Shown here: piece by piece, positions 1-64,000 of the stretch | Layout of the letters: every line of letters starts with the position of its first letter | Numbering within the stretch: the stretch's first letter is position 1 | Origin: Gemella haemolysans | Lineage (GTDB): Bacteria > Bacillota > Bacilli > Staphylococcales > Gemellaceae | DNA: 64,000 nucleotides | Direction: 5' to 3' | NCBI RefSeq assembly: GCF_012273215.1 | Contig: NZ_CP050965.1 | Location: 62,001 to 126,000, forward strand | Notes under the pieces: generated by a model | What the model saw: only the letters and a program-made list of their open reading frames with translations | Told to the model about the DNA's origin: nothing | Databases searched by the model: none | Program-made: the position numbers and the translations under genes

Positions 1-292
1 GAAGATTAGGAAGTTTTATGATAGGAAAATAGATATTTTTGTAACTACTACTATATTAGAACGCGGTGTGACTTTTGATTATTTAGATGTGATAATTTTT
101 GATGCAAAACATATAAATTTCACAAAGTCAGCATTAATCCAAATTTCTGGGAGAGTAGGAAGAAAGGATTATGATAATAGTGGGGATATAGTATTTTTAT
201 CAGATAAAATTAGCGGGGAGATGAAATCGGCGATTAAGGAAATAGAATACATGAATAACCTGGCTAAATATAGAAAGTTAAATAGGCGGTAG
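1..292 (+). CDS. comFA: ComFA, DNA-uptake helicase (C-terminal fragment)
   Basis: The open frame runs in from the window edge (codons start at base 2), so only about the last 97 residues are present. Superfamily 2 helicase motif V (TTTILERGVTF) and motif VI (QISGRVGRK) are visible. ComFA is the cytosolic ATPase that helps move single-stranded DNA through the competence channel in Firmicutes. The stop is 3 bases before comFC, so the two form an operon. The call rests on these motifs plus the comFC neighbour; any PriA-like helicase would share the motifs but not this context. Confidence 0.88.
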   Translation, partial: KIRKFYDRKIDIFVTTTILERGVTFDYLDVIIFDAKHINFTKSALIQISGRVGRKDYDNSGDIVFLSDKISGEMKSAIKEIEYMNNLAKYRKLNRR

Positions 293-295
293 AAT

Positions 296-892
296 ATGAA
301 TTGTAGTTTTTGTGGATCGGAAATTAGGAGTAAGTTAGGTTTCGATACAATTTTCAAAACAAGAGAAAAATTTCAACTGTGTGCTGAATGTAAGGAACAT
401 CTTGATATAAATGTGTTAGAAGTAGGAGAATACACGCTCTATTATTTCTCTGATTATGAGTTTGTCAAAGATGATATTTATTCGATAAAATATTTTGGAG
501 ATGTAGCGTGTGCGCTGAAGTTTAAAAATTTGTTTAAACAATTTCTATCTTTAAATAAGTTTGATTTGATAACGATTGTACCTGCTAATGAGATTCGGGA
601 GATTATACGTGGATTTGATCATATTGAACAGCTATGCAAAATGTGCGACATTAATTTTGAGAAGATACTAGGCTGTGAATATAGAGAAAAACAGGCGAAA
701 CTTCATAAAGAGAGAGGGGAGAATAAATACTATATTCTACCTAATGGACAAAATTTGGGAACTGTTAGAAGTATGTTGATTATTGATGATATATTTACAA
801 GTGGTAATACCTTACTAGGTTGTGCTAAAACTATAAGAGAACTTTATCCAAAGATAAATATAAGTTTTTTAACGTTATCGAAAGTAATATAA
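296..892 (+). CDS. comFC: ComFC, competence phosphoribosyltransferase-like protein
   Basis: A 198-residue protein. It has an N-terminal zinc-ribbon (CSFC near residues 3-6, CAEC near residue 33) and a C-terminal type I phosphoribosyltransferase fold with the PRPP loop LIIDDIFTSGNT. This is the ComFC/YhgH/GntX architecture. The protein is needed for DNA uptake and works with ComFA. ATG follows the comFA stop by 3 bases, so translational coupling is likely. No terminator follows directly; the next structured sequence is the MITE-like hairpin element from 975. Confidence 0.9.
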   Translation: MNCSFCGSEIRSKLGFDTIFKTREKFQLCAECKEHLDINVLEVGEYTLYYFSDYEFVKDDIYSIKYFGDVACALKFKNLFKQFLSLNKFDLITIVPANEIREIIRGFDHIEQLCKMCDINFEKILGCEYREKQAKLHKERGENKYYILPNGQNLGTVRSMLIIDDIFTSGNTLLGCAKTIRELYPKINISFLTLSKVI

Positions 893-914
893 TAATAATC
901 TGAGTATTTTTTAC

Positions 915-942
915 TTAACAACTTAGATATTTGTGGTATAAT
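915..942 (+). promoter_or_regulatory. Sigma-A promoter reading into the MITE-like element and MFS gene
   Basis: TTAACA (915-920), a 16 bp spacer, then TATAAT (937-942). Five of six -35 bases and all -10 bases match the consensus. Transcription would start near 949 and cross the hairpin element before the transporter gene at 1171, giving a structured leader of about 220 nt. Confidence 0.6.
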
Positions 943-974
943 GTTAAAGTTGATTTTAAATGTTGTCTTAGAAA

Positions 975-1150
975 GGTTGGGAGTGACTCAAAAATCGTGA
1001 TTTCGTAGAAATCGATTTTGTCGAGTCACCCCCGCAAAGTTTATTAGATATCTAAAAAGCTCTTATAAAGCGCATTTAGATATCAATAAACCACTGCGTC
1101 TATGAATTCTCATATAAATTATGTTAATTTTTAGAACTTTTGGAACAACC
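975..1150 (+). repeat. MITE-like structured repeat, copy 1
   Basis: About 176 bp with no coding capacity. It is closely similar to the reverse complement of 52931-53112. It holds two large hairpins: GGGAGTGACTC (979-989) pairs with GAGTCACCCCC near 1023-1033, and TTTATTAGATATC pairs with GATATCAATAAA (about 1040-1091). A conserved tail starting CCACTGCGTCTATGA follows. The outer ends are weak inverted repeats (AGGTTG...CAACCT). No transposase is inside, so any mobilisation would be in trans. It sits between a good promoter and the MFS gene. Confidence 0.72.
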
Positions 1151-1170
1151 TCAAATTATACAGCTAGGAG

Positions 1171-2445
1171 ATGGTTAAAACAAAAATTTTATTTTCATTT
1201 ATAATGATCGCATTAATTTTAATTTTAGTAGTTTTCTTATCTAAGAAATTTGAATTAAATAAAGATCAAATTATTATATTCTGGATATTAGTTTTATTTT
1301 GGTCGGCAATAAGTATTATTAGAGCATATAGAAAATTATATGCCATAACGCCGATTGAACAAGGGGGACTTTCGTTAACTCCTGTACTTGCTGCACAGAT
1401 TGCTGCAGGGTATGGACTTATGAGTTTAATTGTAAGGTTGCCGATGTTTTTAGCGAGTGATATTTTTAAGAGAAGAAAAATATTCGTACAGATCTCATTA
1501 TTTTTACTAATTGTAACATCGTTTTTAGTTGCATTTAACGGAAGTTATGTGACGTTATACCTATCTTCATTATCTTTAGGTATAAGTGCAACAATGCTTG
1601 CCTTATTTAATGTTATTTTCTCAGAAACATTTTCGAGAGATAAGGCTGCGGTATCAGTTTCGATATTATCTGTAGCACCGTTATTAGCTGAATTTATCGC
1701 TGCACCGATACAATATGTTTTCACTATGAATACATATAAACACTTTGATTATATGTGGATAGTAGCGGGAGTTATAGCGGTAGTAACGTTCATATTATCA
1801 TTTATGATGAAAGATTATCGCCCAATCGATAGTGATTTCTCATTTGATAAAGTAAAAGTAGTAATTAAGCATAAGAGTTTTATTTATATTTGTTTATTAG
1901 CATTGTTACTTTCATTTATTAAATTCTCAACAAGTGGAGCTAATATGATAGCTTATGGTAAAACAGAGCTAAACATGACGCCACTTATGCTTGCGTATAT
2001 GGATGCAGTCTTTGCTGTCCCTCAGCTCATTGCAGGGGTTCTTGTGGGAGTGTATTTCACTAGAAAATGGGGTATTCAAAAAACCTTATTATTCTTATTA
2101 GGGTGTTCATTAGCATTCTACGTAATAGCACTGTATGTAAATAATCCGTATGTTATTTATTTCAGTTATATTCTTAACGGATTAGGGTATGGAGGTGCAT
2201 ATAACGCACTTATTTCACTTGCTATGCAATATTTTGATAGAGAATACCGCAATGTAAGTATGGGGATATATCAAGCATTCTTCGCATTAGGAATTTATTA
2301 CGGAGATTATGTTTATGTTTGGATTGCTAAAAATGTTAAAAATGGTCTATTTGGTTTCACGCAAAGTAAAGCAATATTCTTGATAGTAATAGGAATAACT
2401 ATAGTAAGTATGCTTATGGTTAAAATCAAAGTTAGAGATAATTAA
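1171..2445 (+). CDS. Major facilitator superfamily transporter
   Basis: A 424-residue integral membrane protein with about 12 hydrophobic segments, beginning with a membrane helix after MVKTK. The short basic loop SDIFKRRK near residue 105 sits where MFS proteins carry their A-motif. The substrate is not evident. The only in-frame ATG lies directly after a TAGGAG (1165-1170) with no spacer, and an in-frame stop just upstream rules out a longer product, so the ribosome-binding arrangement is unusual. The leader carries the MITE-like element. Its natural terminator now lies beyond the IS at 2452-3964. Confidence 0.8.
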   Translation: MVKTKILFSFIMIALILILVVFLSKKFELNKDQIIIFWILVLFWSAISIIRAYRKLYAITPIEQGGLSLTPVLAAQIAAGYGLMSLIVRLPMFLASDIFKRRKIFVQISLFLLIVTSFLVAFNGSYVTLYLSSLSLGISATMLALFNVIFSETFSRDKAAVSVSILSVAPLLAEFIAAPIQYVFTMNTYKHFDYMWIVAGVIAVVTFILSFMMKDYRPIDSDFSFDKVKVVIKHKSFIYICLLALLLSFIKFSTSGANMIAYGKTELNMTPLMLAYMDAVFAVPQLIAGVLVGVYFTRKWGIQKTLLFLLGCSLAFYVIALYVNNPYVIYFSYILNGLGYGGAYNALISLAMQYFDREYRNVSMGIYQAFFALGIYYGDYVYVWIAKNVKNGLFGFTQSKAIFLIVIGITIVSMLMVKIKVRDN

Positions 2446-2451
2446 AAAAAG
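2444..2451. repeat. Target-site duplication, left copy (AAAAAAAG)
   Basis: These eight bases directly before the IS are repeated exactly at 3965-3972 after it. Eight base pairs is the usual ISL3-family duplication length. The left copy overlaps the last two bases of the MFS stop codon. Confidence 0.85.
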
Positions 2452-3964
2452 GGCTCTTTGTCAAATTCGGGGCATGGAGAAAAATAGGAAATGAAATCTA
2501 GGCAGCATTTTGCTGCTTAGATTTTTTCTTGTTTTCTTTAAGTTTGACATTATTTTTATACTCAGAAACAAATAATCTAGACATAATTAAAATGCGTAAT
2601 CTGAAATTACTAAAGCTAGAATATCCATAAGATACTCTCTTTAGTAGTTTTATTTTATTATTAAATCCTTCTAATGGACCATTAGAATACTTATATTTAA
2701 CAGCATTAAGCATATACTCTTTGTGCTTTTTCATAGTATTTATAGCTTTAGATACACCTTTAGATAATCCTCTAGTATCCATATCTATATACTTCTCTAA
2801 TTCTACAGAATCTTTAGCCTTAATAGCTTCTCTTATCTCATGCACTCTCTCATAGCTAGGTGTAAATTCATCATCTATAGCTAATATATAATCTAATACT
2901 TCTTTTCTAGTTACATAGCGTTTAAAGCTTCTAGAATAGAATGTTTTTGTTGAATTTACTTTATCTCTATCTTCTAATATTACTTTCCAGAAGTTCTTTA
3001 AAATAGTGTAAGTAGAACTTTTTTTATTCTTATATTGGTTCATTAGTTTTATTCTAGCTTTATTTAATTCTCTATTAATATTTTGTACCATATGGAATCT
3101 ATCTATAATTATTTTAGCGTTAGGAAACATCTCTCTAATCATATTCATATAAGGAGGGTAAATATCTATACAGATTGTTTTTACTTTCTTTCTTACTTTC
3201 CTTGGATATCTCATAAAGTACTGTTTTAATATATGTTGAGTTCTTCCATCTACAATATCTATAAAATCATGTGTTTTAGCATCTAAGAATACGAAGCTCA
3301 TTCCATTTTTACTGTCTTTAGTTGACTTTATCTCATCAAAACATAGGTGTTCTGGTAGGTTTGAATGAGTCTTAATTTCTACGGCTTCTCTACATGATTT
3401 CATTACTCTTACTACTGTAGATACTGATACATTACTTAATTCAGCTATATCTTTAAATGATATTGTCTTAGAAAGATTCTTCATAATGTGAAATATAAGA
3501 TTTTTAGATATACTGCAGTGTTTTTGTACAAATAATGTTTCAGCACAAAACTTAGAATTACATTCTTTACATTTAAAGCGTTGTTTCTTTAATCGTAGAT
3601 ATGTAGGGCATTCTGATATCTTTAATAAAGCTACTTTTAATGGATCTGTGAATCCATTTTTAACTATATTATTTCCTTCTTTTATACAACCACAGTTTGT
3701 ACAACACTTTGGATTGTATGATAAAGTCCCATGAAATACGAATGTATCTTGACCGTCTACATTAATTAAATCAAGTTTATCATCCATAGTTATATTTTGG
3801 TCTTTTATTAATAGTAAATTTGTGATAAAATTAGACATGACAAATATCCTTTCTTAGTTAATTATTTTTCTACACTTTAATTATATTGGGTATTTGTCTT
3901 TTTGTATATAAAAATTGAAATCCGGGGCTGGAATTTTTCCATGCCCCGGATTTAGTATACAACC
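2452..3964 (-). mobile_element. ISL3-family insertion sequence, complete
   Basis: A 1513 bp element. The left end reads GGCTCTTTGTCAAATTCGGG; the right end, read inward, is GGTTGTATACTAAATCCGGG. Both then share GCATGGA and an A-rich stretch, giving imperfect terminal inverted repeats of about 30 bp. It encodes one intact transposase and is flanked by an exact 8 bp duplication, so it looks recent and potentially active. Confidence 0.9.
2498..3838 (-). CDS. tnp: ISL3-family transposase
   Basis: A 446-residue protein filling the IS. The N-terminal zinc finger has CCTNCGC and CKECNSKFC. A helix-turn-helix region (SFKDIAELSNVSVSTVVRVM) follows. The DDE-type core includes FDEIKS, CIDIYPPYM and IIDRFHMVQNINRELN, and the C-terminus has GPLEGFNNKIKLLKR, typical of ISL3 (DDE_Tnp_ISL3). 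No frameshift is seen. It is convergent with the MFS gene. Confidence 0.93.
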   Translation of the reverse strand: MSNFITNLLLIKDQNITMDDKLDLINVDGQDTFVFHGTLSYNPKCCTNCGCIKEGNNIVKNGFTDPLKVALLKISECPTYLRLKKQRFKCKECNSKFCAETLFVQKHCSISKNLIFHIMKNLSKTISFKDIAELSNVSVSTVVRVMKSCREAVEIKTHSNLPEHLCFDEIKSTKDSKNGMSFVFLDAKTHDFIDIVDGRTQHILKQYFMRYPRKVRKKVKTICIDIYPPYMNMIREMFPNAKIIIDRFHMVQNINRELNKARIKLMNQYKNKKSSTYTILKNFWKVILEDRDKVNSTKTFYSRSFKRYVTRKEVLDYILAIDDEFTPSYERVHEIREAIKAKDSVELEKYIDMDTRGLSKGVSKAINTMKKHKEYMLNAVKYKYSNGPLEGFNNKIKLLKRVSYGYSSFSNFRLRILIMSRLFVSEYKNNVKLKENKKKSKQQNAA

Positions 3965-3972
3965 AAAAAAAG
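3965..3972. repeat. Target-site duplication, right copy (AAAAAAAG)
   Basis: This is the exact copy of 2444-2451. The seven As are the A-tract side of the terminator that follows, which shows that the IS landed inside that terminator. Confidence 0.85.
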
Positions 3973-4003
3973 TTGATTCACGATTTTGTGAATCAACTTT
4001 TTT
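3965..4003. terminator. Bidirectional terminator split from the MFS gene by the IS
   Basis: Perfect 10 bp stem GTTGATTCAC (3972-3981) / GTGAATCAAC (3988-3997), loop GATTTT, with an A-tract before and a T-tract after. It still serves the minus-strand SH3b gene. For the MFS gene it now lies about 1.5 kb downstream. Confidence 0.85.
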
Positions 4004-4015
4004 GTTTTGAATCTA

Positions 4016-4930
4016 TTATCCGATTAGGTCGGCTCTAATCCAACCATTACTTCCTCCGTATGAAACATAAGCCCATGCTTCACCTTCTGAGTTCACTTCG
4101 ATATAGTGTTGGTAAACAGAACGTCCTACTGGAATAGTAGTAATGATACTACTTGAGTCGTTAGAAGAACTTCTTAAGTTAACCCCAGCTGATGGTTTAA
4201 CATAAGCTGTACGCTCATCACTACGACGACTTCTAGAACTTGAAGAGCTAGAAGCTGAAGGTCTAGAAGAACTTTCTTTAACGATGATAGTTTCTTTTTC
4301 TTTAGCTTTTTCGTTTAAACCATTAACAGTGAATGTACGTTTAAATTCTCCTGTTGTTTTAAGTTTTAATTTGTTTACTGTATTTTTATTTAATGAAATA
4401 GTTACTTCTACTTTGTCACCATTTTTTAAATTGCTTTGTTTATCAAATGAAATATCTGGGTTTGATAATAAGTTTGAGATTTCTGCATTTGAGTTATCAA
4501 CTTCAGGAACTTTTTTGATATCAACTTCAGGTTTTCCTTCACCTTCAGCACCATATGTTACGAAGTTTACTTCATATGTAGCTAAGTCGATAACATTTTC
4601 TTTTTTCAAGAATTTATTATAACCGAAGTATAATCCTACAACTAGTACTATAAAAGTGATGATAGCTGTTAATACAACTGGGATAATACTTTTCTTTTTC
4701 TCTTTAGGTTCTTCCATATACATAGGAGGAACGTTATAGTTTTGTTGTTGGTTATTATAATCTTGAGGTTGTTGATACTGTGTGTTTTGGTATTGAGTGT
4801 TTTGATATTGTTGATCATAACCTTGATTATTGTATTGAGTGTTATCCATATTTGGATCGTAATTGTAGTTAGGATCAAAATTTTGATTATTGAAGTTTTG
4901 GTTGTTTGGACCTTGACTATTTCTATTCAT
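4016..4930 (-). CDS. Membrane protein: Q/N/Y-rich cytoplasmic tail, one TM, SH3b domain
   Basis: 304 residues. Residues 1-75 are low-complexity and rich in N, Q and Y (repeated NTQYQ). A basic KEKKK stretch precedes one membrane helix near 83-104. Outside the membrane comes a domain around residues 115-215 (from DLATYEVNF to FKRTFTVNGL), a Ser-rich linker, and a C-terminal bacterial SH3 domain (VNLRSSSNDSS ... GWIRADLIG) likely to bind the cell wall. The 115-215 domain is clearly related to residues 200-300 of the product of 11100-12443. It lies 25 bp downstream of the VanY-like gene, likely co-transcribed with it. Function is unknown; a cell-surface role is inferred. Confidence 0.8.
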   Translation of the reverse strand: MNRNSQGPNNQNFNNQNFDPNYNYDPNMDNTQYNNQGYDQQYQNTQYQNTQYQQPQDYNNQQQNYNVPPMYMEEPKEKKKSIIPVVLTAIITFIVLVVGLYFGYNKFLKKENVIDLATYEVNFVTYGAEGEGKPEVDIKKVPEVDNSNAEISNLLSNPDISFDKQSNLKNGDKVEVTISLNKNTVNKLKLKTTGEFKRTFTVNGLNEKAKEKETIIVKESSSRPSASSSSSSRSRRSDERTAYVKPSAGVNLRSSSNDSSSIITTIPVGRSVYQHYIEVNSEGEAWAYVSYGGSNGWIRADLIG

Positions 4931-4955
4931 TTAATTCTCCTTTTTTAATAATATT

Positions 4956-5720
4956 TTAGTTAGCGTAATCTCCACCAGGAGCGTTTAAATACTCTTCAAG
5001 TGAAATATTTTTTTCGTGGATTGTTTTAGCGATGTCTTCTCCAACGTAACGGATATGCCAACTTTCTTCCATATAACCAGTCTTATCTACGAATTCTGGT
5101 TTGTATCTAACGATATATCCATATTTATGTGCGTTATTTGCCAACCATTCAGCAGCCTTTTTACTGGCTTCGTTAGTTCCGTCTGATCCTAGTAGTTGAC
5201 CTTGATTGTCGATAAGGTCGAATACTAAACCAGTTTGGTGTTCGCTGTATCCAGGACGAGCAGAGAATCTATCTGCTTCTTGTTTTCCATGAGCAGCTAC
5301 ATAATTATTGTAAAGCCCAGCTTGAGTATCGTAAGCTCTGAAACCTGATACTTGGTTAGAAACGTTAAGTCCTAATGCTTGAGCATCAGCAATAAGCTTA
5401 TTGACTTTTTGTCGAGCTGTAGGATCTTCTCCAGGATTATAATTAGCAGGTAGTGGATGTTTTTTGTTAGCTAAAATAATACCGTTGATAACTGTAGGTT
5501 TAGTAACAGTTTCTGGAGTTTTACCCATAGTTGATGATTCATTCTCACCGTTTTTATTTTTATCGTCCTCTTTATTAGTAGAAGTTTTAGAATCCTGTTT
5601 TTGATTAGAAGAATTAGGAGTTGTTGCTTTATCATCTTTAGTTAAATAATAAAAACCACCTAAAGCGACAGTTAAAACTACTAAAGTAACTGTAACGATA
5701 GTAATAATATATTTTTTCAT
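4956..5720 (-). CDS. VanY-type D-alanyl-D-alanine carboxypeptidase (M15B)
   Basis: 254 residues: an N-terminal membrane anchor (about 4-26, no lipobox Cys), a polar linker, and an M15B peptidase domain (about 85-245). Zinc-site motifs are visible: SEHQTGLVFD (His and Asp) and ESWHIRYVG (His), with the family sequence SGFRAYDTQ. It is expected to trim the terminal D-Ala from peptidoglycan stem peptides outside the cell. Nothing nearby suggests vancomycin resistance (no vanH, vanA or vanS), so housekeeping wall remodelling is more likely. First gene of a two-gene operon. Confidence 0.88.
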   Translation of the reverse strand: MKKYIITIVTVTLVVLTVALGGFYYLTKDDKATTPNSSNQKQDSKTSTNKEDDKNKNGENESSTMGKTPETVTKPTVINGIILANKKHPLPANYNPGEDPTARQKVNKLIADAQALGLNVSNQVSGFRAYDTQAGLYNNYVAAHGKQEADRFSARPGYSEHQTGLVFDLIDNQGQLLGSDGTNEASKKAAEWLANNAHKYGYIVRYKPEFVDKTGYMEESWHIRYVGEDIAKTIHEKNISLEEYLNAPGGDYAN

Positions 5721-6277
5721 AAAAAAATAACCCTTTCTTTAAGTATAATAAATGCATTCAATTCATAATATTAATGCAAAAAAAATATAAATACTAATTT
5801 AAATATAGCTCTTATTAAATATGATAAGTTGAATAGGGGTTTTTGTCAATTATAAACAATGTTTAAATTGAAATTTTATAATAAATATAAGATAAATAGT
5901 ATTTGGTAGATATTTGTATGAGACGATTAATTTCTATAGAGAAAACGTAAAGTAGGAGTAAAAAGAAAATAGATAGAATTATTTGGAAAGGGAATAGATT
6001 CGTGTATTTCTTATTTAAAGTATTTAGAATAGCAGTAGGTTTGTGAAGTGCTATAGGGATGAAAGATTCAATGAAAACTAATAAAGGAATTCAGTGAATA
6101 ATAATATCTATAATACTTATAATTAAATATATATGAGTCTAGAACATTTTCTAGCCAATAGTTCTAATATTTTTATTTTCCTTTAAAAAAACTGGGAAAT
6201 TTGATATAATAATAAAGATACCTATATAGTTAGAGTTGCTTTTAAGGGTATTATAAAAACGAAAAAGGAGTGTTAAT
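5721..6277. other. 557 bp intergenic region, mostly without recognisable features
   Basis: AT-rich gap between divergent genes. It must hold the vanY-like promoter on the minus strand and the yybS promoter near its right end (6182-6210). The frame starting at 5918 resembles protein but has in-frame stops at 5948 and 6044, so it may be a decayed short gene or chance. No RNA structure was recognised. Confidence 0.5.
6182..6210 (+). promoter_or_regulatory. Candidate promoter of the yybS-gdpP-rplI-dnaB operon
   Basis: Weak -35 TTTAAA (6182-6187), 17 bp spacer, and consensus -10 TATAAT (6205-6210), about 60 bp before the TTG start of yybS. Confidence 0.45.
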
Positions 6278-7279
6278 TTGGATAATAACATTTCAGATTT
6301 ATTGACAAAAGAAATTGCAAAAGCAATGTTAAATAGATTTTTCTTTAAAGAACCTAGTAATTTAAAAATATTTGCATATTCAGTTGGATATATATTATTA
6401 ATATTATTAGGAACATTACTAAATATCGAAATTGTTGCAGCATTTCTTTCTGTGTTTCCTCTTACATACGTACTTGGAGCTAAAGGATTAAAATTGTATC
6501 TTCCGTTGATTGTTTCAGGGGGGATAATATTAGCACTGTTAGGATCTCCAATAATGATGTTTTGGTTTGGGATTCACATGGTTGTTGCATATATAATATA
6601 TAAAACTATAGATTTACGTTTATCAAAGTTATTTTTAGTGGTAGCAATAGCGACAGTATTATTTTTAGGAATTGCTATATATGTATTTTTATCTATAAGA
6701 TTAGGTAATATAACTATAGATAGTAAACAAATTTTGGAGTTTATTAATAACTATGTAAATTCAATGGTAGAGATGAATCAAAATGTAGATAAAAATTTAG
6801 TTTTGGAGAGTTTCTCAAGCATGCAAAGAACATTTCCAGTAACTTTATTCATAATGTTGTTTGTATATAGTTTATTAATGGTACAATATACACTTTCTTT
6901 ATTGGCTAGAGAATATGTGATTATTCCAGCTTTTCCGAGATTTAGTCGCGTAACATTAAGCCCGAAAAGTGGCTATATTTACATCGGAGTTTCTTTAATT
7001 ACATTGTTATTTGAGATGGGATTAGATGAAAATAAATATAGTTTCTGGAATATATTGTTCCAAAATATATCAGGTGTACTAGCATTAGCATTTATTCTAA
7101 ATGGTTTGTTTACAGCATATTTCTTTATCGAACAAAAAACTAAGAATAAGGTCACTATAGCAAAACCAATCGCATTTGTTTTAATGTTAATCTTCAGTCC
7201 AATTTTTGAATTACTTGGATTTATAGATAGTATATTCAAATTAAGAGAAGGTTATATCATTATGAAGAAGGGGGAATAG
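6278..7279 (+). CDS. yybS: YybS-like membrane protein (DUF2232)
   Basis: A 333-residue multi-pass membrane protein with about 8 hydrophobic segments, matching the DUF2232/YybS family in pattern and in position directly before gdpP. It starts at TTG: AAAAAGGAG lies 7 bases upstream, and no ATG fits that spacing. The stop is 2 bases before gdpP, so translation is probably coupled. The biochemical role is unknown. Confidence 0.82.
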   Translation: MDNNISDLLTKEIAKAMLNRFFFKEPSNLKIFAYSVGYILLILLGTLLNIEIVAAFLSVFPLTYVLGAKGLKLYLPLIVSGGIILALLGSPIMMFWFGIHMVVAYIIYKTIDLRLSKLFLVVAIATVLFLGIAIYVFLSIRLGNITIDSKQILEFINNYVNSMVEMNQNVDKNLVLESFSSMQRTFPVTLFIMLFVYSLLMVQYTLSLLAREYVIIPAFPRFSRVTLSPKSGYIYIGVSLITLLFEMGLDENKYSFWNILFQNISGVLALAFILNGLFTAYFFIEQKTKNKVTIAKPIAFVLMLIFSPIFELLGFIDSIFKLREGYIIMKKGE

Positions 7280-7281
7280 AT

Positions 7282-9228
7282 ATGAATGGAAAAAGAAAAT
7301 ATGAATTGATAATTTCAACTATTTTTCTAATAGGAGCAATACTTTGCGGAATATTTGATATTTTTAGTTTAGTTATTTATTTATTAATAGGTCTTTTAAT
7401 CTTCGTATTCTATATTCTTCAGAAGAAAAAAGCTGTAGAACAGATGGAAAGGTATATTAGTAAATTAACTAATAGAATAAAAGATTCATCAGAAAAAGGA
7501 ATTAATAAGTTTCCTATTGGTATAATTGTAATAGATGAAAATAAGAATATTGAATGGGCTAATAACTTTATCTATAAAAATATAAAAGTTGAAGAGATAA
7601 AAGGTCTAAATATCTTAGAACTTATGCCGGAAATTTCAGAGTTATTTGAACTGGAAACTCCGGTAGATAATCAGTTTGAAATCTTTGGTAAATTTTATAA
7701 AGTTAACTATCAAAAAGATAGTGGTTATATTTACTTCTTTGATATTACAGAAAGTAAAGTTGTTATGCAGAGATTTAGAGATACAAGGCCTATTATTCTT
7801 AATCTAAGTCTTGATAATTATGAAGATGTTTATGATTCGTTAGAAGATGAAGTAGCGAGTAGATTAGATGCTACTGTAGTTGTTACTTTAACAGATTGGG
7901 CTAAGAAAAATAGTATTTATCTAAAAAGAATCGATGACGATAGATTTATTGGACTTTTAAATGTCAAAGATTTAAAGAAAATAGAAAAAGAAAAATTCCA
8001 GATTTTAGATACTATTAGAAATCTAAAAGAAGAATTCGATGCACCTATTACTTTAAGTATAGGTGTAGGTATGGGAACTGACTTCTTGCCAGAATTAGGA
8101 GAACTTGCGAAGAGTTCACTTGATTTAGCTTTAGGGCGTGGTGGAGACCAGGTTGCTATGAAAGATGTTGATGGTACGATTAGATTTTATGGCGGTAAAA
8201 CAAATCCACAAGAAAAACGTACTAGAATTAAGGCACGTGTTGTATCTAATGCGTTAGCCGATATTGTAAGTGATAGTGATAAAATAATCGTAATGGGACA
8301 TAAACGACCTGACTTCGATGCTGTTGGAGCTTGTGTAGGGATTTACACATTTTCTAAAATAGTAGGTAAAGAATGTTACATTATTTTAAATGATAGTGAC
8401 AGAGATGAAACAATTCAAAAAGTAATGTTTGAAATTGATAATTCTGATGAACAATTGTCAAAAGTGTTTGTCGATAGTGATGAAGCTTGGGAACTTATGA
8501 CTCCTCAAACAACATTAATCGTTGTAGATACTTCTGATGCATCACGTGTTATTGATGCTGCGATATTATCTAAGGCTAATAGAAAAGTTATTATTGATCA
8601 CCATAGACGCGGTGAGGATATAATTACTAATCCGTTGTTAACTTACATTGAACCTTATGCATCATCTGCATCGGAATTAATCGCAGAATTAATAGAGTAT
8701 CAAACTAAGATAGAAAAAATCACTCCTATTGCAGCAACGATTATGCTTGGTGGAATAGTGGTAGATACTCAAAACTTCTCAATAAGAACTGGTTCTAGAA
8801 CGTTTGATGCAGCTGCTTATTTACGAAGTAATGGAGCTGATCCAACGAGAGTAAAAACAATTCTAAAAGAACCGTTTGAGAACTTTATGAATAGGGTAGA
8901 AATTATTAATAATTCTATCCAAAAAACACCGGAGATAATAATGGCAAAAGCCCCTGAAGATAAATATTATACTAATGTAATGCTTGCTCAAAGTGCAGAC
9001 TTACTGCTAACTCTTAAAGGAATTGAATGTAGTTTTGCTATAGGATATTTAGAAGAAGGTAAAGTTGGAATTTCAGCAAGATCATTAGGTAATATAAATG
9101 TTCAATTAATTATGGAGGAGCTTGGTGGTGGAGGTCATCTTGCCAACGCAGCAACTCAAATAGAGGGAATTAATTTAGACGAAGCTTTAGAACGACTAAA
9201 TGATGCCATCGATAAAATATTATCATAA
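7282..9228 (+). CDS. gdpP: GdpP, cyclic-di-AMP phosphodiesterase
   Basis: 648 residues: two N-terminal membrane helices (about 9-50), a PAS-like sensor domain (about 70-155), a degenerate GGDEF domain (about 175-300, without a canonical GGDEF motif), then DHH and DHHA1 domains. Catalytic metal motifs are GHKRPDFDAVGA near residue 340, VVDTSD near 415 and DHHRR near 438; the DHHA1 motif is EELGGGGHLANAA. GdpP hydrolyses c-di-AMP to pApA and so affects potassium and osmotic balance and beta-lactam tolerance in Firmicutes. All domains look intact. Its place between yybS and rplI is the classic order. Confidence 0.95.
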   Translation: MNGKRKYELIISTIFLIGAILCGIFDIFSLVIYLLIGLLIFVFYILQKKKAVEQMERYISKLTNRIKDSSEKGINKFPIGIIVIDENKNIEWANNFIYKNIKVEEIKGLNILELMPEISELFELETPVDNQFEIFGKFYKVNYQKDSGYIYFFDITESKVVMQRFRDTRPIILNLSLDNYEDVYDSLEDEVASRLDATVVVTLTDWAKKNSIYLKRIDDDRFIGLLNVKDLKKIEKEKFQILDTIRNLKEEFDAPITLSIGVGMGTDFLPELGELAKSSLDLALGRGGDQVAMKDVDGTIRFYGGKTNPQEKRTRIKARVVSNALADIVSDSDKIIVMGHKRPDFDAVGACVGIYTFSKIVGKECYIILNDSDRDETIQKVMFEIDNSDEQLSKVFVDSDEAWELMTPQTTLIVVDTSDASRVIDAAILSKANRKVIIDHHRRGEDIITNPLLTYIEPYASSASELIAELIEYQTKIEKITPIAATIMLGGIVVDTQNFSIRTGSRTFDAAAYLRSNGADPTRVKTILKEPFENFMNRVEIINNSIQKTPEIIMAKAPEDKYYTNVMLAQSADLLLTLKGIECSFAIGYLEEGKVGISARSLGNINVQLIMEELGGGGHLANAATQIEGINLDEALERLNDAIDKILS

Positions 9229-9259
9229 AATAAAAACATAGATAAAAGGAGAAATTGTA

Positions 9260-9703
9260 ATGAAAGTTATATTTTTAGAAGACGTTAAAGGAAAAGGTAA
9301 AAAAGGAGATGTTAAGGAAATTGCAGATGGATATGCAAAATTCTTAATAACAAATAAAAAAGCTGTAGCAGCAACTAATGCTAATATGGCAACACTTAAA
9401 GGACAACAAAAACGTGTTGAAAAAGATAAACAAGAAGAATTAGTTCAAGCTAACTTACTTGCGAAACAATTAGAAGGTCTTGAAGTGACAATTAAAGTTA
9501 AATCTGGAGAAGGTGGAAGATTATTCGGATCAGTATCTTCTAAACAAATTGTTGAAGAACTTAAGAAACAACATGACCTTAAAGTTGATAAGAAAAAAAT
9601 CGACTTACCACACGGTATCCAATCTTTAGGATATACAAATGTAAAAATCAAACTACACAACCAAGTAGAAGGAACTATTAAAGTTCACGTGGTGGAGCAA
9701 TAA
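9260..9703 (+). CDS. rplI: 50S ribosomal protein L9
   Basis: 147 residues, normal L9 length. It has the N-terminal signature [21 protein letters not shown], the long central helix, and a C-terminal domain containing [29 protein letters not shown] lies about 9 bases before the ATG. Part of the gdpP-rplI-dnaB operon. Confidence 0.97.
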
Positions 9704-9725
9704 TAAAGAATTTGAAGGTGACAAT

Positions 9726-11087
9726 ATGAAATATCACATAGATTCTGTTGTAATGGCAGAACAATCGTTATTAGGGGCTCTGATGCAAGAGCCAGAGAAA
9801 TTAATAGAAGTCAAAGCAACGGTTGATCCGGAAGACTTTTATGATGAACGAAATAAAGATATTTATAGTGCTATTTTACGTTTAGATGAAATGGAGATAA
9901 TACCTGACACCACTACGATTTTTGAAGAAATAAATAATAGTGGGGCATTCAGAACAGTGGATGCCTCATTATATATAGTGGACTTGTATGATATTACTCC
10001 AAGTTCTCGTAATATTATGCACTATGCGAACTTAGTAAAAAGATATTCGATATATAGAGAAATTCGAGCGGCACTTTTAAATAGTACTGAAGAGATGAAT
10101 CAAGGTAATGCTGACATAGACTCTTTAACTGCTACATTATTCGATCAAGTTGAACGTGCGATGGAACGAGCGAAAACATCTCAGTTTAAAAATATGAAAG
10201 ATGTTACTGATGAAGTTTTTAAAGAAATCTTAGCTCGTATGGCTGGAGAAGGTCAGAATGTTGCTGTACCTACAGGATATGGAGCATTAGACAAACTTGT
10301 AGGCTTTGGTAAAGGGGATTTAATTATCCTTGCAGCTCGTCCTGCGATGGGGAAAACAGCATTTGCGCTTAATATCGCACTTAATATCGCTGGGAAAAAT
10401 CCTCGTTCAGAAGAAGAGAAGAGAACAGTTGCACTATTCTCATTAGAGATGGGAGCAGACCAACTTGTCTCTAGGATGATTTGTAGTGAAGGAATGATAG
10501 ATTCTGAAAAAATTAAAAAAGGTGATTTAGATAATGATGATCTAATGAAACTTGAAACAGCGGTTCATTTCTTAAATCAAAAAAATGTCTTTATTGAAGA
10601 TAGTGCTTTTATCAAAGTAAATGAAGTAAGAGCAAAATGTAAGTTATTAAAAGCAGAACATGGTCTAGATCTTGTTGTTATCGATTATCTTCAACTTCTT
10701 CAAGGAAGTAAGAGAACTGATAATAGGCAACAAGAGGTATCTGAGATTTCTCGTAGTTTAAAACAGATGGCAAGGGAACTAGAATGTCCAGTTATTGCTT
10801 TATCTCAGCTATCTCGTAGTGTTGAGTCTAGACAAGATAAACGTCCTATGATGAGTGACCTTAGGGAATCTGGAAGTATTGAGCAAGATGCTGATATAGT
10901 TTCATTCTTATATCGTGGGGATTATTATAGAAGTGAAGATGCCGATGAAAATGAACCCCAAGAAACAAGTGATGTTTCAACTATTGAAGTAATTATTGCT
11001 AAAAATAGGCATGGACAAACAGGTACTGCAGAACTTGCATTTATGAAACGATATAATAAATTCGTATCGAAAACTTATGCTGAATAG
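9726..11087 (+). CDS. dnaB: Replicative DNA helicase DnaB (DnaC in Bacillus)
   Basis: 453 residues. The N-terminal DnaB domain (AEQSLLGALM, about 11-110) is followed by a RecA-like hexameric helicase core. Walker A is AARPAMGKTAFALN near residue 200, Walker B is DLVVIDYLQLL near 317, and RESGSIEQDADIV contributes the conserved downstream motif. It unwinds DNA at the replication fork. Length and motifs are normal. The next gene starts 12 bases after the stop, so it may share the transcript. Confidence 0.96.
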   Translation: MKYHIDSVVMAEQSLLGALMQEPEKLIEVKATVDPEDFYDERNKDIYSAILRLDEMEIIPDTTTIFEEINNSGAFRTVDASLYIVDLYDITPSSRNIMHYANLVKRYSIYREIRAALLNSTEEMNQGNADIDSLTATLFDQVERAMERAKTSQFKNMKDVTDEVFKEILARMAGEGQNVAVPTGYGALDKLVGFGKGDLIILAARPAMGKTAFALNIALNIAGKNPRSEEEKRTVALFSLEMGADQLVSRMICSEGMIDSEKIKKGDLDNDDLMKLETAVHFLNQKNVFIEDSAFIKVNEVRAKCKLLKAEHGLDLVVIDYLQLLQGSKRTDNRQQEVSEISRSLKQMARELECPVIALSQLSRSVESRQDKRPMMSDLRESGSIEQDADIVSFLYRGDYYRSEDADENEPQETSDVSTIEVIIAKNRHGQTGTAELAFMKRYNKFVSKTYAE

Positions 11088-11099
11088 GGAGGGAAAGTA

Positions 11100-12443
11100 A
11101 TGACGAATAGAGATACTAATTCTCAAAACAATGAATTTAATAATGATTTAAATGGTTATTATGATCAAAATGGAAACTTTATTCCTTATGGATATTATGA
11201 CGAGAATGGGAACTATATATCAAACGGTTATTATAATCAAGATGGAAACTTTATTCCGAATGGCTACTATGATCCAAATGGAAACTACATTTCAAATGGT
11301 TATTACGATCAAAATGGTAATTTTATTCAAAATGATGGAAATAATCAAAATAATAATGAATTTGCACCTGCGGGTTATTATGATCAAAATGGATTCTTTA
11401 TGACAAATGGTTATTACGACCAAGATGGTAATTATATTGAGAATGATCAAACTAATTTTGAACAAGGAGTAAATGGTCAATATGATCAGTTTGCTAATAA
11501 TAATTTCCAAGGAAATGATAATTATTCTAATGTAAATCAAGAAAATACTGATGAACAAAACAAGGAAACTAAAAAAGAGAAACCTAAGAAGAAGTCATCG
11601 AAACTTGGATTTATAGTTGCATTTCTTTTAATATGTGTTATTGCTGCGGGAGTTTATTATTTTAAATTCTACAAGAAAGATGATAAGGTAGTTCACCTAG
11701 ATCAATATAAGGTTGAATTAGCTGCATACGGTACTAATAGACAAGGTAAGGTAAATGTTGATATAGTAGAAATTCCAGAAGTAAAAGATGCAGATGATAA
11801 CATCAAGAAATTCTTGAAAAAACCTGAGATTAAATATACTCCTACAGAAAACCTAGAAAATGGAAGTAAAGTAGATGTAGAGATTACTCTTAATAAAGAT
11901 GAAGCTCAGAAAAAAGGTCTGAAAGTTAGCGGAACATTTAAACGTACTCTAACTGTTACTGGATTATCTGAAGAAAAAACAGAGAAAAAAGAAGAAGTTA
12001 AAACTACAAGTACAGCTTATTGGAATAAAAACAAAGGTGATAAACTTTATCGATTTGTGAAAAGTTGGGAAAAATCTTTAAACCAAAGTTATAAAGAGTA
12101 TACACCGAGTAACCAAGTGAACTTCCATGGATTAAAACTTCCTACTGAAACAGAAATGGCAGGAGACGCACGTTTAGTTCTTGAAGGAGATAAACTAATA
12201 AATATGAAGTGGTCACCAGAAGGAAATTATAAAGATGTGTATAATATAGTTGCTGTATTTTCAGATATTGATAAACCTGTGAATTCAGTTGCTCACTTAT
12301 ATTATTTCACTATTTTAAATGGTGAACCTATCGTGTTAATAACTGAACAAAATCAAGGAAATTCTAAGAAGTATGTTTACTTTAGAAGAACTGCTAATGT
12401 AGACCTGCAAAAAGGTTTTGAAAATATAGTTAAGAGTTCATAA
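11100..12443 (+). CDS. Membrane protein: GYYDxNGNxI tail repeats, one TM, DUF4767-like domain
   Basis: 447 residues. Residues about 18-118 hold seven copies of a roughly 12-residue repeat (NGYYDQNGNFIP and variants). A Lys-rich stretch and one membrane helix (about 170-190) follow, so the repeat tail is predicted cytoplasmic. Outside the membrane, residues about 200-300 match the middle domain of the SH3b protein at 4016-4930. The C-terminal ~135 residues (RFVKSWEKSLNQSYKEYTP ... FHGLKLP) resemble DUF4767, common in lactic-acid-bacterial lipoproteins. Function is unknown. RBS GGGAGGG precedes the ATG, and a GU-rich terminator follows. Confidence 0.8.
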   Translation: MTNRDTNSQNNEFNNDLNGYYDQNGNFIPYGYYDENGNYISNGYYNQDGNFIPNGYYDPNGNYISNGYYDQNGNFIQNDGNNQNNNEFAPAGYYDQNGFFMTNGYYDQDGNYIENDQTNFEQGVNGQYDQFANNNFQGNDNYSNVNQENTDEQNKETKKEKPKKKSSKLGFIVAFLLICVIAAGVYYFKFYKKDDKVVHLDQYKVELAAYGTNRQGKVNVDIVEIPEVKDADDNIKKFLKKPEIKYTPTENLENGSKVDVEITLNKDEAQKKGLKVSGTFKRTLTVTGLSEEKTEKKEEVKTTSTAYWNKNKGDKLYRFVKSWEKSLNQSYKEYTPSNQVNFHGLKLPTETEMAGDARLVLEGDKLINMKWSPEGNYKDVYNIVAVFSDIDKPVNSVAHLYYFTILNGEPIVLITEQNQGNSKKYVYFRRTANVDLQKGFENIVKSS

Positions 12444-12447
12444 TAAT

Positions 12448-12492
12448 AGGCTAGGGGCAGATAGCGAAAGTGTTGTTTGTCTTTGGCCTTTT
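12448..12492 (+). terminator. GU-rich terminator after the dnaB transcript
   Basis: GGCTAGGGGCAGATA (from 12449) can pair with TGTTTGTCTTTGGCC (to 12488) over about 15 bp including several G-U pairs, followed by a short T run. It separates the DNA-replication operon from sppA. Confidence 0.6.
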
Positions 12493-12531
12493 ACAAAAAA
12501 AATATTATAATAAAGTTTTGGAGGACAAAAT

Positions 12532-13515
12532 ATGAATTTTAAAAATAAAAGGTTGATATCAACTGTTATTGTCGTAGTATTGGTGGTATTTTCGCTGATT
12601 AAAGGAACTATATCATCAAGCAATAATAATAATAATAAAAAAGATGAGTCAGAATTAAATGGCTATTTAACAGAGTTTTTACAGGAACAAAGTATTACTA
12701 AATTAACCCTTAAAAAAGGAGATAGTAGCCAAGTAATTCAAAAGATTTCTATTGAAGGTGAAATTAATTCTGAAATGACGAATACTTATTCACGAGGATC
12801 TGTATTGAATCAAATTAAAGAGGCAAAAGGTAATCCGAATGTAAAAGCGATATTACTATCAGTAAATTCTCCTGGTGGAGGAGTTTATGAAACTGCTGAA
12901 TTATATAACGCATTAAAAAATAGTGGTAAAGATGTTTATGTTTCAATGAAGAAAACAGCTGCTTCGGGTGGATATTATGTATCTACGCCAGCTAAGAAAA
13001 TCTTTGTGAATACTGAAACAACTACTGGATCTTTAGGGGTAATTATGAGTTATGTATCTGCACAAAAATTCTTAAATGATCACGGAATTAAACAAGAAAC
13101 AGTTCGTTCAGGTGATCAAAAAGCAGTAGGTGGTCTAACTGAAGACTTACCAGAATCAACTAGAAAAATCTTACAAGAACAAAATAAAGAAGCATATGAA
13201 AGATTTGTAAAAGCTATAGCTGAAGGTAGACACTTAAGTGAAGATGAAGTTAAGAAACTTGCTGATGGAAGAACTTATACTGGAACTCAAGCAGTAGCGA
13301 ACAAACTAGCTGATAAAATTGGTACGGAAGATGAGCTTATTGATTTAATAAAAGAAGAAAAAGGATTATCTAATCCAACTGTAATTGAATTAAGAGCTGA
13401 TAAAACTGCAGAAAGTTTAATTTCTAGATTTGTTAAAGCTACAACAAAAAGTTTTATCTCTGAATTAAATAGTGAAGTGAATTCAAATAAAGTAGAACGT
13501 AGTTACTTAGGATAA
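12532..13515 (+). CDS. sppA: SppA, signal peptide peptidase
   Basis: 327 residues, the short Gram-positive form. An N-terminal membrane helix (about 7-25) precedes a ClpP-fold S49 domain. The family motif SVNSPGGGVYETAELY is present. The likely catalytic serine lies in AASGGYYVST and the likely lysine in RSGDQKAVGG, giving a Ser/Lys dyad. It degrades signal peptides left in the membrane. RBS TGGAGG lies about 7 bases before the ATG. The RDD gene follows after 12 bases, the same pairing as sppA-yteJ in Bacillus. Confidence 0.93.
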   Translation: MNFKNKRLISTVIVVVLVVFSLIKGTISSSNNNNNKKDESELNGYLTEFLQEQSITKLTLKKGDSSQVIQKISIEGEINSEMTNTYSRGSVLNQIKEAKGNPNVKAILLSVNSPGGGVYETAELYNALKNSGKDVYVSMKKTAASGGYYVSTPAKKIFVNTETTTGSLGVIMSYVSAQKFLNDHGIKQETVRSGDQKAVGGLTEDLPESTRKILQEQNKEAYERFVKAIAEGRHLSEDEVKKLADGRTYTGTQAVANKLADKIGTEDELIDLIKEEKGLSNPTVIELRADKTAESLISRFVKATTKSFISELNSEVNSNKVERSYLG

Positions 13516-13527
13516 GGAGGTTTTTAC

Positions 13528-14190
13528 ATGAATAATGAATTAAATAATAATAAACCTTCAAATGATCCTCTTCTAAATGAAACTTCAGAAGCGGTAACGA
13601 CTGATACGATAAAAAATGAACAATCTACTATTGAGAACGAAGATACTAAAGTAACGGAAGAAAAAGTTGATAAAAAAGAAAAAGACCTTTCGTTGCCAAC
13701 AACAATGGAAGATTATATAAAACTTTCGAAAAATTTCTATGCAGGTTTTTGGGTTAGATTTGTTGCATATTTAATCGATATGATTGTTATTTACGCTATA
13801 GCTAGTTTATTAAATACCTTTAGTTTTGGACTTTTGAATAAGCGATTAGATTTTCCGATTTTAGGAGAAGAATCTCTTAGTTATGTTATCGTTATGTTTA
13901 CTTATTTTATAGCGATGACTTACTTCTTTTCTCAAACTTTAGGTAAGATGATTATGAAGGTAAAAGTAGAAACTAATAAAGGTGATAAGCTGAGTCTTGC
14001 TGATGTGGTTTATCGCGAATTGATTGGTAGATTACTAACAATATTTTTGGCGTATATCCCGTATATAGCAGTTGCTTTTACTAATAAGAGAAAAGGACTT
14101 CATGATTTTATCGCTGATACTGTAGTAGTCAAAGAAGATTTCTCTAAACTTCGTCGACAGATGAACGAAAAATTAGAAAGTAAAAAATAA
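13528..14190 (+). CDS. RDD-family membrane protein (YteJ-like)
   Basis: 220 residues. The first ~65 are acidic and low-complexity (poly-N, E, T). An RDD domain follows with its named residues (GFWVRFVAYLIDMIVIYAIA), about three membrane helices, and the C-terminal family motif LHDFIADTVVVKEDF. The disordered head is longer than in typical YteJ. RDD proteins are of uncertain function; some are linked to ion transport. Co-transcribed with sppA. Confidence 0.85.
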   Translation: MNNELNNNKPSNDPLLNETSEAVTTDTIKNEQSTIENEDTKVTEEKVDKKEKDLSLPTTMEDYIKLSKNFYAGFWVRFVAYLIDMIVIYAIASLLNTFSFGLLNKRLDFPILGEESLSYVIVMFTYFIAMTYFFSQTLGKMIMKVKVETNKGDKLSLADVVYRELIGRLLTIFLAYIPYIAVAFTNKRKGLHDFIADTVVVKEDFSKLRRQMNEKLESKK

Positions 14191-14196
14191 ATAAGT

Positions 14197-14240
14197 TTTA
14201 AAGCTGTAGATTTTAATTAATCTATAGCTTTAAATTTCAA
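14197..14240 (+). terminator. Hairpin after the sppA-RDD operon
   Basis: TTTAAAGCTGTAGATT (14197-14212) pairs with AATCTATAGCTTTAAA (14219-14234) with one G-U. The T-tract after it is short, so strength is uncertain. Confidence 0.5.
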
Positions 14241-14330
14241 ATTAAATCCTAGAAAATCAGCTGAGAAACCCTTTATAAGAGCGTTTTTCTATATCATAAT
14301 GATAGCTGTTATTGATTATTTAAAATATTG

Positions 14331-14359
14331 TTGACTATAATTTTAGATGGTAGTATACT
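14331..14359 (+). promoter_or_regulatory. copA promoter
   Basis: TTGACT (14331-14336), a 17 bp spacer, then TATACT (14354-14359). A strong sigma-A match about 64 bp before the copA start, with the cop box just after the expected transcription start. Confidence 0.75.
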
Positions 14360-14373
14360 TAATTTATAACTAA

Positions 14374-14389
14374 GATTACAATTGTAGAC
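14374..14389. promoter_or_regulatory. Cop box (CopY-type operator)
   Basis: GATTACAATTGTAGAC matches every position of the cop-box consensus RNYKACANNTGTMRNY, with core palindrome TACAATTGTA at 14377-14386. It lies about 10-25 bases after the predicted start, where a bound repressor would block transcription. One box is seen; Enterococcus cop operons have two. Confidence 0.8.
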
Positions 14390-14422
14390 AAAAAATATTT
14401 AAAAGATAGGTGTGATTAATAT

Positions 14423-16876
14423 ATGGTAAAAAATGAAACATATTTAATTGAAGGGATGAGCTGTGCTTCTTGTGCAGCACATATTGAAGAGAGTTTAAAA
14501 CAAGTTGATAATTTATCAGATGTCAATGTAAACTTTGCAACAAGTAAGCTTACTCTTTCTAGAGGAGAAGGAATAGATAGAACTAAAGTAGAAAAGATTG
14601 TAGAAAAATTGGGGTATAAGCTTACTTATGTTTCTAGTATTGAAGAGAGAACTTTCATATTAGAAGGAATGAGTTGTGCAACGTGCGCGAAAAATATAGA
14701 AGATACGATTTCATCTTTAGATGGAACAGAAAAAGCCATTGTAAATTTCGCTACAGAGAAGATGGTAGTAAAATTCGATAAAGAAAAATTAAGTGTAGCT
14801 GAGATTGAGAGAAAAGTAGAAGAAGCGGGCTATAAAGCAAGATTAGAAATAGATGATTTGGTTGATGATCAAGCTGAGAAAAAACAACAAGAAATTGATG
14901 GTATTTGGGAAAGATTTATTTATTCAGCTATATTTACAGTGCCTGTGTTGTATATAGCGATGGCTGAGATGGTGGGATTACCTATGTTGGAAAGTTTAAG
15001 CCCGATGGGAAATACAAAATTATTTTCAACTGTACAGTTTATTCTGGTGTTACCTGTTTTATATTTTGGTAGAAAATTCTTTAGTGTAGGAATTAGAGCT
15101 ATTTTTAGAAGAAAACCTAATATGGATTCTTTAGTAGCGTTAGGAGCAGGGGCGGCATTCTTATATAGTGTTTATTCAACCGTATTGGTATATTTAGGTG
15201 ATGAACATGCAGCTATGAATTTGTACTATGAATCTGCAGCGGTAATCTTAACATTGATTACACTAGGTAAATACTTTGAAGGAGTATCGAAAAGTCGTAC
15301 TACAAATGCTATTAGTAAGTTGGTCGGATTGGTACCAAAAACTGCTAATTTAATTATAGATGGTGAAGAACATGTTGTAGCAGTAGATGAAATATCTACA
15401 GGTAATATACTACTTGTTCGTCCTGGTGAAAAAGTACCTCTTGATGGAGTAGTGATTGAAGGTCGTTCGACTGTAGATGAATCGATGTTAACAGGGGAAA
15501 GTATCCCAGTAGAAAAAGAAATAAATAGTAAAGTTGTCGGAGCTAGTATTAATAAAACAGGTGTTTTTAAAATGAAAGTTACTAAAGTGGGTAAAGACAC
15601 TACTTTATCACAGATTATTAAACTTGTTGAAGATGCTCAAAATTCTAAAGCTCCGATTGCAAAACTTGCTGATAAAATTTCAGGAGTATTTGTTCCTATT
15701 GTTATTGTTTTAGCACTAATAGCTGGAATTTTATGGTACTTTGTTGGAGATGCATCTTGGAGTTTTTCTCTAAAAATTATTATCGCAGTACTTGTTATTG
15801 CTTGCCCATGTGCTTTAGGATTAGCGACACCAACAGCTATAATGGTAGGTACTGGTAAGGGAGCGGAACACGGTATTTTAATAAAAAGTTCGGAAGCTTT
15901 GCAATTAGCTAAAGAAGTCGATACTGTTGTTTTTGACAAAACTGGAACACTAACAGAAGGTAAAATTTCAGTAACTAATATAGTGACATTTAACAATTTA
16001 TCTGAAGAGAATCTCTTGCAGCTTGCAGCGAGTGTAGAATATCTTTCAGAACATCCATTAGGCTTAGCGATAGTAGATGAAGCTAAAAATAGAAACTTAG
16101 AGCTATTAGAAGTTAAAGATTTTAATTCATTAACAGGATTAGGTATTTCATCAACGGTTGATGGTAAGTCAATGCTTATCGGAAATGAAAAATTAATGTT
16201 AGAAAACAATATTGACACTAAAGATTCAGTTGAAAAAGCAGAGAAATATGCTTCTGAAGGAAAAACACCATTGTTCATAGCGGTAGATTCAGAACTTGCT
16301 GGAATTATAGCTGTTGCTGATCAAATAAAAGAGAGTAGTTTGAAAACTGTAGAAAAACTACATAGCTTAGGTTTAGAAGTAGTTATGTTGACTGGTGACA
16401 ATAGAAAAACTGCTCAAGTAATTGCAGAACAATTATCGATAGATAAAGTTGTGAGTGAGGTTCTACCAGAAGATAAAGCAAATGAAATAAAAAAACTTCA
16501 AGCACAAGGTAAAAAAGTAGCAATGGTTGGTGATGGTATTAATGACGCACCCGCACTAGTACAAGCAGAAGTCGGAATAGCAGTAGGAACAGGAACAGAT
16601 GTAGCAATTGATGCTGCGGATATAGTGTTGATGAAACCTGACTTAAATTCTGTTGTTAATGCTATTGTATTAAGTAAAAAAACTATAAAAAATATTAAAG
16701 AAAATCTATTCTGGGCTTTCTTCTACAATGTTATAGGTATTCCTTTCGCGATGGGGGTATTCTACATATTCGGAGGGCCGTTGTTAAATCCGATGTTAGC
16801 GGGAGCTGCTATGAGTTTTAGTTCTATCTCTGTAGTTCTAAATGCTCTAAGATTAAAAAGAGTAAAATTAAATTAA
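14423..16876 (+). CDS. copA: CopA, copper-exporting P1B-type ATPase
   Basis: 817 residues. Two N-terminal heavy-metal domains carry GMSCASC (near residue 11) and GMSCATC (near 83). The membrane metal site [11 protein letters not shown] is near 460, the phosphorylated aspartate in DKTGTL near 505, SEHPLG follows it, and [10 protein letters not shown] is near 702. This is the standard CopA layout. It pumps Cu(I) out of the cytosol. It begins the copA-copZ operon controlled by a cop box. A silver-transporting homologue cannot be excluded from sequence. Confidence 0.95.
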
Positions 16877-16907
16877 TAAAATAAAAAAAAAGAAAGAAGG
16901 ATTAATC

Positions 16908-17102
16908 ATGAAAAATGAATATAGTATTGAAGGTGTAAAATGTGGTGGTTGTGCATCTACAGTTAAAGAAAAATTATCTAAATTAGATAATGTTGATAGT
17001 GTTGAGGTTAATATCCAAAACAAAAATATTGTGGTTGAAGGATCTGCTTCAAAAGAAGAACTTCAAGCTGCATTAGCAGATACAAATTTTAAAATAGTAT
17101 AA
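16908..17102 (+). CDS. copZ: CopZ-like copper chaperone
   Basis: 64 residues forming a single heavy-metal-associated domain, with the Cu(I) site KCGGCAS in a GVKCGGC context (family GMTCxxC; Met replaced by Lys). It probably carries Cu(I) to CopA. It starts 31 bases after copA behind the strong RBS AAAGAAGG, so it is on the same transcript, which ends at the terminator directly after. Confidence 0.9.
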   Translation: MKNEYSIEGVKCGGCASTVKEKLSKLDNVDSVEVNIQNKNIVVEGSASKEELQAALADTNFKIV

Positions 17103-17109
17103 TTAGAAA

Positions 17110-17151
17110 ACACCTTAGAATTAGTAATAATCCTAATTCTAAGGTGTTTTT
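17110..17151. terminator. Terminator of copA-copZ, shared with degV
   Basis: CACCTTAGAATTAG and CTAATTCTAAGGTG form a perfect 14 bp stem with an 8-base loop, with As before and TTTTTGTG after. It lies between two convergent genes and can act in both directions. Confidence 0.9.
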
Positions 17152-17168
17152 GTGTTCAATATGAATTT

Positions 17169-18005
17169 TTATTTATCGTATCCTAAATATCCGATTGCGA
17201 TTGCTTTCGGTCCAGCATGAGAACCGATTACTGGAGATACGATTTCTGTTTCTACTTCGATGTCTCCAAAAGTTTTTTTAATAGAAGACATTGCTTTTTC
17301 TAATAACTCGTCAGTTGTATAAAGAACAAATAAGTTCTTTGGATTTTTTTCTTTTATTTCTTCACACATTTTAGAAAGTACTTTATTTATTCCTCTGTGT
17401 TTACCACTAACAGAAAGTAGACCATCTTTAATAGTAATAATAGGAAGAATGTTTAGTAGGTTTGATAAAACGAATTGAGCTTTCGTAAGTCTACCACCTG
17501 CGTATAAATACTCCATAGTTTCTACTGTTACAAGAACATTATGTTGAGAAGCTAGTTCTGCGTATCTTTTTTCTATATTTTCAAATGTTAAACTTCCATC
17601 TTCGAATTCTTTGATAATTTTTTCGATTGCTATTCCTACCATTCTTGCTATTTGAAGAGTATCTATTATTTTGATTTCAATACCGTCAATTAGTTCTTTA
17701 GCTTGTACAAAAGAAGAATATGTTCCTGATAATTTAGAAGAAACGCTAAAAGCAACGATACGCTCAACACCTTGTTGTTTAAGTTCTTCATAGACACTTA
17801 GTATTTTACCTACAGCAGGTTGGCTTGTGCTAGGTTTTTGTCCACTATGTATTCTTTTGTAAAATTCATCAGGAGTAATAGTTACGTTATCCTCAAAAAT
17901 CTCATCATCAAGACGAACTTCTACTGGAATAACTGTAATTGGATTGTTGTTTGCAAAATTTTTATTAATTTGTAATGCTGAATCGCACACAAAAGCTGTT
18001 TTCAT
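17169..18005 (-). CDS. DegV-family fatty-acid-binding protein
   Basis: 278 residues. The start is placed at MKTAFVCDSAL because GAGG lies 8 bases upstream of that ATG; a longer frame reaches 18038 but has no RBS. The DegV fold is marked by TSQPAVG near residue 65, VSSKLSGTYSSF near 95 and YLYAGGRLTKAQ near 160. Relatives (FakB) present a bound fatty acid to the kinase FakA, so a role in using outside fatty acids is possible; no fakA is in the window. The promoter is at 18067-18095. Confidence 0.88.
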   Translation of the reverse strand: MKTAFVCDSALQINKNFANNNPITVIPVEVRLDDEIFEDNVTITPDEFYKRIHSGQKPSTSQPAVGKILSVYEELKQQGVERIVAFSVSSKLSGTYSSFVQAKELIDGIEIKIIDTLQIARMVGIAIEKIIKEFEDGSLTFENIEKRYAELASQHNVLVTVETMEYLYAGGRLTKAQFVLSNLLNILPIITIKDGLLSVSGKHRGINKVLSKMCEEIKEKNPKNLFVLYTTDELLEKAMSSIKKTFGDIEVETEIVSPVIGSHAGPKAIAIGYLGYDK

Positions 18006-18066
18006 AAATTTAACCTCATGTTTTATTTTTATATTCAAAATTATAGTAGCTTTGCTACGTTTTTAT

Positions 18067-18095
18067 ATAATACACTAAAAATAAAATTTTTTCAA
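18067..18095 (-). promoter_or_regulatory. degV promoter
   Basis: On the minus strand: TTGAAA (18095-18090), exactly 17 bp, then TATTAT (18072-18067), about 62 bases before the chosen degV start. Confidence 0.65.
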
Positions 18096-18098
18096 ATA

Positions 18099-18124
18099 AA
18101 AAGTGAAATAAAAAATTCACTTTT
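18099..18124. terminator. Terminator-like hairpin upstream of the degV promoter
   Basis: AAAAGTGAA (18099-18107) pairs with TTCACTTTT (18116-18124), with a T run after it on both strands. No annotated gene ends here, so its job is unclear. Confidence 0.45.
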
Positions 18125-18371
18125 GTTAAGAAGGTGTAGTGAAAAAGTTAAATAAAATAAGATGTTAGGGTTTTAATGGTGTTGAAATTAATTTAGAAAG
18201 TTACATGCTTTATCTCTAATTATATTTATATTTGTTGATAGAGATTAATTAATGATTACAGAAAGGTGATAAAAAGTATTAATAAACCTATAATAAAAAC
18301 GAATACTTAGGTTAGATTAATTTATGTTATAATAAGATTAATACAAATAGATAGAAGTAGGAGGGATAAAT

Positions 18372-20129
18372 ATGATTTTAGAAAATATTTCAGGACCCCA
18401 AGATCTTAAAAAATTAACAATTGAGGAATTGCATAAGCTTGCTGATGAAACAAGAACGGTATTATTAGAAAAAATTAGTTCTCACGGAGGACATAGTGGA
18501 CCAAATTTGGGAATGGTAGAAATGACAGTTGCCTTGCACCATGTATTTGATTCACCAGTTGATAAGATAATTTTTGACGTATCGCATCAAACTTATATTC
18601 ACAAAATGCTAACGGGACGTCAAAAAGCATTTATGGATCCTAAACATTATGATGATGTTTCTGGATACACAAATCCAAAAGAAAGTGAGCATGATCTTTT
18701 TACTATGGGACATACATCAACTTCACTATCGTTAGCAAGTGGGGTTTTACATGCAAGAGATTTGAAGAATGAAAAAAGCAATGTTGTAGCAATTATCGGA
18801 GATGGTGCTTTATCTGGTGGTATGGCTTATGAAGGATTAAATACAATAGCTACACTTGGCACTAATGCAATAATTATAATAAATGATAATGATCAGTCGA
18901 TTGCTAAAAATCCTAAAGGTGGTATATATACTGCATTAGAAAATTTACGTAAGACTAAAGGTCAGGCGACGAATAATATTTTCAAAGCCTTAGGATATGA
19001 CTATCATTATTTAGAAGATGGAAACAATTTAGAAGAGCTTATTTCATTGTTTAAAGAAGTAAAAGATATAGATCACCCAGTAGTATTACATATTTATACA
19101 GAAAAAGGGAAAGGGTTTAAACCAGCAGAAGAAAATCATGAAAAATTCCATGCTGGAGGACCATTTAGCTTAGAGACAGGGGAGTATATTAAAAAAGGTG
19201 CTGTTACTTCAACATACAATGGAATTACTTCTGAGTATTTAACTAAGAAGTTAAAAGAAGATCCACTAGCGGTCGTTATTAATGCAGGAACACCGGGAAT
19301 AGTTTTTAATAGAAAGCTAAGAGAGCAAATAGGAAGCCAATTTATAGATGTCGGTATTGCAGAAGAACAAGCGGTAACGATGACAACGGGACTAGCAAAA
19401 AATGGCGCAAAACCAGTGTGGGCAGTATTATCAACGTTCTTACAAAGAACATATGACCAACTTTCTCATGATATGGCATTAAACAATCAAGCAGGGGTGG
19501 TATTAGTATACAGTGCTTCGATAAATTCAATGAATGATGAAAGTCACTTAGGATTTTTTGATATTCCATTTCTATCACATATACCAAACTTTGTATACTT
19601 AGCTCCTACTAATAAAGAAGAGCATTTAGCGATGCTAGAGTGGGCAATTAACCAAAATGAGCATCCAGTTGCTATACGTGTTCCTGTGGGAAGTGTAATA
19701 GAAACTGGGGAAGAAGATGAAACTGATTACTCTATTTTAAATAAAAATAAAGTAGAAAAATTTGGAGAACAGGTTGCAATATTTGGAGTAGGTAATTTTT
19801 ATAACTTAGCCGAAAAAGTTTCTGAACAATTAAAATTGGAACATAACATAGAAGCAACATTAGTAAATCCACGATTTTTAACAGGTTTGGATAAAGAATT
19901 GCTAAACTCTCTAGAAGATAATCATAAATTGGTTGTAACTGTTGAAGACGGTATAGTAGAAGGTGGATATGGTCAAACTGTAGCGAGCTATTTAGGGAAT
20001 ACAGAATTGAAAGTTCAAAACTACGGAATAAATAAAAAATTCTATGATAGATATAACGTAGAAGAATTAATGGAAGAAAATGGCTTAACTGTAGATAATA
20101 TGGTTAAAAATATTATAGAAAACCTGTAA
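18372..20129 (+). CDS. 1-deoxy-D-xylulose-5-phosphate synthase-like ThDP enzyme
   Basis: 585 residues, slightly shorter than typical DXS (~620). The ThDP/Mg motif GDGALSGGMAYEGLN with downstream INDND lies near residue 145. The pyrimidine domain has VGIAEEQAVTMTTGLAKNG near 330, and a transketolase C-terminal domain follows. The usual GHLAPNLG is changed to GGHSGPNLG. DXS joins pyruvate and glyceraldehyde-3-phosphate. No other MEP-pathway gene is in the window, and the gene precedes a sorbitol operon and a transaldolase-like aldolase, so a role in sugar-phosphate or cofactor metabolism is plausible. Exact substrate uncertain. Confidence 0.75.
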   Translation: MILENISGPQDLKKLTIEELHKLADETRTVLLEKISSHGGHSGPNLGMVEMTVALHHVFDSPVDKIIFDVSHQTYIHKMLTGRQKAFMDPKHYDDVSGYTNPKESEHDLFTMGHTSTSLSLASGVLHARDLKNEKSNVVAIIGDGALSGGMAYEGLNTIATLGTNAIIIINDNDQSIAKNPKGGIYTALENLRKTKGQATNNIFKALGYDYHYLEDGNNLEELISLFKEVKDIDHPVVLHIYTEKGKGFKPAEENHEKFHAGGPFSLETGEYIKKGAVTSTYNGITSEYLTKKLKEDPLAVVINAGTPGIVFNRKLREQIGSQFIDVGIAEEQAVTMTTGLAKNGAKPVWAVLSTFLQRTYDQLSHDMALNNQAGVVLVYSASINSMNDESHLGFFDIPFLSHIPNFVYLAPTNKEEHLAMLEWAINQNEHPVAIRVPVGSVIETGEEDETDYSILNKNKVEKFGEQVAIFGVGNFYNLAEKVSEQLKLEHNIEATLVNPRFLTGLDKELLNSLEDNHKLVVTVEDGIVEGGYGQTVASYLGNTELKVQNYGINKKFYDRYNVEELMEENGLTVDNMVKNIIENL

Positions 20130-20139
20130 TGGAAGGAAG

Positions 20140-20167
20140 CATCCCTAATTTTTAGGGATGTTTTTTT
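20140..20167 (+). terminator. Terminator of the DXS-like gene
   Basis: CATCCCTAA (from 20140) pairs with TTAGGGATG (to 20160) over a short T-rich loop, followed by seven Ts. Confidence 0.9.
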
Positions 20168-20245
20168 GATAATCAAACGTGATAGTGTGGAAATTAGGAT
20201 AATATAATTAAAATAAAAACAGTGTAAATTCTATTTTTCTAGCGG

Positions 20246-20261
20246 ATTAAAGCGTTTTTCT
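20246..20261. promoter_or_regulatory. Possible catabolite-response element (cre-like)
   Basis: ATTAAAGCGTTTTTCT fits the CcpA cre pattern WTGNAARCGNWWNCA at all but two fixed positions. It lies about 85 bp before gutR, where CcpA could repress the sorbitol operon. Weak alone; context supports it. Confidence 0.35.
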
Positions 20262-20331
20262 TTTTAGAAGAAAATAACTGTATTAATTATTTGAAACATT
20301 AACATTATAATAAATATAGGTGGTGAAGCAA

Positions 20332-22242
20332 ATGGAGATTTTTAATTATGATAATAGAAGTTTGAGGTTACTAAATATATTAGAATCTAGTTTTTTAGTT
20401 CAAGATCAGTACTTATTAGATGTATTAAAGGTAAGTTCAAAAACTATTAGTAATGAAATAAAATCTTTAAATGAATTATTTGAAGACTGTGCATATATAG
20501 AAAATAAGAATTCAAACTATAGTCTCTTTATTACAAAGTTAGAAGAATATTTAAAGAGAAAAAGATCTATATACGAAGCTAGTATTAATTTTGATTCTAG
20601 TAAGGTAAGGTTAGTATATATATTTAAGACATTAGTTTCTTCGGGTGAGAGTACCCTTATAGATGATTTATCTTTTGAAATGATAGTTAGCAGAACAACT
20701 TTAAATTCTGATATAAAGAAATTAAATGAAATTATAAGTAGTTATAATCTTGTTATAAAAGGAAAACCTAATACAGGTATTAGGGTAGTTGGACTAGAAA
20801 AAGATATTAGAATTTTTATTTTAGAAAATATATTTAATTATATGTATAAAGAAGATATTTTTGATAAAGATGATAATATGTTCTTTGATGAAACATTTGA
20901 AAAGTACAAAATTGATAAACAGGCAAAAGCTGAATTTTTCAGATACTTAACAGTATCTTTAGATCGATTTGCTAATGGTTATTATTTGAATTTTGAAGAG
21001 AATCAATATGAAGAATTATTAAATAATTATGCACAACCTTTTATTAAAGAGATAAGTGATTATATAGAGAATAAATATAAGATAAACTTATCTACTGATG
21101 AAATCAAATTTTTAGCGATTTGCTTTGCTACGATGAGAGTTCCTACAAAAATAAATAAAATAAGAGAAAACCTAAAATATACTGAAGAATATACGAACCT
21201 TGTTCAGGAAATTTTAGAAACAGTTGTTTACGAGTATGGACTTGAATTTGATACTTCGGATATTATTGAAGAATTTATCTATCACATATACTTCTTAATG
21301 GAACGATTAAAATATGGGGTTAGATATAACAACAATATGAAAGAAAAAATTAAAGAACAATATCCAGTATCGTATAAAATTGCTAAAACCGCCAGTAAAG
21401 TAATTAACGATAAGTATAATTATATAGTTTCAGAAGATGAAATTAGTTATCTAGCGATATATTTTGAAACGTTATTGAAAAAAATAAAAGTTCAACCTGA
21501 AAATTTAAAAATATTGTTAGTAACTAACTCAGGACCAGCATATAGAAAACTTATGGTAAATGAAATAGAAAATATAATAGTAAATTCACAAGTATCAGCA
21601 TACACCACTTTTGAAAAAGTTGATTACAGTAAATTTAATATTATAATTTCTACAGAGGACATACAGTTTGATACAGAAACACCGGTTATTTATCAAAACG
21701 AAATTTTAGATAAGATGTACTTGAAAAAAGAAATTAATTTTCTACAATATGTTAATAAAATGAATAATCCTAGTATTCGAGGAATGGAATCAGTGTTGCT
21801 AAGTTCGATGAGAGAAGAGACATTTTTCAAATGTGATAGCAAAAAAACATATGCTGATAATATTGATTTTATGATAGAAGAGTTAATAAAACAGTATTTG
21901 GTAGATGATAAGTTTTTAGAAAGAATCAGAGAAAGAGAAAAAAAATCGTCTATGATTTTTGAAAAAAATGTTGCATTCCCACATACGATAAATAAACTAG
22001 GAGATGATTTAATAATTGCTCTAGGGGTAAGTGAAAAAGGATTTAAGGATAATGAAGACTTAAAACTAATATTTATGGCGTGTGTACCTGAAGGAGAAAA
22101 AAATGGGTTGATTTTAGCTAAAACCTACGATGAATTAATTTCAATTATTAAAGATGAAAAATTAATTACAGATATATCAAAAATAGATAATTATGACTTA
22201 TTAGTAAATTACTTTATAAAAAATACTAATTTATATAGATAG
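20332..22242 (+). CDS. gutR: PRD-containing transcriptional regulator of the sorbitol operon (GutR/MtlR type)
   Basis: 636 residues from ATG 20332, chosen because AGGTGGTG ends 6 bases upstream; a GTG at 20320 overlaps that RBS. Two N-terminal helix-turn-helix regions (about 1-110) are followed by two PTS-regulation domains (about 180-400), an EIIB-like part (about 400-480) and an EIIA-like domain (about 490-636) with the phospho-accepting pattern VAFPHT. PTS-dependent phosphorylation of such domains sets activity according to sugar supply. It starts the sorbitol operon, so sorbitol control is very likely. Confidence 0.88.
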   Translation: MEIFNYDNRSLRLLNILESSFLVQDQYLLDVLKVSSKTISNEIKSLNELFEDCAYIENKNSNYSLFITKLEEYLKRKRSIYEASINFDSSKVRLVYIFKTLVSSGESTLIDDLSFEMIVSRTTLNSDIKKLNEIISSYNLVIKGKPNTGIRVVGLEKDIRIFILENIFNYMYKEDIFDKDDNMFFDETFEKYKIDKQAKAEFFRYLTVSLDRFANGYYLNFEENQYEELLNNYAQPFIKEISDYIENKYKINLSTDEIKFLAICFATMRVPTKINKIRENLKYTEEYTNLVQEILETVVYEYGLEFDTSDIIEEFIYHIYFLMERLKYGVRYNNNMKEKIKEQYPVSYKIAKTASKVINDKYNYIVSEDEISYLAIYFETLLKKIKVQPENLKILLVTNSGPAYRKLMVNEIENIIVNSQVSAYTTFEKVDYSKFNIIISTEDIQFDTETPVIYQNEILDKMYLKKEINFLQYVNKMNNPSIRGMESVLLSSMREETFFKCDSKKTYADNIDFMIEELIKQYLVDDKFLERIREREKKSSMIFEKNVAFPHTINKLGDDLIIALGVSEKGFKDNEDLKLIFMACVPEGEKNGLILAKTYDELISIIKDEKLITDISKIDNYDLLVNYFIKNTNLYR

Positions 22243-22257
22243 CAATTAGGAGGACAT

Positions 22258-22698
22258 ATGAATTTAATAGTTTTAGGAATACTCTTTATTTTAGCGTTTA
22301 TTTTACAGTATGCTCTAACTTATGTTCAGTTAAATAGTTTTAAACGAAGCTATAGTAAACTTAGACGAATAGGTAGAGTAGTAATAGGAAGAAAAAAAGG
22401 TGCTGCACGAGCAGGAGCAATCGTTATGCTAGCTATTGATGAAAATGATAAAGTTATTACTGGAGAAGCTATGCAAGGAGTAACGGTACTTGCTAGATTT
22501 AAAAAATTTGAATATTTCAATGGTCTGAAAGTAGGGACTATAAATAGAGAAGATTGTAAAGCGGTAAAATTATCAGCATCTTTAACTAGTGCAGTACTTG
22601 ATGGAGTTGTTAATTATAAAACAATTTCTGCAGGTGGACAAGTTGAAATGGAAGCAAGTCCATTTGGGAAATTAGCAAAAAAATTAAAATTAAATTAA
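22258..22698 (+). CDS. gutM: GutM, glucitol operon activator-like protein
   Basis: 146 residues. An N-terminal membrane helix (about 3-20) precedes the GutM domain (LNSFKRSYSKLRRIGRVVIGRKKGAARAG broken by usual family variation). It starts 15 bases after gutR with RBS AGGAGG. In E. coli GutM is an activator of the sorbitol operon; the membrane helix makes a DNA-binding role odd, and its true mechanism in Firmicutes is unclear. Confidence 0.87.
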   Translation: MNLIVLGILFILAFILQYALTYVQLNSFKRSYSKLRRIGRVVIGRKKGAARAGAIVMLAIDENDKVITGEAMQGVTVLARFKKFEYFNGLKVGTINREDCKAVKLSASLTSAVLDGVVNYKTISAGGQVEMEASPFGKLAKKLKLN

Positions 22699-22717
22699 AT
22701 ATTATAAGGAGGACAAT

Positions 22718-23263
22718 ATGGATTATATTGTTAAAATAGCTTCAGGCTTTACAGGTTTATTTGACGAAGGTGCTAAAACTTTCGTAAGTTGGGTAGGAGG
22801 AATCGTACCAAAAGTATTATTACTTCTTGTTTTTATGAATGCCTTAGTTGCTTTTATAGGGCCGCATAGAGTAGAAAAATTCGCTAAAGTTTGCTCTAAA
22901 AACGTAATTTTAGCTTATGGAATTTTACCATTCGTTTCTGCTTTCATGTTAGCAAACCCAATGGCATTATCAATGGGTAAATTCTTACCAGAACGTATGA
23001 AACCAAGTTATTATGCATCAGCATCATATCACTGTCATACAAACAGTGGGGTATTCCCACACATTAACGTTGGTGAGATCTTTATCTACTTAGGAATTGC
23101 AAATGGTATTACTCAATTAGGTTTAGATGTTACACCATTAGCAATTAGATATCTTCTTGTAGGGTTAGTAATGAACTTCTTTGCAGGATGGGTTACAGAT
23201 TTCACAACAAAAATCGTTATGAAACAACAAAAAATTGAATTAAGTAATGAATTAAAAGCGTAA
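22718..23263 (+). CDS. srlA: PTS sorbitol (glucitol) transporter, EIIC2 component
   Basis: 181 residues, normal for SrlA/GutA. Membrane segments flank [21 protein letters not shown] and the [18 protein letters not shown] signature of the glucitol-family permease. With SrlE it forms the membrane channel that takes up and phosphorylates sorbitol. RBS AAGGAGG; 19 bases after gutM. Confidence 0.93.
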
Positions 23264-23280
23264 AATTAGGAGAAATAATT

Positions 23281-24288
23281 ATGACATACGGAACAATTAA
23301 AATAGAAAAAGGTAGCGGTGGTTTCGGTGGACCTTTAGTAGTTACTCCAAAACCAGGAAAAGATAAAATTTTATATATTACAGGTGGTGGAGCTGAACCT
23401 GAAATCGTAGAAAAAATCGTAAAATTAACAGGTGCTACTGCGGTTAACGGATTTAAAACATCAGTACCAGACGAAGAAATTTTCTTAGCGATCATTGACT
23501 GTGGTGGTACATTACGTTGCGGTATTTATCCACAAAAAAGAATTCCAACAGTTAACATTATGCCTGTAGGACCAAGTGGACCACTTGCTAAATTTATTAA
23601 AGAAGACATCTATGTTTCAGCTGTAGGATTAGACCAAATCTCTTCTGCTGAAGGTAGTGAAGAAGTAGTAGTTGAGGAAAAAACTCAGGAAGAACCAAAA
23701 CGTGAATTTAAATATAGTGCAGATAAAAAAGTTTCACAAAGTTTAGCAGAAAATGCTAAATCATCTGTTATTCAAAAAATCGGTATGGGTGCTGGTAAAG
23801 TAGTTCATACATTATACCAAGCTGCAAGAGATGCAGTTCAATCAATGATTACAACAATTTTACCATTTATGGCATTCGTTGCGATGTTAATCGGGGTTAT
23901 CCAAGGATCAGGATTTGGTAACTGGTTTGCTAAATTATTAACTCCTCTAGCAGGGAATATCTTTGGATTAGTAGCTTTAGGATTTGTATGTTCTATTCCA
24001 TTATTATCAGCGTTACTTGGACCTGGTGCAGTAATTGCTCAAATTATCGGTACTTTAATTGGGGTTGAAATCGGAAAAGGAACTATTCCTCCACAACTAG
24101 CATTACCTGCATTATTCGCAATCAATACACAATGTGCTTGTGACTTTATCCCAGTTGGTTTAGGTCTTGCAGAAGCTGAACCAGAAACAGTAGAAGTAGG
24201 TGTAGTATCAGTACTTTACTCACGATTTATTATTGGGGTACCAAGGGTTATCGTAGCTTGGTTAGCAAGTTTTGGAATGTACTCTTAA
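23281..24288 (+). CDS. srlE: PTS sorbitol transporter, EIIBC1 component
   Basis: 335 residues, the usual SrlE size. The N-terminal EIIB domain carries the phospho-cysteine motif [11 protein letters not shown] near residue 80. A charged linker (about 125-150) leads to the C-terminal EIIC membrane domain, with [17 protein letters not shown] and [20 protein letters not shown]. It transfers phosphate to sorbitol during import. Starts 17 bases after srlA. Confidence 0.94.
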
Positions 24289-24295
24289 GATTTTA

Positions 24296-24318
24296 TAGGA
24301 AGCGGTCTTCGCTTCCTA
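24296..24318 (+). promoter_or_regulatory. Intercistronic hairpin between srlE and srlB
   Basis: Perfect 9 bp stem TAGGAAGCG / CGCTTCCTA with a 5-base loop (GTCTT), directly after the srlE stop. It lacks a T-tract, so it is more likely an mRNA-stability or processing element than a terminator. Confidence 0.55.
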
Positions 24319-24373
24319 CATTAACGACATAGTCGGCCGTAAATGAATGAATAAAAATATAAGCAGAGGAAGA

Positions 24374-24742
24374 ATGAGTATGATAATTTATGAAAATACA
24401 ATAAAAAGTAAAGGAAGTCTTGTAGGTGAATTTGGAGATGGTATGTTTATCCTTTTTGGAGATAATGCACCGGATATGTTAAAAGATTATTGTTATGGAA
24501 TTGATGTGGTACCAACTAATGCAACTATAGAAGTTGGTCATAAATTAAAAGTAGATGGAGAAGAGTTTGAAATTCTTGGTGTAGGTGATGTAGCTGAGAA
24601 AAACCTAGTAGACTTAGGACATCTAACAGTTCATTTTTCAGGAGATTTAGATAGTTTATTACCTGGTGCAATTGTGGTAGAGAATAAAAGTTGTCCTAAG
24701 ATTGATATAAATACAAAAATTACTATAGAAAAATTAAACTAA
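24374..24742 (+). CDS. srlB: PTS sorbitol transporter, EIIA component
   Basis: About 122 residues from ATG 24374 (MSMIIYENTIKS), matching E. coli SrlB length and its TVIYQTTIT-like start. AGAGG lies just upstream; ATG 24380 is also possible, and an in-frame ATG at 24347 has no RBS. The family region VEVGHKLKVDGEEFEILGVGDVA and LGHLTVHF are present. EIIA-Gut receives phosphate from HPr and passes it to SrlE. Confidence 0.9.
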   Translation: MSMIIYENTIKSKGSLVGEFGDGMFILFGDNAPDMLKDYCYGIDVVPTNATIEVGHKLKVDGEEFEILGVGDVAEKNLVDLGHLTVHFSGDLDSLLPGAIVVENKSCPKIDINTKITIEKLN

Positions 24743-24755
24743 AGGAGAAATAATT

Positions 24756-25553
24756 ATGAGTTGGTTAAATTTAGAAGGAAAAACAGTAGTAGTAACAGGT
24801 GGAGCATCAGGAATCGGTGCAGCGGTAGTTGATGAATTCTTAAATCAAGGATGTAATGTTGTAGTAAGTGATCTTACAGAAAAAGAATCTGATAATAATA
24901 AATTATTATATGTAAAATGTGATGTTACTAAAAGAAGTGATGTTAAAGAAGTTGTTGCTAAAACTGTAGAAAGATTTGGAACAATCGATATTCTTGTAAA
25001 TAATGCAGGAATTAATATCCCGCGTTTATTAGTAGATAAAAAAGCCCCTGAAGGTAAATATGAATTTAGTGATGAGATATATGATAAAATTATGGATATA
25101 AATGTTAAAGGTTTATTCATCTTCTCTCAAGAAGTTGGGCGTATACTTGTTGCTAAAGGAAGTGGTGTAATAGTAAATATGTCTTCAGAATCTGGATTAG
25201 AAGGATCAGAAGGACAAAGTATTTATGCGGCTAGTAAGAATGCGGTAAACTCATTAACACGTTCATGGGCAAAAGAACTTGGTAAATTAGGTGTTAGAGT
25301 AGTAGGTGTGGCTCCAGGTATATTAGAAGCAACGGGACTTAGAACATTAGCTTATGAGGAAGCGTTAGCTTACACTCGTGGTGTAACAGTAGAACAAATT
25401 CGTGCTGGATATACAAGTACAAAAACTACGCCATTAGGAAGAGATGGTAAACTATCAGAAGTTGCAGATTTAGTTGCATATGTAGCAAGTGATAGAGCAA
25501 GTTATGTTCATGGTGTTACATATAATGTAGCAGGTGGAAAAACAAGAGGATAA
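24756..25553 (+). CDS. srlD: Sorbitol-6-phosphate 2-dehydrogenase
   Basis: 265 residues, short-chain dehydrogenase. The NAD-binding TGGASGIGAAV is near residue 12, NNAG near 87, serine in NMSSESG, and the catalytic YAASK near 158. It oxidises sorbitol-6-phosphate to fructose-6-phosphate, the step after PTS import. 13 bases after srlB, RBS AAAGGAG. It is the last gene before the operon terminator. Confidence 0.9.
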   Translation: MSWLNLEGKTVVVTGGASGIGAAVVDEFLNQGCNVVVSDLTEKESDNNKLLYVKCDVTKRSDVKEVVAKTVERFGTIDILVNNAGINIPRLLVDKKAPEGKYEFSDEIYDKIMDINVKGLFIFSQEVGRILVAKGSGVIVNMSSESGLEGSEGQSIYAASKNAVNSLTRSWAKELGKLGVRVVGVAPGILEATGLRTLAYEEALAYTRGVTVEQIRAGYTSTKTTPLGRDGKLSEVADLVAYVASDRASYVHGVTYNVAGGKTRG

Positions 25554-25560
25554 TAAATGA

Positions 25561-25587
25561 AATAGGGGAGTTTCCCCTATTTTTTGT
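25561..25587 (+). terminator. Terminator of the sorbitol operon
   Basis: AATAGGGG (25561-25568) / CCCCTATT (25574-25581), loop AGTTT, then a T run. Confidence 0.93.
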
Positions 25588-25590
25588 AGT

Positions 25591-25619
25591 TTGTGAATTT
25601 CAATTATTTTTACTATAAT
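25591..25619 (+). promoter_or_regulatory. Promoter for the HAD/aldolase pair
   Basis: TTGTGA (25591-25596), 17 bp, TATAAT (25614-25619). It starts just after the sorbitol terminator, so the next two genes have separate transcription. Confidence 0.65.
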
Positions 25620-25651
25620 AAATATATAGAACTAAAAATGAGGTTGATAAT

Positions 25652-26329
25652 ATGAATATAAAAGCTGTGTTATTTGATATGGATGGATTAATGGTTGATA
25701 CGGAAAGTTTAGCAACTGAAGCGTTTATTCATAGTGCGAAAAAGCAAGGATATGATATGACGAAAGAAGAAACTCTTATGGTATTAGGATTTACTACGAA
25801 AAGTATTTATGAGTTTTGGGAAAATTATTTCAAAAATTCTGATGTTAGCGGGAAACAACTAGTAGATGATCATTATAAATATATAGAAAATGTTTTATTT
25901 ACTACAGGGCCTAAAAAGATGCCGTATATAGAAGAGTTATTAAAATATTTGAAAGAAAATAATTATAAGGTTGCCGTAGCTTCTTCGTCTAATATGAATC
26001 ATATAATTAACAATATGGAAAAAACAGGATTGAAGAAATATATAGATGGATTTGCTAGTGGTGCTGAGGTGAAAAATGGTAAGCCAGCACCAGATGTCTT
26101 CTTATTAGCTGCTGAACGTTTAGGCGTAGAACCAAAAAAATGTTTAGTTTTAGAAGATTCAAAAGCTGGAGTAATAGCTGGTAGTTCAGCAGGAGCTAAG
26201 GTTATAATGGTTCCTGATATGTTTAAACCAGATGATGAGTGTAAGGAAAAAGCTTATAAAATTGTTAATAATTTAGGAGAAGTTATAAATATGTTAGAGG
26301 AGAATAATAATGAAGATTTTAATAGATAG
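25652..26329 (+). CDS. HAD-family phosphatase / beta-phosphoglucomutase-like
   Basis: 225 residues. HAD motif I is LFDMDGLMVDTE (nucleophile and acid/base Asp residues), motif II VAVASSSN, the lysine lies in KNGKPAPDVF, and motif IV is LVLEDSKAGVIAG. A helical cap follows motif I (subfamily IA). It is likely a sugar-phosphate phosphatase. Its stop overlaps the aldolase start by 20 bases, so translation is coupled and the substrates may be related. Confidence 0.8.
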   Translation: MNIKAVLFDMDGLMVDTESLATEAFIHSAKKQGYDMTKEETLMVLGFTTKSIYEFWENYFKNSDVSGKQLVDDHYKYIENVLFTTGPKKMPYIEELLKYLKENNYKVAVASSSNMNHIINNMEKTGLKKYIDGFASGAEVKNGKPAPDVFLLAAERLGVEPKKCLVLEDSKAGVIAGSSAGAKVIMVPDMFKPDDECKEKAYKIVNNLGEVINMLEENNNEDFNR

Positions 26330-26981
26330 TGCAAACGTAGAGAAAATTAAAGAAATATCGAAATATAGAGAGATAACAGGGATAACGACTAATCCAACAA
26401 TATTATCAAAGGTAGAAGGAGATATTGAAAATATATTGAAAGAATTAAAGGAATTTACTTACAATAAATATGAAATTCATGTACAAACAACAGAAAGTGA
26501 AGTAGAAGGAATATTAAGTGAAGCAAGAGTACTTAGAAAATTTTTTGGAGAAACATTTCATATAAAAATTCCTGTAACAAAGGCTGGTTTAGAGTCTATT
26601 AAACTTTGTTCAAGAGAAGGGATTAAGGTGACGGCTACAGCGGTTTTAAGTCCTATGCAAGCATTGGCTGCAGCTATGAATGGAGCAAGTTACGTAGCAC
26701 CGTATGTAAATAGAATGGAAAATGTCGGGCAAGATGCAACAGAAACAATTTCTGTAATAAGTGATTTATTAATAGATTATCCTACAGAGATTTTGGCTGC
26801 AAGTTTTAAAAATATAAGACAGATTCAAGAAGTCTTGCTTCAAGGAGCCGAAGCGGCAACTATATCTCCTGAATTAATAGAAACAAGCATTTGGCATCCT
26901 TATACAGATAAGTCTGTTTTAGATTTTGAAATTGATTGGAAAAATAAATTTGGTGATAAAAAAATTATTGATATGATATAA
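26310..26981 (+). CDS. fsa: Fructose-6-phosphate aldolase (small transaldolase family)
   Basis: 223 residues, FSA/TalC length. It begins MKILIDSANVEKIKEI. ITGITTNPTI is near residue 24, and the Schiff-base lysine is in FHIKIPVTKAGL near 87. LAASFKNIRQIQEVLLQGAEAATI follows near 150-170. FSA cleaves fructose-6-phosphate to dihydroxyacetone and glyceraldehyde-3-phosphate; a small transaldolase is the alternative. Next to a sorbitol operon that yields fructose-6-phosphate, an FSA role fits. Confidence 0.82.
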   Translation: MKILIDSANVEKIKEISKYREITGITTNPTILSKVEGDIENILKELKEFTYNKYEIHVQTTESEVEGILSEARVLRKFFGETFHIKIPVTKAGLESIKLCSREGIKVTATAVLSPMQALAAAMNGASYVAPYVNRMENVGQDATETISVISDLLIDYPTEILAASFKNIRQIQEVLLQGAEAATISPELIETSIWHPYTDKSVLDFEIDWKNKFGDKKIIDMI

Positions 26982-27022
26982 TAATTAATAAGAATAAAAT
27001 ATGTCTAGAATTGGAGATTAGT

Positions 27023-27169
27023 ATGGATAACATAAATAATGTAGAAGAAATGACAGATAAACAGTTTATGGAGTATAAAGAAACACTCCTAAAGCTAGCT
27101 TTAGAAAAACTAGAGAGTAGTGCAACATTAGAAGAAGATAAAAATAAAATAGAAAAGTTAATTAAATAA
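27023..27169 (+). CDS. Small protein of unknown function (48 aa)
   Basis: ATG with GGAG 8 bases upstream (TTGGAGATTAGT). The 48-residue product is charged and predicted helical (for example QFMEYKETLLKLALEKLES), with regular codon use and no signal peptide. It starts 41 bases after fsa and could ride on that transcript. No family was recognised. Confidence 0.6.
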   Translation: MDNINNVEEMTDKQFMEYKETLLKLALEKLESSATLEEDKNKIEKLIK

Positions 27170-27227
27170 TTTTAAAAATCAACTCAATGAATAACAAAAA
27201 ATACTAAGTTATTGAACTTATTAGTGG

Positions 27228-27236
27228 TGTTATAAT
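27228..27236 (+). promoter_or_regulatory. Extended -10 promoter for the HAD hydrolase
   Basis: TGTTATAAT, an extended -10 (TGn-TATAAT), about 35 bases before the gene. No good -35, as is common for extended -10 promoters. Confidence 0.5.
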
Positions 27237-27270
27237 GATATTGGGTTGATTTTAGTGCAAGGAGAATAAA

Positions 27271-27969
27271 ATGATTGGTCTTGTTTTTGATGTTGATGAT
27301 ACTTTATATGAACAGATAGTTCCATTTGAAAATGCGTTTAGAAGTCTATTTGATATAGATATTGATATAGAAAAGTTTTATCTCTTGAGTAGATATTATA
27401 GTGATGTAAAATTTGAAGCTTCTAGAAATGGTGAGATGACGATGGATGAGTATCATATTTATCGAATCCAAGAAGCGGCAAAAGATTTAGGTGTATACCT
27501 AACAGATGAACAGGCTCTTAGTATGCAAAGGCAATATAAGAATAATCAACAAAAATTAAAAATGTCTGATACAACGATAAGTATTTTGGAACTTGCTAAA
27601 AAGAATAATGTGAAGTTGGGTGTCATAACTAATGGTCCTAGCGATCATCAATGGACGAAAGTAGATGCTTTAGGCGTTGAAAAATGGATTCCTAGAGAAA
27701 ATATTATTGTTTCAGGTGATTTAGGAATAAACAAACCAGATGTTAGAATATTTGCTGCTATGCAAGAAAAGTTACAACTAGGAGTTGAATCTTTATATTA
27801 CATTGGGGATTCTTTAGAAAATGATATAGTTGGAGCGAATAATGCAGGATGGAAATCGATTTGGATAAATCGTTATAATAAAGAATATTCTACAGGTACT
27901 GAAATATATATAAAAGTTCAAAACAATTATGAATTGTTTGAAATTATTAAAGAAATAATTGAAAAATAA
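27271..27969 (+). CDS. HAD-family hydrolase
   Basis: 232 residues: motif I FDVDDTLYEQ, motif II GVITNGPSDHQ, lysine in NKPDVRIFAAM, motif IV YIGDSLENDIVGANNAGW. The helical cap places it in subfamily IA, near YjjG/putative nucleotidase types. RBS AAGGAG precedes the ATG. It stands alone between its own promoter and the ldh promoter. Substrate unknown. Confidence 0.8.
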   Translation: MIGLVFDVDDTLYEQIVPFENAFRSLFDIDIDIEKFYLLSRYYSDVKFEASRNGEMTMDEYHIYRIQEAAKDLGVYLTDEQALSMQRQYKNNQQKLKMSDTTISILELAKKNNVKLGVITNGPSDHQWTKVDALGVEKWIPRENIIVSGDLGINKPDVRIFAAMQEKLQLGVESLYYIGDSLENDIVGANNAGWKSIWINRYNKEYSTGTEIYIKVQNNYELFEIIKEIIEK

Positions 27970-27999
27970 GACAAAAGTATTTTAGGATACAGTTTTTTA

Positions 28000-28008
28000 T
28001 GGTAAAAT
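28000..28008 (+). promoter_or_regulatory. Extended -10 promoter of ldh
   Basis: TGGTAAAAT (TG-n-TAAAAT), predicted start near 28015, giving a leader of about 68 nt that contains the inverted repeat at 28019-28052. Confidence 0.45.
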
Positions 28009-28018
28009 TAATTATATA

Positions 28019-28052
28019 TATTCAATATAATATTTATTTTAGATATTGAATA
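28019..28052. promoter_or_regulatory. Inverted repeat in the ldh leader, possible operator
   Basis: TATTCAATAT and ATATTGAATA form perfect 10-base arms around a 14-base centre, just after the predicted start. It could be a repressor site or an RNA hairpin. It is not a Rex consensus. Confidence 0.4.
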
Positions 28053-28082
28053 ATAACATTCTTGTAAACAGGAGGAAAAGAT

Positions 28083-29078
28083 ATGAAATTAGTATTTTTT
28101 AATTTAAGAGAAGATGAAAAGAGTGCTTTAGAAAGTTGGAGAAATGCTCATCCTGAGGTTGAAATTGACGTTTATACAGAGGAACTTTCATCTGCTAATA
28201 AACACTTATTAGAAGGAAAGCAAGGTGTAGTTTTAGCGCAAAATAAACCTTTTGAGAGCGACGTATATGAATATGCTCACGAACAAGGAATTAAAGTCTT
28301 TGCGACTCGTTCTGCAGGATTTGATATTTATGATTTAGAGTTAATGAACAAATATGGTATTAAAATGACAAACGTACCATCATATTCACCTAATGCAATT
28401 GCTGAGCATGTACTTACAACAGCACTTAGAATTAGTAGAAACACTAACAAAATTCAACGTAATTTAGAAAGACATAATTTCTCTTGGAATCCAGGGATTT
28501 TATCTCGTGAACTTAGAACTTTAACAGTGGGAGTTATCGGTACTGGAAGAATCGGGACTCAAGCTGCTAGATTATTTAATGGTCTAGGATCTAAAGTTCT
28601 AGGATATGATGTTTACAAAAATGAAGCGGCAAAAGAAGTTTTAACTTATGTTGAGAATTTGGATGATTTAATTGCAAATTCTGATGTAATAACTATTCAT
28701 ATGCCAGCTATTAAAGAATATAACCACATGGTAAATGATGAGTTTATCTCTAAAATGAAAGATAACTCAATTTTATTAAATGCTGCTCGTGGTATGTTAG
28801 TTGATACTAAGGCTGTGTTACGTGCTTTAGATAGCGGAAAAATTCTTGGAGCAGGATTAGATGTATATGAAAATGAAAGTAAATATGTTCCTAAAAACTT
28901 TGAAGGAAAAGAATTCGATGATGAGTTATTGCAAACTCTAATCGATCGCGATGATGTAATTTATACACCACATACAGCGTTTTATACAGAAACTGCAATT
29001 CAGAACCTAGTAGAAGGTGGATTAGAAGCTGCTGTAGATGTAATTACGACAGGAACATCAGCGAATGCTGTAAATTAA
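28083..29078 (+). CDS. ldhA: D-lactate dehydrogenase (D-2-hydroxyacid dehydrogenase family)
   Basis: 331 residues, normal LdhA length. The NAD-binding GTGRIGTQAARLFNGLG is near residue 155. The catalytic triad is seen as Arg in LNAARGMLVDT, Glu in LDVYENES and His in YTPHTAFYTETA. It reduces pyruvate to D-lactate, consistent with fermentation. RBS AGGAGG; a clear terminator follows. A different 2-hydroxyacid as substrate is possible. Confidence 0.88.
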   Translation: MKLVFFNLREDEKSALESWRNAHPEVEIDVYTEELSSANKHLLEGKQGVVLAQNKPFESDVYEYAHEQGIKVFATRSAGFDIYDLELMNKYGIKMTNVPSYSPNAIAEHVLTTALRISRNTNKIQRNLERHNFSWNPGILSRELRTLTVGVIGTGRIGTQAARLFNGLGSKVLGYDVYKNEAAKEVLTYVENLDDLIANSDVITIHMPAIKEYNHMVNDEFISKMKDNSILLNAARGMLVDTKAVLRALDSGKILGAGLDVYENESKYVPKNFEGKEFDDELLQTLIDRDDVIYTPHTAFYTETAIQNLVEGGLEAAVDVITTGTSANAVN

Positions 29079-29098
29079 TTTAATAACTGATATTATAA

Positions 29099-29136
29099 AG
29101 ACTTAGTTTTGTTAAATGCAAAATTAAGTCTTTTTG
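29099..29136 (+). terminator. Terminator of ldh
   Basis: AAGACTTA with TTTTG pairs with CAAAA and TTAAGTCTT, then TTTTTGTG. Standard intrinsic terminator. Confidence 0.8.
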
Positions 29137-29196
29137 TGTTGTTAAATATATAAAGTTGCATTATAACTATAGAAGAGAGAATAAGAGGTGATTATT

Positions 29197-29316
29197 TTGA
29201 TAATACATCTTGAAAAAATTATTTTTAACGCATTGAATATTTATTGTTATATTTCTTTATTTAATAATTGTATTTGTTTGTTTTTTTGTTTAAAATATAT
29301 ATGGTTAATTCAATAA
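29197..29316 (+). CDS. Possible small hydrophobic protein (39 aa)
   Basis: TTG start with AGAGGTGA about 5 bases upstream. The product is strongly hydrophobic and Cys/Phe/Ile-rich (YCYISLFNNC, CLFFCLKY), one possible membrane helix. It lies between ldh and the giant surface gene. Low composition complexity and AT bias make chance possible. Confidence 0.3.
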   Translation: MIIHLEKIIFNALNIYCYISLFNNCICLFFCLKYIWLIQ

Positions 29317-29387
29317 ATACTTGAAAATAGATTATGCTTTTAAATGTTTCAATTTAATGACAATAACGTATTCTATATATGAAAGTA

Positions 29388-29416
29388 TTGAATATCTAAA
29401 GGATTAGAGATATAAT
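29388..29416 (+). promoter_or_regulatory. Promoter of the giant surface-protein gene
   Basis: TTGAAT (29388-29393), 17 bp, TATAAT (29411-29416), followed by RBS GAAGGAG before the ATG at 29471. Confidence 0.75.
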
Positions 29417-29470
29417 ATAATGTATATTAATAATATCGTAAATATAAGAATAAAATGAAGGAGAAAAGAG

Positions 29471-32400
29471 ATGTTATTTAATCGACAAGGGCTACAACAA
29501 AAAAATTGGCGAATGGTCAAAAAAGGAAAACACATACTTTTTGGTTGTTCGTTATTCTTTGTTGTTGGGGGAGTAAGTGTTAATGGCCCGCAAGTGACAT
29601 ATGCAAGTGAGATTAATAGCTCAGAATTATCTGTTAAGCAAGATAATATAAGTAACAAAAATACGGCAGTTAGCACTTCGGAATTAAACGATGAGAAACA
29701 AACGGAAAGTTTAAACAACACAACATTAGAAAATAATACTTTAAGCGAAAGCAAAGAGAAGATTATCCTGAAAAAGGAAGCTAATAAGGAAGAACTAAAG
29801 AATTTAGTTGATAAGATTAAGAAAGCAGACATCAGTGGAAAAACTGAAAAATCTGTAAAAGAACTTAATCTTGTTTTGTCACGTGCAGAAAAAGCGCTAG
29901 ATAATAAAGAAATAACTCAAGAAGAAATTGATAAAGAAGTAAAACTTTTAAAGGTAGTATTTGAGAATTTAGAAGATAAATCTAGGGGAGACAAAAAATC
30001 AGAAATTAAGAAAGATGATGATAAATCAGATTCTGAGAAAGATACTAAAGAAAAACAACAAGTTAATAATACAGAAGATGTTGCTAGAAGACATAATGAA
30101 AAAATTACTAAAGCAACTAATATCGTGAAAGAAATTAATAGTTTAGCTAGTGAAATAAACTATGAATTTAGTGATTCAGAAAAAGAACTAGTTAACACTA
30201 TTGAGAAACTTCCAACTACTGATAATAATAGTGAAGAAAGTATTCAAAAACTATTAAATGAAGCAATTTATCTTCGAAATAGAGTAGCTAATAGAGTTAC
30301 TCGTGCTAATTCGGGAAGACGTGACCCACGAAATGGAAAAGTCATTGACAAAAATGGAGAGAGTGGGTTTAGAGCGATTTGGTTAGCATCAATTGCTAAT
30401 AAATATGAAGGTAGTAATAACTTAGTAAATGAAAATAGAACAAATTTAACTTTTTATAATTCGGATACTTTATTCTCAGTGATGACAGCGTATGGTAAAA
30501 GAGGAAATGGGGAACCGTTAGTAAGATATCAGAATGGCCCTAAACGAGGAGAGGAAAATCCTACTCCGTATTATGTAAAAAGAGTAGGAGTTATAAGTGG
30601 TCTTAATCAAGTTAAAGGTTTAAAACTACGTGTAGCTTATAAAGATTTCCGAACAGGAAATAAAGAAGAAGTAGATATTGCTGCTAACTATTGGAATGTA
30701 AATAATCCTGAAGTACAAATGGCTCTTGTTGGAACTATAGGTGATGGTGGAAATGTAACACCAGGTACTTATCATATTACAATTGGAGCAAATGGGACAT
30801 ATAAACAAAATACAATTACCTATACTCTAACTATCAAACCTCAGAGTGAGCGTAATACTGTTAATAATTTAACTCCTACTTACGTAGATGATATTAGACA
30901 TTTAACAGAAAATGAAAAAAATGCTTTGATTGAAAAATTTAAAGCTGAGCATCCGAATGTCGTCAATCGTGCGAATCATGTTGACTTCGACCATGCTGAA
31001 ATTTCAGCTGATGGTACAACGATGACAATTCACTTTAAAGATGGATTTAATCCTAAAACAATTCAAACAAATGCGACGAATGATGTAGAAGCAAAACACC
31101 AAAGTATAACAGCTTATTTTGGTGATTCTAAAGAATTGTATACAAATCCAAGGCAATTAGTACGTTCTAAAACTGGAAATGAAGTACCGTCGACAGCTCA
31201 AGTAACTTATAAAACACCTTTTAACTTACAACAAACGGGAACAAGAAACGTTGTAGTAACGACAACTTATGAAAATGGAATAACAAAAGATGTAACAACT
31301 CCTTATACAGTTTTAGATTTTATAGGAAAACAAGATAAGAAAATTAACCAGAATCAATCTGGTCAATTGGGAGACGCAAGAAATTATATTACTGTTTCGG
31401 ATAATTCAGCACTTCCAAGTGAATTAACTGTTCGTTGGAAAGGTGGTTCATCGACTGTAGATACCTCTGCTGCGGGTGTACAACATAAAGAAATTGAAAT
31501 TCTTCGTGGAAATCATTTGATGAAAACTGTAACTATACCGGTAGAAATAGTGGATAATATTAATCCAACTATTACAGCACCAGATTCAGTATTACTAACA
31601 AGGTTGGAAGGGTTACCAAGTGAGATAAATATTTCTGCACAGGATAATAATAAAGGAGTAGGACTTAAAGATGGAACTGCTGTTACTGTAGAAAATCTTC
31701 CTGCACCTTTAACGTATAATGCAGCAAAATCTAAAATTGAAATAAATGGTGTTATTCCGAATAACTTCCAACTTGGTAAATCAAGTATTCAAGTGACTGT
31801 TAAGGCAGTTGATAAAAAAGGAAATACTGCGACTAAAAATATTACTTTTAATATCCAATCTCAAACACAAAAATATACAGCAGTTGCTAATCCTCAAAAA
31901 CAAGAAGTGAGTTATGGTGAGACTCCTGATGCAGGAACAAGTATTCAAAGAAATGGATTGCCAACAGGCACAAGATATGGATGGGCAACAGCACCTAATA
32001 CGACAACAGGTCCTGGAGATAAAGCAGGAGTTGTAACAGTAACTTACCCAGATGGTTCAACAGATACTGTAAGTGTGACCGTAAAAGTGCGTAAGTTAAG
32101 TGATGAGCATGAACCAACTGGGAAGACAATTACTGTCAATCAAAATGAACCTGTAACAAATGATAGACTGAAAGCAGCGGTAACAATCAGTAGCAATGGT
32201 AACAGTAAAGTGAGATCGGTTACTCCAGTCGGAAATATCAGTACGACAAATGCAGGGCCACAAACCATAAAAGCGACAGTTACCTATTTGGATAATACTA
32301 CTGATCCGGTTGATATTCCACTAGAAGTAAAAGACATTACAGCTCCAACGATTCAAACACCAACTGACAGACAAAATTGGGATTTAATCGCGTTAGACAG

Positions 32401-35400
32401 AACATTGCCACCAATAAAAGTAATATCTGCTGATAACGCCGGTGGAACAGGTATTAAATCAACAACAGTAACTGGGTTACCAGATTTCTTGGTATATGAT
32501 AATGCAACTAAGACAATTAAGTTTAAAAATGGTGTTCAAGAGGTAACGAAACTACCTGCTGGACAAGATAGTAAGATATATAATGTTAATATCCAAGTAA
32601 CAGATAATTCGAATAATTCTAGTCAAAGAACAGTAGCGATTACTGTTAAATCGATGACTACTAAATACAGTGCAACAGCCAATCCACAAAAACAAACTGT
32701 AAGTTATGGTGAAACACCAAACGCAGGAACAAGTATAAATAAAAATGAATTACCAGAAGGAACATCGTATACTTGGAGAACGATGCCTAACACAACTACT
32801 GGTCCTGGACAAAAGGCTGGAGTAGTAATTGTAACATATCCAGATGGTTCTACAGATTTGGTTGATGTAACTGTGGATGTACGAAAACTAAGTGAAGAAC
32901 ATGAACCAACAGCTACTAAAATAGTTAAAAATCAAAATGGCTTAGTGTCGAATGCAGATTTGAAAGCAGCGGTAACAATCAGTAACAATGGTGCTAGTAA
33001 GGTGAAATCTGTAACTCCTGTCGGCACAATCAACACTGTTGAAGCAGGGGAAAAAGAAATTTCTGCAATGGTAACCTATCTTGATGATACAACGGATACG
33101 GTGAAAATTCCGTTAGAAGTAAAAGATGTGACACCACCAACGATTCAAACACCAGTAAATGGTCAAAATGTTGATTTAATTGCATTAGATAAAGCTTTTT
33201 CACCAATAAAAGTAACGTCTAATGACAACGCTGGAGGAAGTGGTGTTCAGTCAACAACGGTAACAGACTTACCAGATTTCTTAACATATGATGATGCGAC
33301 TAAAACCATCAAGTTTAAAGAAGGTACTAAGGAAGTTCCTAAATTACCAGTTGGTACAGATTCTCAAACGTATACAACTACAATTCGTGTGACAGATAAT
33401 GCAAATAATAGTAGTACTTCACATTTAACTTTTATTGTGAAATCAATGACTACAAAATATGATGCAACTTCAAACACTCAAAAACAAACAGTAAGTTATG
33501 GTGAAACTCCAGATGCAGGCACAAGCGTGAATAAAACAGGACTACCAGAAGGAACAAGTTACGCTTGGAAAACAACACCAGTCACAACAGATGGACCTGG
33601 TGAAAAAGATGGAGTAGTAGAAGTAACGTATAAAGACGGTTCAAAAGATATGGTAAATGTAAAAGTTACTGTAAAAGAATTAAGTTCAGAATACGAAGTA
33701 ACTGGAAATGAAATCGTAGTAAATCAAAACGATCGTGTATCAAATGATGATTTAAAAGCTAAAGTAACAGCGACATCAAAAGTAGGGAATGTTGATGGAA
33801 CGGATAAAATTTCAAAAGTAGAACCAAAAGCGGAGATTAGCACGGCCAACTATGGAGATCAAAATATAACTGCGACAGTAACATTTAAAGATGGAACAAC
33901 TAAGGAAGTAACCATTCCATTGAAAGTAAAAGACGTAACGAAGCCAACTATCCAAACACCAGAAGATAATACAAACTGGGAAATGACAGCATTAGACAAA
34001 GCTTTACCAAATATGGAAGTAAGAGCTGAAGATAATGCAAATGGTAGTGGAATAAAAAACGTCACTGTAATAGGATTGCCTGATTATCTAGAATATGATA
34101 GTGCAACTTACACTATTAAATTCAAATCAGGAAAAGACACAGTTGAAAAACTACCAGAAAATATACCAAGTCAAGAATTTACTTTAAATATTCGAGCAGA
34201 AGATAATGCGGGAAATGTTAGAGAAAGAACGGCTAAAATTACAGTATTTTCAATGAGTGCGAAAAAGGAACCTACACCAATTCCACAAAATACAAGTTAT
34301 GGAAAAGTACCAGATCCTAATGCAAGTGTAGATAAAGAAGGACTACCGGAAGGTACAAATGTAACATGGAAAACACCACCTGTAGTTAATACACCAGGTA
34401 CAACAACTGGTGAAGTGGAAATCACTTATCCAGATGGATCAAAAGACGTAGTTACAGTAAATGTAACAGTGAGAAAAGTAAGTGAAGATTTTACAGCGAC
34501 TGGAACACAAATTGAAGTAAATCAAAATGAAGCAGTAACATCTGATATGTTAAAAGCAGCAGTAACTACGGTAAATGCGCAAGGTGAAAATGGAAATGCC
34601 AAAATTGCAACAGTTGAAGCCAAAACACTAATTAACACTGAGGCTTATGGAGAACAAACAATACAAGCAAAAGTAACATATATTGATGGTTCCGAACAAG
34701 AAGTAACAATTCCTCTTGAAGTAAGAGACGTAACGCCACCGACAATTCAAACACCAACTAATGGACAGAATTGGAATTTAATCGCAGTAGAAGGACAAGA
34801 TCCAAATATAGCCGTAACAAGTGAAGACAACGCAGGAGGAAGTGGAGTTAAATCAACGACAGTAACAGGGTTACCAGACTTCTTAGAGTATAATGAATCA
34901 ACTAAAAAGATTCAGTTCAAAACAGGAGTAACTCAAGTACCAAGTTTACCAGTAGGAACTGACGTACGATCTCACAATGTAACTATTACAGTAGTAGATA
35001 ATGCAGGGAATGAAACAACAACAAATGTTACAATCACTGTGAAATCAATGACTACGAAATACGAAGCAACTCCAAACTCGGAAAAACAAACAGTAAGTTA
35101 CGGAGTGACTCCAGATGTAGCAACAAGTGTGAATACTTCAGGGTTACCAGAAGGAACAAGATATGCTTGGACAATAACACCAGTAACAACAACACCTGGT
35201 GAGAAAGACGGAGTAGTAGAAGTAACGTATAAAGACGGTTCAAAAGATACAGTAAATGTAAAAGTTACAGTAAATGAACTAAGTTCAGAATACGAAGTAA
35301 CTGGAGCACCAATTGAAGTAAATCAAAACACTCCAGTAACAAATGATGAATTGAAAGCCAAAGTGACGGCGACATCAAAAGTAGAGAATGTTGATGGGGC

Positions 35401-38400
35401 AGATAAGATTTCAAAAGTAGAACCAAAAGTACAAGTAAGTACAGCTGCATACGGTGAAACAAATATTGAAGCAACAGTAACGTTCAAAGATGGAACAACG
35501 AAAGAAGTAACAATTCCGTTAAAAGTCAAAGACGTGACTCCACCAACTATTACAGCTCCAGAAGAAAATAAAAACTGGGAAATGACAGCATTAGATAAAA
35601 CTTTACCAAATATGGAAGTAAGGGCAGAAGATAATGCGAACGGAAGTGGAATAAAAACGGTAAGTGTAGAAGGACTTCCTGATTACTTAGAATATGATAG
35701 TACAACTAACTCAATTAAGTTTAAATTAGGGAAACAAGAAGTAGAAAAACTACCAGATAATACGCCAAGTAAAGAATTTAATTTGAATATTCGTGTAGAA
35801 GATAATGCAGGAAATGTTAATACAAGAACTGCGAAAATTACAGTATCTTCAATGAGTGCGAAAACTAATCCTCAACCAAAAGATCAAATGGTAAACTACG
35901 GACAAGTACCAAATCCAGAAGATAGTGTAAATAAACAAGGGCTACCAGATGGAACAACGGTGACATGGAAAACTCCACCAGTAGATAATACGCCAGGTTC
36001 AACAACGGGAGAAGTAGAAATCACATATCCAGATGGCTCAAAAGATGTGGTTACAGTAAATGTAACTGTAAGAAAAGTAAGCGAAGAATATACTGCGACT
36101 GGAACACAAATCGAAGTGAATCAAAATGCAGAAGTAACATCTGATATGTTAAAAGGAGTAGTTAATGCGATTAATGCACAAGATGACAATGGTAATGCGA
36201 AAATCGCAAAAGTGGAATCAAAAACACCAATTAATACAGCGTTGTATGGAAATCAAACAATTCAAGCAAAAGTAACATATATTGATGGCTCAGAACAAGA
36301 TGTTACGATTCCGTTAAAAGTCAAAGATGTAACTCCACCAACAATTCAAACACCAACTAATGGACAGAATTGGAATTTAATCGCAGTAGAAGGAGGAAAT
36401 CCAAATATTGCTGTAACGAGTGAGGATAACGCTGGAGGAAGTGGAATTAAATCTATAACTGTAATGGGGTTACCAAATTTCTTAGAATACAATGAAGCAA
36501 CTAAGATGATTCAGTTTAAAACAGGAGTAACATCAGTACCAAAATTATCAGAGGGAACAGATGTAGAACCGCATAATGTAACGATAACGGTAGCAGATAA
36601 CGCGGGTAACGAAACAACAACAAATGTTACAATTACTGTGAAATCGATGACTACGAAATACAATGCAACTCCTAATGAACAAAAACAAACGGTAAGTTAT
36701 GGTGAAGAATTAGATGCGGGAGCGAGTATTAATAAATCTGGTTTACCTGCAGGAACAACTTATACATGGGAAACAAAACCAAGTACGACAGAAGAACCAG
36801 GGGAGAAAGCAGGAGTAGTAACTGTTACATATCCAGATGGCTCAAAAGATGCAGTTAATGTGACTGTAAATGTGAGAAAACTAAGTGATGAATATGAACC
36901 AACAGGTACTAAAATAGTTAAAAATCAAAATGACTTAGTATCAAATGAAGAATTAAAAGCAACGGTGACAATTAGTAATAATGGTGCTAGTAAGGTGAAA
37001 TCTGTAACTCCTGTTGGAACTATTAATACGATAAACTCAGGAGATCAAACAATTAATGCGACTGTAACGTATCTTGATGGTACAACAGATACTGTAACAA
37101 TAACACTTGAAGTAAAAGACGTGACTCCACCAACTATTCAAGCCCCAACAGAAAATACAAACTGGGAAATGACTGCATTAGATAAAACTTTACCAAATAT
37201 GGAAGTAAGTGCAGCAGATAATGCGAACGGAAGTGGAGTAAAAACAGTAAGTGTAGAAGGTCTTCCTGATTACTTAGAATATGATAGTACAACTAACTCT
37301 ATTAGATTTAAAGCAGGAAAACAAGAAGTAGAAAAACTACCAGAAAATACACCAAGTAAAGAATTTAATTTGAACATTCGCGTGGAAGATAAAGCAGGGA
37401 ATGTCAGTGAAAGAACTGCGAAAATTACAGTATCTTCGATGAGTGAGAAAAAGAATCCGACGCCAATTCCACAAAATACAAGTTATGGACAAGTACCTTC
37501 CCCTAATGCAAGTGTAGACAAAACAGGATTACCGGAAGGAACAAATGTAACATGGAAAACACCACCAGTAGTTACAGCACCAGGAACTAGTACAGGAGTG
37601 ATTGAAGTAACTTATCCAGATGGAAGCAAAGATACAGTTGAAGTGACGGTAAATATAAGTAAGTTAAGTGATGAGTACAATATAGCTGGTACTGAAATTG
37701 TAGTGAACCAAAATACTCCAGTAACGAATGATGACCTAAAAGCCAAGGTAACGGCGATATCAAAAGAAGGAAATATTAATGGAACTGATAAAATCTCAAA
37801 AGTAGAACCAAAAGCAGAGATTAGCACAGCTAACTATGGAAATCAAAATATTACTGCGACAGTAACATTCAAAGATGGAACAACTAAAGAAGTAACAATT
37901 CCATTAAAAGTTAAGGATATCACAGCACCAACAATTCAAACACCAACTAATGGACAGAATTGGGACTTAATCGCAGTAGAAGGAGAAAATCCAAATATTG
38001 CTGTAACGAGTCAGGATAACGCTGGAGGAAGTGGAGTTAAGTCAACAACGATAACAGGATTACCAGAATTCCTAGAATACAATGAAGCAACTAAAACAAT
38101 TCAGTTTAAAGCAGGAACAACATCAGTACCAAACTTACCAGAAGGAACAGATGTAGAGCCACATAATGTAACGATAACGGTAGTAGATAACGCAGGGAAC
38201 GAAACAACAATAAATGTTACAATCACCGTGAAGTCAATGACTACAAAATATGAAGCAACTTCGAATCCAGAAAAAAAAATAGTAAGTTATGGAGAAGAAG
38301 TAGATGCGGGAGCAAGTATTAACAAATCTGGTTTACCTGTAGGAACAACTTATACATGGGAAACAAAACCAAGTACGACACAAGGTCCTGGGGATAAAGT

Positions 38401-41400
38401 GGGAGTAGTGACTGTTACATATCCTGATGGTAGTAAAGATACTGTTAATGTTACGGTAAATGTTCGTGCACTTAATGATGAGTATGATGTAGCTGGAAAT
38501 GAAATCGTAGTAAACCAAAATACTCCTGTAACAAATGATGAATTAAAAGCCAAAGTGACGACGACATCAAAAGTAGGGAATATTGATGGAACTGATAAGA
38601 TTTCAAAAGTAGAACCAAAAGCGGAAATTAGCACGGTTAACTATGGAAATCAAAATATTACTGCGACAGTAACATTCAAAGATGGAACAACGAAAGAAGT
38701 AACAATTCCATTAAAAGTCAAGGATGTAATACCACCAACTATTCAAGCTCCAACAGAAAATACGAACTGGGAAATGACAGCATTAGATAAAACTTTACCA
38801 AATATGGAAGTAAGGGTAGAAGATAATGCGAATGGAAGTGGAGTAAAAACAGTAAGTGTAGAAGGACTCCCTAATTACTTAGAATATGATAATGCAACTA
38901 ACTTAATTAAATTTAAGACTGGAAAACAAGAAGTAGAAAAACTATCAGAGAATACTCCAAGTAAAGAATTTAATTTGAATATTCGTGTTGAAGATAATGC
39001 AGGAAATGTTAATACAAGAACTGCGAAAATTACAGTATCTTCAATAAGTGCGAAGACTAATCCTCAACCAAATGATCAAACGGTAAACTACGGACAAACA
39101 CCAAATCCAGAAGATAGTATAAATAAACAAGGATTACCAGATGGAACAACGGTGATATGGAAAACACCGCCAGTAGTTAATACACCAGGTTCAACAACCG
39201 GAGAAGTGGAAATCACTTATCCAGATGGATCAAAAGATGTAGTTACAGTAAATGTAACTGTAAGAAAAGTAAGCGAAGAATATACTGCGACTGGAACACA
39301 AATCGAAGTAAATCAAAATGAAGAAGTAACATCTGATATGTTAAAAGGAGCAGTTAATGCGACTAATGGTAAAGGTGAGAATGGTAATGCGAAAATCTCA
39401 AAAGTAGAATCAACAGCACCAATTAGCACAACAACATATGGAGACCAAACAATTCAAGCAAAGGTAATATATATTGATGGTTCAGAACAAGAAGTAACGA
39501 TTCCGTTAAAAGTCAAAGATATAACACCACCAACTATTACAGCTCCAATAGAAAATAAAAACTGGGAAATAACTGCATTAGATAAAACTTTACCTGCGAT
39601 GAAGATTAAAGCAGAAGACAATGCAAATGGAAGTGGAATTTCTATGATTGAAGTAAGAAATCTACCTGAATTCTTAACTTTTGATGAATCTACTGGAACA
39701 ATTGTTTTCAAGGAAGGTGTACAAGAAGTACCGAAAATTAAATCCGACAATACAATGCATGGTGTAACGATAATAGCAAGAGATAGAGCTGGAAATTCGA
39801 CATCAATTTTAGTAAATATTACAGTTTGGTCTATGCGAGGAAAATATGATCCACAACCAAAAGCACAAACTGTGGACAACGGAACAGTACCAAACGCAGA
39901 AGATAGTGTAGATAAAACAGGGTTACCAGAAGGTACAACTGTAACATGGAAGACAACTCCAGATGTAAGTACACCTGGAAGTCATCCAACAATAGCGTTA
40001 GTAACGTACCCAGATGGGACAGTAGACGAAGTCACAGTACCAATCACAGTTAAGAAACAAAGTGAAACATTCACACCAACTGCGAAAGAGCCAAACCAAA
40101 CCGCAAAACACGGAAGTGACCCAAGCGCAGAAGGAAGTATCAACACTGAGAACCTACCTAAAGGAACAACGTACACATGGGTAGAAAAACCAGATACAAA
40201 TACAACGCCAGGAAGCAAACAAGGAAAAGTATTAATCACATACCCAGATAATAGTACGGAAGAAGTTACAGTAACAGTAGAAGTAACACCACAAAAAGAC
40301 GACTACAATCCACAACCAAAACCACAAACAGTGGATAACGGTACAGTACCAAACGCAGAAGATAGTGTAGACAAAACAGGCTTACCAAGTGGAACTACAA
40401 TCACATGGAAGACAAATCCAGAAGTAACTACACCAGGAGAATATCCAACAATAGCGTTAGTAACATACCCAGATGGAACAGTAGACGAAGTTGAAGTACC
40501 AATTACAGTTAAAAAACAAAGTGACACATTCACACCAACTGCGAAAGAGCCAAATCCAACGGCAAAACATGGAAGTGACCCAAGCGCAGAAGGAAGTATC
40601 AATACAGACGGCTTACCAAGTGGCACAACGTACACATGGGTAGAAAAACCAGATACAAATACAACACCAGGAAGCAAACCAGGAAAAGTATTGATCACAT
40701 ACCCAGACAATAGTACGGAAGAAGTGCCTGTAACAGTAGAAGTAACACCACAGAAAGATGACTACAATCCACAACCAAAACCACAAACTATTACAAATGG
40801 AGATGTTCCAAATGCAAAAGATAGTATAGGAAATGTACAAGAACTACCAGATGGAACAAGAATAGAGTGGAAAGATGGAACAGTTCCTAATACTGATACT
40901 CCAGGGAATATTTCTGCAAAAATAACTATCACATATCCAGATGGAACGGTAGATGAAGTCGATGTGACAATTATAGCTAATAAACAAACTGCAAAAGGAG
41001 ATCCAGAAGTTCAACCAACGTTACCAGAATTCAGTGGAGGAGTAAACGGGGATCCAGAAGTTCAACCAACGTTACCAGAATTCAGTGGAGGAGTAAACGG
41101 GGATCCAGAAGTTCAACCAGCTTTACCAGAATTCAATGGAGGGGTGAACGGAGATCCAGAAGTTCAACCAATGTTACCAGAATTCAGTGGAGGAGTAAAC
41201 GGGGATCCAGAAGTTCAACCAGCTTTACCAGAATTCAATGGAGGGGTGAACGGAGATCCAGAAGTCCAACCAACGTTACCAGAATTCAACGGAGGAGTAA
41301 ACGGAGATCCAGAAGTTCAACCAATGTTACCAGAATTCAGTGGAGGAGTAAACGGAGACCCAGAAATTCAACCAGAGGTACAAAAAAATAAACTTATTAT

Positions 41401-41779
41401 TACTAGATGGATCGATGAGAATGGCAATGAATTGAAACCTGCGGATGCTGAAGCTTCAACCAAACTTGGTGAAGAAAATAAGGCATTTGATCATGGTGAA
41501 ATAGAAGGTTATGAATTTATAAGAACAGAAGTTAGTAAATCTGGGGATGTTGTTACACATATCTTCAGAAAACGTGCTAACAATGTGATTAATAAAGTAC
41601 GAGTAACACAAGCTAATTCTCGAAATATTGATCTAGTGAAATCTAGTGGATTTAGTAAAACATATAAACGTTTAGCTAATACAGGTGAAACCGCAAATAA
41701 TAGTGAATTAGCAGGACTAGGTTTAGCAATAGTAGGTCTATTTGCAGCAATAAAACGTCGTAAAAACGAAGAAGATTAA
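29471..41779 (+). CDS. Giant Rib-repeat surface adhesin, LANTG-anchored (4102 aa)
   Basis: A single 12.3 kb frame. Signal region with NWRMVKKGKHILFGCSLFFVVGG then ATYAS-like processing site (about residue 45). A helical, FIVAR-like stretch lies at 100-170. A folded N-terminal region (about 290-700) with no family I recognise precedes ten ~265-aa repeat units (about 800-3454). Each unit has a Rib-like domain (SYGETPDAG ... TYPDGS), a second beta domain (VNQN ... IPLEVKD) and an Ig/HYR-like domain (PPTIQTP ... DNAGN). Five tandem Rib domains (about 3455-3842), seven 17-aa repeats, a MucBP-like domain (about 3973-4037) and LANTG (4068-4072) with membrane helix and basic tail follow. Likely an adhesin; partner unknown. 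Confidence 0.92.
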   Translation: MLFNRQGLQQKNWRMVKKGKHILFGCSLFFVVGGVSVNGPQVTYASEINSSELSVKQDNISNKNTAVSTSELNDEKQTESLNNTTLENNTLSESKEKIILKKEANKEELKNLVDKIKKADISGKTEKSVKELNLVLSRAEKALDNKEITQEEIDKEVKLLKVVFENLEDKSRGDKKSEIKKDDDKSDSEKDTKEKQQVNNTEDVARRHNEKITKATNIVKEINSLASEINYEFSDSEKELVNTIEKLPTTDNNSEESIQKLLNEAIYLRNRVANRVTRANSGRRDPRNGKVIDKNGESGFRAIWLASIANKYEGSNNLVNENRTNLTFYNSDTLFSVMTAYGKRGNGEPLVRYQNGPKRGEENPTPYYVKRVGVISGLNQVKGLKLRVAYKDFRTGNKEEVDIAANYWNVNNPEVQMALVGTIGDGGNVTPGTYHITIGANGTYKQNTITYTLTIKPQSERNTVNNLTPTYVDDIRHLTENEKNALIEKFKAEHPNVVNRANHVDFDHAEISADGTTMTIHFKDGFNPKTIQTNATNDVEAKHQSITAYFGDSKELYTNPRQLVRSKTGNEVPSTAQVTYKTPFNLQQTGTRNVVVTTTYENGITKDVTTPYTVLDFIGKQDKKINQNQSGQLGDARNYITVSDNSALPSELTVRWKGGSSTVDTSAAGVQHKEIEILRGNHLMKTVTIPVEIVDNINPTITAPDSVLLTRLEGLPSEINISAQDNNKGVGLKDGTAVTVENLPAPLTYNAAKSKIEINGVIPNNFQLGKSSIQVTVKAVDKKGNTATKNITFNIQSQTQKYTAVANPQKQEVSYGETPDAGTSIQRNGLPTGTRYGWATAPNTTTGPGDKAGVVTVTYPDGSTDTVSVTVKVRKLSDEHEPTGKTITVNQNEPVTNDRLKAAVTISSNGNSKVRSVTPVGNISTTNAGPQTIKATVTYLDNTTDPVDIPLEVKDITAPTIQTPTDRQNWDLIALDRTLPPIKVISADNAGGTGIKSTTVTGLPDFLVYDNATKTIKFKNGVQEVTKLPAGQDSKIYNVNIQVTDNSNNSSQRTVAITVKSMTTKYSATANPQKQTVSYGETPNAGTSINKNELPEGTSYTWRTMPNTTTGPGQKAGVVIVTYPDGSTDLVDVTVDVRKLSEEHEPTATKIVKNQNGLVSNADLKAAVTISNNGASKVKSVTPVGTINTVEAGEKEISAMVTYLDDTTDTVKIPLEVKDVTPPTIQTPVNGQNVDLIALDKAFSPIKVTSNDNAGGSGVQSTTVTDLPDFLTYDDATKTIKFKEGTKEVPKLPVGTDSQTYTTTIRVTDNANNSSTSHLTFIVKSMTTKYDATSNTQKQTVSYGETPDAGTSVNKTGLPEGTSYAWKTTPVTTDGPGEKDGVVEVTYKDGSKDMVNVKVTVKELSSEYEVTGNEIVVNQNDRVSNDDLKAKVTATSKVGNVDGTDKISKVEPKAEISTANYGDQNITATVTFKDGTTKEVTIPLKVKDVTKPTIQTPEDNTNWEMTALDKALPNMEVRAEDNANGSGIKNVTVIGLPDYLEYDSATYTIKFKSGKDTVEKLPENIPSQEFTLNIRAEDNAGNVRERTAKITVFSMSAKKEPTPIPQNTSYGKVPDPNASVDKEGLPEGTNVTWKTPPVVNTPGTTTGEVEITYPDGSKDVVTVNVTVRKVSEDFTATGTQIEVNQNEAVTSDMLKAAVTTVNAQGENGNAKIATVEAKTLINTEAYGEQTIQAKVTYIDGSEQEVTIPLEVRDVTPPTIQTPTNGQNWNLIAVEGQDPNIAVTSEDNAGGSGVKSTTVTGLPDFLEYNESTKKIQFKTGVTQVPSLPVGTDVRSHNVTITVVDNAGNETTTNVTITVKSMTTKYEATPNSEKQTVSYGVTPDVATSVNTSGLPEGTRYAWTITPVTTTPGEKDGVVEVTYKDGSKDTVNVKVTVNELSSEYEVTGAPIEVNQNTPVTNDELKAKVTATSKVENVDGADKISKVEPKVQVSTAAYGETNIEATVTFKDGTTKEVTIPLKVKDVTPPTITAPEENKNWEMTALDKTLPNMEVRAEDNANGSGIKTVSVEGLPDYLEYDSTTNSIKFKLGKQEVEKLPDNTPSKEFNLNIRVEDNAGNVNTRTAKITVSSMSAKTNPQPKDQMVNYGQVPNPEDSVNKQGLPDGTTVTWKTPPVDNTPGSTTGEVEITYPDGSKDVVTVNVTVRKVSEEYTATGTQIEVNQNAEVTSDMLKGVVNAINAQDDNGNAKIAKVESKTPINTALYGNQTIQAKVTYIDGSEQDVTIPLKVKDVTPPTIQTPTNGQNWNLIAVEGGNPNIAVTSEDNAGGSGIKSITVMGLPNFLEYNEATKMIQFKTGVTSVPKLSEGTDVEPHNVTITVADNAGNETTTNVTITVKSMTTKYNATPNEQKQTVSYGEELDAGASINKSGLPAGTTYTWETKPSTTEEPGEKAGVVTVTYPDGSKDAVNVTVNVRKLSDEYEPTGTKIVKNQNDLVSNEELKATVTISNNGASKVKSVTPVGTINTINSGDQTINATVTYLDGTTDTVTITLEVKDVTPPTIQAPTENTNWEMTALDKTLPNMEVSAADNANGSGVKTVSVEGLPDYLEYDSTTNSIRFKAGKQEVEKLPENTPSKEFNLNIRVEDKAGNVSERTAKITVSSMSEKKNPTPIPQNTSYGQVPSPNASVDKTGLPEGTNVTWKTPPVVTAPGTSTGVIEVTYPDGSKDTVEVTVNISKLSDEYNIAGTEIVVNQNTPVTNDDLKAKVTAISKEGNINGTDKISKVEPKAEISTANYGNQNITATVTFKDGTTKEVTIPLKVKDITAPTIQTPTNGQNWDLIAVEGENPNIAVTSQDNAGGSGVKSTTITGLPEFLEYNEATKTIQFKAGTTSVPNLPEGTDVEPHNVTITVVDNAGNETTINVTITVKSMTTKYEATSNPEKKIVSYGEEVDAGASINKSGLPVGTTYTWETKPSTTQGPGDKVGVVTVTYPDGSKDTVNVTVNVRALNDEYDVAGNEIVVNQNTPVTNDELKAKVTTTSKVGNIDGTDKISKVEPKAEISTVNYGNQNITATVTFKDGTTKEVTIPLKVKDVIPPTIQAPTENTNWEMTALDKTLPNMEVRVEDNANGSGVKTVSVEGLPNYLEYDNATNLIKFKTGKQEVEKLSENTPSKEFNLNIRVEDNAGNVNTRTAKITVSSISAKTNPQPNDQTVNYGQTPNPEDSINKQGLPDGTTVIWKTPPVVNTPGSTTGEVEITYPDGSKDVVTVNVTVRKVSEEYTATGTQIEVNQNEEVTSDMLKGAVNATNGKGENGNAKISKVESTAPISTTTYGDQTIQAKVIYIDGSEQEVTIPLKVKDITPPTITAPIENKNWEITALDKTLPAMKIKAEDNANGSGISMIEVRNLPEFLTFDESTGTIVFKEGVQEVPKIKSDNTMHGVTIIARDRAGNSTSILVNITVWSMRGKYDPQPKAQTVDNGTVPNAEDSVDKTGLPEGTTVTWKTTPDVSTPGSHPTIALVTYPDGTVDEVTVPITVKKQSETFTPTAKEPNQTAKHGSDPSAEGSINTENLPKGTTYTWVEKPDTNTTPGSKQGKVLITYPDNSTEEVTVTVEVTPQKDDYNPQPKPQTVDNGTVPNAEDSVDKTGLPSGTTITWKTNPEVTTPGEYPTIALVTYPDGTVDEVEVPITVKKQSDTFTPTAKEPNPTAKHGSDPSAEGSINTDGLPSGTTYTWVEKPDTNTTPGSKPGKVLITYPDNSTEEVPVTVEVTPQKDDYNPQPKPQTITNGDVPNAKDSIGNVQELPDGTRIEWKDGTVPNTDTPGNISAKITITYPDGTVDEVDVTIIANKQTAKGDPEVQPTLPEFSGGVNGDPEVQPTLPEFSGGVNGDPEVQPALPEFNGGVNGDPEVQPMLPEFSGGVNGDPEVQPALPEFNGGVNGDPEVQPTLPEFNGGVNGDPEVQPMLPEFSGGVNGDPEIQPEVQKNKLIITRWIDENGNELKPADAEASTKLGEENKAFDHGEIEGYEFIRTEVSKSGDVVTHIFRKRANNVINKVRVTQANSRNIDLVKSSGFSKTYKRLANTGETANNSELAGLGLAIVGLFAAIKRRKNEED
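31870..39831 (+). repeat. Ten ~795 bp repeats, alternating types from unit 3
   Basis: Rib starts fall near 31870, 32653, 33447, 34250, 35045, 35850, 36646, 37438, 38233 and 39039. Units beginning SMTTKY-ATxN (type A) alternate with units beginning SMSAK/SMSEK-NP/EPTP (type B) at 34250, 35850, 37438 and 39039, so the higher-order period is about 1.6 kb. The Ig-like domains alternate too: NWNLIAVEG... versus NWEMTALDKTLPNMEV.... Confidence 0.85.
40997..41353 (+). repeat. Seven 51 bp tandem repeats (GDPEVQPxLPEFxGGVN)
   Basis: Seven full copies and a partial eighth of a 17-residue unit, nearly identical in DNA. They form a Pro-rich stalk before the MucBP-like domain and wall anchor. Copy number is likely variable. 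Confidence 0.92.
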
Positions 41780-41828
41780 TTTTAAATTTTCTTAGAAGTT
41801 TAAAAGTTATAAACCTACATAGGAAAAG

Positions 41829-41860
41829 AATCCCTTGGAAATGATTATCTCCAAGGGATT
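41829..41860. terminator. Bidirectional terminator between the adhesin gene and mscL
   Basis: AATCCCTTGGA (41829-41839) / TCCAAGGGATT (41850-41860), 11 bp perfect stem, loop of 10, between convergent genes. Confidence 0.85.
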
Positions 41861-41918
41861 CTCTATTTGATTATAAAAGAAAAGATCCGACATTGTCAGA
41901 CCTTAAAATTTTAATCTA

Positions 41919-42287
41919 TTATTTTTTTAATAAATCACGGATTTCTTTAAGAAGTTCTTCTTTAGCATCAACTTTTGGTGTTTCTTCTTCAGCTTCTTCT
42001 TTAGACATTTTATCTTTAGCTGTGTTGATTGCTTTAACGAAGATGAAGATTGCGATTGCTGTGATTAAGAAGTCGATTGTGATTTGGATAAAGTTACCGT
42101 ATTTAATACCTTGCCAAGCTAAGTTAGTGAAGTCTGGTTTAGCTGGGAAAATAAGAGCGATAAGTGGCATCATAACGTCAGTTACTAATGAACTTACGAT
42201 TTTACCGAAAGCTGCCCCCATGATAACCCCGATAGCTAGGTCTAATACGTTTCCTTTTAATGCAAATTTTTTAAATTCGTTTAACAT
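41919..42287 (-). CDS. mscL: MscL, large-conductance mechanosensitive channel
   Basis: 122 residues, standard length. N-terminal helix [31 protein letters not shown], two membrane helices, and an acidic/basic C-terminal bundle ending [13 protein letters not shown]. It opens under high membrane tension to release solutes. RBS AAGGAG lies before the ATG. Stands alone. Confidence 0.96.
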
Positions 42288-42610
42288 AAAAATAATTCTC
42301 CTTCTATAAAATTTTAAATACCTCAGTATAATATATTAAAATTGAAATAAAATCAAGTATAAAGTTAAAAAAAATAAAAAAAAATTAAGTAAACGTATTC
42401 TAATCTTAATTGTCATATTATTTAAATATATTTTTTATAAATTATTTATATTTTTTTAAAAATAATATATGTATTTATTAAGTAAAATATACTGTATTTG
42501 TAATTAGTATATAAATTACCGAATAAACAAGAAAACTAACCGAATATGCATTATCTATAGATTTTTAAATATTTATTATATAAAATATAATTATGAAAGG
42601 AGCTAAAGAT
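42288..42610. other. Regulatory gap between mscL and the LytTR gene
   Basis: About 320 bp, extremely AT-rich. Holds the mscL promoter (minus strand) and, at 42516-42546, a pair of direct repeats suited to a LytTR protein. A TATTAT/TATAAA stretch near 42573-42583 could be the -10 for the LytTR gene. Nothing else seen. Confidence 0.5.
42516..42546 (+). promoter_or_regulatory. Direct repeats spaced 21 bp, likely LytTR binding site
   Basis: TTACCGAATA (42516-42525) and TAACCGAATA (42537-42546), 9 of 10 bases equal, starts exactly 21 bp apart, i.e. two helical turns. LytTR regulators bind such paired 9-10 bp direct repeats. They end about 25 bp before the likely -10, where an activator would touch RNA polymerase. 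Confidence 0.6.
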
Positions 42611-43045
42611 ATGAAAGTTGAATTAAATATAGATAAGAAATTTGGAGAAACAATAGTTACTATATCAACAAATAAAGTGAATGATGAGATTCAAAACTTA
42701 GTGAATTATATAGAAAATAAGGAAGGTTACTTTATAGGAGTTTTAGATGACAAAGTACGTTTATTAAATATGGAGGATATTATAAGGGTATATGTTGAAG
42801 ATAGAAAAGTATATGTAGTTACAGTTGAAGGTAGATTTATTGTTAGAAAAAAATTATATGAAGTGCAGAGTACATTAACTAAGGATTTTATAAAAATATC
42901 TCAAAGTGAAATAGCTAATGTTAAATATATTCATAGCTTAGATTTAGGATTAAGAGGAACAATAGTTATAAATTATAAAAATTCGGATATAAGTTATGTA
43001 TCACGTAGAATGTTAAAAGAATTTAAGATGAAATTAGGATTATAG
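42611..43045 (+). CDS. LytTR-domain DNA-binding regulator
   Basis: 144 residues from ATG 42611, which has AAAGGAG 8 bases upstream; an ATG at 42593 lacks an RBS. The C-terminal half is a LytTR domain (NMEDIIRVYVEDRKVYVVTVEGRFIVRKKLYEVQ broken by variation; FIKISQSEIANVKYI). No receiver domain. The DUF3021 membrane gene follows 11 bases later. This is the layout of LytTR regulatory systems, where the membrane partner restrains the regulator. Confidence 0.88.
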   Translation: MKVELNIDKKFGETIVTISTNKVNDEIQNLVNYIENKEGYFIGVLDDKVRLLNMEDIIRVYVEDRKVYVVTVEGRFIVRKKLYEVQSTLTKDFIKISQSEIANVKYIHSLDLGLRGTIVINYKNSDISYVSRRMLKEFKMKLGL

Positions 43046-43056
43046 GAGGTATTAAA

Positions 43057-43500
43057 ATGAAATTATTTCAAAAAATTGTAATATTTATGTTGTTAGGGAT
43101 AGGAGTAGGAAATGTTATTAATCTAATATTTGGTATTTTATATGGTCAGTTTTATCCTGGTATGCCATTGTATATTCAGAGTTTTGATAATCTAAATACG
43201 GCAGTATTAATTCAAACCTTAGTATATGCTATTTTAGGTTTATTACAAGGATTAGCTGGTAAAGTATTTCAAAGTAAGTTAAATGATAACATAGTAATAG
43301 TATTTGTATCACATTATTTTCTTATTATGTTACCACTTGTGTTAGCGGGTTATTATTTGAAATGGTTTAGTAGTCTTACTACTTTAATTTTAATGCTGAT
43401 TACAGCTACTGTGGTTTATGTTTTAATAGGAATAGTTCGATATTTTAGTGTTAAAAATAGTATAAGTGAGATAAATATAAAATTAAGAGATAATAGATAA
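43057..43500 (+). CDS. DUF3021 membrane protein, partner of the LytTR regulator
   Basis: 147 residues with four membrane helices (about 7-28, 46-66, 75-97, 105-128) and a short charged tail, the DUF3021 pattern. RBS AGGAGG. By analogy to HdrM/BrsM, it may hold the LytTR protein inactive until a signal; what signal is unknown. Confidence 0.82.
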   Translation: MKLFQKIVIFMLLGIGVGNVINLIFGILYGQFYPGMPLYIQSFDNLNTAVLIQTLVYAILGLLQGLAGKVFQSKLNDNIVIVFVSHYFLIMLPLVLAGYYLKWFSSLTTLILMLITATVVYVLIGIVRYFSVKNSISEINIKLRDNR

Positions 43501-43519
43501 GATTTCGCTAGTAACAAAG

Positions 43520-43557
43520 GAGGAGCAACACAAATTAATTATTTTGTGTCGCTCCTC
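43520..43557. terminator. Bidirectional terminator between DUF3021 and DUF948 genes
   Basis: GAGGAGCAACACAAA pairs with TTTTGTGTCGCTCCTC with one mismatch, then TAAATTTT. Confidence 0.75.
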
Positions 43558-43660
43558 TAAATTTTATAACAGATTATAAAATACTTTTTAAAGAATACTT
43601 GATATAAAATATTTTTTAATTTTTGTTATTTTGAATTATTATTTTATTCCAATTAAAATA

Positions 43661-44179
43661 TTATTTTTTTACTTCAACTTTATTTTTCTTTAAGAATTTA
43701 TTAAGTAGATTAGAAGCTTTAGCTTTATTTTCTTCTACTTTTTCAGAAAGATTTTCTATTTTTTGATCAGTATTTTTTTTGAATCCAGTAACATTTGATT
43801 TCATATTATCAACAGATGATTGTAATCCGTTGATTGATGATGCTAATCCTTCTGCTGAGTTGAATAGTGGATCTAATTTTTCAGATTTAACTTGTAAATC
43901 TTCAGCTAGGATGTTTGTGTTTTGTAATAAAATATTAGCTTCTGCCATAATTGGCTCTAAGTTACCTTCAACTTTTTTAACTGTTTCATTTAAATCTTTA
44001 GCAAGAGCAAGAGCATCTTCTGCGATGTTCGTAACATCTTCTACACATTCAGTAGCAACAACTACAGATTTTCTAACAGTTTTAAGTGTAATAGCGGTAC
44101 TTATACATAGGATTAAAACACCAACACCTGCTAAAAAGATTCCAGCGTATGCTAAAATTAACCAGTTTATATCTAACAT
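43661..44179 (-). CDS. DUF948 membrane-anchored coiled-coil protein (YtxG-like)
   Basis: 172 residues. An N-terminal membrane helix (about 7-30) is followed by a long heptad-rich region (ALAKDLNETVKKVEGN ... NLSEKVEENKAKASNLLNK), typical of DUF948. In Bacillus the relative ytxG follows murC, and here too it lies downstream of murC with the same strand. Role probably linked to envelope stress. RBS AAGGAGG. Confidence 0.85.
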   Translation of the reverse strand: MLDINWLILAYAGIFLAGVGVLILCISTAITLKTVRKSVVVATECVEDVTNIAEDALALAKDLNETVKKVEGNLEPIMAEANILLQNTNILAEDLQVKSEKLDPLFNSAEGLASSINGLQSSVDNMKSNVTGFKKNTDQKIENLSEKVEENKAKASNLLNKFLKKNKVEVKK

Positions 44180-44242
44180 AAAGTTTTCCTCCTTGGGTTA
44201 TTATAATCAATTATATTTTAAGTTTATTATAAATACAACTAA

Positions 44243-45547
44243 TTATTTTGATTTTTGTTCTATAAATTTGTGGCAAAGTTTATTGATATTTCCTGCTCCC
44301 ATAAATAGAAATACACTATTATCAAAGTTTAGTTTATCGAAATCTTCTTCACTATTTATAATTTGAGAACCTTTAGTCACTTTTTGTAAGTCTTCAATAC
44401 CTACAATTTTTTCTTTTTCACGTACCGAAGCAAAGATTGGGCAAAGGAATACTTTGTCTGCAGTCTCTAAGCTCTCGGCAAATTCGTTTAAGAATTTAGC
44501 TGTACGTGTGTATGTATGTGGTTGGAAAATTGCGATAACTTCTTTATCAGCATATTTTCTACGTGCACTATTGATTGTAGCTTTAATTTCACTAGGATGG
44601 TGAGCATAATCATCTACAACTACACTATTTCCAATTTTGTGTTCGCTGAATCGTCTTTCTGCAGGTTTATACTGACTAAGAGATTCTTGAATTTTCTCTA
44701 CACTAATTCCATTTAGATCGGCTAAAGCAATAGCTGATGTCGCATTAGAAATATCATGTAACCCAAATACTGACATAGTAAATGTTCCAAGTAGTTCAGA
44801 GTTTTTGTAAATGTCGAATTTACTATGTTCTGATGTAGTTTGGACATTTTTTATTTGATAGTCATTTCCATCGTTGAATCCATATTTTATAGTTTTTGCC
44901 TGTGCAGGTTTAAGTTGCGAAGCTAAGCGATCATCACCACAAATAACAACCGTATTTTTAACCTGATTTACAAAACTTTGGAATGCATCAAACATATCGT
45001 GTTCGTCATTAAAATAATCTGGGTGGTCAAAGTCAATATTTGTTACAACAGCATAATCTGGATGATATGCTAAGAAGTGTCTGTAGTATTCACAAGCTTC
45101 AGCTATCATATACTCTGAATTTTTCTCACCGTGTCCAGTTCCATCTCCGATTAGGTATGAAGTAACGTGACTGTGTTTAAAAATATTACTTGTCATAGTA
45201 GTTGTAGTAGTTTTACCATGAGCTCCTGTGATTGCGATTGAAGGAATCTCAGAAAGAAGTTTACCAAGGAATTGAGAGTAAGTGTAAGTAGTTAAACCTA
45301 ATTCTTTAGCTCTTCTGTATTCAACATGTGTTTCATCGAATGCGTTCCCTAGAACTACTTCATATCCTTCTTTAATATTTTCTGCCCCATAGTAGTACAT
45401 TGGGATGTTTCTTTGTTCTAATTTTTCTTGTGTAAAAAAGTATGTTTCCTCGTCTGAACCTTGCACTTCATTACCCATATCATAAGCAATTTGTGCAAGA
45501 GAACTCATTCCGGAACCTTTAATACCTATAAAATGATATTTACTCAT
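44243..45547 (-). CDS. murC: MurC, UDP-N-acetylmuramate--L-alanine ligase
   Basis: 434 residues from MSKYHFIGIKGSGMSSLA, chosen because AGGAG lies about 8 bases upstream; a longer in-frame ATG at 45646 has no RBS. N-terminal Rossmann motif GIKGSGMSS, ATP-binding GAHGKTTTT near residue 108, central Mur ligase domain, and VVDDYAHHPSEIKATI with a C-terminal domain. It adds L-Ala to UDP-MurNAc. It heads a murC-DUF948 operon. Confidence 0.95.
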   Translation of the reverse strand: MSKYHFIGIKGSGMSSLAQIAYDMGNEVQGSDEETYFFTQEKLEQRNIPMYYYGAENIKEGYEVVLGNAFDETHVEYRRAKELGLTTYTYSQFLGKLLSEIPSIAITGAHGKTTTTTMTSNIFKHSHVTSYLIGDGTGHGEKNSEYMIAEACEYYRHFLAYHPDYAVVTNIDFDHPDYFNDEHDMFDAFQSFVNQVKNTVVICGDDRLASQLKPAQAKTIKYGFNDGNDYQIKNVQTTSEHSKFDIYKNSELLGTFTMSVFGLHDISNATSAIALADLNGISVEKIQESLSQYKPAERRFSEHKIGNSVVVDDYAHHPSEIKATINSARRKYADKEVIAIFQPHTYTRTAKFLNEFAESLETADKVFLCPIFASVREKEKIVGIEDLQKVTKGSQIINSEEDFDKLNFDNSVFLFMGAGNINKLCHKFIEQKSK

Positions 45548-45743
45548 TATAGTATCTCCTAAGTTTTCATTAATAAAATAAAAAAAATTCTGTAATATTT
45601 TTTTCATAAGCAATTCAATTTTACAACAAAACTGATAAAAATTCAATAAATAGGAGTTTATTTCTGATAGGATATTTTCAAATTTTTTCTATATTTTCAC
45701 TTTGGAACTAATAATTTTCCACATGGATTGTAGGTAATGTAAA

Positions 45744-45790
45744 AGAGGGCAATTAAGAAGTAAGTTTTCAAAATTGCCTCTCTTAGAGTT
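45744..45790. terminator. Terminator after the NEAT-like surface gene
   Basis: On the minus strand AGAGGCAATT pairs with AATTGCCCTCT, followed by TTTTAC. It lies 30 bases after the stop of the 2011-aa gene. Confidence 0.7.
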
Positions 45791-45819
45791 AATTTAATAA
45801 ATTTATATTAGAAATAAGA

Positions 45820-48800
45820 TTATTTTCTATATTTTCTTCTACCAAGTAATAGTGCGCCACCTAATACTAATCCTACCGCAGCTAATGAAGCTAAATTATT
45901 ATTTGCTAGTCCAGTTTTAGCTAAGTGTTTTCCTAATTTTGAATTATTTATACTTGATGCTAAGCTGCTGTTTAGCGGTGTAACTTTATTAGGTTGGTTA
46001 CTTTGAATTGCAGGGGTAGTTTGTTTGTTATTTGAGTCATTATGTCCTAAAGTAGTATTATCAATGTTAGAATAATTATGCGCAACACTGCTATTACCAC
46101 TATTAGAATCATTGTGAGTTGCATCATGATTATCAGTGTCGATAGACGTATTATTGTTGTTTGAAGTATTACCACTGTTTTCGTTGTTTTGTCTAGATTT
46201 ATTAGAAACTATTGCGAATTTACTGAAGTGATCTATTTCAAATATTACTTTTCCATCTTTTATAGTTGACTTCATAAGTTCTAACTCTCCGTTATCTTTT
46301 ATGTGATAAACATCTACATCTTTTTCATCTTCTTTTAAGACAATGGCTACTGTACGGTTTGCTTTTGAATTAACTACATTATTGTCTTTGTCTAGAAGTT
46401 TTAAATCTAATATTCTGATTTGATTGTCTGTAGGTAAGTTTAATTTTTCTAGAACTGAACTTGCTAAGGCTTTATCTTCTACAGTAGTTGCAGAAAGTTT
46501 TGCTGCAGTTGTTTTATCTGTTAAAGTAACTTTAACTCCTGATGCGTCATCAGAGAATATATTGTTTATAATATTTTCAGATGGAGTTACGTTATTTGTG
46601 TTAGTGTTTCCTGAATTTGAATTATTATTAGGTTTATTATCAGGAGTAGGTTTGTTTTCAGGTTTGTTATTTCCTGTGTTTTCGTTGTTTCCAGGTTTTA
46701 CTTCAGTAGAACTGTTATTAGCATTATTTGAAGAGTTATTTGCATTATTATTAGCTGTGCTACCATTAGAAATATCACTTGGTTTTGTATTATCTCCAGA
46801 TCCATTATTGCTTGAATTATTAGCAGGGTTATTATCTGGAGTAGGTTTATTTTCAGGTTTGTTATTTCCTGTGTTTTCGTTGTTTCCAGGTTTTACTTCA
46901 GTAGAATTGTTATTAGTATTATTTGAAGAGTTATTTACATTATCATTAGCTGTGCTATTATTAGAATTGTCGCTTGGTTTTGTATTGTCTACAGCTCCAT
47001 TATTACTTGAATTATTATCAGGTTTATTATCTGGAGCAGGCTTATCTTCAGGTTTATTATTTCCTGGGACAGTTTCTTTATCATTTTTATGTTTAGTATA
47101 CTCTTCTAATGCTTTATCTATGTTAGATTTTTCTTCTAAAATTTTCTCTATAGATTTTTCTTCATCATATACTTTTTGAGCTTTTTCTGTGGCTTCTTTT
47201 AGTTTAGCATATGCTTCTTTATTAATTCCTTCTTTATCTTTGTCATCATTAACTAAGATTTTAGCTGTTTCTAAAGGTAAAAGAAGGTTTGCTCTTTCAG
47301 TAGCAAATTTTTTCGCAACTTCATCATTATCATTTTCAGTTGGTTTGTTATCGCTAGGAGTGTCAACTTTATCGCTAGGAGTGTCAACTTTATCGTTAGG
47401 TTTGTTGGCATCACTATTAGATGGAGTGTCGACCTTGTCGCTAGGTTTGTTGGCATCATTGTTAGATGGAGTGTCGACTTTGTCGTTAGGTTTGTTAACT
47501 TCGCTGTTAGATGGAGTGTCGACTTTATCATTAGGTTTGTTGACATCACCGTTAGTAGGAGTGTCAACTTTGTCGTTAGGTTTGTTGGCATCACTGTTAG
47601 CAGGAGTGTCAACTTTGTCGTTAGGTTTGTTAACTTCGCTGTTAGATGGCGTATCAACTTTATCACTTGGTTTATTAGTCTCATTATTATTAGATGTATC
47701 AGTGTTGCCACTTGGTTTATTTGCTTCAGGAGCAGGTGCTTCTTTCAATCCATTAACCGCTTCTTCGATTTCTTTTAATAAACTAGAACGAGTGTCTTCT
47801 AGATTTCTTGTTTCTTTAGCTTTGTTTATGAATTCAGTTGCTTTACTAATAGCTGTAGTTAAATTGTTTTTAGATTCATCTGTATATTTATTAGCGGCAA
47901 GTTTATCGTTGGCTGATTTAACAGCTTCATCTAGTTTTGAAGTGTCGTATCTAAGAAGGTTATAGTATGTTTGAACATCATTAAATAATTTCAAGATTTC
48001 ATTAGATTTAGGGTTGTTGTGTACTAAGTCTTCTAGTTTATCGATTTTACCTTGAAGATAGCTATCTACAGCGTTGATGCTTTCTTCACTGTAGTTTTTA
48101 CTATCTTTATCAGAATTGAAGTTAGCTACAGCTTCAGCGTTTGAAGTTCTTAGTTGAATAAGTAAATCATATTGATTTTTTAAATCTGATAGTTCAGTAA
48201 ATGCAGTAGAAATTTCTTCTGTGCTGGCAATATTATTTTTCAATACATTTTGTGCCGCGTTGATTTTGTTACCGAAGTTTTTAATTACCGCCATATCTTG
48301 GCTCACGTTTGCATTTTTAAATACATTATTCCAACTATCATAGTATTTACTTGTAGTAGCTTCGAATAGTGCGTTTAGTTGTTTTTTATCTGCAGTGATA
48401 ACAGCATTTTCTTTAGGATATTTTACAGATAATACAGCTATGTTTTCATGCTTGTCAGTACCGAATAATGTACTGCTTGCAAAAGTGTTAAGTTTTATTG
48501 TAGATGGTTTTCCTTCGATAGGTATTCTAATTTTTGAAGGATATTTATAAGAATTAGTTACATTATTGTAAGTAACGTCGGCAGTATCTTCTTTTAATAC
48601 TTGAACATCTTTTTCAGTATTACCATCAAAATATGTAAGTTTACTCATAACAGCAACATTAGTTGTTCCATTATTCATAGGAACAAGATCTAATTCTAAG
48701 TAATTTTTTCCATTTTCAGTTACTAGATATACGTTTTTAATTATTCCATTAGCCATAGAAGGACTAGTTAAATCTTGTTTTAATAATGAACCTTCTAATT

Positions 48801-51800
48801 GAACTTTATTATTAGAATCTGTAGAAGGAGATTCTGATGGATTACTTGGTTGATTTTGAGTTGAATCAGCAGAATTGTTAAATGCATTCACAGCGGTATT
48901 CAGTTTGTTTAATTCAGTAAGTAACGCTTCTTCAGTAGACGAATCATTGTTTAATAATTCTTTAGCTTTTGTTAGTTCATTAGTTAAAGTAACAAAGGCT
49001 GCCGGTTCTTTTTTACCTTGTTTTATCAGTTCAACTTCAGCAATTTTTTTCTTAAGTTGTTCTTTAGCTGAAACTTGTTCTGCTTCAGGGTTTTGAGAAC
49101 CATTTAAGTCTTCTATAGCAAATTTAAATTGTTCTTTGTAGTAATCTGTCAAATCGGTATTTACTTGATCGTCAGTATCATTAGAATCAGGTGTTAGTTT
49201 GGCATGTTCAACATATGCTTTTGCTTCATCTATTAATTGTTTAAGTTTAAGTTTTGATTGAGTAATTTTGTTGAAATTGTTGTAAGCTTCTTCAGCTTTT
49301 TTAATTTCTCCAGAAAGTTCTTCAGTATTGATGCGAAGATAGTCTCCTAAATGTTGAACATCTCCTGTTAGTTCATCTAGTTTTTTATATACTGTTACAG
49401 TTCCTTCTTTGTCGAATTCGTTTGAGTAAGTTTCTTTTTTGCCTTCTATATCCACTGGATCTAGAGAGTTTATTTTACTTTCAACTGCATCTAATTTTTC
49501 TTTAACTAATGCTTTACTTTCGCTAGTAAAGTGTGAGTTGTTCTTCCAATCATTTTCATACTGTTCTTTTGCATTTTGTAGTGATTTATGAAGGTTAGCC
49601 AATGAATCTAATTTAGTAGTTTCATCTAAAAGTTTATTAATAATGTTATCTACTTCGTCTTTAGTTAGTGAATCACTATTTAAAAGTTGTTGAGCCTTAG
49701 TAATTAATTGATTGAATGAAGTTTTGAACACTGGTTTTAAATCTTTATAGTTATCTTGGACTGTATTACTTGTGTAGTAATTAATTTTATCTCTTATAGA
49801 AGCTTTTAGAGGTGATTCTTTTTTAGCTTCTAATTTTGTAGAGTAATCGATATATAAATCTGTTGGACTTGTAAAGTTATCGATTCCATTTTTTCCTAAT
49901 GAGAATGAATCTTTAAAATTGAAGTTTCCTAGAAGGGCTATTTCAATATTTTTCTTAGTAGCATCGACTGTAAGTTTTAATTTAGTAGGGTAGTCGCGAC
50001 CTCCAATATTTTTTGTCTCTAAAACAACGGCATCGGCATCTGTATTTCCTAGACTATTGTATTTGAAAGTGTCTGCTAGAGCAAAATCAATAGCTCCACC
50101 CATAATTTTAGGTTCTAATGTTAATATTACTTCGTTTTTACCATTTCCTAATTCGTGAACTTCTACATTTTTTATAAGTTCTGTTAAATCACGACTGTAT
50201 CTTGTTTTAATAGGTTTGTCGCTACCTCTTTCTACGAATTTTGCAGTTACATTATATGGCTCTGCTGGCTTAGTAGTATTTTCAACAGGTGCGGCAGGAA
50301 CTGGTTCTCCTTTTCTACCATCTTTTGTAGTAAGATTATTTATCGCTTCAGTTAATTGTTTAACAAGGTCTGATGTCTCATTGATTTGAGGGTTATAACT
50401 GTTTGTTTGGTTAATCCAGTCTTTAGCGTGATTTAATGCTTGATCAAATTTTTCAAGAGACACAGGTTCGTATTCACTTCTTATTTTTTTATCTGCAATG
50501 CCGATGATACGTTGTAATTCTGTAGTATTGTATCTTAAGTAAGTGAAGTTAGCATTGTCGAAGTCTTTTATTAGCTGAACTAATTCTTTTATGTTTCTTG
50601 TATTTTTTAATGCAGGAACACTCTTAATGTAATTTTTGTAGTTTTCGATACTTTCTTTAGTGTATGTTTTTTCGTTATAAAGATCAAAGAATTCTAATAG
50701 TTTTGCAACTTTAATATCTAGAACCTCTCTTAATGTTGCAATGTCTTCCATTTCATGAATAGGAGTAGAAATTTCATAAAGTTTATCGTAGTTAGCACTA
50801 TCTGAACGTTTTAATTCTTGTAGTTTTGTTATAGCTTCGCTAATTTTAGCTCTTTGTGAGAAGTCTGCAGCTGTATCTGAAGTATTCTCTTTTGTTAGTA
50901 ACCATTCATTAACTTTATTACCACGATCAATCCAATTTTGAATTTTTTCGTCTAATTTTTCTCTGTATTTAGGGATAGCTTCATTACTTTTTTTAGCAGC
51001 TGAGTAGTTAATATCTAAAGCAAATGGACCTGTTTGTTGTTTGACTCCATTTTTATCAATATAAGTCATATTAGAAACAACTAATTGTTCAGCTTTTAAT
51101 TCGCCAGGAACGCTAAAGGCAACAAGGTGTTGATCTTCAGCAGAAGGACCTAGTTTAACATTTGTATCTAAACCAGAAACTTTATTAACAACAAAGCTTG
51201 TAATTTTACTAACTTTATCAGGGTTAGCAACAAGATTAATTTCAATATCTTGCCCTTGTTTGTAGATACCTACTAAAGACTCTTTAAATAGATTTTTAAT
51301 TTCTTCTTTGTTATCAACTACTTTTTTATAGAAATCTTGTTGACCATCGCTAGAAACAGTTACCATTGTTGGTGTTTTGAAGTCAGTAGTAGTGTAAAAA
51401 CCGTCATCTTTTAAATCGTGATTCACATCGAAGTTATAAAGTTGAATATAATATTTTAAAGTGTTAATTGCATTTTGTGCAGTTTTTTCTGTATAAGAAT
51501 TAGCATCTAGTTTTGCTTTTGCAGCAGCAGCTTCGCTCCACATATTATACCAAGGAGTTGTATCGATAACATCATCTGGAACTTGATGATTTTCAAATGT
51601 TACGTGGTAATATGGAAAGTTAGAAGTTTTGTGGAAAAAAGTAGTTCCTAAATATCTATTTGTGATAGACTGATCGTTAAAGATTTTATTTATTATTTCA
51701 TTTAGTTCAGCCTTAGTTTGTTCAGTAGCTGCTTTATCTCCGAAATCAGCTTTTGCTATATTGCTATTTGTTGGCCAAGCTTGAGCTGTGATAGAAGATA

Positions 51801-51855
51801 TAGTAAGTGCTAATGCAACACCCATACTAGATTTTAATAATTTATTTGTTTTCAT
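45820..51855 (-). CDS. Large NEAT-like surface protein, LAKTG-anchored (2011 aa)
   Basis: Signal peptide (about 1-26, ITAQAWP) and an N-terminal domain (about 40-290) of unknown family. Two NEAT-like domains follow at about 532-680 (DYPTKLKLTVD) and 1015-1155 (SMANGIIKNVYLV ... KYPSKIRIPIEG), separated by helical FIVAR-like bundles (about 290-520, 690-1000, 1160-1380). Seven 15-aa NKPNDKVDTP repeats, a short helical part, ~65-aa N/P/S repeats, a beta domain (about 1765-1887, ending FEIDHFSKFAIVSNKS) and LAKTG (1978-1982) complete it. NEAT domains often bind heme or hemoglobin; the heme-contact Tyr pattern is not clear here, so binding is inferred only. RBS AAAAGGAG. Confidence 0.85.
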   Translation of the reverse strand: MKTNKLLKSSMGVALALTISSITAQAWPTNSNIAKADFGDKAATEQTKAELNEIINKIFNDQSITNRYLGTTFFHKTSNFPYYHVTFENHQVPDDVIDTTPWYNMWSEAAAAKAKLDANSYTEKTAQNAINTLKYYIQLYNFDVNHDLKDDGFYTTTDFKTPTMVTVSSDGQQDFYKKVVDNKEEIKNLFKESLVGIYKQGQDIEINLVANPDKVSKITSFVVNKVSGLDTNVKLGPSAEDQHLVAFSVPGELKAEQLVVSNMTYIDKNGVKQQTGPFALDINYSAAKKSNEAIPKYREKLDEKIQNWIDRGNKVNEWLLTKENTSDTAADFSQRAKISEAITKLQELKRSDSANYDKLYEISTPIHEMEDIATLREVLDIKVAKLLEFFDLYNEKTYTKESIENYKNYIKSVPALKNTRNIKELVQLIKDFDNANFTYLRYNTTELQRIIGIADKKIRSEYEPVSLEKFDQALNHAKDWINQTNSYNPQINETSDLVKQLTEAINNLTTKDGRKGEPVPAAPVENTTKPAEPYNVTAKFVERGSDKPIKTRYSRDLTELIKNVEVHELGNGKNEVILTLEPKIMGGAIDFALADTFKYNSLGNTDADAVVLETKNIGGRDYPTKLKLTVDATKKNIEIALLGNFNFKDSFSLGKNGIDNFTSPTDLYIDYSTKLEAKKESPLKASIRDKINYYTSNTVQDNYKDLKPVFKTSFNQLITKAQQLLNSDSLTKDEVDNIINKLLDETTKLDSLANLHKSLQNAKEQYENDWKNNSHFTSESKALVKEKLDAVESKINSLDPVDIEGKKETYSNEFDKEGTVTVYKKLDELTGDVQHLGDYLRINTEELSGEIKKAEEAYNNFNKITQSKLKLKQLIDEAKAYVEHAKLTPDSNDTDDQVNTDLTDYYKEQFKFAIEDLNGSQNPEAEQVSAKEQLKKKIAEVELIKQGKKEPAAFVTLTNELTKAKELLNNDSSTEEALLTELNKLNTAVNAFNNSADSTQNQPSNPSESPSTDSNNKVQLEGSLLKQDLTSPSMANGIIKNVYLVTENGKNYLELDLVPMNNGTTNVAVMSKLTYFDGNTEKDVQVLKEDTADVTYNNVTNSYKYPSKIRIPIEGKPSTIKLNTFASSTLFGTDKHENIAVLSVKYPKENAVITADKKQLNALFEATTSKYYDSWNNVFKNANVSQDMAVIKNFGNKINAAQNVLKNNIASTEEISTAFTELSDLKNQYDLLIQLRTSNAEAVANFNSDKDSKNYSEESINAVDSYLQGKIDKLEDLVHNNPKSNEILKLFNDVQTYYNLLRYDTSKLDEAVKSANDKLAANKYTDESKNNLTTAISKATEFINKAKETRNLEDTRSSLLKEIEEAVNGLKEAPAPEANKPSGNTDTSNNNETNKPSDKVDTPSNSEVNKPNDKVDTPANSDANKPNDKVDTPTNGDVNKPNDKVDTPSNSEVNKPNDKVDTPSNNDANKPSDKVDTPSNSDANKPNDKVDTPSDKVDTPSDNKPTENDNDEVAKKFATERANLLLPLETAKILVNDDKDKEGINKEAYAKLKEATEKAQKVYDEEKSIEKILEEKSNIDKALEEYTKHKNDKETVPGNNKPEDKPAPDNKPDNNSSNNGAVDNTKPSDNSNNSTANDNVNNSSNNTNNNSTEVKPGNNENTGNNKPENKPTPDNNPANNSSNNGSGDNTKPSDISNGSTANNNANNSSNNANNSSTEVKPGNNENTGNNKPENKPTPDNKPNNNSNSGNTNTNNVTPSENIINNIFSDDASGVKVTLTDKTTAAKLSATTVEDKALASSVLEKLNLPTDNQIRILDLKLLDKDNNVVNSKANRTVAIVLKEDEKDVDVYHIKDNGELELMKSTIKDGKVIFEIDHFSKFAIVSNKSRQNNENSGNTSNNNNTSIDTDNHDATHNDSNSGNSSVAHNYSNIDNTTLGHNDSNNKQTTPAIQSNQPNKVTPLNSSLASSINNSKLGKHLAKTGLANNNLASLAAVGLVLGGALLLGRRKYRK
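46618..47063 (-). repeat. ~195 bp repeats (about 2.4 copies) in the NEAT-like gene
   Basis: Two 65-residue units (NNKPENKPTPDN ... STEVKPGNNENTG) and part of a third, very Asn-rich. Near-identical DNA such as that for EVKPGNNENTGNNKPENKP. Likely a flexible wall-spanning stalk. Confidence 0.85.
47350..47690 (-). repeat. Seven 45 bp repeats (NKPNDKVDTPSNSEV)
   Basis: Seven 15-residue units with variants at positions 4, 11 and 13-15. DNA is nearly identical, so slippage or recombination can change the number. Confidence 0.88.
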
Positions 51856-51987
51856 GGATATTCTCCTTTTGTATATAATATAATAATTTATTCTAATATT
51901 AATTTTCTAGAGTTGATTAAAAATACATGATATTATAAAAACTATTTACATAAACACTATTAAATCAACCTTTAAAAATAATAGACA

Positions 51988-52015
51988 TCTATACTATAAC
52001 ATAAAAACGTTTCAA
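51988..52015 (-). promoter_or_regulatory. Promoter of the NEAT-like surface gene
   Basis: On the minus strand TTGAAA (52015-52010), 16 bp, TATAGA (51993-51988). Leader of about 125 nt to the ATG. Confidence 0.5.
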
Positions 52016-52016
52016 T

Positions 52017-52031
52017 TGAAATAGATTATCA
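52017..52031. promoter_or_regulatory. Fur-box-like sequence
   Basis: On the minus strand TGATAATCTATTTCA matches 11 of 14 fixed bases of the Fur 7-1-7 motif TGATAATnATTATCA. It touches the -35 of the NEAT-like gene promoter. Suggests, but does not prove, iron control. Confidence 0.35.
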
Positions 52032-52247
52032 GTATCTTTTATATAAAAAATAAAATAAAATTTCTTGAATTAATAAAATTATACTTACTAATTTAAAATA
52101 ATATTTTAAATTTAGTATTTTTATTATTTAGTAAAAAAGCCAAAGAAATATTTGTATAGGCTTATTTATAATTTTTCCTATTTAAAAAATGTATTCAATT
52201 TAAAAAAATAATTTTTCTTAGTTTATTTTAAATTTTCTTTTTAAAAA

Positions 52248-52276
52248 TTTACTTAATATTTTTCATGTAGTATAAT
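52248..52276 (+). promoter_or_regulatory. rnhA promoter
   Basis: TTTACT (52248-52253), 17 bp, TATAAT (52271-52276), about 33 bases before the ATG. Confidence 0.6.
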
Positions 52277-52308
52277 CTAAAAGGAAATATTTTTATAAGG
52301 AGAGCAAG

Positions 52309-52923
52309 ATGGCGAAATTTTATGCAGTAAAAAAAGGTAAAAAAACAGGTATATTCTCAACTTGGGATGAATGTAAAGAGCAGGTGACTGGATTTAAAGG
52401 TGCGGTTTATAAAAGTTTTAAAACTTTGTCAGAAGCTGAAGCTTTCCTAGAAAGAAATGAAGAAAAAATTGAAAATATTGAAGAAGTTGATGGTGTATAT
52501 GCTTATATCGATGGTAGTTTCGACAGAGTTAGTGGTATATATGGTTCAGGTGTGGTCATAGTAGATGGCGATAAAAAATATGAATATAAACATGCTGGGA
52601 ATCGTGAAGATTATGCACAATTACATAATGTTGCTGGAGAATTGGAAGCTGCAAAATTCGTTATGTGGTATGCTGTTGATAAAAAAATTAAAGAGATTAC
52701 ATTGTTTTACGATTATCAAGGGATAGAAGCGTGGGCAGTTGGAGATTGGAAAGCAAATCTTCCTTATACTCAAGATTATGTAAAATTTTATAGTAAGGTG
52801 AAGATGGCAGTAAAGGTTAATTTTGTGAAGGTAAAAGCTCATACCGGAATTGAGTTGAATGAAGTTGTGGATAAGCTTGCGAAAGAGGCTATTGAACAAT
52901 TTAAAAAAGAAAATACTAAGTAA
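52309..52923 (+). CDS. rnhA: Ribonuclease H with N-terminal viroplasmin-like domain
   Basis: 204 residues. Residues 1-45 form the RNA/DNA-hybrid-binding caulimovirus-viroplasmin domain (KFYAVKKGKKTGIFSTWDECKEQV). The RNase H1 domain (about 63-204) shows the acidic residues in AYIDGSFD, GELEAAKF, LFYDYQGI and NEVVDKLAKEA. It removes RNA from RNA:DNA hybrids such as R-loops. RBS AAGGAGAG. The stop lies 8 bases before the MITE-like copy, whose hairpin may end the transcript. Confidence 0.93.
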   Translation: MAKFYAVKKGKKTGIFSTWDECKEQVTGFKGAVYKSFKTLSEAEAFLERNEEKIENIEEVDGVYAYIDGSFDRVSGIYGSGVVIVDGDKKYEYKHAGNREDYAQLHNVAGELEAAKFVMWYAVDKKIKEITLFYDYQGIEAWAVGDWKANLPYTQDYVKFYSKVKMAVKVNFVKVKAHTGIELNEVVDKLAKEAIEQFKKENTK

Positions 52924-52930
52924 GATAAAG

Positions 52931-53112
52931 CAAGGGGCAGACCCAAAAGTCCTAAAATTTAACAAAGTTCATATGAGAACTCATAGACGCAGTGGTTTAT
53001 TGATATCTAAATTCACTTTATAAAAGCTTTTTAGATATCTAATAAACTGTGCGGGGGTGACTCGACAAAATCTTGTTTCTTAAGAAATCACGATTTTTGA
53101 GTCACTCCCTTG
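52931..53112 (-). repeat. MITE-like structured repeat, copy 2 (inverse orientation)
   Basis: 182 bp, the reverse complement of the copy at 975-1150, sharing both hairpins and the CTATGA-GCAGTGG arm. Its ends, read inward, are CAAGGGGCAGACCCAAAAGT (52931) and CAAGGGAGTGACTCAAAAAT (53112), i.e. imperfect terminal inverted repeats of about 20 bp. The right hairpin is followed by a T-tract (53111-53118) so it can also terminate rnhA. Confidence 0.78.
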
Positions 53113-53140
53113 TTTTTTATTAAACCTTAAAAGATAAATG

Positions 53141-53149
53141 TGTTATAAT
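53141..53149 (+). promoter_or_regulatory. Extended -10 promoter for the ABC exporter
   Basis: TGTTATAAT (TGn-TATAAT), 43 bases before the GTG start and just after the MITE-like element. Confidence 0.5.
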
Positions 53150-53191
53150 TATTAAAATATAATTGAATTCTAGAAGAAAGAGGGTGAATAA

Positions 53192-54955
53192 GTGAGTACA
53201 ACAATAAACAATAAACAAATATTAAATAAGATAGCTGGTCTAATATATAGGGATAAAAAACGTATAATAATTGCGTTGGTAGTTTCGATAGCATCTTATT
53301 ATTTTACGTTATATCCAACTGATAGATTGAGCTATATTGTTGATGGTATAGCGAGTGGAAATATTGATTTTAATGGTGTAGTTAATGAAATTCTTAGAAT
53401 TATTTTAGCTGGGATTGCATTATATATAGTCTATTTCTTTAAAGAATACTATACTTTCATTGGTTATGACAAAGTTATTAAAGATATGACATATGATATC
53501 CAGTATGATATCTATAGGCATACTCCTGTATTTTTTAATAAGTTTAGTATAGGTGAGGTAATAAGTAGATCTACTAATGATATTACAAACTATATTGCTC
53601 CACTTTTTGGGTATGGTATTCTATTAATTTTTGATGGAATAATTTACAATTTATTTATAAGTGTTCTTATATTTAATAAATCAAATTTTATCTATTTACT
53701 GCTAATGCACATACCGTTAGTCATACAAACTATTTATTTAGTGAGTAGACGAAATGTGCAAGAAAAATATTATAACAAGATGGCGAAAACTATGGATGAA
53801 ATTACAGAGGAGACTTTGGAAAATGTTAAAGGTATTCGTGTAATTAGAGCATATAGCTTGTTAGATAAAGTGAGAAATAGTTTTGTAGGAAAACTTAGAA
53901 GTTATGCTAGAAGTAATGAAGAATACATGAAAAAAACTCTTGTCTATCAACCGCTTAATACAGTATCGTTAGCTACAAGTTATATTATAGCTGTAGCTGG
54001 AGGATTTTACTTTATTAATTTAGGGATGATGACATTAGGAGAGTTGATTTCTGTCTGTGTAGTTATAGGTATGATTCAGTGGCCATACATTGCTTTATCT
54101 GAGTTAGTTATTATGATTATAGAAGTTCGTCAAGCTACGAAAAGAATCTTAGAAATCTCTGATAAAAAAGCTGATGTTAATAATGACCTAGCTGAAAGTA
54201 ATTTTGAGTTTAATAGTAGTATTGAATTTAAGGATTTTAATTTCAGTTATGAAGATAATAATCATGTACTAGAAGATATTAATTTTACCATTAATAAAGG
54301 CGAAACTATAGGAGTAGTAGGAAAAACGGGTAGTGGGAAAACGACATTTATTAAGCAACTGTTGCGATTATATCCGATAGATGAAAATACACTTCTTCTT
54401 GATGGTAAGGGGATTGAGAAATACTATGATTATTCTGTTAGAGAAAAAATTGGTTATGCACCACAAGAATATCAGTTGTTTTCAAAATCTATAAAAGAAA
54501 ATGTATTATTTTATAGATATGATTTAGAGGATAGATTAGATGAGGTGTTGGAACAAGCGGACATAGAAAAAGATATTAGTAGATTTAAAGATGGTATTGA
54601 TACCCTTGTAGGAGAAAATGGTTTATCTTTATCAGGTGGACAAAAACAACGTCTAGGTATAGCGAGAGCATTGTTATCTGATCCTGATATCTTAATACTT
54701 GATGACAGCTTAAGTGCGGTAGATTCTAATACAGAAAAAACTATTATAGAAAATATTAAAAAAACCCGAGAAGGTAAGACTAATATAATAGTGGCTCATA
54801 GAATTTCTGCAGTAAGGCATGCTAATAAAATAGTTGTATTAGACAATGGTAAAATATTAAGTTTCGGAACACATGATGAACTTCTTGAAAAATGCCCTTG
54901 GTATAAACAACTAGATGAATATCAAAATAAGGAGGTAGAAGATAATGAAGAATAA
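53192..54955 (+). CDS. ABC exporter half-transporter, subunit A (degenerate-site Walker B)
   Basis: 587 residues; GTG start with AGAGGG upstream. Six membrane helices (about 25-310), then an ATPase domain: Walker A VVGKTGSGKTTF near 375, signature LSLSGGQKQR near 478, Walker B ILILDDSLSAVDS near 500. The catalytic Glu after Walker B is Asp. Together with the partner gene this is a heterodimeric multidrug/lipid exporter of the LmrCD/BmrCD type. The stop codon overlaps the next start by 11 bases. Substrate unknown. Confidence 0.9.
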   Translation: MSTTINNKQILNKIAGLIYRDKKRIIIALVVSIASYYFTLYPTDRLSYIVDGIASGNIDFNGVVNEILRIILAGIALYIVYFFKEYYTFIGYDKVIKDMTYDIQYDIYRHTPVFFNKFSIGEVISRSTNDITNYIAPLFGYGILLIFDGIIYNLFISVLIFNKSNFIYLLLMHIPLVIQTIYLVSRRNVQEKYYNKMAKTMDEITEETLENVKGIRVIRAYSLLDKVRNSFVGKLRSYARSNEEYMKKTLVYQPLNTVSLATSYIIAVAGGFYFINLGMMTLGELISVCVVIGMIQWPYIALSELVIMIIEVRQATKRILEISDKKADVNNDLAESNFEFNSSIEFKDFNFSYEDNNHVLEDINFTINKGETIGVVGKTGSGKTTFIKQLLRLYPIDENTLLLDGKGIEKYYDYSVREKIGYAPQEYQLFSKSIKENVLFYRYDLEDRLDEVLEQADIEKDISRFKDGIDTLVGENGLSLSGGQKQRLGIARALLSDPDILILDDSLSAVDSNTEKTIIENIKKTREGKTNIIVAHRISAVRHANKIVVLDNGKILSFGTHDELLEKCPWYKQLDEYQNKEVEDNEE

Positions 54956-56675
54956 AAATCCGTTATTTCAATTTCTTCCTTATATGAAAAAAGTAAAGAA
55001 ATCTTATATAATAGGTTTTGTTTTTTCACTATTAAATGTGGGGCTAGGTGTTGCTGGTGTGTACGTATTGTCGAAAGTTTTTGATGGAATTACTGGAGAT
55101 TTAACACGTCAGATAATTCTGAAATCATTGGTGGTAGTAGCTGGTTATGGACTTATTCTATTATGTTCGGGGATATCTAACTATATTAGAAATATTTACT
55201 TAGTAAAAGGAGCTAACGAGGTTTACGTTAGAATTCAGATGCAGGTATACGATCATATTCAAAGTCTACCGATTAAGTATTTCGATAATATGCCTGCTGG
55301 TTCTGTAGTATCTAGGATAACAAGTGATGTAAACCAAATTAGAACATTTTTCGTTTCGACATTTGTGCAGATATTAATAATTGTCCTTAAGATTGTTTTT
55401 TCTTATATTGTATTATTTTATGTAGATATACGCTTTGGATTATTTATGCTAGCGCTATTCCCGGTAATGTTTGTGATTTTAAAACTATACAACAAGTTAT
55501 CTATAGATAGTATTAAGGGATATAGACGTAAGTTTTCTCAAAGTAATGGGATTATAAATGAAAATTATCAAAATTTAGAAATCATCAAAGCTTTTAATAA
55601 AGAGAAAGAGAGTATTGAAGATTGGAATAAACATAATGAAGAAAGATATAAATATTGGAAAAAATTAAATCTAGTAGATAGTCTATTACTTCATAATATA
55701 ACTGGAGTATTTAGAATAGTGATTTTCATAGGTATTGTTTATTACTATTCGTATTCACACTTTAATAATGTTTATGGTATTACATTGGGTATGGTATATC
55801 TATTTATAAATTATACTACTGATATAATTTATAGAATCGCAGACTTTACAATGGGGATTTCTAATTATATCAGAGCGCAAGGTGCGGCTATAAATATTCA
55901 AGAAATATTAAAATTAGAAATTGAAGAGGATAAAGCAAGTGAAGTAGTTGAAGAAGATTTCCGAGGAAATATTAAATTTGAAAATGTATCTTTTGCTTAT
56001 AAAGATGATTTTTATGTACTTCGTGATTTGAATCTCGAGATAAAAGAAAATCAAACTGTAGCCTTTGTTGGTCATACAGGAAGCGGTAAGAGTACTATAA
56101 TGAATCTAATCGTAAAATTTTACAGTGCCACTAAAGGTAATGTATTAATAAACAATAGAAATATAAATGATTATAGTAAGGAGTATCTAAGAGAAAAAAC
56201 GGCTATAGTACTTCAGGATTCATTTTTATTTGAAGGGTCTTTACTTGAAAATATTACGACTTCTAACGATGAAAAAATTGCTAGAGAAGCTTTATCTAGA
56301 GTTGGAGGAGATTTTATTTTAGAAAATCGTTCTCTTGATTCAAAAGTAGAAGTGGGTGGTAGTAACTTTTCTACAGGAGAAAAGCAACTTATCTGTCTAG
56401 CGAGAGCTTTAGCTAAAGATCCGAAAATTTTAATTTTAGATGAATCAACGGCTAATATAGATAGTGAAACAGAACAAAATGTAAGTCGAGCTATAGAAGA
56501 ATTAAAACAGGGACGAACAACCCTTATAATAGCTCATAGGTTATCTACGATAAAAAATGCTGATATGATTTACGTCCTTAGAAAAGGTAAAGTTATAGAA
56601 AATGGAACTCATGAACAATTATTAGCTCTTGAGGGAAGCTACAAAAAAATGTATGAAACTCAGGTAAAAGGATAA
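54945..56675 (+). CDS. ABC exporter half-transporter, subunit B
   Basis: 576 residues, same layout: membrane domain (about 18-305), Walker A VGHTGSGKST near 374, Walker B ILILDESTANIDS with the catalytic Glu, but a signature changed to FSTGEKQ (usual LSGGQ). Subunit A has the normal signature and the altered Walker B, so each of the two sites is assembled from one good and one altered half as in known heterodimers. Starts inside the end of subunit A with GGAGG upstream, giving coupled translation. Confidence 0.9.
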   Translation: MKNKNPLFQFLPYMKKVKKSYIIGFVFSLLNVGLGVAGVYVLSKVFDGITGDLTRQIILKSLVVVAGYGLILLCSGISNYIRNIYLVKGANEVYVRIQMQVYDHIQSLPIKYFDNMPAGSVVSRITSDVNQIRTFFVSTFVQILIIVLKIVFSYIVLFYVDIRFGLFMLALFPVMFVILKLYNKLSIDSIKGYRRKFSQSNGIINENYQNLEIIKAFNKEKESIEDWNKHNEERYKYWKKLNLVDSLLLHNITGVFRIVIFIGIVYYYSYSHFNNVYGITLGMVYLFINYTTDIIYRIADFTMGISNYIRAQGAAINIQEILKLEIEEDKASEVVEEDFRGNIKFENVSFAYKDDFYVLRDLNLEIKENQTVAFVGHTGSGKSTIMNLIVKFYSATKGNVLINNRNINDYSKEYLREKTAIVLQDSFLFEGSLLENITTSNDEKIAREALSRVGGDFILENRSLDSKVEVGGSNFSTGEKQLICLARALAKDPKILILDESTANIDSETEQNVSRAIEELKQGRTTLIIAHRLSTIKNADMIYVLRKGKVIENGTHEQLLALEGSYKKMYETQVKG

Positions 56676-56681
56676 AAAAAT

Positions 56682-56742
56682 AAAGGAGCGATTCGTAAAA
56701 AAGATTCTGCTGAATTCTGATTTTCGGATCACTCCTTTTTTA
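56682..56742. terminator. Bidirectional terminator after the ABC exporter
   Basis: AAAGGAGCGATTCG pairs with CGGATCACTCCTTT over an interrupted stem, with an inner short hairpin and a T run. Lies between convergent genes. Confidence 0.8.
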
Positions 56743-56746
56743 ATAG

Positions 56747-57064
56747 TTATTTTTTGAATACAAACTCGTATGCTAAATCGATATCTTTAAATGAAATCAT
56801 TACAGTTTCATATCCTAATGGTTTGAAAAGTTCATTTACGGCAGTAGCGACTTTCTCACAAACTTCTACAGGGCGGTGTACCCAACCGATTTCAAGATTA
56901 GCTCTGCTAATTTCTTCTCCGTCAAGAATAGCAACACTCTCGATTAAATCTAATGTAAATGCTTCTCTTGGTCTTTCGATTATTTCTGCAATTGTATCAA
57001 AAAGTTCAGCACTAACTTTTTTTAAATCTTCTTTTTTAAATCCTCTAGCAACTATACGTGGCAT
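56747..57064 (-). CDS. DUF1904 tautomerase-like protein
   Basis: 105 residues from MPRIVARGF, with GGAGG 6 bases upstream; a longer frame to 57118 lacks an RBS. A Pro directly after the initiator Met would be the catalytic N-terminal proline of the tautomerase superfamily. The family match is DUF1904 (RANLEIGWVHRPVEVCEKV). Substrate unknown. Confidence 0.78.
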   Translation of the reverse strand: MPRIVARGFKKEDLKKVSAELFDTIAEIIERPREAFTLDLIESVAILDGEEISRANLEIGWVHRPVEVCEKVATAVNELFKPLGYETVMISFKDIDLAYEFVFKK

Positions 57065-57370
57065 AATAAACCTCCATTTTTTGAATTCGTTTTCTTTAAT
57101 TATATCATATAAAACCACATTTTTGGTGAAAAATATATCTAAATAATAATTTTGTGTATATATGAAATTAAATTTTAATTTATAATAAATGAAGATAACT
57201 TTTACTATATCTGTAATCTAATGAAAATATTATGTTTTTTAGCTGATTAGAAAAAAAAACTAGAGTAATTTTTTGCTTATTTTACTTACAAATGTTATTA
57301 TTAAGATAGGGAATGTGGTATGATATAAAGTAGGAAAAAATATTAAATTAAATACTAAGGAGAAATTTTT
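57065..57370. other. 306 bp intergenic region before the VanZ-like gene
   Basis: AT-rich gap between divergent genes. A TATGATATAAAG near 57319-57330 could be a -10 for the VanZ-like gene. Apart from the RBS AAGGAG at 57357-57362, nothing else was found. Confidence 0.4.
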
Positions 57371-57772
57371 ATTAGACTTTTATATAAGAAATACTTTTCA
57401 TTAATAATGTTGATTTTAATTTGCACTGCGATATTTTTATTTTCCAATCAAGTTGGTGAGGAATCTTCGAAGATATCAAGTGATTTAATCATAAGAAAAT
57501 TAGGTCACTTTAGTGAATATATGATTTTAGGATTTTTTTCATTTTCTTATCTATCAAATTTATTTGTGAAAAGTAATGAATTTAAAGATTATAGAAAAAC
57601 AGCAATAGTGAGCTTTGTATTTTCTGTTGTATACGCTTCTAGTGATGAATTTCATCAGACTTTTGTAGCTGGAAGAGATGGTAATATCATAGATGTACTA
57701 ATAGACAGTAGCGGTGCTTTAGTAGGGATAATGATATCTAGTATTATGTATTTTCTTATTATGAAAAAATAG
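57371..57772 (+). CDS. VanZ-like membrane protein, probable ATT start
   Basis: 133 residues if it starts at ATT 57371. AAGGAG (57357-57362) lies 8 bases upstream, the ideal distance. The only ATG (57407) lies inside the first membrane helix and has no RBS. Starting at ATT restores a basic head (RLLYKKYFSL) before the helix. VanZ family signs: RKLGHFSEYMILGFF and SSDEFHQTFVAGRDGNIIDVLIDSSGALVG. Such proteins occur in many Firmicutes without a known role beyond mild teicoplanin resistance in VanZ itself. Confidence 0.8.
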   Translation: MRLLYKKYFSLIMLILICTAIFLFSNQVGEESSKISSDLIIRKLGHFSEYMILGFFSFSYLSNLFVKSNEFKDYRKTAIVSFVFSVVYASSDEFHQTFVAGRDGNIIDVLIDSSGALVGIMISSIMYFLIMKK

Positions 57773-57870
57773 TGAAAAATATAGTAGTTTTTAGTTGTAT
57801 TTTTTTTAGAAAAGTTATAAAATATTTACTTAGAGAATTAAAAGTTAAAAAATAAAAGGAGGAGTTTTTG

Positions 57871-58545
57871 ATGCTTAAAGCGCTTATTGTAGAAGATGAT
57901 AAATTATTAGCTTCATCGTTAAAAGCAGCAATCGCAGAAAAATTCGATGCGGATGTTTGTTATAATGGGCTAGATGGACGAAAATATATTGATGAAAATG
58001 TATATGATTTTATCATAACGGATAGTATCTTACCCGGAATGGGTGGAATAGATCTATTAGATTATATTCGTGAAGAAAAAGAACTAAAAATACCAGTAAT
58101 TGTAATCACTATAGCTGAGTCAACTGAAGAAAAGGCAAGAGTTATGAAGCATAGAGTAACGGAATATCTACCACGTGTAGCGGATGCTTCTCTTTTACTA
58201 ACAACTATGTCTAACTTACTTCAACGTGAAAGTAATCTAAAAGGTGAAAATGAAATTACGTATAAAGATTTAGTATTAGATCTTAAAAACGAATTGGTAT
58301 CATCTAATGGTGGAACGTTAGAATCTATTAAAGGAAAATATCTTGAATTATTATCTTTCTTCGTTATAAACAATAATATTGTATTAGAGAAAGAAGAAAT
58401 TTTTGATCGTGTATGGGGTGTTGATTCAGAAACAACTATTAATGCGATTGAGGTTTACATTTCAGGATTAAGAAAAGAACTACGAAAAATTGGTTATGAC
58501 AAAAATCTTAGAACTGTTCGTGGTGTCGGATATACTTTTGAGTAG
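57871..58545 (+). CDS. OmpR-family response regulator, atypical receiver
   Basis: 224 residues; ATG 57871 has AAAGGAGGAG 6 bases upstream. The receiver domain (1-115) has the acid pair (VEDD), the phosphoryl Asp51 in ITDSILPG and Thr80, but the conserved Lys of the KPF motif is Arg102 (YLPRVA). A winged-helix DNA-binding domain follows (about 125-224, VWGVDSETTINAIEVYISGLRK broken by variation). No histidine kinase is adjacent. It is co-transcribed with the UPF0223 gene (8 base gap). Confidence 0.88.
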   Translation: MLKALIVEDDKLLASSLKAAIAEKFDADVCYNGLDGRKYIDENVYDFIITDSILPGMGGIDLLDYIREEKELKIPVIVITIAESTEEKARVMKHRVTEYLPRVADASLLLTTMSNLLQRESNLKGENEITYKDLVLDLKNELVSSNGGTLESIKGKYLELLSFFVINNNIVLEKEEIFDRVWGVDSETTINAIEVYISGLRKELRKIGYDKNLRTVRGVGYTFE

Positions 58546-58553
58546 GTAAGGAT

Positions 58554-58820
58554 ATGGAGTTCAATTATCCAATAGATTATACGCTATATAATACTGAGGA
58601 AATAACAACGATTATTAAGTTCTTAGACTTAATTGAAGAGTGTTACTTGTCAGGTGTGGAACTTACAGAGTTTAAATCTGCATATAAAGAATTTAAAAGT
58701 GTAGTTCGTGCGAAATCTGAAGAAAATTTATTGTATCGTGATTTTAAAGAAATCACAGGTTTTGATGGTTATTTAGCAGTAAAAGAAATGAAAAATGAAA
58801 AACCAAAAATTAAGCTTTAA
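58554..58820 (+). CDS. UPF0223 family protein (YktA-like)
   Basis: 88 residues, the normal length. Family signs: YPIDYTLYNTEEITTIIKFL, ECYLSGVELTEFKSAYKEFK and ITGFDGYLAVKEMK. All-helical, soluble; function unknown. The stop codon lies in the loop of the terminator. Confidence 0.88.
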   Translation: MEFNYPIDYTLYNTEEITTIIKFLDLIEECYLSGVELTEFKSAYKEFKSVVRAKSEENLLYRDFKEITGFDGYLAVKEMKNEKPKIKL

Positions 58821-58840
58821 TGCTTGATTTTTGGTTTTTA
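58798..58840. terminator. Terminator overlapping the UPF0223 stop codon
   Basis: AAAACCAAAAATTAAGC pairs with GCTTGATTTTTGGTTTT with two mismatches around the loop that contains the stop codon (58818-58820). It ends at the stop of the convergent gene. Confidence 0.8.
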
Positions 58841-59593
58841 TTTTAGGTCAAGATATCCGTAATGAAATTTTGTGTTTTTTCTTATTATTTGAGTAAAATT
58901 AAATTTTTCGAAGATATTATCTTTAAAATGTGCTTTTACTATTATTTTTTTTCTTGCGACTCTTTTCGCCTCTTTTATAAATTCTTCGTAAGGAAAGGTA
59001 GTGTCGGCTAAGGGAAGTATACCTTCAAGATTTCTTGATTCTGTAATGTTATGAGAAAACATAGGATCGAAGTATATAATGTCGAAACTAGCATCAGGAC
59101 AATTTTTTAAATAATCTAGACAATCAACATTATAAGTTTTAATTTTACGCATTGCTTTATTAATTTCTACATTAGGAGAAATATAGTTTTTTAGACCGTT
59201 GGTTGTGATTAGGTGAATGATGTTATTTTTTTCTAAAGATATAACTTTATGTCCATAATAACTTAGTAATATACTGTCTCCAGCTAGGCCCATAGTACAA
59301 TCAAGAATGCTTTGTTCTTTTTCTTTGATTATTTCTACTAACGGTTCGTTATCTGAATTTTTTATCTTAAGAGCTGTTGTGTCTAAATGAAAGAAGAGTT
59401 CAGAATCATCTTCGAAGTAGCTTAATTTGTTTTTATAGACTACAAGTACACCATCTACTGAAGATAGTAGTTGTTTTATTGTTTTCTTGTTCCTAATAAT
59501 ATATTTTAATCTTAAATCATCCGCGAGTTGTTGAGCTTCTTCGTTAAGTTCTAGGTTCGTTTTTACACTAGTTGTTACTATTATATTTTTCAT
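58838..59593 (-). CDS. RsmJ-like SAM-dependent methyltransferase
   Basis: 251 residues. SAM motif I LDCTMGLAGDSILLSYYG near residue 95 and FDIIYFDPMF near 170 are as in the RsmJ family, which methylates 16S rRNA. The N-terminal half is unlike E. coli RsmJ, so an rRNA target is not certain. Its start overlaps the end of the cyclo-ligase gene by 26 bases, which implies coupled translation. Confidence 0.75.
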   Translation of the reverse strand: MKNIIVTTSVKTNLELNEEAQQLADDLRLKYIIRNKKTIKQLLSSVDGVLVVYKNKLSYFEDDSELFFHLDTTALKIKNSDNEPLVEIIKEKEQSILDCTMGLAGDSILLSYYGHKVISLEKNNIIHLITTNGLKNYISPNVEINKAMRKIKTYNVDCLDYLKNCPDASFDIIYFDPMFSHNITESRNLEGILPLADTTFPYEEFIKEAKRVARKKIIVKAHFKDNIFEKFNFTQIIRKNTKFHYGYLDLK

Positions 59594-60134
59594 TGATTAT
59601 AAAAGTTTTCTCCTCGGTTATGATTACATCTACTTTTTTATCGTGATCTTCTTTAGGGACATTATCTTGTAGTAGTTTATGGTAAGATAAACCGACACTA
59701 ATACCATATTCTCTAGATGAGAAATATTTATCGTAGTATCCTTTACCGTAACCAAGTCGATATCCATTTTTATCGAAAACGATAGAAGGTGTAATAACTA
59801 AGTCTATTTTTCCTTTATAGTAATCAGATGAAGTTGGTTCTAATACTCTGAAATGCCCGGGAGTAAGTTCATCCCAGGAATTCAACTGAATTAAATTCAT
59901 CTTGACGTTTTCTATTTTAGGAACAAATATTTGTTTTTTGTTTATCCATTTTTTTATAAAAATTTCAGTTGAAATTTCGCTACCAAATCCTACGTATATG
60001 AATATTTTTTCTGAGGATTTGAAGAAATCTTGATCTTCTAATATTGTAAAGATTTTATTAGTAGATGAATTTCTATAGTCATTTTCTAAATTATTTCGTT
60101 CGGATATAAATTTTTTTCTAAGTGTTTTTTTCAT
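59568..60134 (-). CDS. 5-formyltetrahydrofolate cyclo-ligase
   Basis: 188 residues, normal length. N-terminal MKKTLRKKFISERNNL, the folate-site stretch VITPSIVFDKNGYRLGYGKGYYDKYF, and a conserved C-terminal segment with VDVIITEE. It turns 5-formyl-THF into 5,10-methenyl-THF with ATP. RBS AGGTGA before the ATG. Confidence 0.93.
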   Translation of the reverse strand: MKKTLRKKFISERNNLENDYRNSSTNKIFTILEDQDFFKSSEKIFIYVGFGSEISTEIFIKKWINKKQIFVPKIENVKMNLIQLNSWDELTPGHFRVLEPTSSDYYKGKIDLVITPSIVFDKNGYRLGYGKGYYDKYFSSREYGISVGLSYHKLLQDNVPKEDHDKKVDVIITEEKTFIINEKYNSNN

Positions 60135-60638
60135 AACTTATCACCTCACGTTATATTATATCATAAATCTAAATACAATTATATTTTTGATATAGTATAA
60201 TAATTGAATGATATATTTATGATTATGTAAATGAGAAAAAGTACATTATATCTGTAATAAAAATTTTTATGGTAAAGGTGTTCAAAAAGTTATTATAAAA
60301 ACAAATATGGATTTTATTGGTAGATAAAGTTATGATATGGAGATACACGTTATCTATTAATTTTTAGAATTTTTATATTAAAGTATGTACAAGTATAATC
60401 AAAATTTTAAGAAAATATAAATGGATGTAAAAACTGTAAATGTTGTTGTAGGTGGGTTTCAGATTTTCATAATATTATGAGATTTTTATAAATATAAAAA
60501 TCTTAAATTATGATTTGCCGTATCTGCAAGATAAAAGTAGTAAAATAAAAAATAATTATTCATTATTTAATGGAAATAATAGTATAAATATGATATAATA
60601 TAAAAGAAAATTTATGAGAAAGGAATCTTCTACAAATA
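60135..60638. other. 504 bp intergenic region with stacked palindromes
   Basis: Divergent promoter region, very AT-rich. TCATAATATTATGA (60467-60480) is a perfect 14 bp palindrome. AGATTTTTATA (60480-60490) and TATAAAAATCT (60493-60503) are perfect 11-base arms. A TATAAT near 60595 may drive the ABC-2 operon. No gene was seen. Confidence 0.5.
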
Positions 60639-61862
60639 ATGACAAATTCAGAAAAAAATAAAGATTTATTAAGTAATGATGAATTGGCAAAAAATAGTAA
60701 AAAATCAGATGATTATTCAAACCTGCTTGAAAAAATAAGAAAGCAAGTTGATATAGAGAATTCTTCTACTTATACTAGAAAGACTCATAATGAACGAGAA
60801 AATCTTGAAGAAACAGTGATTATACCAACTGTTACAGAAGAAGTAACTGATGAGTATGCCGAAACAGTTGTACTAGATAAAAATGAGCTAGTGCAAGCAA
60901 TAAAGAAAGAAGAAGCGTTAGTAGGGAAAAAAGTAGAAAAAGTTGAGGAAAAACCTGTAGTATTAGAGGTATTAGGACTTAAAAAACGTATTGGATTAAA
61001 AACAATTGTTGAAGACATTACATTCGACATGCGTGAAGGTGAGATAATTGGATTACTAGGGCCTAATGGAAGTGGTAAAACTACAATTATGAGAATGATG
61101 GTAGGGTTAACTAAAAAATCAAAAGGTGATGTCTATTGTTTTGAAAAACCTTTAGGTTTAGGAAGAACTGCTATGCTTAAAGAAGTTGGAGCGATGATTG
61201 AAACACCTGAATTTTATAATTATATGTCAGGTTGGGCTAACTTAAAACAAATTGCACGTGTATGTGGTAAAAAAGTAACAAGAGCACGTATGAAAGAACT
61301 AGTAGAGTTCGTTGGTTTAAGTAAAGTAATTAGAAAGAAAGTTAAAACTTATTCTTTAGGTATGCGTCAACGTTTAGGGTTAGCTCAAGCATTGCTAAAT
61401 GATCCTAAAGTTCTTATCCTTGATGAACCGGTAAATGGATTAGATCCTCAAGGAGTTCAAGATTTTCGTAATAAACTTAAAGAAATAGCTGCAACTGGTG
61501 TATCGATATTAATTTCATCTCATTTATTAGATGAAATTGAAAAAGTTTCTGATAGAGTTATCGTTATCGAAAAAGGTAAAATTATTGCTGATGATAAATT
61601 AGAAAACCTAGTAGCAGATGAAGTTATTAAAACATTAATTTCAACTCATGATGTGGAAAAAACAGAAAGATTAGTAAGAGAATTAGGTGTCAGATATGAA
61701 CTGTCTAAAGATGGATTCGTATTTGAAAACCTAAGTCGTGAAGAAAAATCTCGTATTATTACATATCTAGTAACTAATAATGTTGAATTAGAGACAATTC
61801 GTGAATTAACAACATCATTAGAGGATCGATTCCTACAAATCACAGGAGGGGAGAGAAAATAA
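60639..61862 (+). CDS. ABC-2 transporter ATPase with long N-terminal extension
   Basis: 407 residues. The first ~105 are acidic, disordered and not part of the ATPase. The ATPase domain has Walker A GLLGPNGSGKTTIM near 143, signature YSLGMRQR near 240 and Walker B VLILDEPVNGLDPQG near 262 (BcrA/NatA type). The extension is unusual and could bind a partner. The stop shares one base with the permease start. The spacing to the AAAGGA sequence is long (about 14 bases), so the start is a bit uncertain. Confidence 0.85.
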   Translation: MTNSEKNKDLLSNDELAKNSKKSDDYSNLLEKIRKQVDIENSSTYTRKTHNERENLEETVIIPTVTEEVTDEYAETVVLDKNELVQAIKKEEALVGKKVEKVEEKPVVLEVLGLKKRIGLKTIVEDITFDMREGEIIGLLGPNGSGKTTIMRMMVGLTKKSKGDVYCFEKPLGLGRTAMLKEVGAMIETPEFYNYMSGWANLKQIARVCGKKVTRARMKELVEFVGLSKVIRKKVKTYSLGMRQRLGLAQALLNDPKVLILDEPVNGLDPQGVQDFRNKLKEIAATGVSILISSHLLDEIEKVSDRVIVIEKGKIIADDKLENLVADEVIKTLISTHDVEKTERLVRELGVRYELSKDGFVFENLSREEKSRIITYLVTNNVELETIRELTTSLEDRFLQITGGERK

Positions 61863-62683
61863 TGAAATTATTAATAAATGAATTTATAAAAGATTATAAA
61901 AAGAAAACTACATGGTTATATTTCTTACTGTCATTTGGAATTATTTTATTAAATAGTTATATTGCTAAAAGACAGTTTGAAGATGGAGTAGATGCGGTAA
62001 AAATACTTAGTGGAATAACAGTTGTTGCGGGTTCAGTAGCTATGGTATTCTCACTAATTATGTTAGCAAACAACTTATCTCAAGAATACTCAAAAGGAAC
62101 TATTAAGTTCTTATATACAAGACCAAAATCACGTTCTGCAATACTTACTGCTAAAATAGTATTAGCATTTATCAACTATATTATTTTCCTAGTAGTAGGA
62201 ACAGTATTTGATTTTGTGACTAAAAACTATGTATTCTTCAAAAATAAAATAGGGTTAAATCATTTAAATGATACTATAGAAGAAGGATACTTCGGAAGAA
62301 CAGTTGTTAAACAAATAATTATAACAAATTTAGCTGATTTAGCAGTGTATATCTTCTTTGTAGCCATGGTAGTGTTAGTTTGTGTAGTATTCAAAACTCA
62401 AATTCTATCATTAGTATTAGTTATGCTATCACTTTTAGGAACTGGATTAATTCAATCATTAACAATATTTGCAGTTTCAAAATTCTCATGGGCAAAATAT
62501 CACATGTTTGATGTGCCTTTATTTAGCTCATATTATTCAAGTGAAGCAGGTCGTCACACTGTAAAAGAATTGTTTAAGTTTGACAATGCAAATGCGTTAA
62601 TTATTATGTTAGTAGCATATAGTTTTGTATTCTTTGTAATTTCATATATTGTAAATGCAAGACGCGATATCACAATAGATTAG
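61862..62683 (+). CDS. ABC-2 transporter permease
   Basis: 273 residues, six membrane helices (about 18, 50, 105, 160, 185, 250). Family pattern EYSKGTIKFLYTRPKSRSAILTAKI after helix 2. It forms the channel for the ATPase encoded upstream; RBS AGGGGAG lies inside the ATPase end. Substrate unknown; relatives export peptide antibiotics. Confidence 0.85.
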   Translation: MKLLINEFIKDYKKKTTWLYFLLSFGIILLNSYIAKRQFEDGVDAVKILSGITVVAGSVAMVFSLIMLANNLSQEYSKGTIKFLYTRPKSRSAILTAKIVLAFINYIIFLVVGTVFDFVTKNYVFFKNKIGLNHLNDTIEEGYFGRTVVKQIIITNLADLAVYIFFVAMVVLVCVVFKTQILSLVLVMLSLLGTGLIQSLTIFAVSKFSWAKYHMFDVPLFSSYYSSEAGRHTVKELFKFDNANALIIMLVAYSFVFFVISYIVNARRDITID

Positions 62684-62710
62684 AGTATAAATCGTTAGGA
62701 GGTAGGTAAA

Positions 62711-63889
62711 ATGAGAAGTTCATTAAAGAAAATTGAGCGAATTATGGATATTCTGGATTTAAATGGAGATGTGTTATCATATAAATATACAGATGAAGAA
62801 ATACGTTTTGACTTAGGTGAAGAACAATTAAGCAGTATTTTTAGTAGATTTATTAAGAGAAATCTTCCTAAGATTAAAGAGGGGTTACATGCTGGGAAAC
62901 TTGTGAAATGCCAAAGTGGATTAGGGATTTCATGTTTATTTATTCCGAGTGATAATGAAGATGATTTCTATTTAATTACTCCTTTCTTAGAATATTTAAT
63001 ACCAACTAAATTATTCCAAGAGTCATTAACAAAATATGGTGCAAGTATCAGTGAATTAATATGTGATATATATTTTTCATTACCAATTACACCAAGAAAA
63101 AAATTCAACTATTTAGTAGAATTATTAGTAGAAGATGAAAATGTAGACTTCTTAGATGCTATTGTTTTAATTGAAGATTCTAGTGTGAAAAATGTAAGAA
63201 GAACATCATCTAGAAAAAATACATACTTAAATAGCATTCTAGAGAGTGAAGTTAAGTTTAAACATGAAATTTTACAAGCTGTAGTAGAAGGTAATATTTC
63301 TCGTGTTAATATGCTTTTTGACTTACGTCGTAGAAATCACGGAGTAGAAGAATGCCACATTGATCAAGGTGTTAACGTTCGTCGTAGAAAATCATATAAT
63401 ATGAATGATTTATTACGTTATGCTCTTGAACAACACAATGATGATTTCTTAGGAATTGAAGAATTATGGGTTAAAATTAAAAATAAACTTGATAACTATG
63501 ACTTATCAGAAGATGTTATTAGAAGTTACTGTCTGTTAGTTGATAGAAATAAATATAAAGATAAACAAGCTGTGGTTCGAAATTGTATAGCTTATATCAA
63601 TGACCGAATTTCTGAAAAAATCAGTTTAGATAATGTTAGTGATTATCTAGGTGTTAATAAGAGTTATCTTTCTTCTATCTTTAATAAAGATATGGGAATT
63701 AGTATTGTAGATTATATTCACGATAAACGTATATCTAACGCGTGCTATTTATTAGCGAATACTGATTTTTCAATTTCAGAAGTTGCAGATTATATTGGGT
63801 ACTTCGATACAAGTTATTTCATTAGAATATTTAAAACACTAGTGAAAATGACACCTCTTAAATATAGAGAGTCATTATCTAAAAGATAA
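62711..63889 (+). CDS. AraC-family transcriptional regulator
   Basis: 392 residues. Two helix-turn-helix motifs lie near 300-390 (VSDYLGVNKSYLSSIFNK and ISEVADYIGYFDTSYFIRIF, ending TPLKYRESL). The N-terminal ~290 residues fit no family I recognise. It follows the ABC-2 genes by 27 bases with a strong RBS (TAGGAGGTAGG) and is probably their regulator. Confidence 0.88.
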   Translation: MRSSLKKIERIMDILDLNGDVLSYKYTDEEIRFDLGEEQLSSIFSRFIKRNLPKIKEGLHAGKLVKCQSGLGISCLFIPSDNEDDFYLITPFLEYLIPTKLFQESLTKYGASISELICDIYFSLPITPRKKFNYLVELLVEDENVDFLDAIVLIEDSSVKNVRRTSSRKNTYLNSILESEVKFKHEILQAVVEGNISRVNMLFDLRRRNHGVEECHIDQGVNVRRRKSYNMNDLLRYALEQHNDDFLGIEELWVKIKNKLDNYDLSEDVIRSYCLLVDRNKYKDKQAVVRNCIAYINDRISEKISLDNVSDYLGVNKSYLSSIFNKDMGISIVDYIHDKRISNACYLLANTDFSISEVADYIGYFDTSYFIRIFKTLVKMTPLKYRESLSKR

Positions 63890-63895
63890 TATAGA

Positions 63896-63932
63896 AAAGA
63901 TTGTTGGCTAAAATAGTCAATAATCTTTTTTT
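63896..63932 (+). terminator. Terminator of the ABC-2/AraC operon
   Basis: AAAGATTGTTGGCTA pairs with TAGTCAATAATCTTT with two mismatches, then a T run. Confidence 0.8.
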
Positions 63933-64000
63933 ATATGTTATGTAAATAATATATATCGTTAATTTTGTATTTTGCTACTTGCATTTATGCAATTGTGGTA

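Follow-up and report, generated by a model that had tools for sequence, protein, structure and literature searches.

The stretch of DNA analysed here, referred to as the window, comprises 64,000 nucleotides (positions 62001–126000) of the Gemella haemolysans genome, which forms one contig of 2.08 Mb. Near its start, an MFS transporter gene (1171–2445; the reading frame from 1171 matches PF07690, MFS_1) lies downstream of a promoter-like site, TTAACA-16-TATAAT with a TG extension (915–942, + strand), and between the two is located copy 1 of a non-coding element of ~175 bp (979–1152, +). Copy 2 of the same element (52934–53109, −) begins 10 bp past the stop codon of an RNase H gene (52309–52923). 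A first-pass annotation had reported two copies in opposite orientations sharing ~175 bp; alignment bears this out, with 92% complementarity across 130 bp, and refines the limits to those given above, copy 2 being delimited in an alignment of 14 loci. The span originally assigned to copy 2, 52931–53112, holds the element but also an outer CAA (52931–52933) and an outer TTG (53110–53112), which comparison with the relative G007 assigns to the feet of a replaced hairpin. The placement of copy 1 in the MFS leader is reasonable, with the promoter upstream, its TATAAT kept in relatives that lack the element, and the MFS frame following. Copy 1 is common to this genome and G007, and is absent from G003 and G008. 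The window further contains an ISL3-family transposase gene (PF01610; 2498–3838) directly 3′ of the MFS gene, and a gene for a 4102-aa surface protein (29471–41779) with about ten repeats of ~795 bp and, towards the 3′ end, a series of 51-bp repeats.

Anatomy, dispersal and structural conservation of the element

The element is composed of hairpin 1, hairpin 2 and a tail, and is bounded by imperfect terminal inverted repeats (GGGAGTGACTCAAAA / GGGGCTGACCCAAAA). In copy 1, folding and structure comparison assign hairpin 1 to 979–1033 (+) and hairpin 2 to 1034–1097 (+), while the alignment of copies assigns the tail, including the right terminal repeat, to 1098–1152 (+). Hairpin 1 is strong, and its 5′ arm doubles as the left terminal repeat GGGAGTGACTCAAAA; hairpin 2 is longer and A+T-rich, opening with GCA and closing with TGC. 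The tail of ~55 bases closes with the right terminal repeat (consensus TTTTGGGTCAGCCCC), which is degenerate in copy 1 (GGAACAACCTC); this end is variable in general, which leaves several bases of uncertainty in some right break points. Both window copies are far better folded than their shuffles (z −7.7 and −7.4), in agreement with the two conserved hairpins noted at first pass. The lack of coding content also holds, as neither copy contains a credible ORF, and scanning the window against Rfam gave no matching family.

About 60 dispersed copies of the element exist in the genome, and chance is excluded. A query with copy 1 returned at least 40 scored matches, copy 1 itself counted. The left-end motif, allowing two mismatches or fewer, occurs 62 times in this genome and 83, 68 and 54 times in its close relatives G003, G007 and G008, respectively, and not once as the reversed-pattern control; it is scarcer in G002, G004, G006 and two sister-genus genomes. 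Additionally, terminal-repeat matches in this genome number 82, against one in the control. Being short, non-coding, dispersed in many copies and furnished with terminal inverted repeats, the element resembles a MITE, and the original description of it as a MITE-like structured element is upheld by these features together with the empty sites described below.

A strict pattern of the element's architecture, applied to named genomes, found matches in Gemella haemolysans, in five species of Staphylococcus and in several of Streptococcus; in 399 genomes of the class, matches were confined to three genera. In 18 sequences from the three genera, gathered with patterns and not with a covariance model, 17 of 33 base pairs have changes in both partners and pairing holds in 94% of cells, thus providing the compensatory changes proposed as a check at first pass; the covariation score is 0.38, compared with 0.02–0.11 for slid structures. 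The structure is maintained across the three genera while the sequence drifts. Plasmids and phages gave no match to the Gemella version; staphylococcal plasmids and streptococcal phages carry versions of their own, and one viral contig bearing the element derives from a Streptococcus equinus phage.

Several variant forms were encountered. Solitary hairpin-1 forms of ~55 bp, devoid of hairpin 2 and tail, are found at L173 (2516), L220, L222, L224 and L226, the last with complementary flanks AGAG/CTCT, as though hairpin 1 were able to move, or to persist, by itself. A larger copy in G004 (L051) has its parts spread over ~480 bp, apparently with another hairpin-bearing sequence nested inside.

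Six copies in this genome are interrupted by an IS3-family element of ~1.49 kb (rve and HTH_21 domains) at one exact base of the hairpin 1 loop. It seems to insert at GAAA^TCG and to duplicate 3 bp (AAA). The interrupted copies lie near 1641.1 (L215), 1320.6 (L216), 1139.8 (L218), 300.3 (L221), 1618.8 (L225) and 1899.7 kb (L227), three in each orientation. Either the IS3-family element inserts site-specifically into the repeat, or the two have partly moved together, since one rare base change in hairpin 2 is common to L216 and L218.

Orthologous sites and the fate of the replaced hairpins

The state of 28 sites, i.e., 26 fetched copies and the two window copies, was compared with the orthologous positions in G007, using one genome per species, of which G003 and G007 are drafts. 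Eight sites are occupied in G007, 19 are empty and one is ambiguous, so that the empty sites sought at first pass were indeed found. In place of the element, the 19 empty sites contain 11–42 unrelated bp, which at about half of them form a clear hairpin unrelated in sequence to the element. The hairpins of 10 of the 19 segments exceed the 95th percentile of same-loci controls (p 5e-8) in a custom scoring scheme, and folding yields z < −2 in 9/19 segments compared with 9/111 controls; the hairpin statistic consists of these two tests, which agree. At about nine empty sites the hairpin is weak or absent, through decay or other causes. The target duplications that the first-pass annotation had suggested looking for are not seen at the empty sites; the hairpin has been deleted instead.

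The site of copy 2 illustrates this exchange. In G007, where the RNase H gene is 98% identical, the site reads GCAAGTAGATTTTAAAAGACCTTAAATTCTACTTGTTTTT, a hairpin followed by Ts, while in this genome it reads GCAA, the element and TTGTTTTTT. The T run (53113–53118, +), probably derived from the old terminator, now adjoins hairpin 1 of copy 2. Stem remnants often border the element, and the complementarity between its two flanks exceeds a permutation null (p 0.0035), as it should if they are what is left of a cut stem. Downstream of RNase H in G008 (L065) and G003 (L066), a remnant fuses the left end of the element to one end of the IS3-family element, which suggests repeated hits on this terminator.

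The same comparison could be read in the opposite direction, with G007 having lost its elements and its hairpins being scars or newly arisen terminators. The polarity is known at few sites only, which leaves some room for such a loss; however, the G007 hairpins are unrelated in sequence, both to one another and to the element, and at L003, L012, L018 and L023 the hairpin of G007 recurs in the outgroup G008. Since the hairpin is shared with the outgroup, the element is the derived state at these four sites, where loss is contradicted, and loss as a general account is scarcely credible. At five further sites (L002, L006, L007, L013 and L021), element sequence is present in G008 and lacking in G007, which points to some interspecies exchange or loss having occurred as well. 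These sites, where G008 agrees with this genome and G007 has other sequence, also suggest an exchange of alleles, and the element might accordingly have spread chiefly through the recombination of intergenic segments between related strains, with no transposition. However, same-locus exchange cannot seed dozens of unrelated loci in both orientations, and the break points fall at the feet of hairpins; we consider this route very unlikely to be the principal one.

By ORF-based gene calls, a gene 3′ end lies within 40 bp of 21 of 30 copies (p 8e-9), where the window's intergenic positions predict 21%. The right end of the element meets the gene first in 17 copies and the left end in 6 (p 0.035); thus, hairpin 1 is usually distal to the gene. 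In the 17 copies with a distal hairpin 1, the ten bases beyond it are 59% T, against 33% in the window, a purely descriptive contrast, T being more frequent in intergenic DNA than in the window as a whole. Taken together, the complementary flanks, the distal hairpin 1 and the T-rich flank suggest that the target retains its T run and that hairpin 1 would then supply the stem of the terminator, so that termination would be restored after insertion. A simple terminator scan called none at copy 2, its rules (loop of 3–8, no interruption) excluding hairpin 1.

Copy 1 is atypical for the family in that it occupies a 5′ leader, whereas most copies are found at gene 3′ ends; an effect of its hairpins on the MFS transcript, as suggested at first pass, would therefore be out of keeping with the family at large. 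Its location between a promoter and the MFS gene, along with the strong conserved structure and its compensatory changes, would suit a cis-acting regulatory RNA, such as an attenuator or riboswitch-like leader for the downstream genes. Against such a role, most copies follow the stop codons of genes that have nothing in common, relatives lack the element at many sites, an Rfam match is absent, and the orthologous MFS genes of G003 and G008 have no element. The regulatory leader is rejected as a general account because of the gene-3′-end location and the element-free MFS orthologues, and we regard it as highly improbable.

Proposed mechanism and candidate mobiliser

Based on these observations, we propose, with a probability of roughly 0.8, that the element is a non-autonomous miniature transposon that replaces palindromic stem-loops, mostly the hairpins of intrinsic terminators just past stop codons, with hairpin 1 as the probable new terminator. 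This reading is directly supported by the dispersal of the element, the replacement of hairpins at about half of the informative sites, the location at gene ends and the conserved structure. Upon insertion, all of the target hairpin but a few base pairs at the foot would be lost, the target would not be duplicated, and the T run outside the hairpin would stay in place. Hairpin 1, at the left end of the element, would most often adjoin the retained T run and probably act as a terminator; if so, insertions would be nearly harmless, and the genome could hold about 60 copies. The failure to find a transposase with these terminal repeats, the lack of DUF772 hits in copy-rich close relatives, the roughly nine sites with a weak or absent hairpin, the presence of copy 1 in a 5′ leader and the five sites occupied in G008 and not in G007 count against this explanation.

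A transposase is presumed to act in trans, and the IS1182/IS1272 type appears the most likely, since stem-loop replacement is documented for that type. No autonomous partner with the element's terminal repeats was found in this genome. Long pairs of terminal repeats were considered as an autonomous element and rejected, as the ones examined are the copies interrupted by the IS3-family element. Elements with a DUF772 transposase do occur in this genome; their ends, AGGCTGTTGACAAA, are unlike those of the repeat, and they were rejected as its parent. Two of them (L058 and L060, at about 1880–1886 kb) are situated 4 kb apart and have the same flanking palindromes, e.g., AAGTGTCTGAAAATATATTTTCAGACACTT.

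A narrower claim identifies the mobiliser as a transposase of the IS1182 family (DUF772) that Gemella has since lost or seldom carries; we hold it tentatively, at a little under even odds. The insertion mode is that of IS1272 and TnSha1, and DUF772 elements exist in this genome as well. Furthermore, G084, a Staphylococcaceae genome in which the element occurs, carries a DUF772 element (L114) whose ends, GAGTCTGGGACATAAA, differ by one base from the right end of the copies there (GAGCCTGGGACATAAA) and whose flanks, AAACAA/TTGTTT, are complementary. However, DUF772 elements with the repeat's ends are wanting here, the local ones carrying AGGCTGTTGACAAA, and searches of the copy-rich relatives G003, G007 and G008 gave no DUF772 match. 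The likeness in G084 is possibly coincidental, as GGGACATAAATGTCCC-type palindromes are common in staphylococci, and as a pointer to the mobiliser it is only suggestive.

If hairpin 1 does restore termination, a transposon could reach a high copy number in a compact genome by landing on terminators and substituting its own, and some terminators in these genera would be mobile elements. More speculatively, a single two-hairpin "terminator-swapping" superfamily may exist in Gemella, Staphylococcus and Streptococcus and spread by putting its own conserved hairpin in place of native intrinsic terminators. Mobile terminators would then continually supplant natural ones in these genera while selection preserves termination, and the element would also be the specific landing site of an IS3-family element; we regard this as possible rather than probable.

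Comparison with known systems

IS1397-type members of the IS3 family insert in REP palindromes (PMC1525189). The interrupted Gemella copies are similar in that an IS3-family element occupies specific positions of a dispersed palindromic repeat; however, the repeat is a transposon-like two-hairpin unit and not a REP.

IS1272 (PMC5678879) and TnSha1 (PMC4923244), both of the IS1182 family, insert into hairpins with no fixed sequence, many of them terminators, just downstream of genes and in both orientations, and the hairpin is partly or wholly deleted with no target duplication. Similarly, the Gemella element replaces palindromic targets with no duplication, clearly so at about half of the 19 empty sites. 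However, IS1272 and TnSha1 are 1.9–3 kb in length and encode a transposase, whereas the Gemella element, at ~175 bp, codes for nothing, differs in its terminal repeats and brings along two conserved hairpins. It appears to work like IS1272 but is not assigned to the IS1182 family here, as it has no coding capacity and its ends differ from those of the DUF772 elements in this genome.

A likeness in build is offered by the EFAR repeats of Enterococcus faecalis, reportedly described by Venditti et al. in 2007 as ~170 bp in length with two independent stem-loops. Their targets are said to be stem-loops of unrelated sequence that are largely deleted, while some of the stem persists at the ends. EFAR would thus share with the Gemella element its size, the two adjacent stem-loops, the intergenic location and the deleted stem-loop targets with stem remnants; the host genus differs, and the two are likened by build and behaviour. 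EFAR is probably the Efa-1 family, which has 65 intergenic copies of 163 bp with two adjacent stem-loops (PMC2267715). No such repeat occurs in 50 kb of the E. faecalis plasmid pTEF1, and the strict pattern gave no Enterococcus match among the 399 class genomes, which says little on kinship with EFAR. The statement at first pass that no named repeat family has this sequence stands in so far as Rfam gave no match; it falls short in that anatomy and insertion mode fit the EFAR/IS1272 kind, with which we would place the element by its behaviour. The Sta-1, Sta-3 and Sta-4 families of Staphylococcus aureus are also dispersed, structured intergenic repeats, 99–136 bp in length (PMC2267715), and the staphylococcal relatives of the element might belong to one of them, the likeness being one of description only.

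The principle of stem-loop replacement is known from staphylococci, and its signature is seen here with an element that codes for nothing, at numerous empty sites of which several are polarised by an outgroup; the element is a well-documented new case and not a new principle. We know of no earlier description of a stem-loop-replacing element in the genus Gemella.
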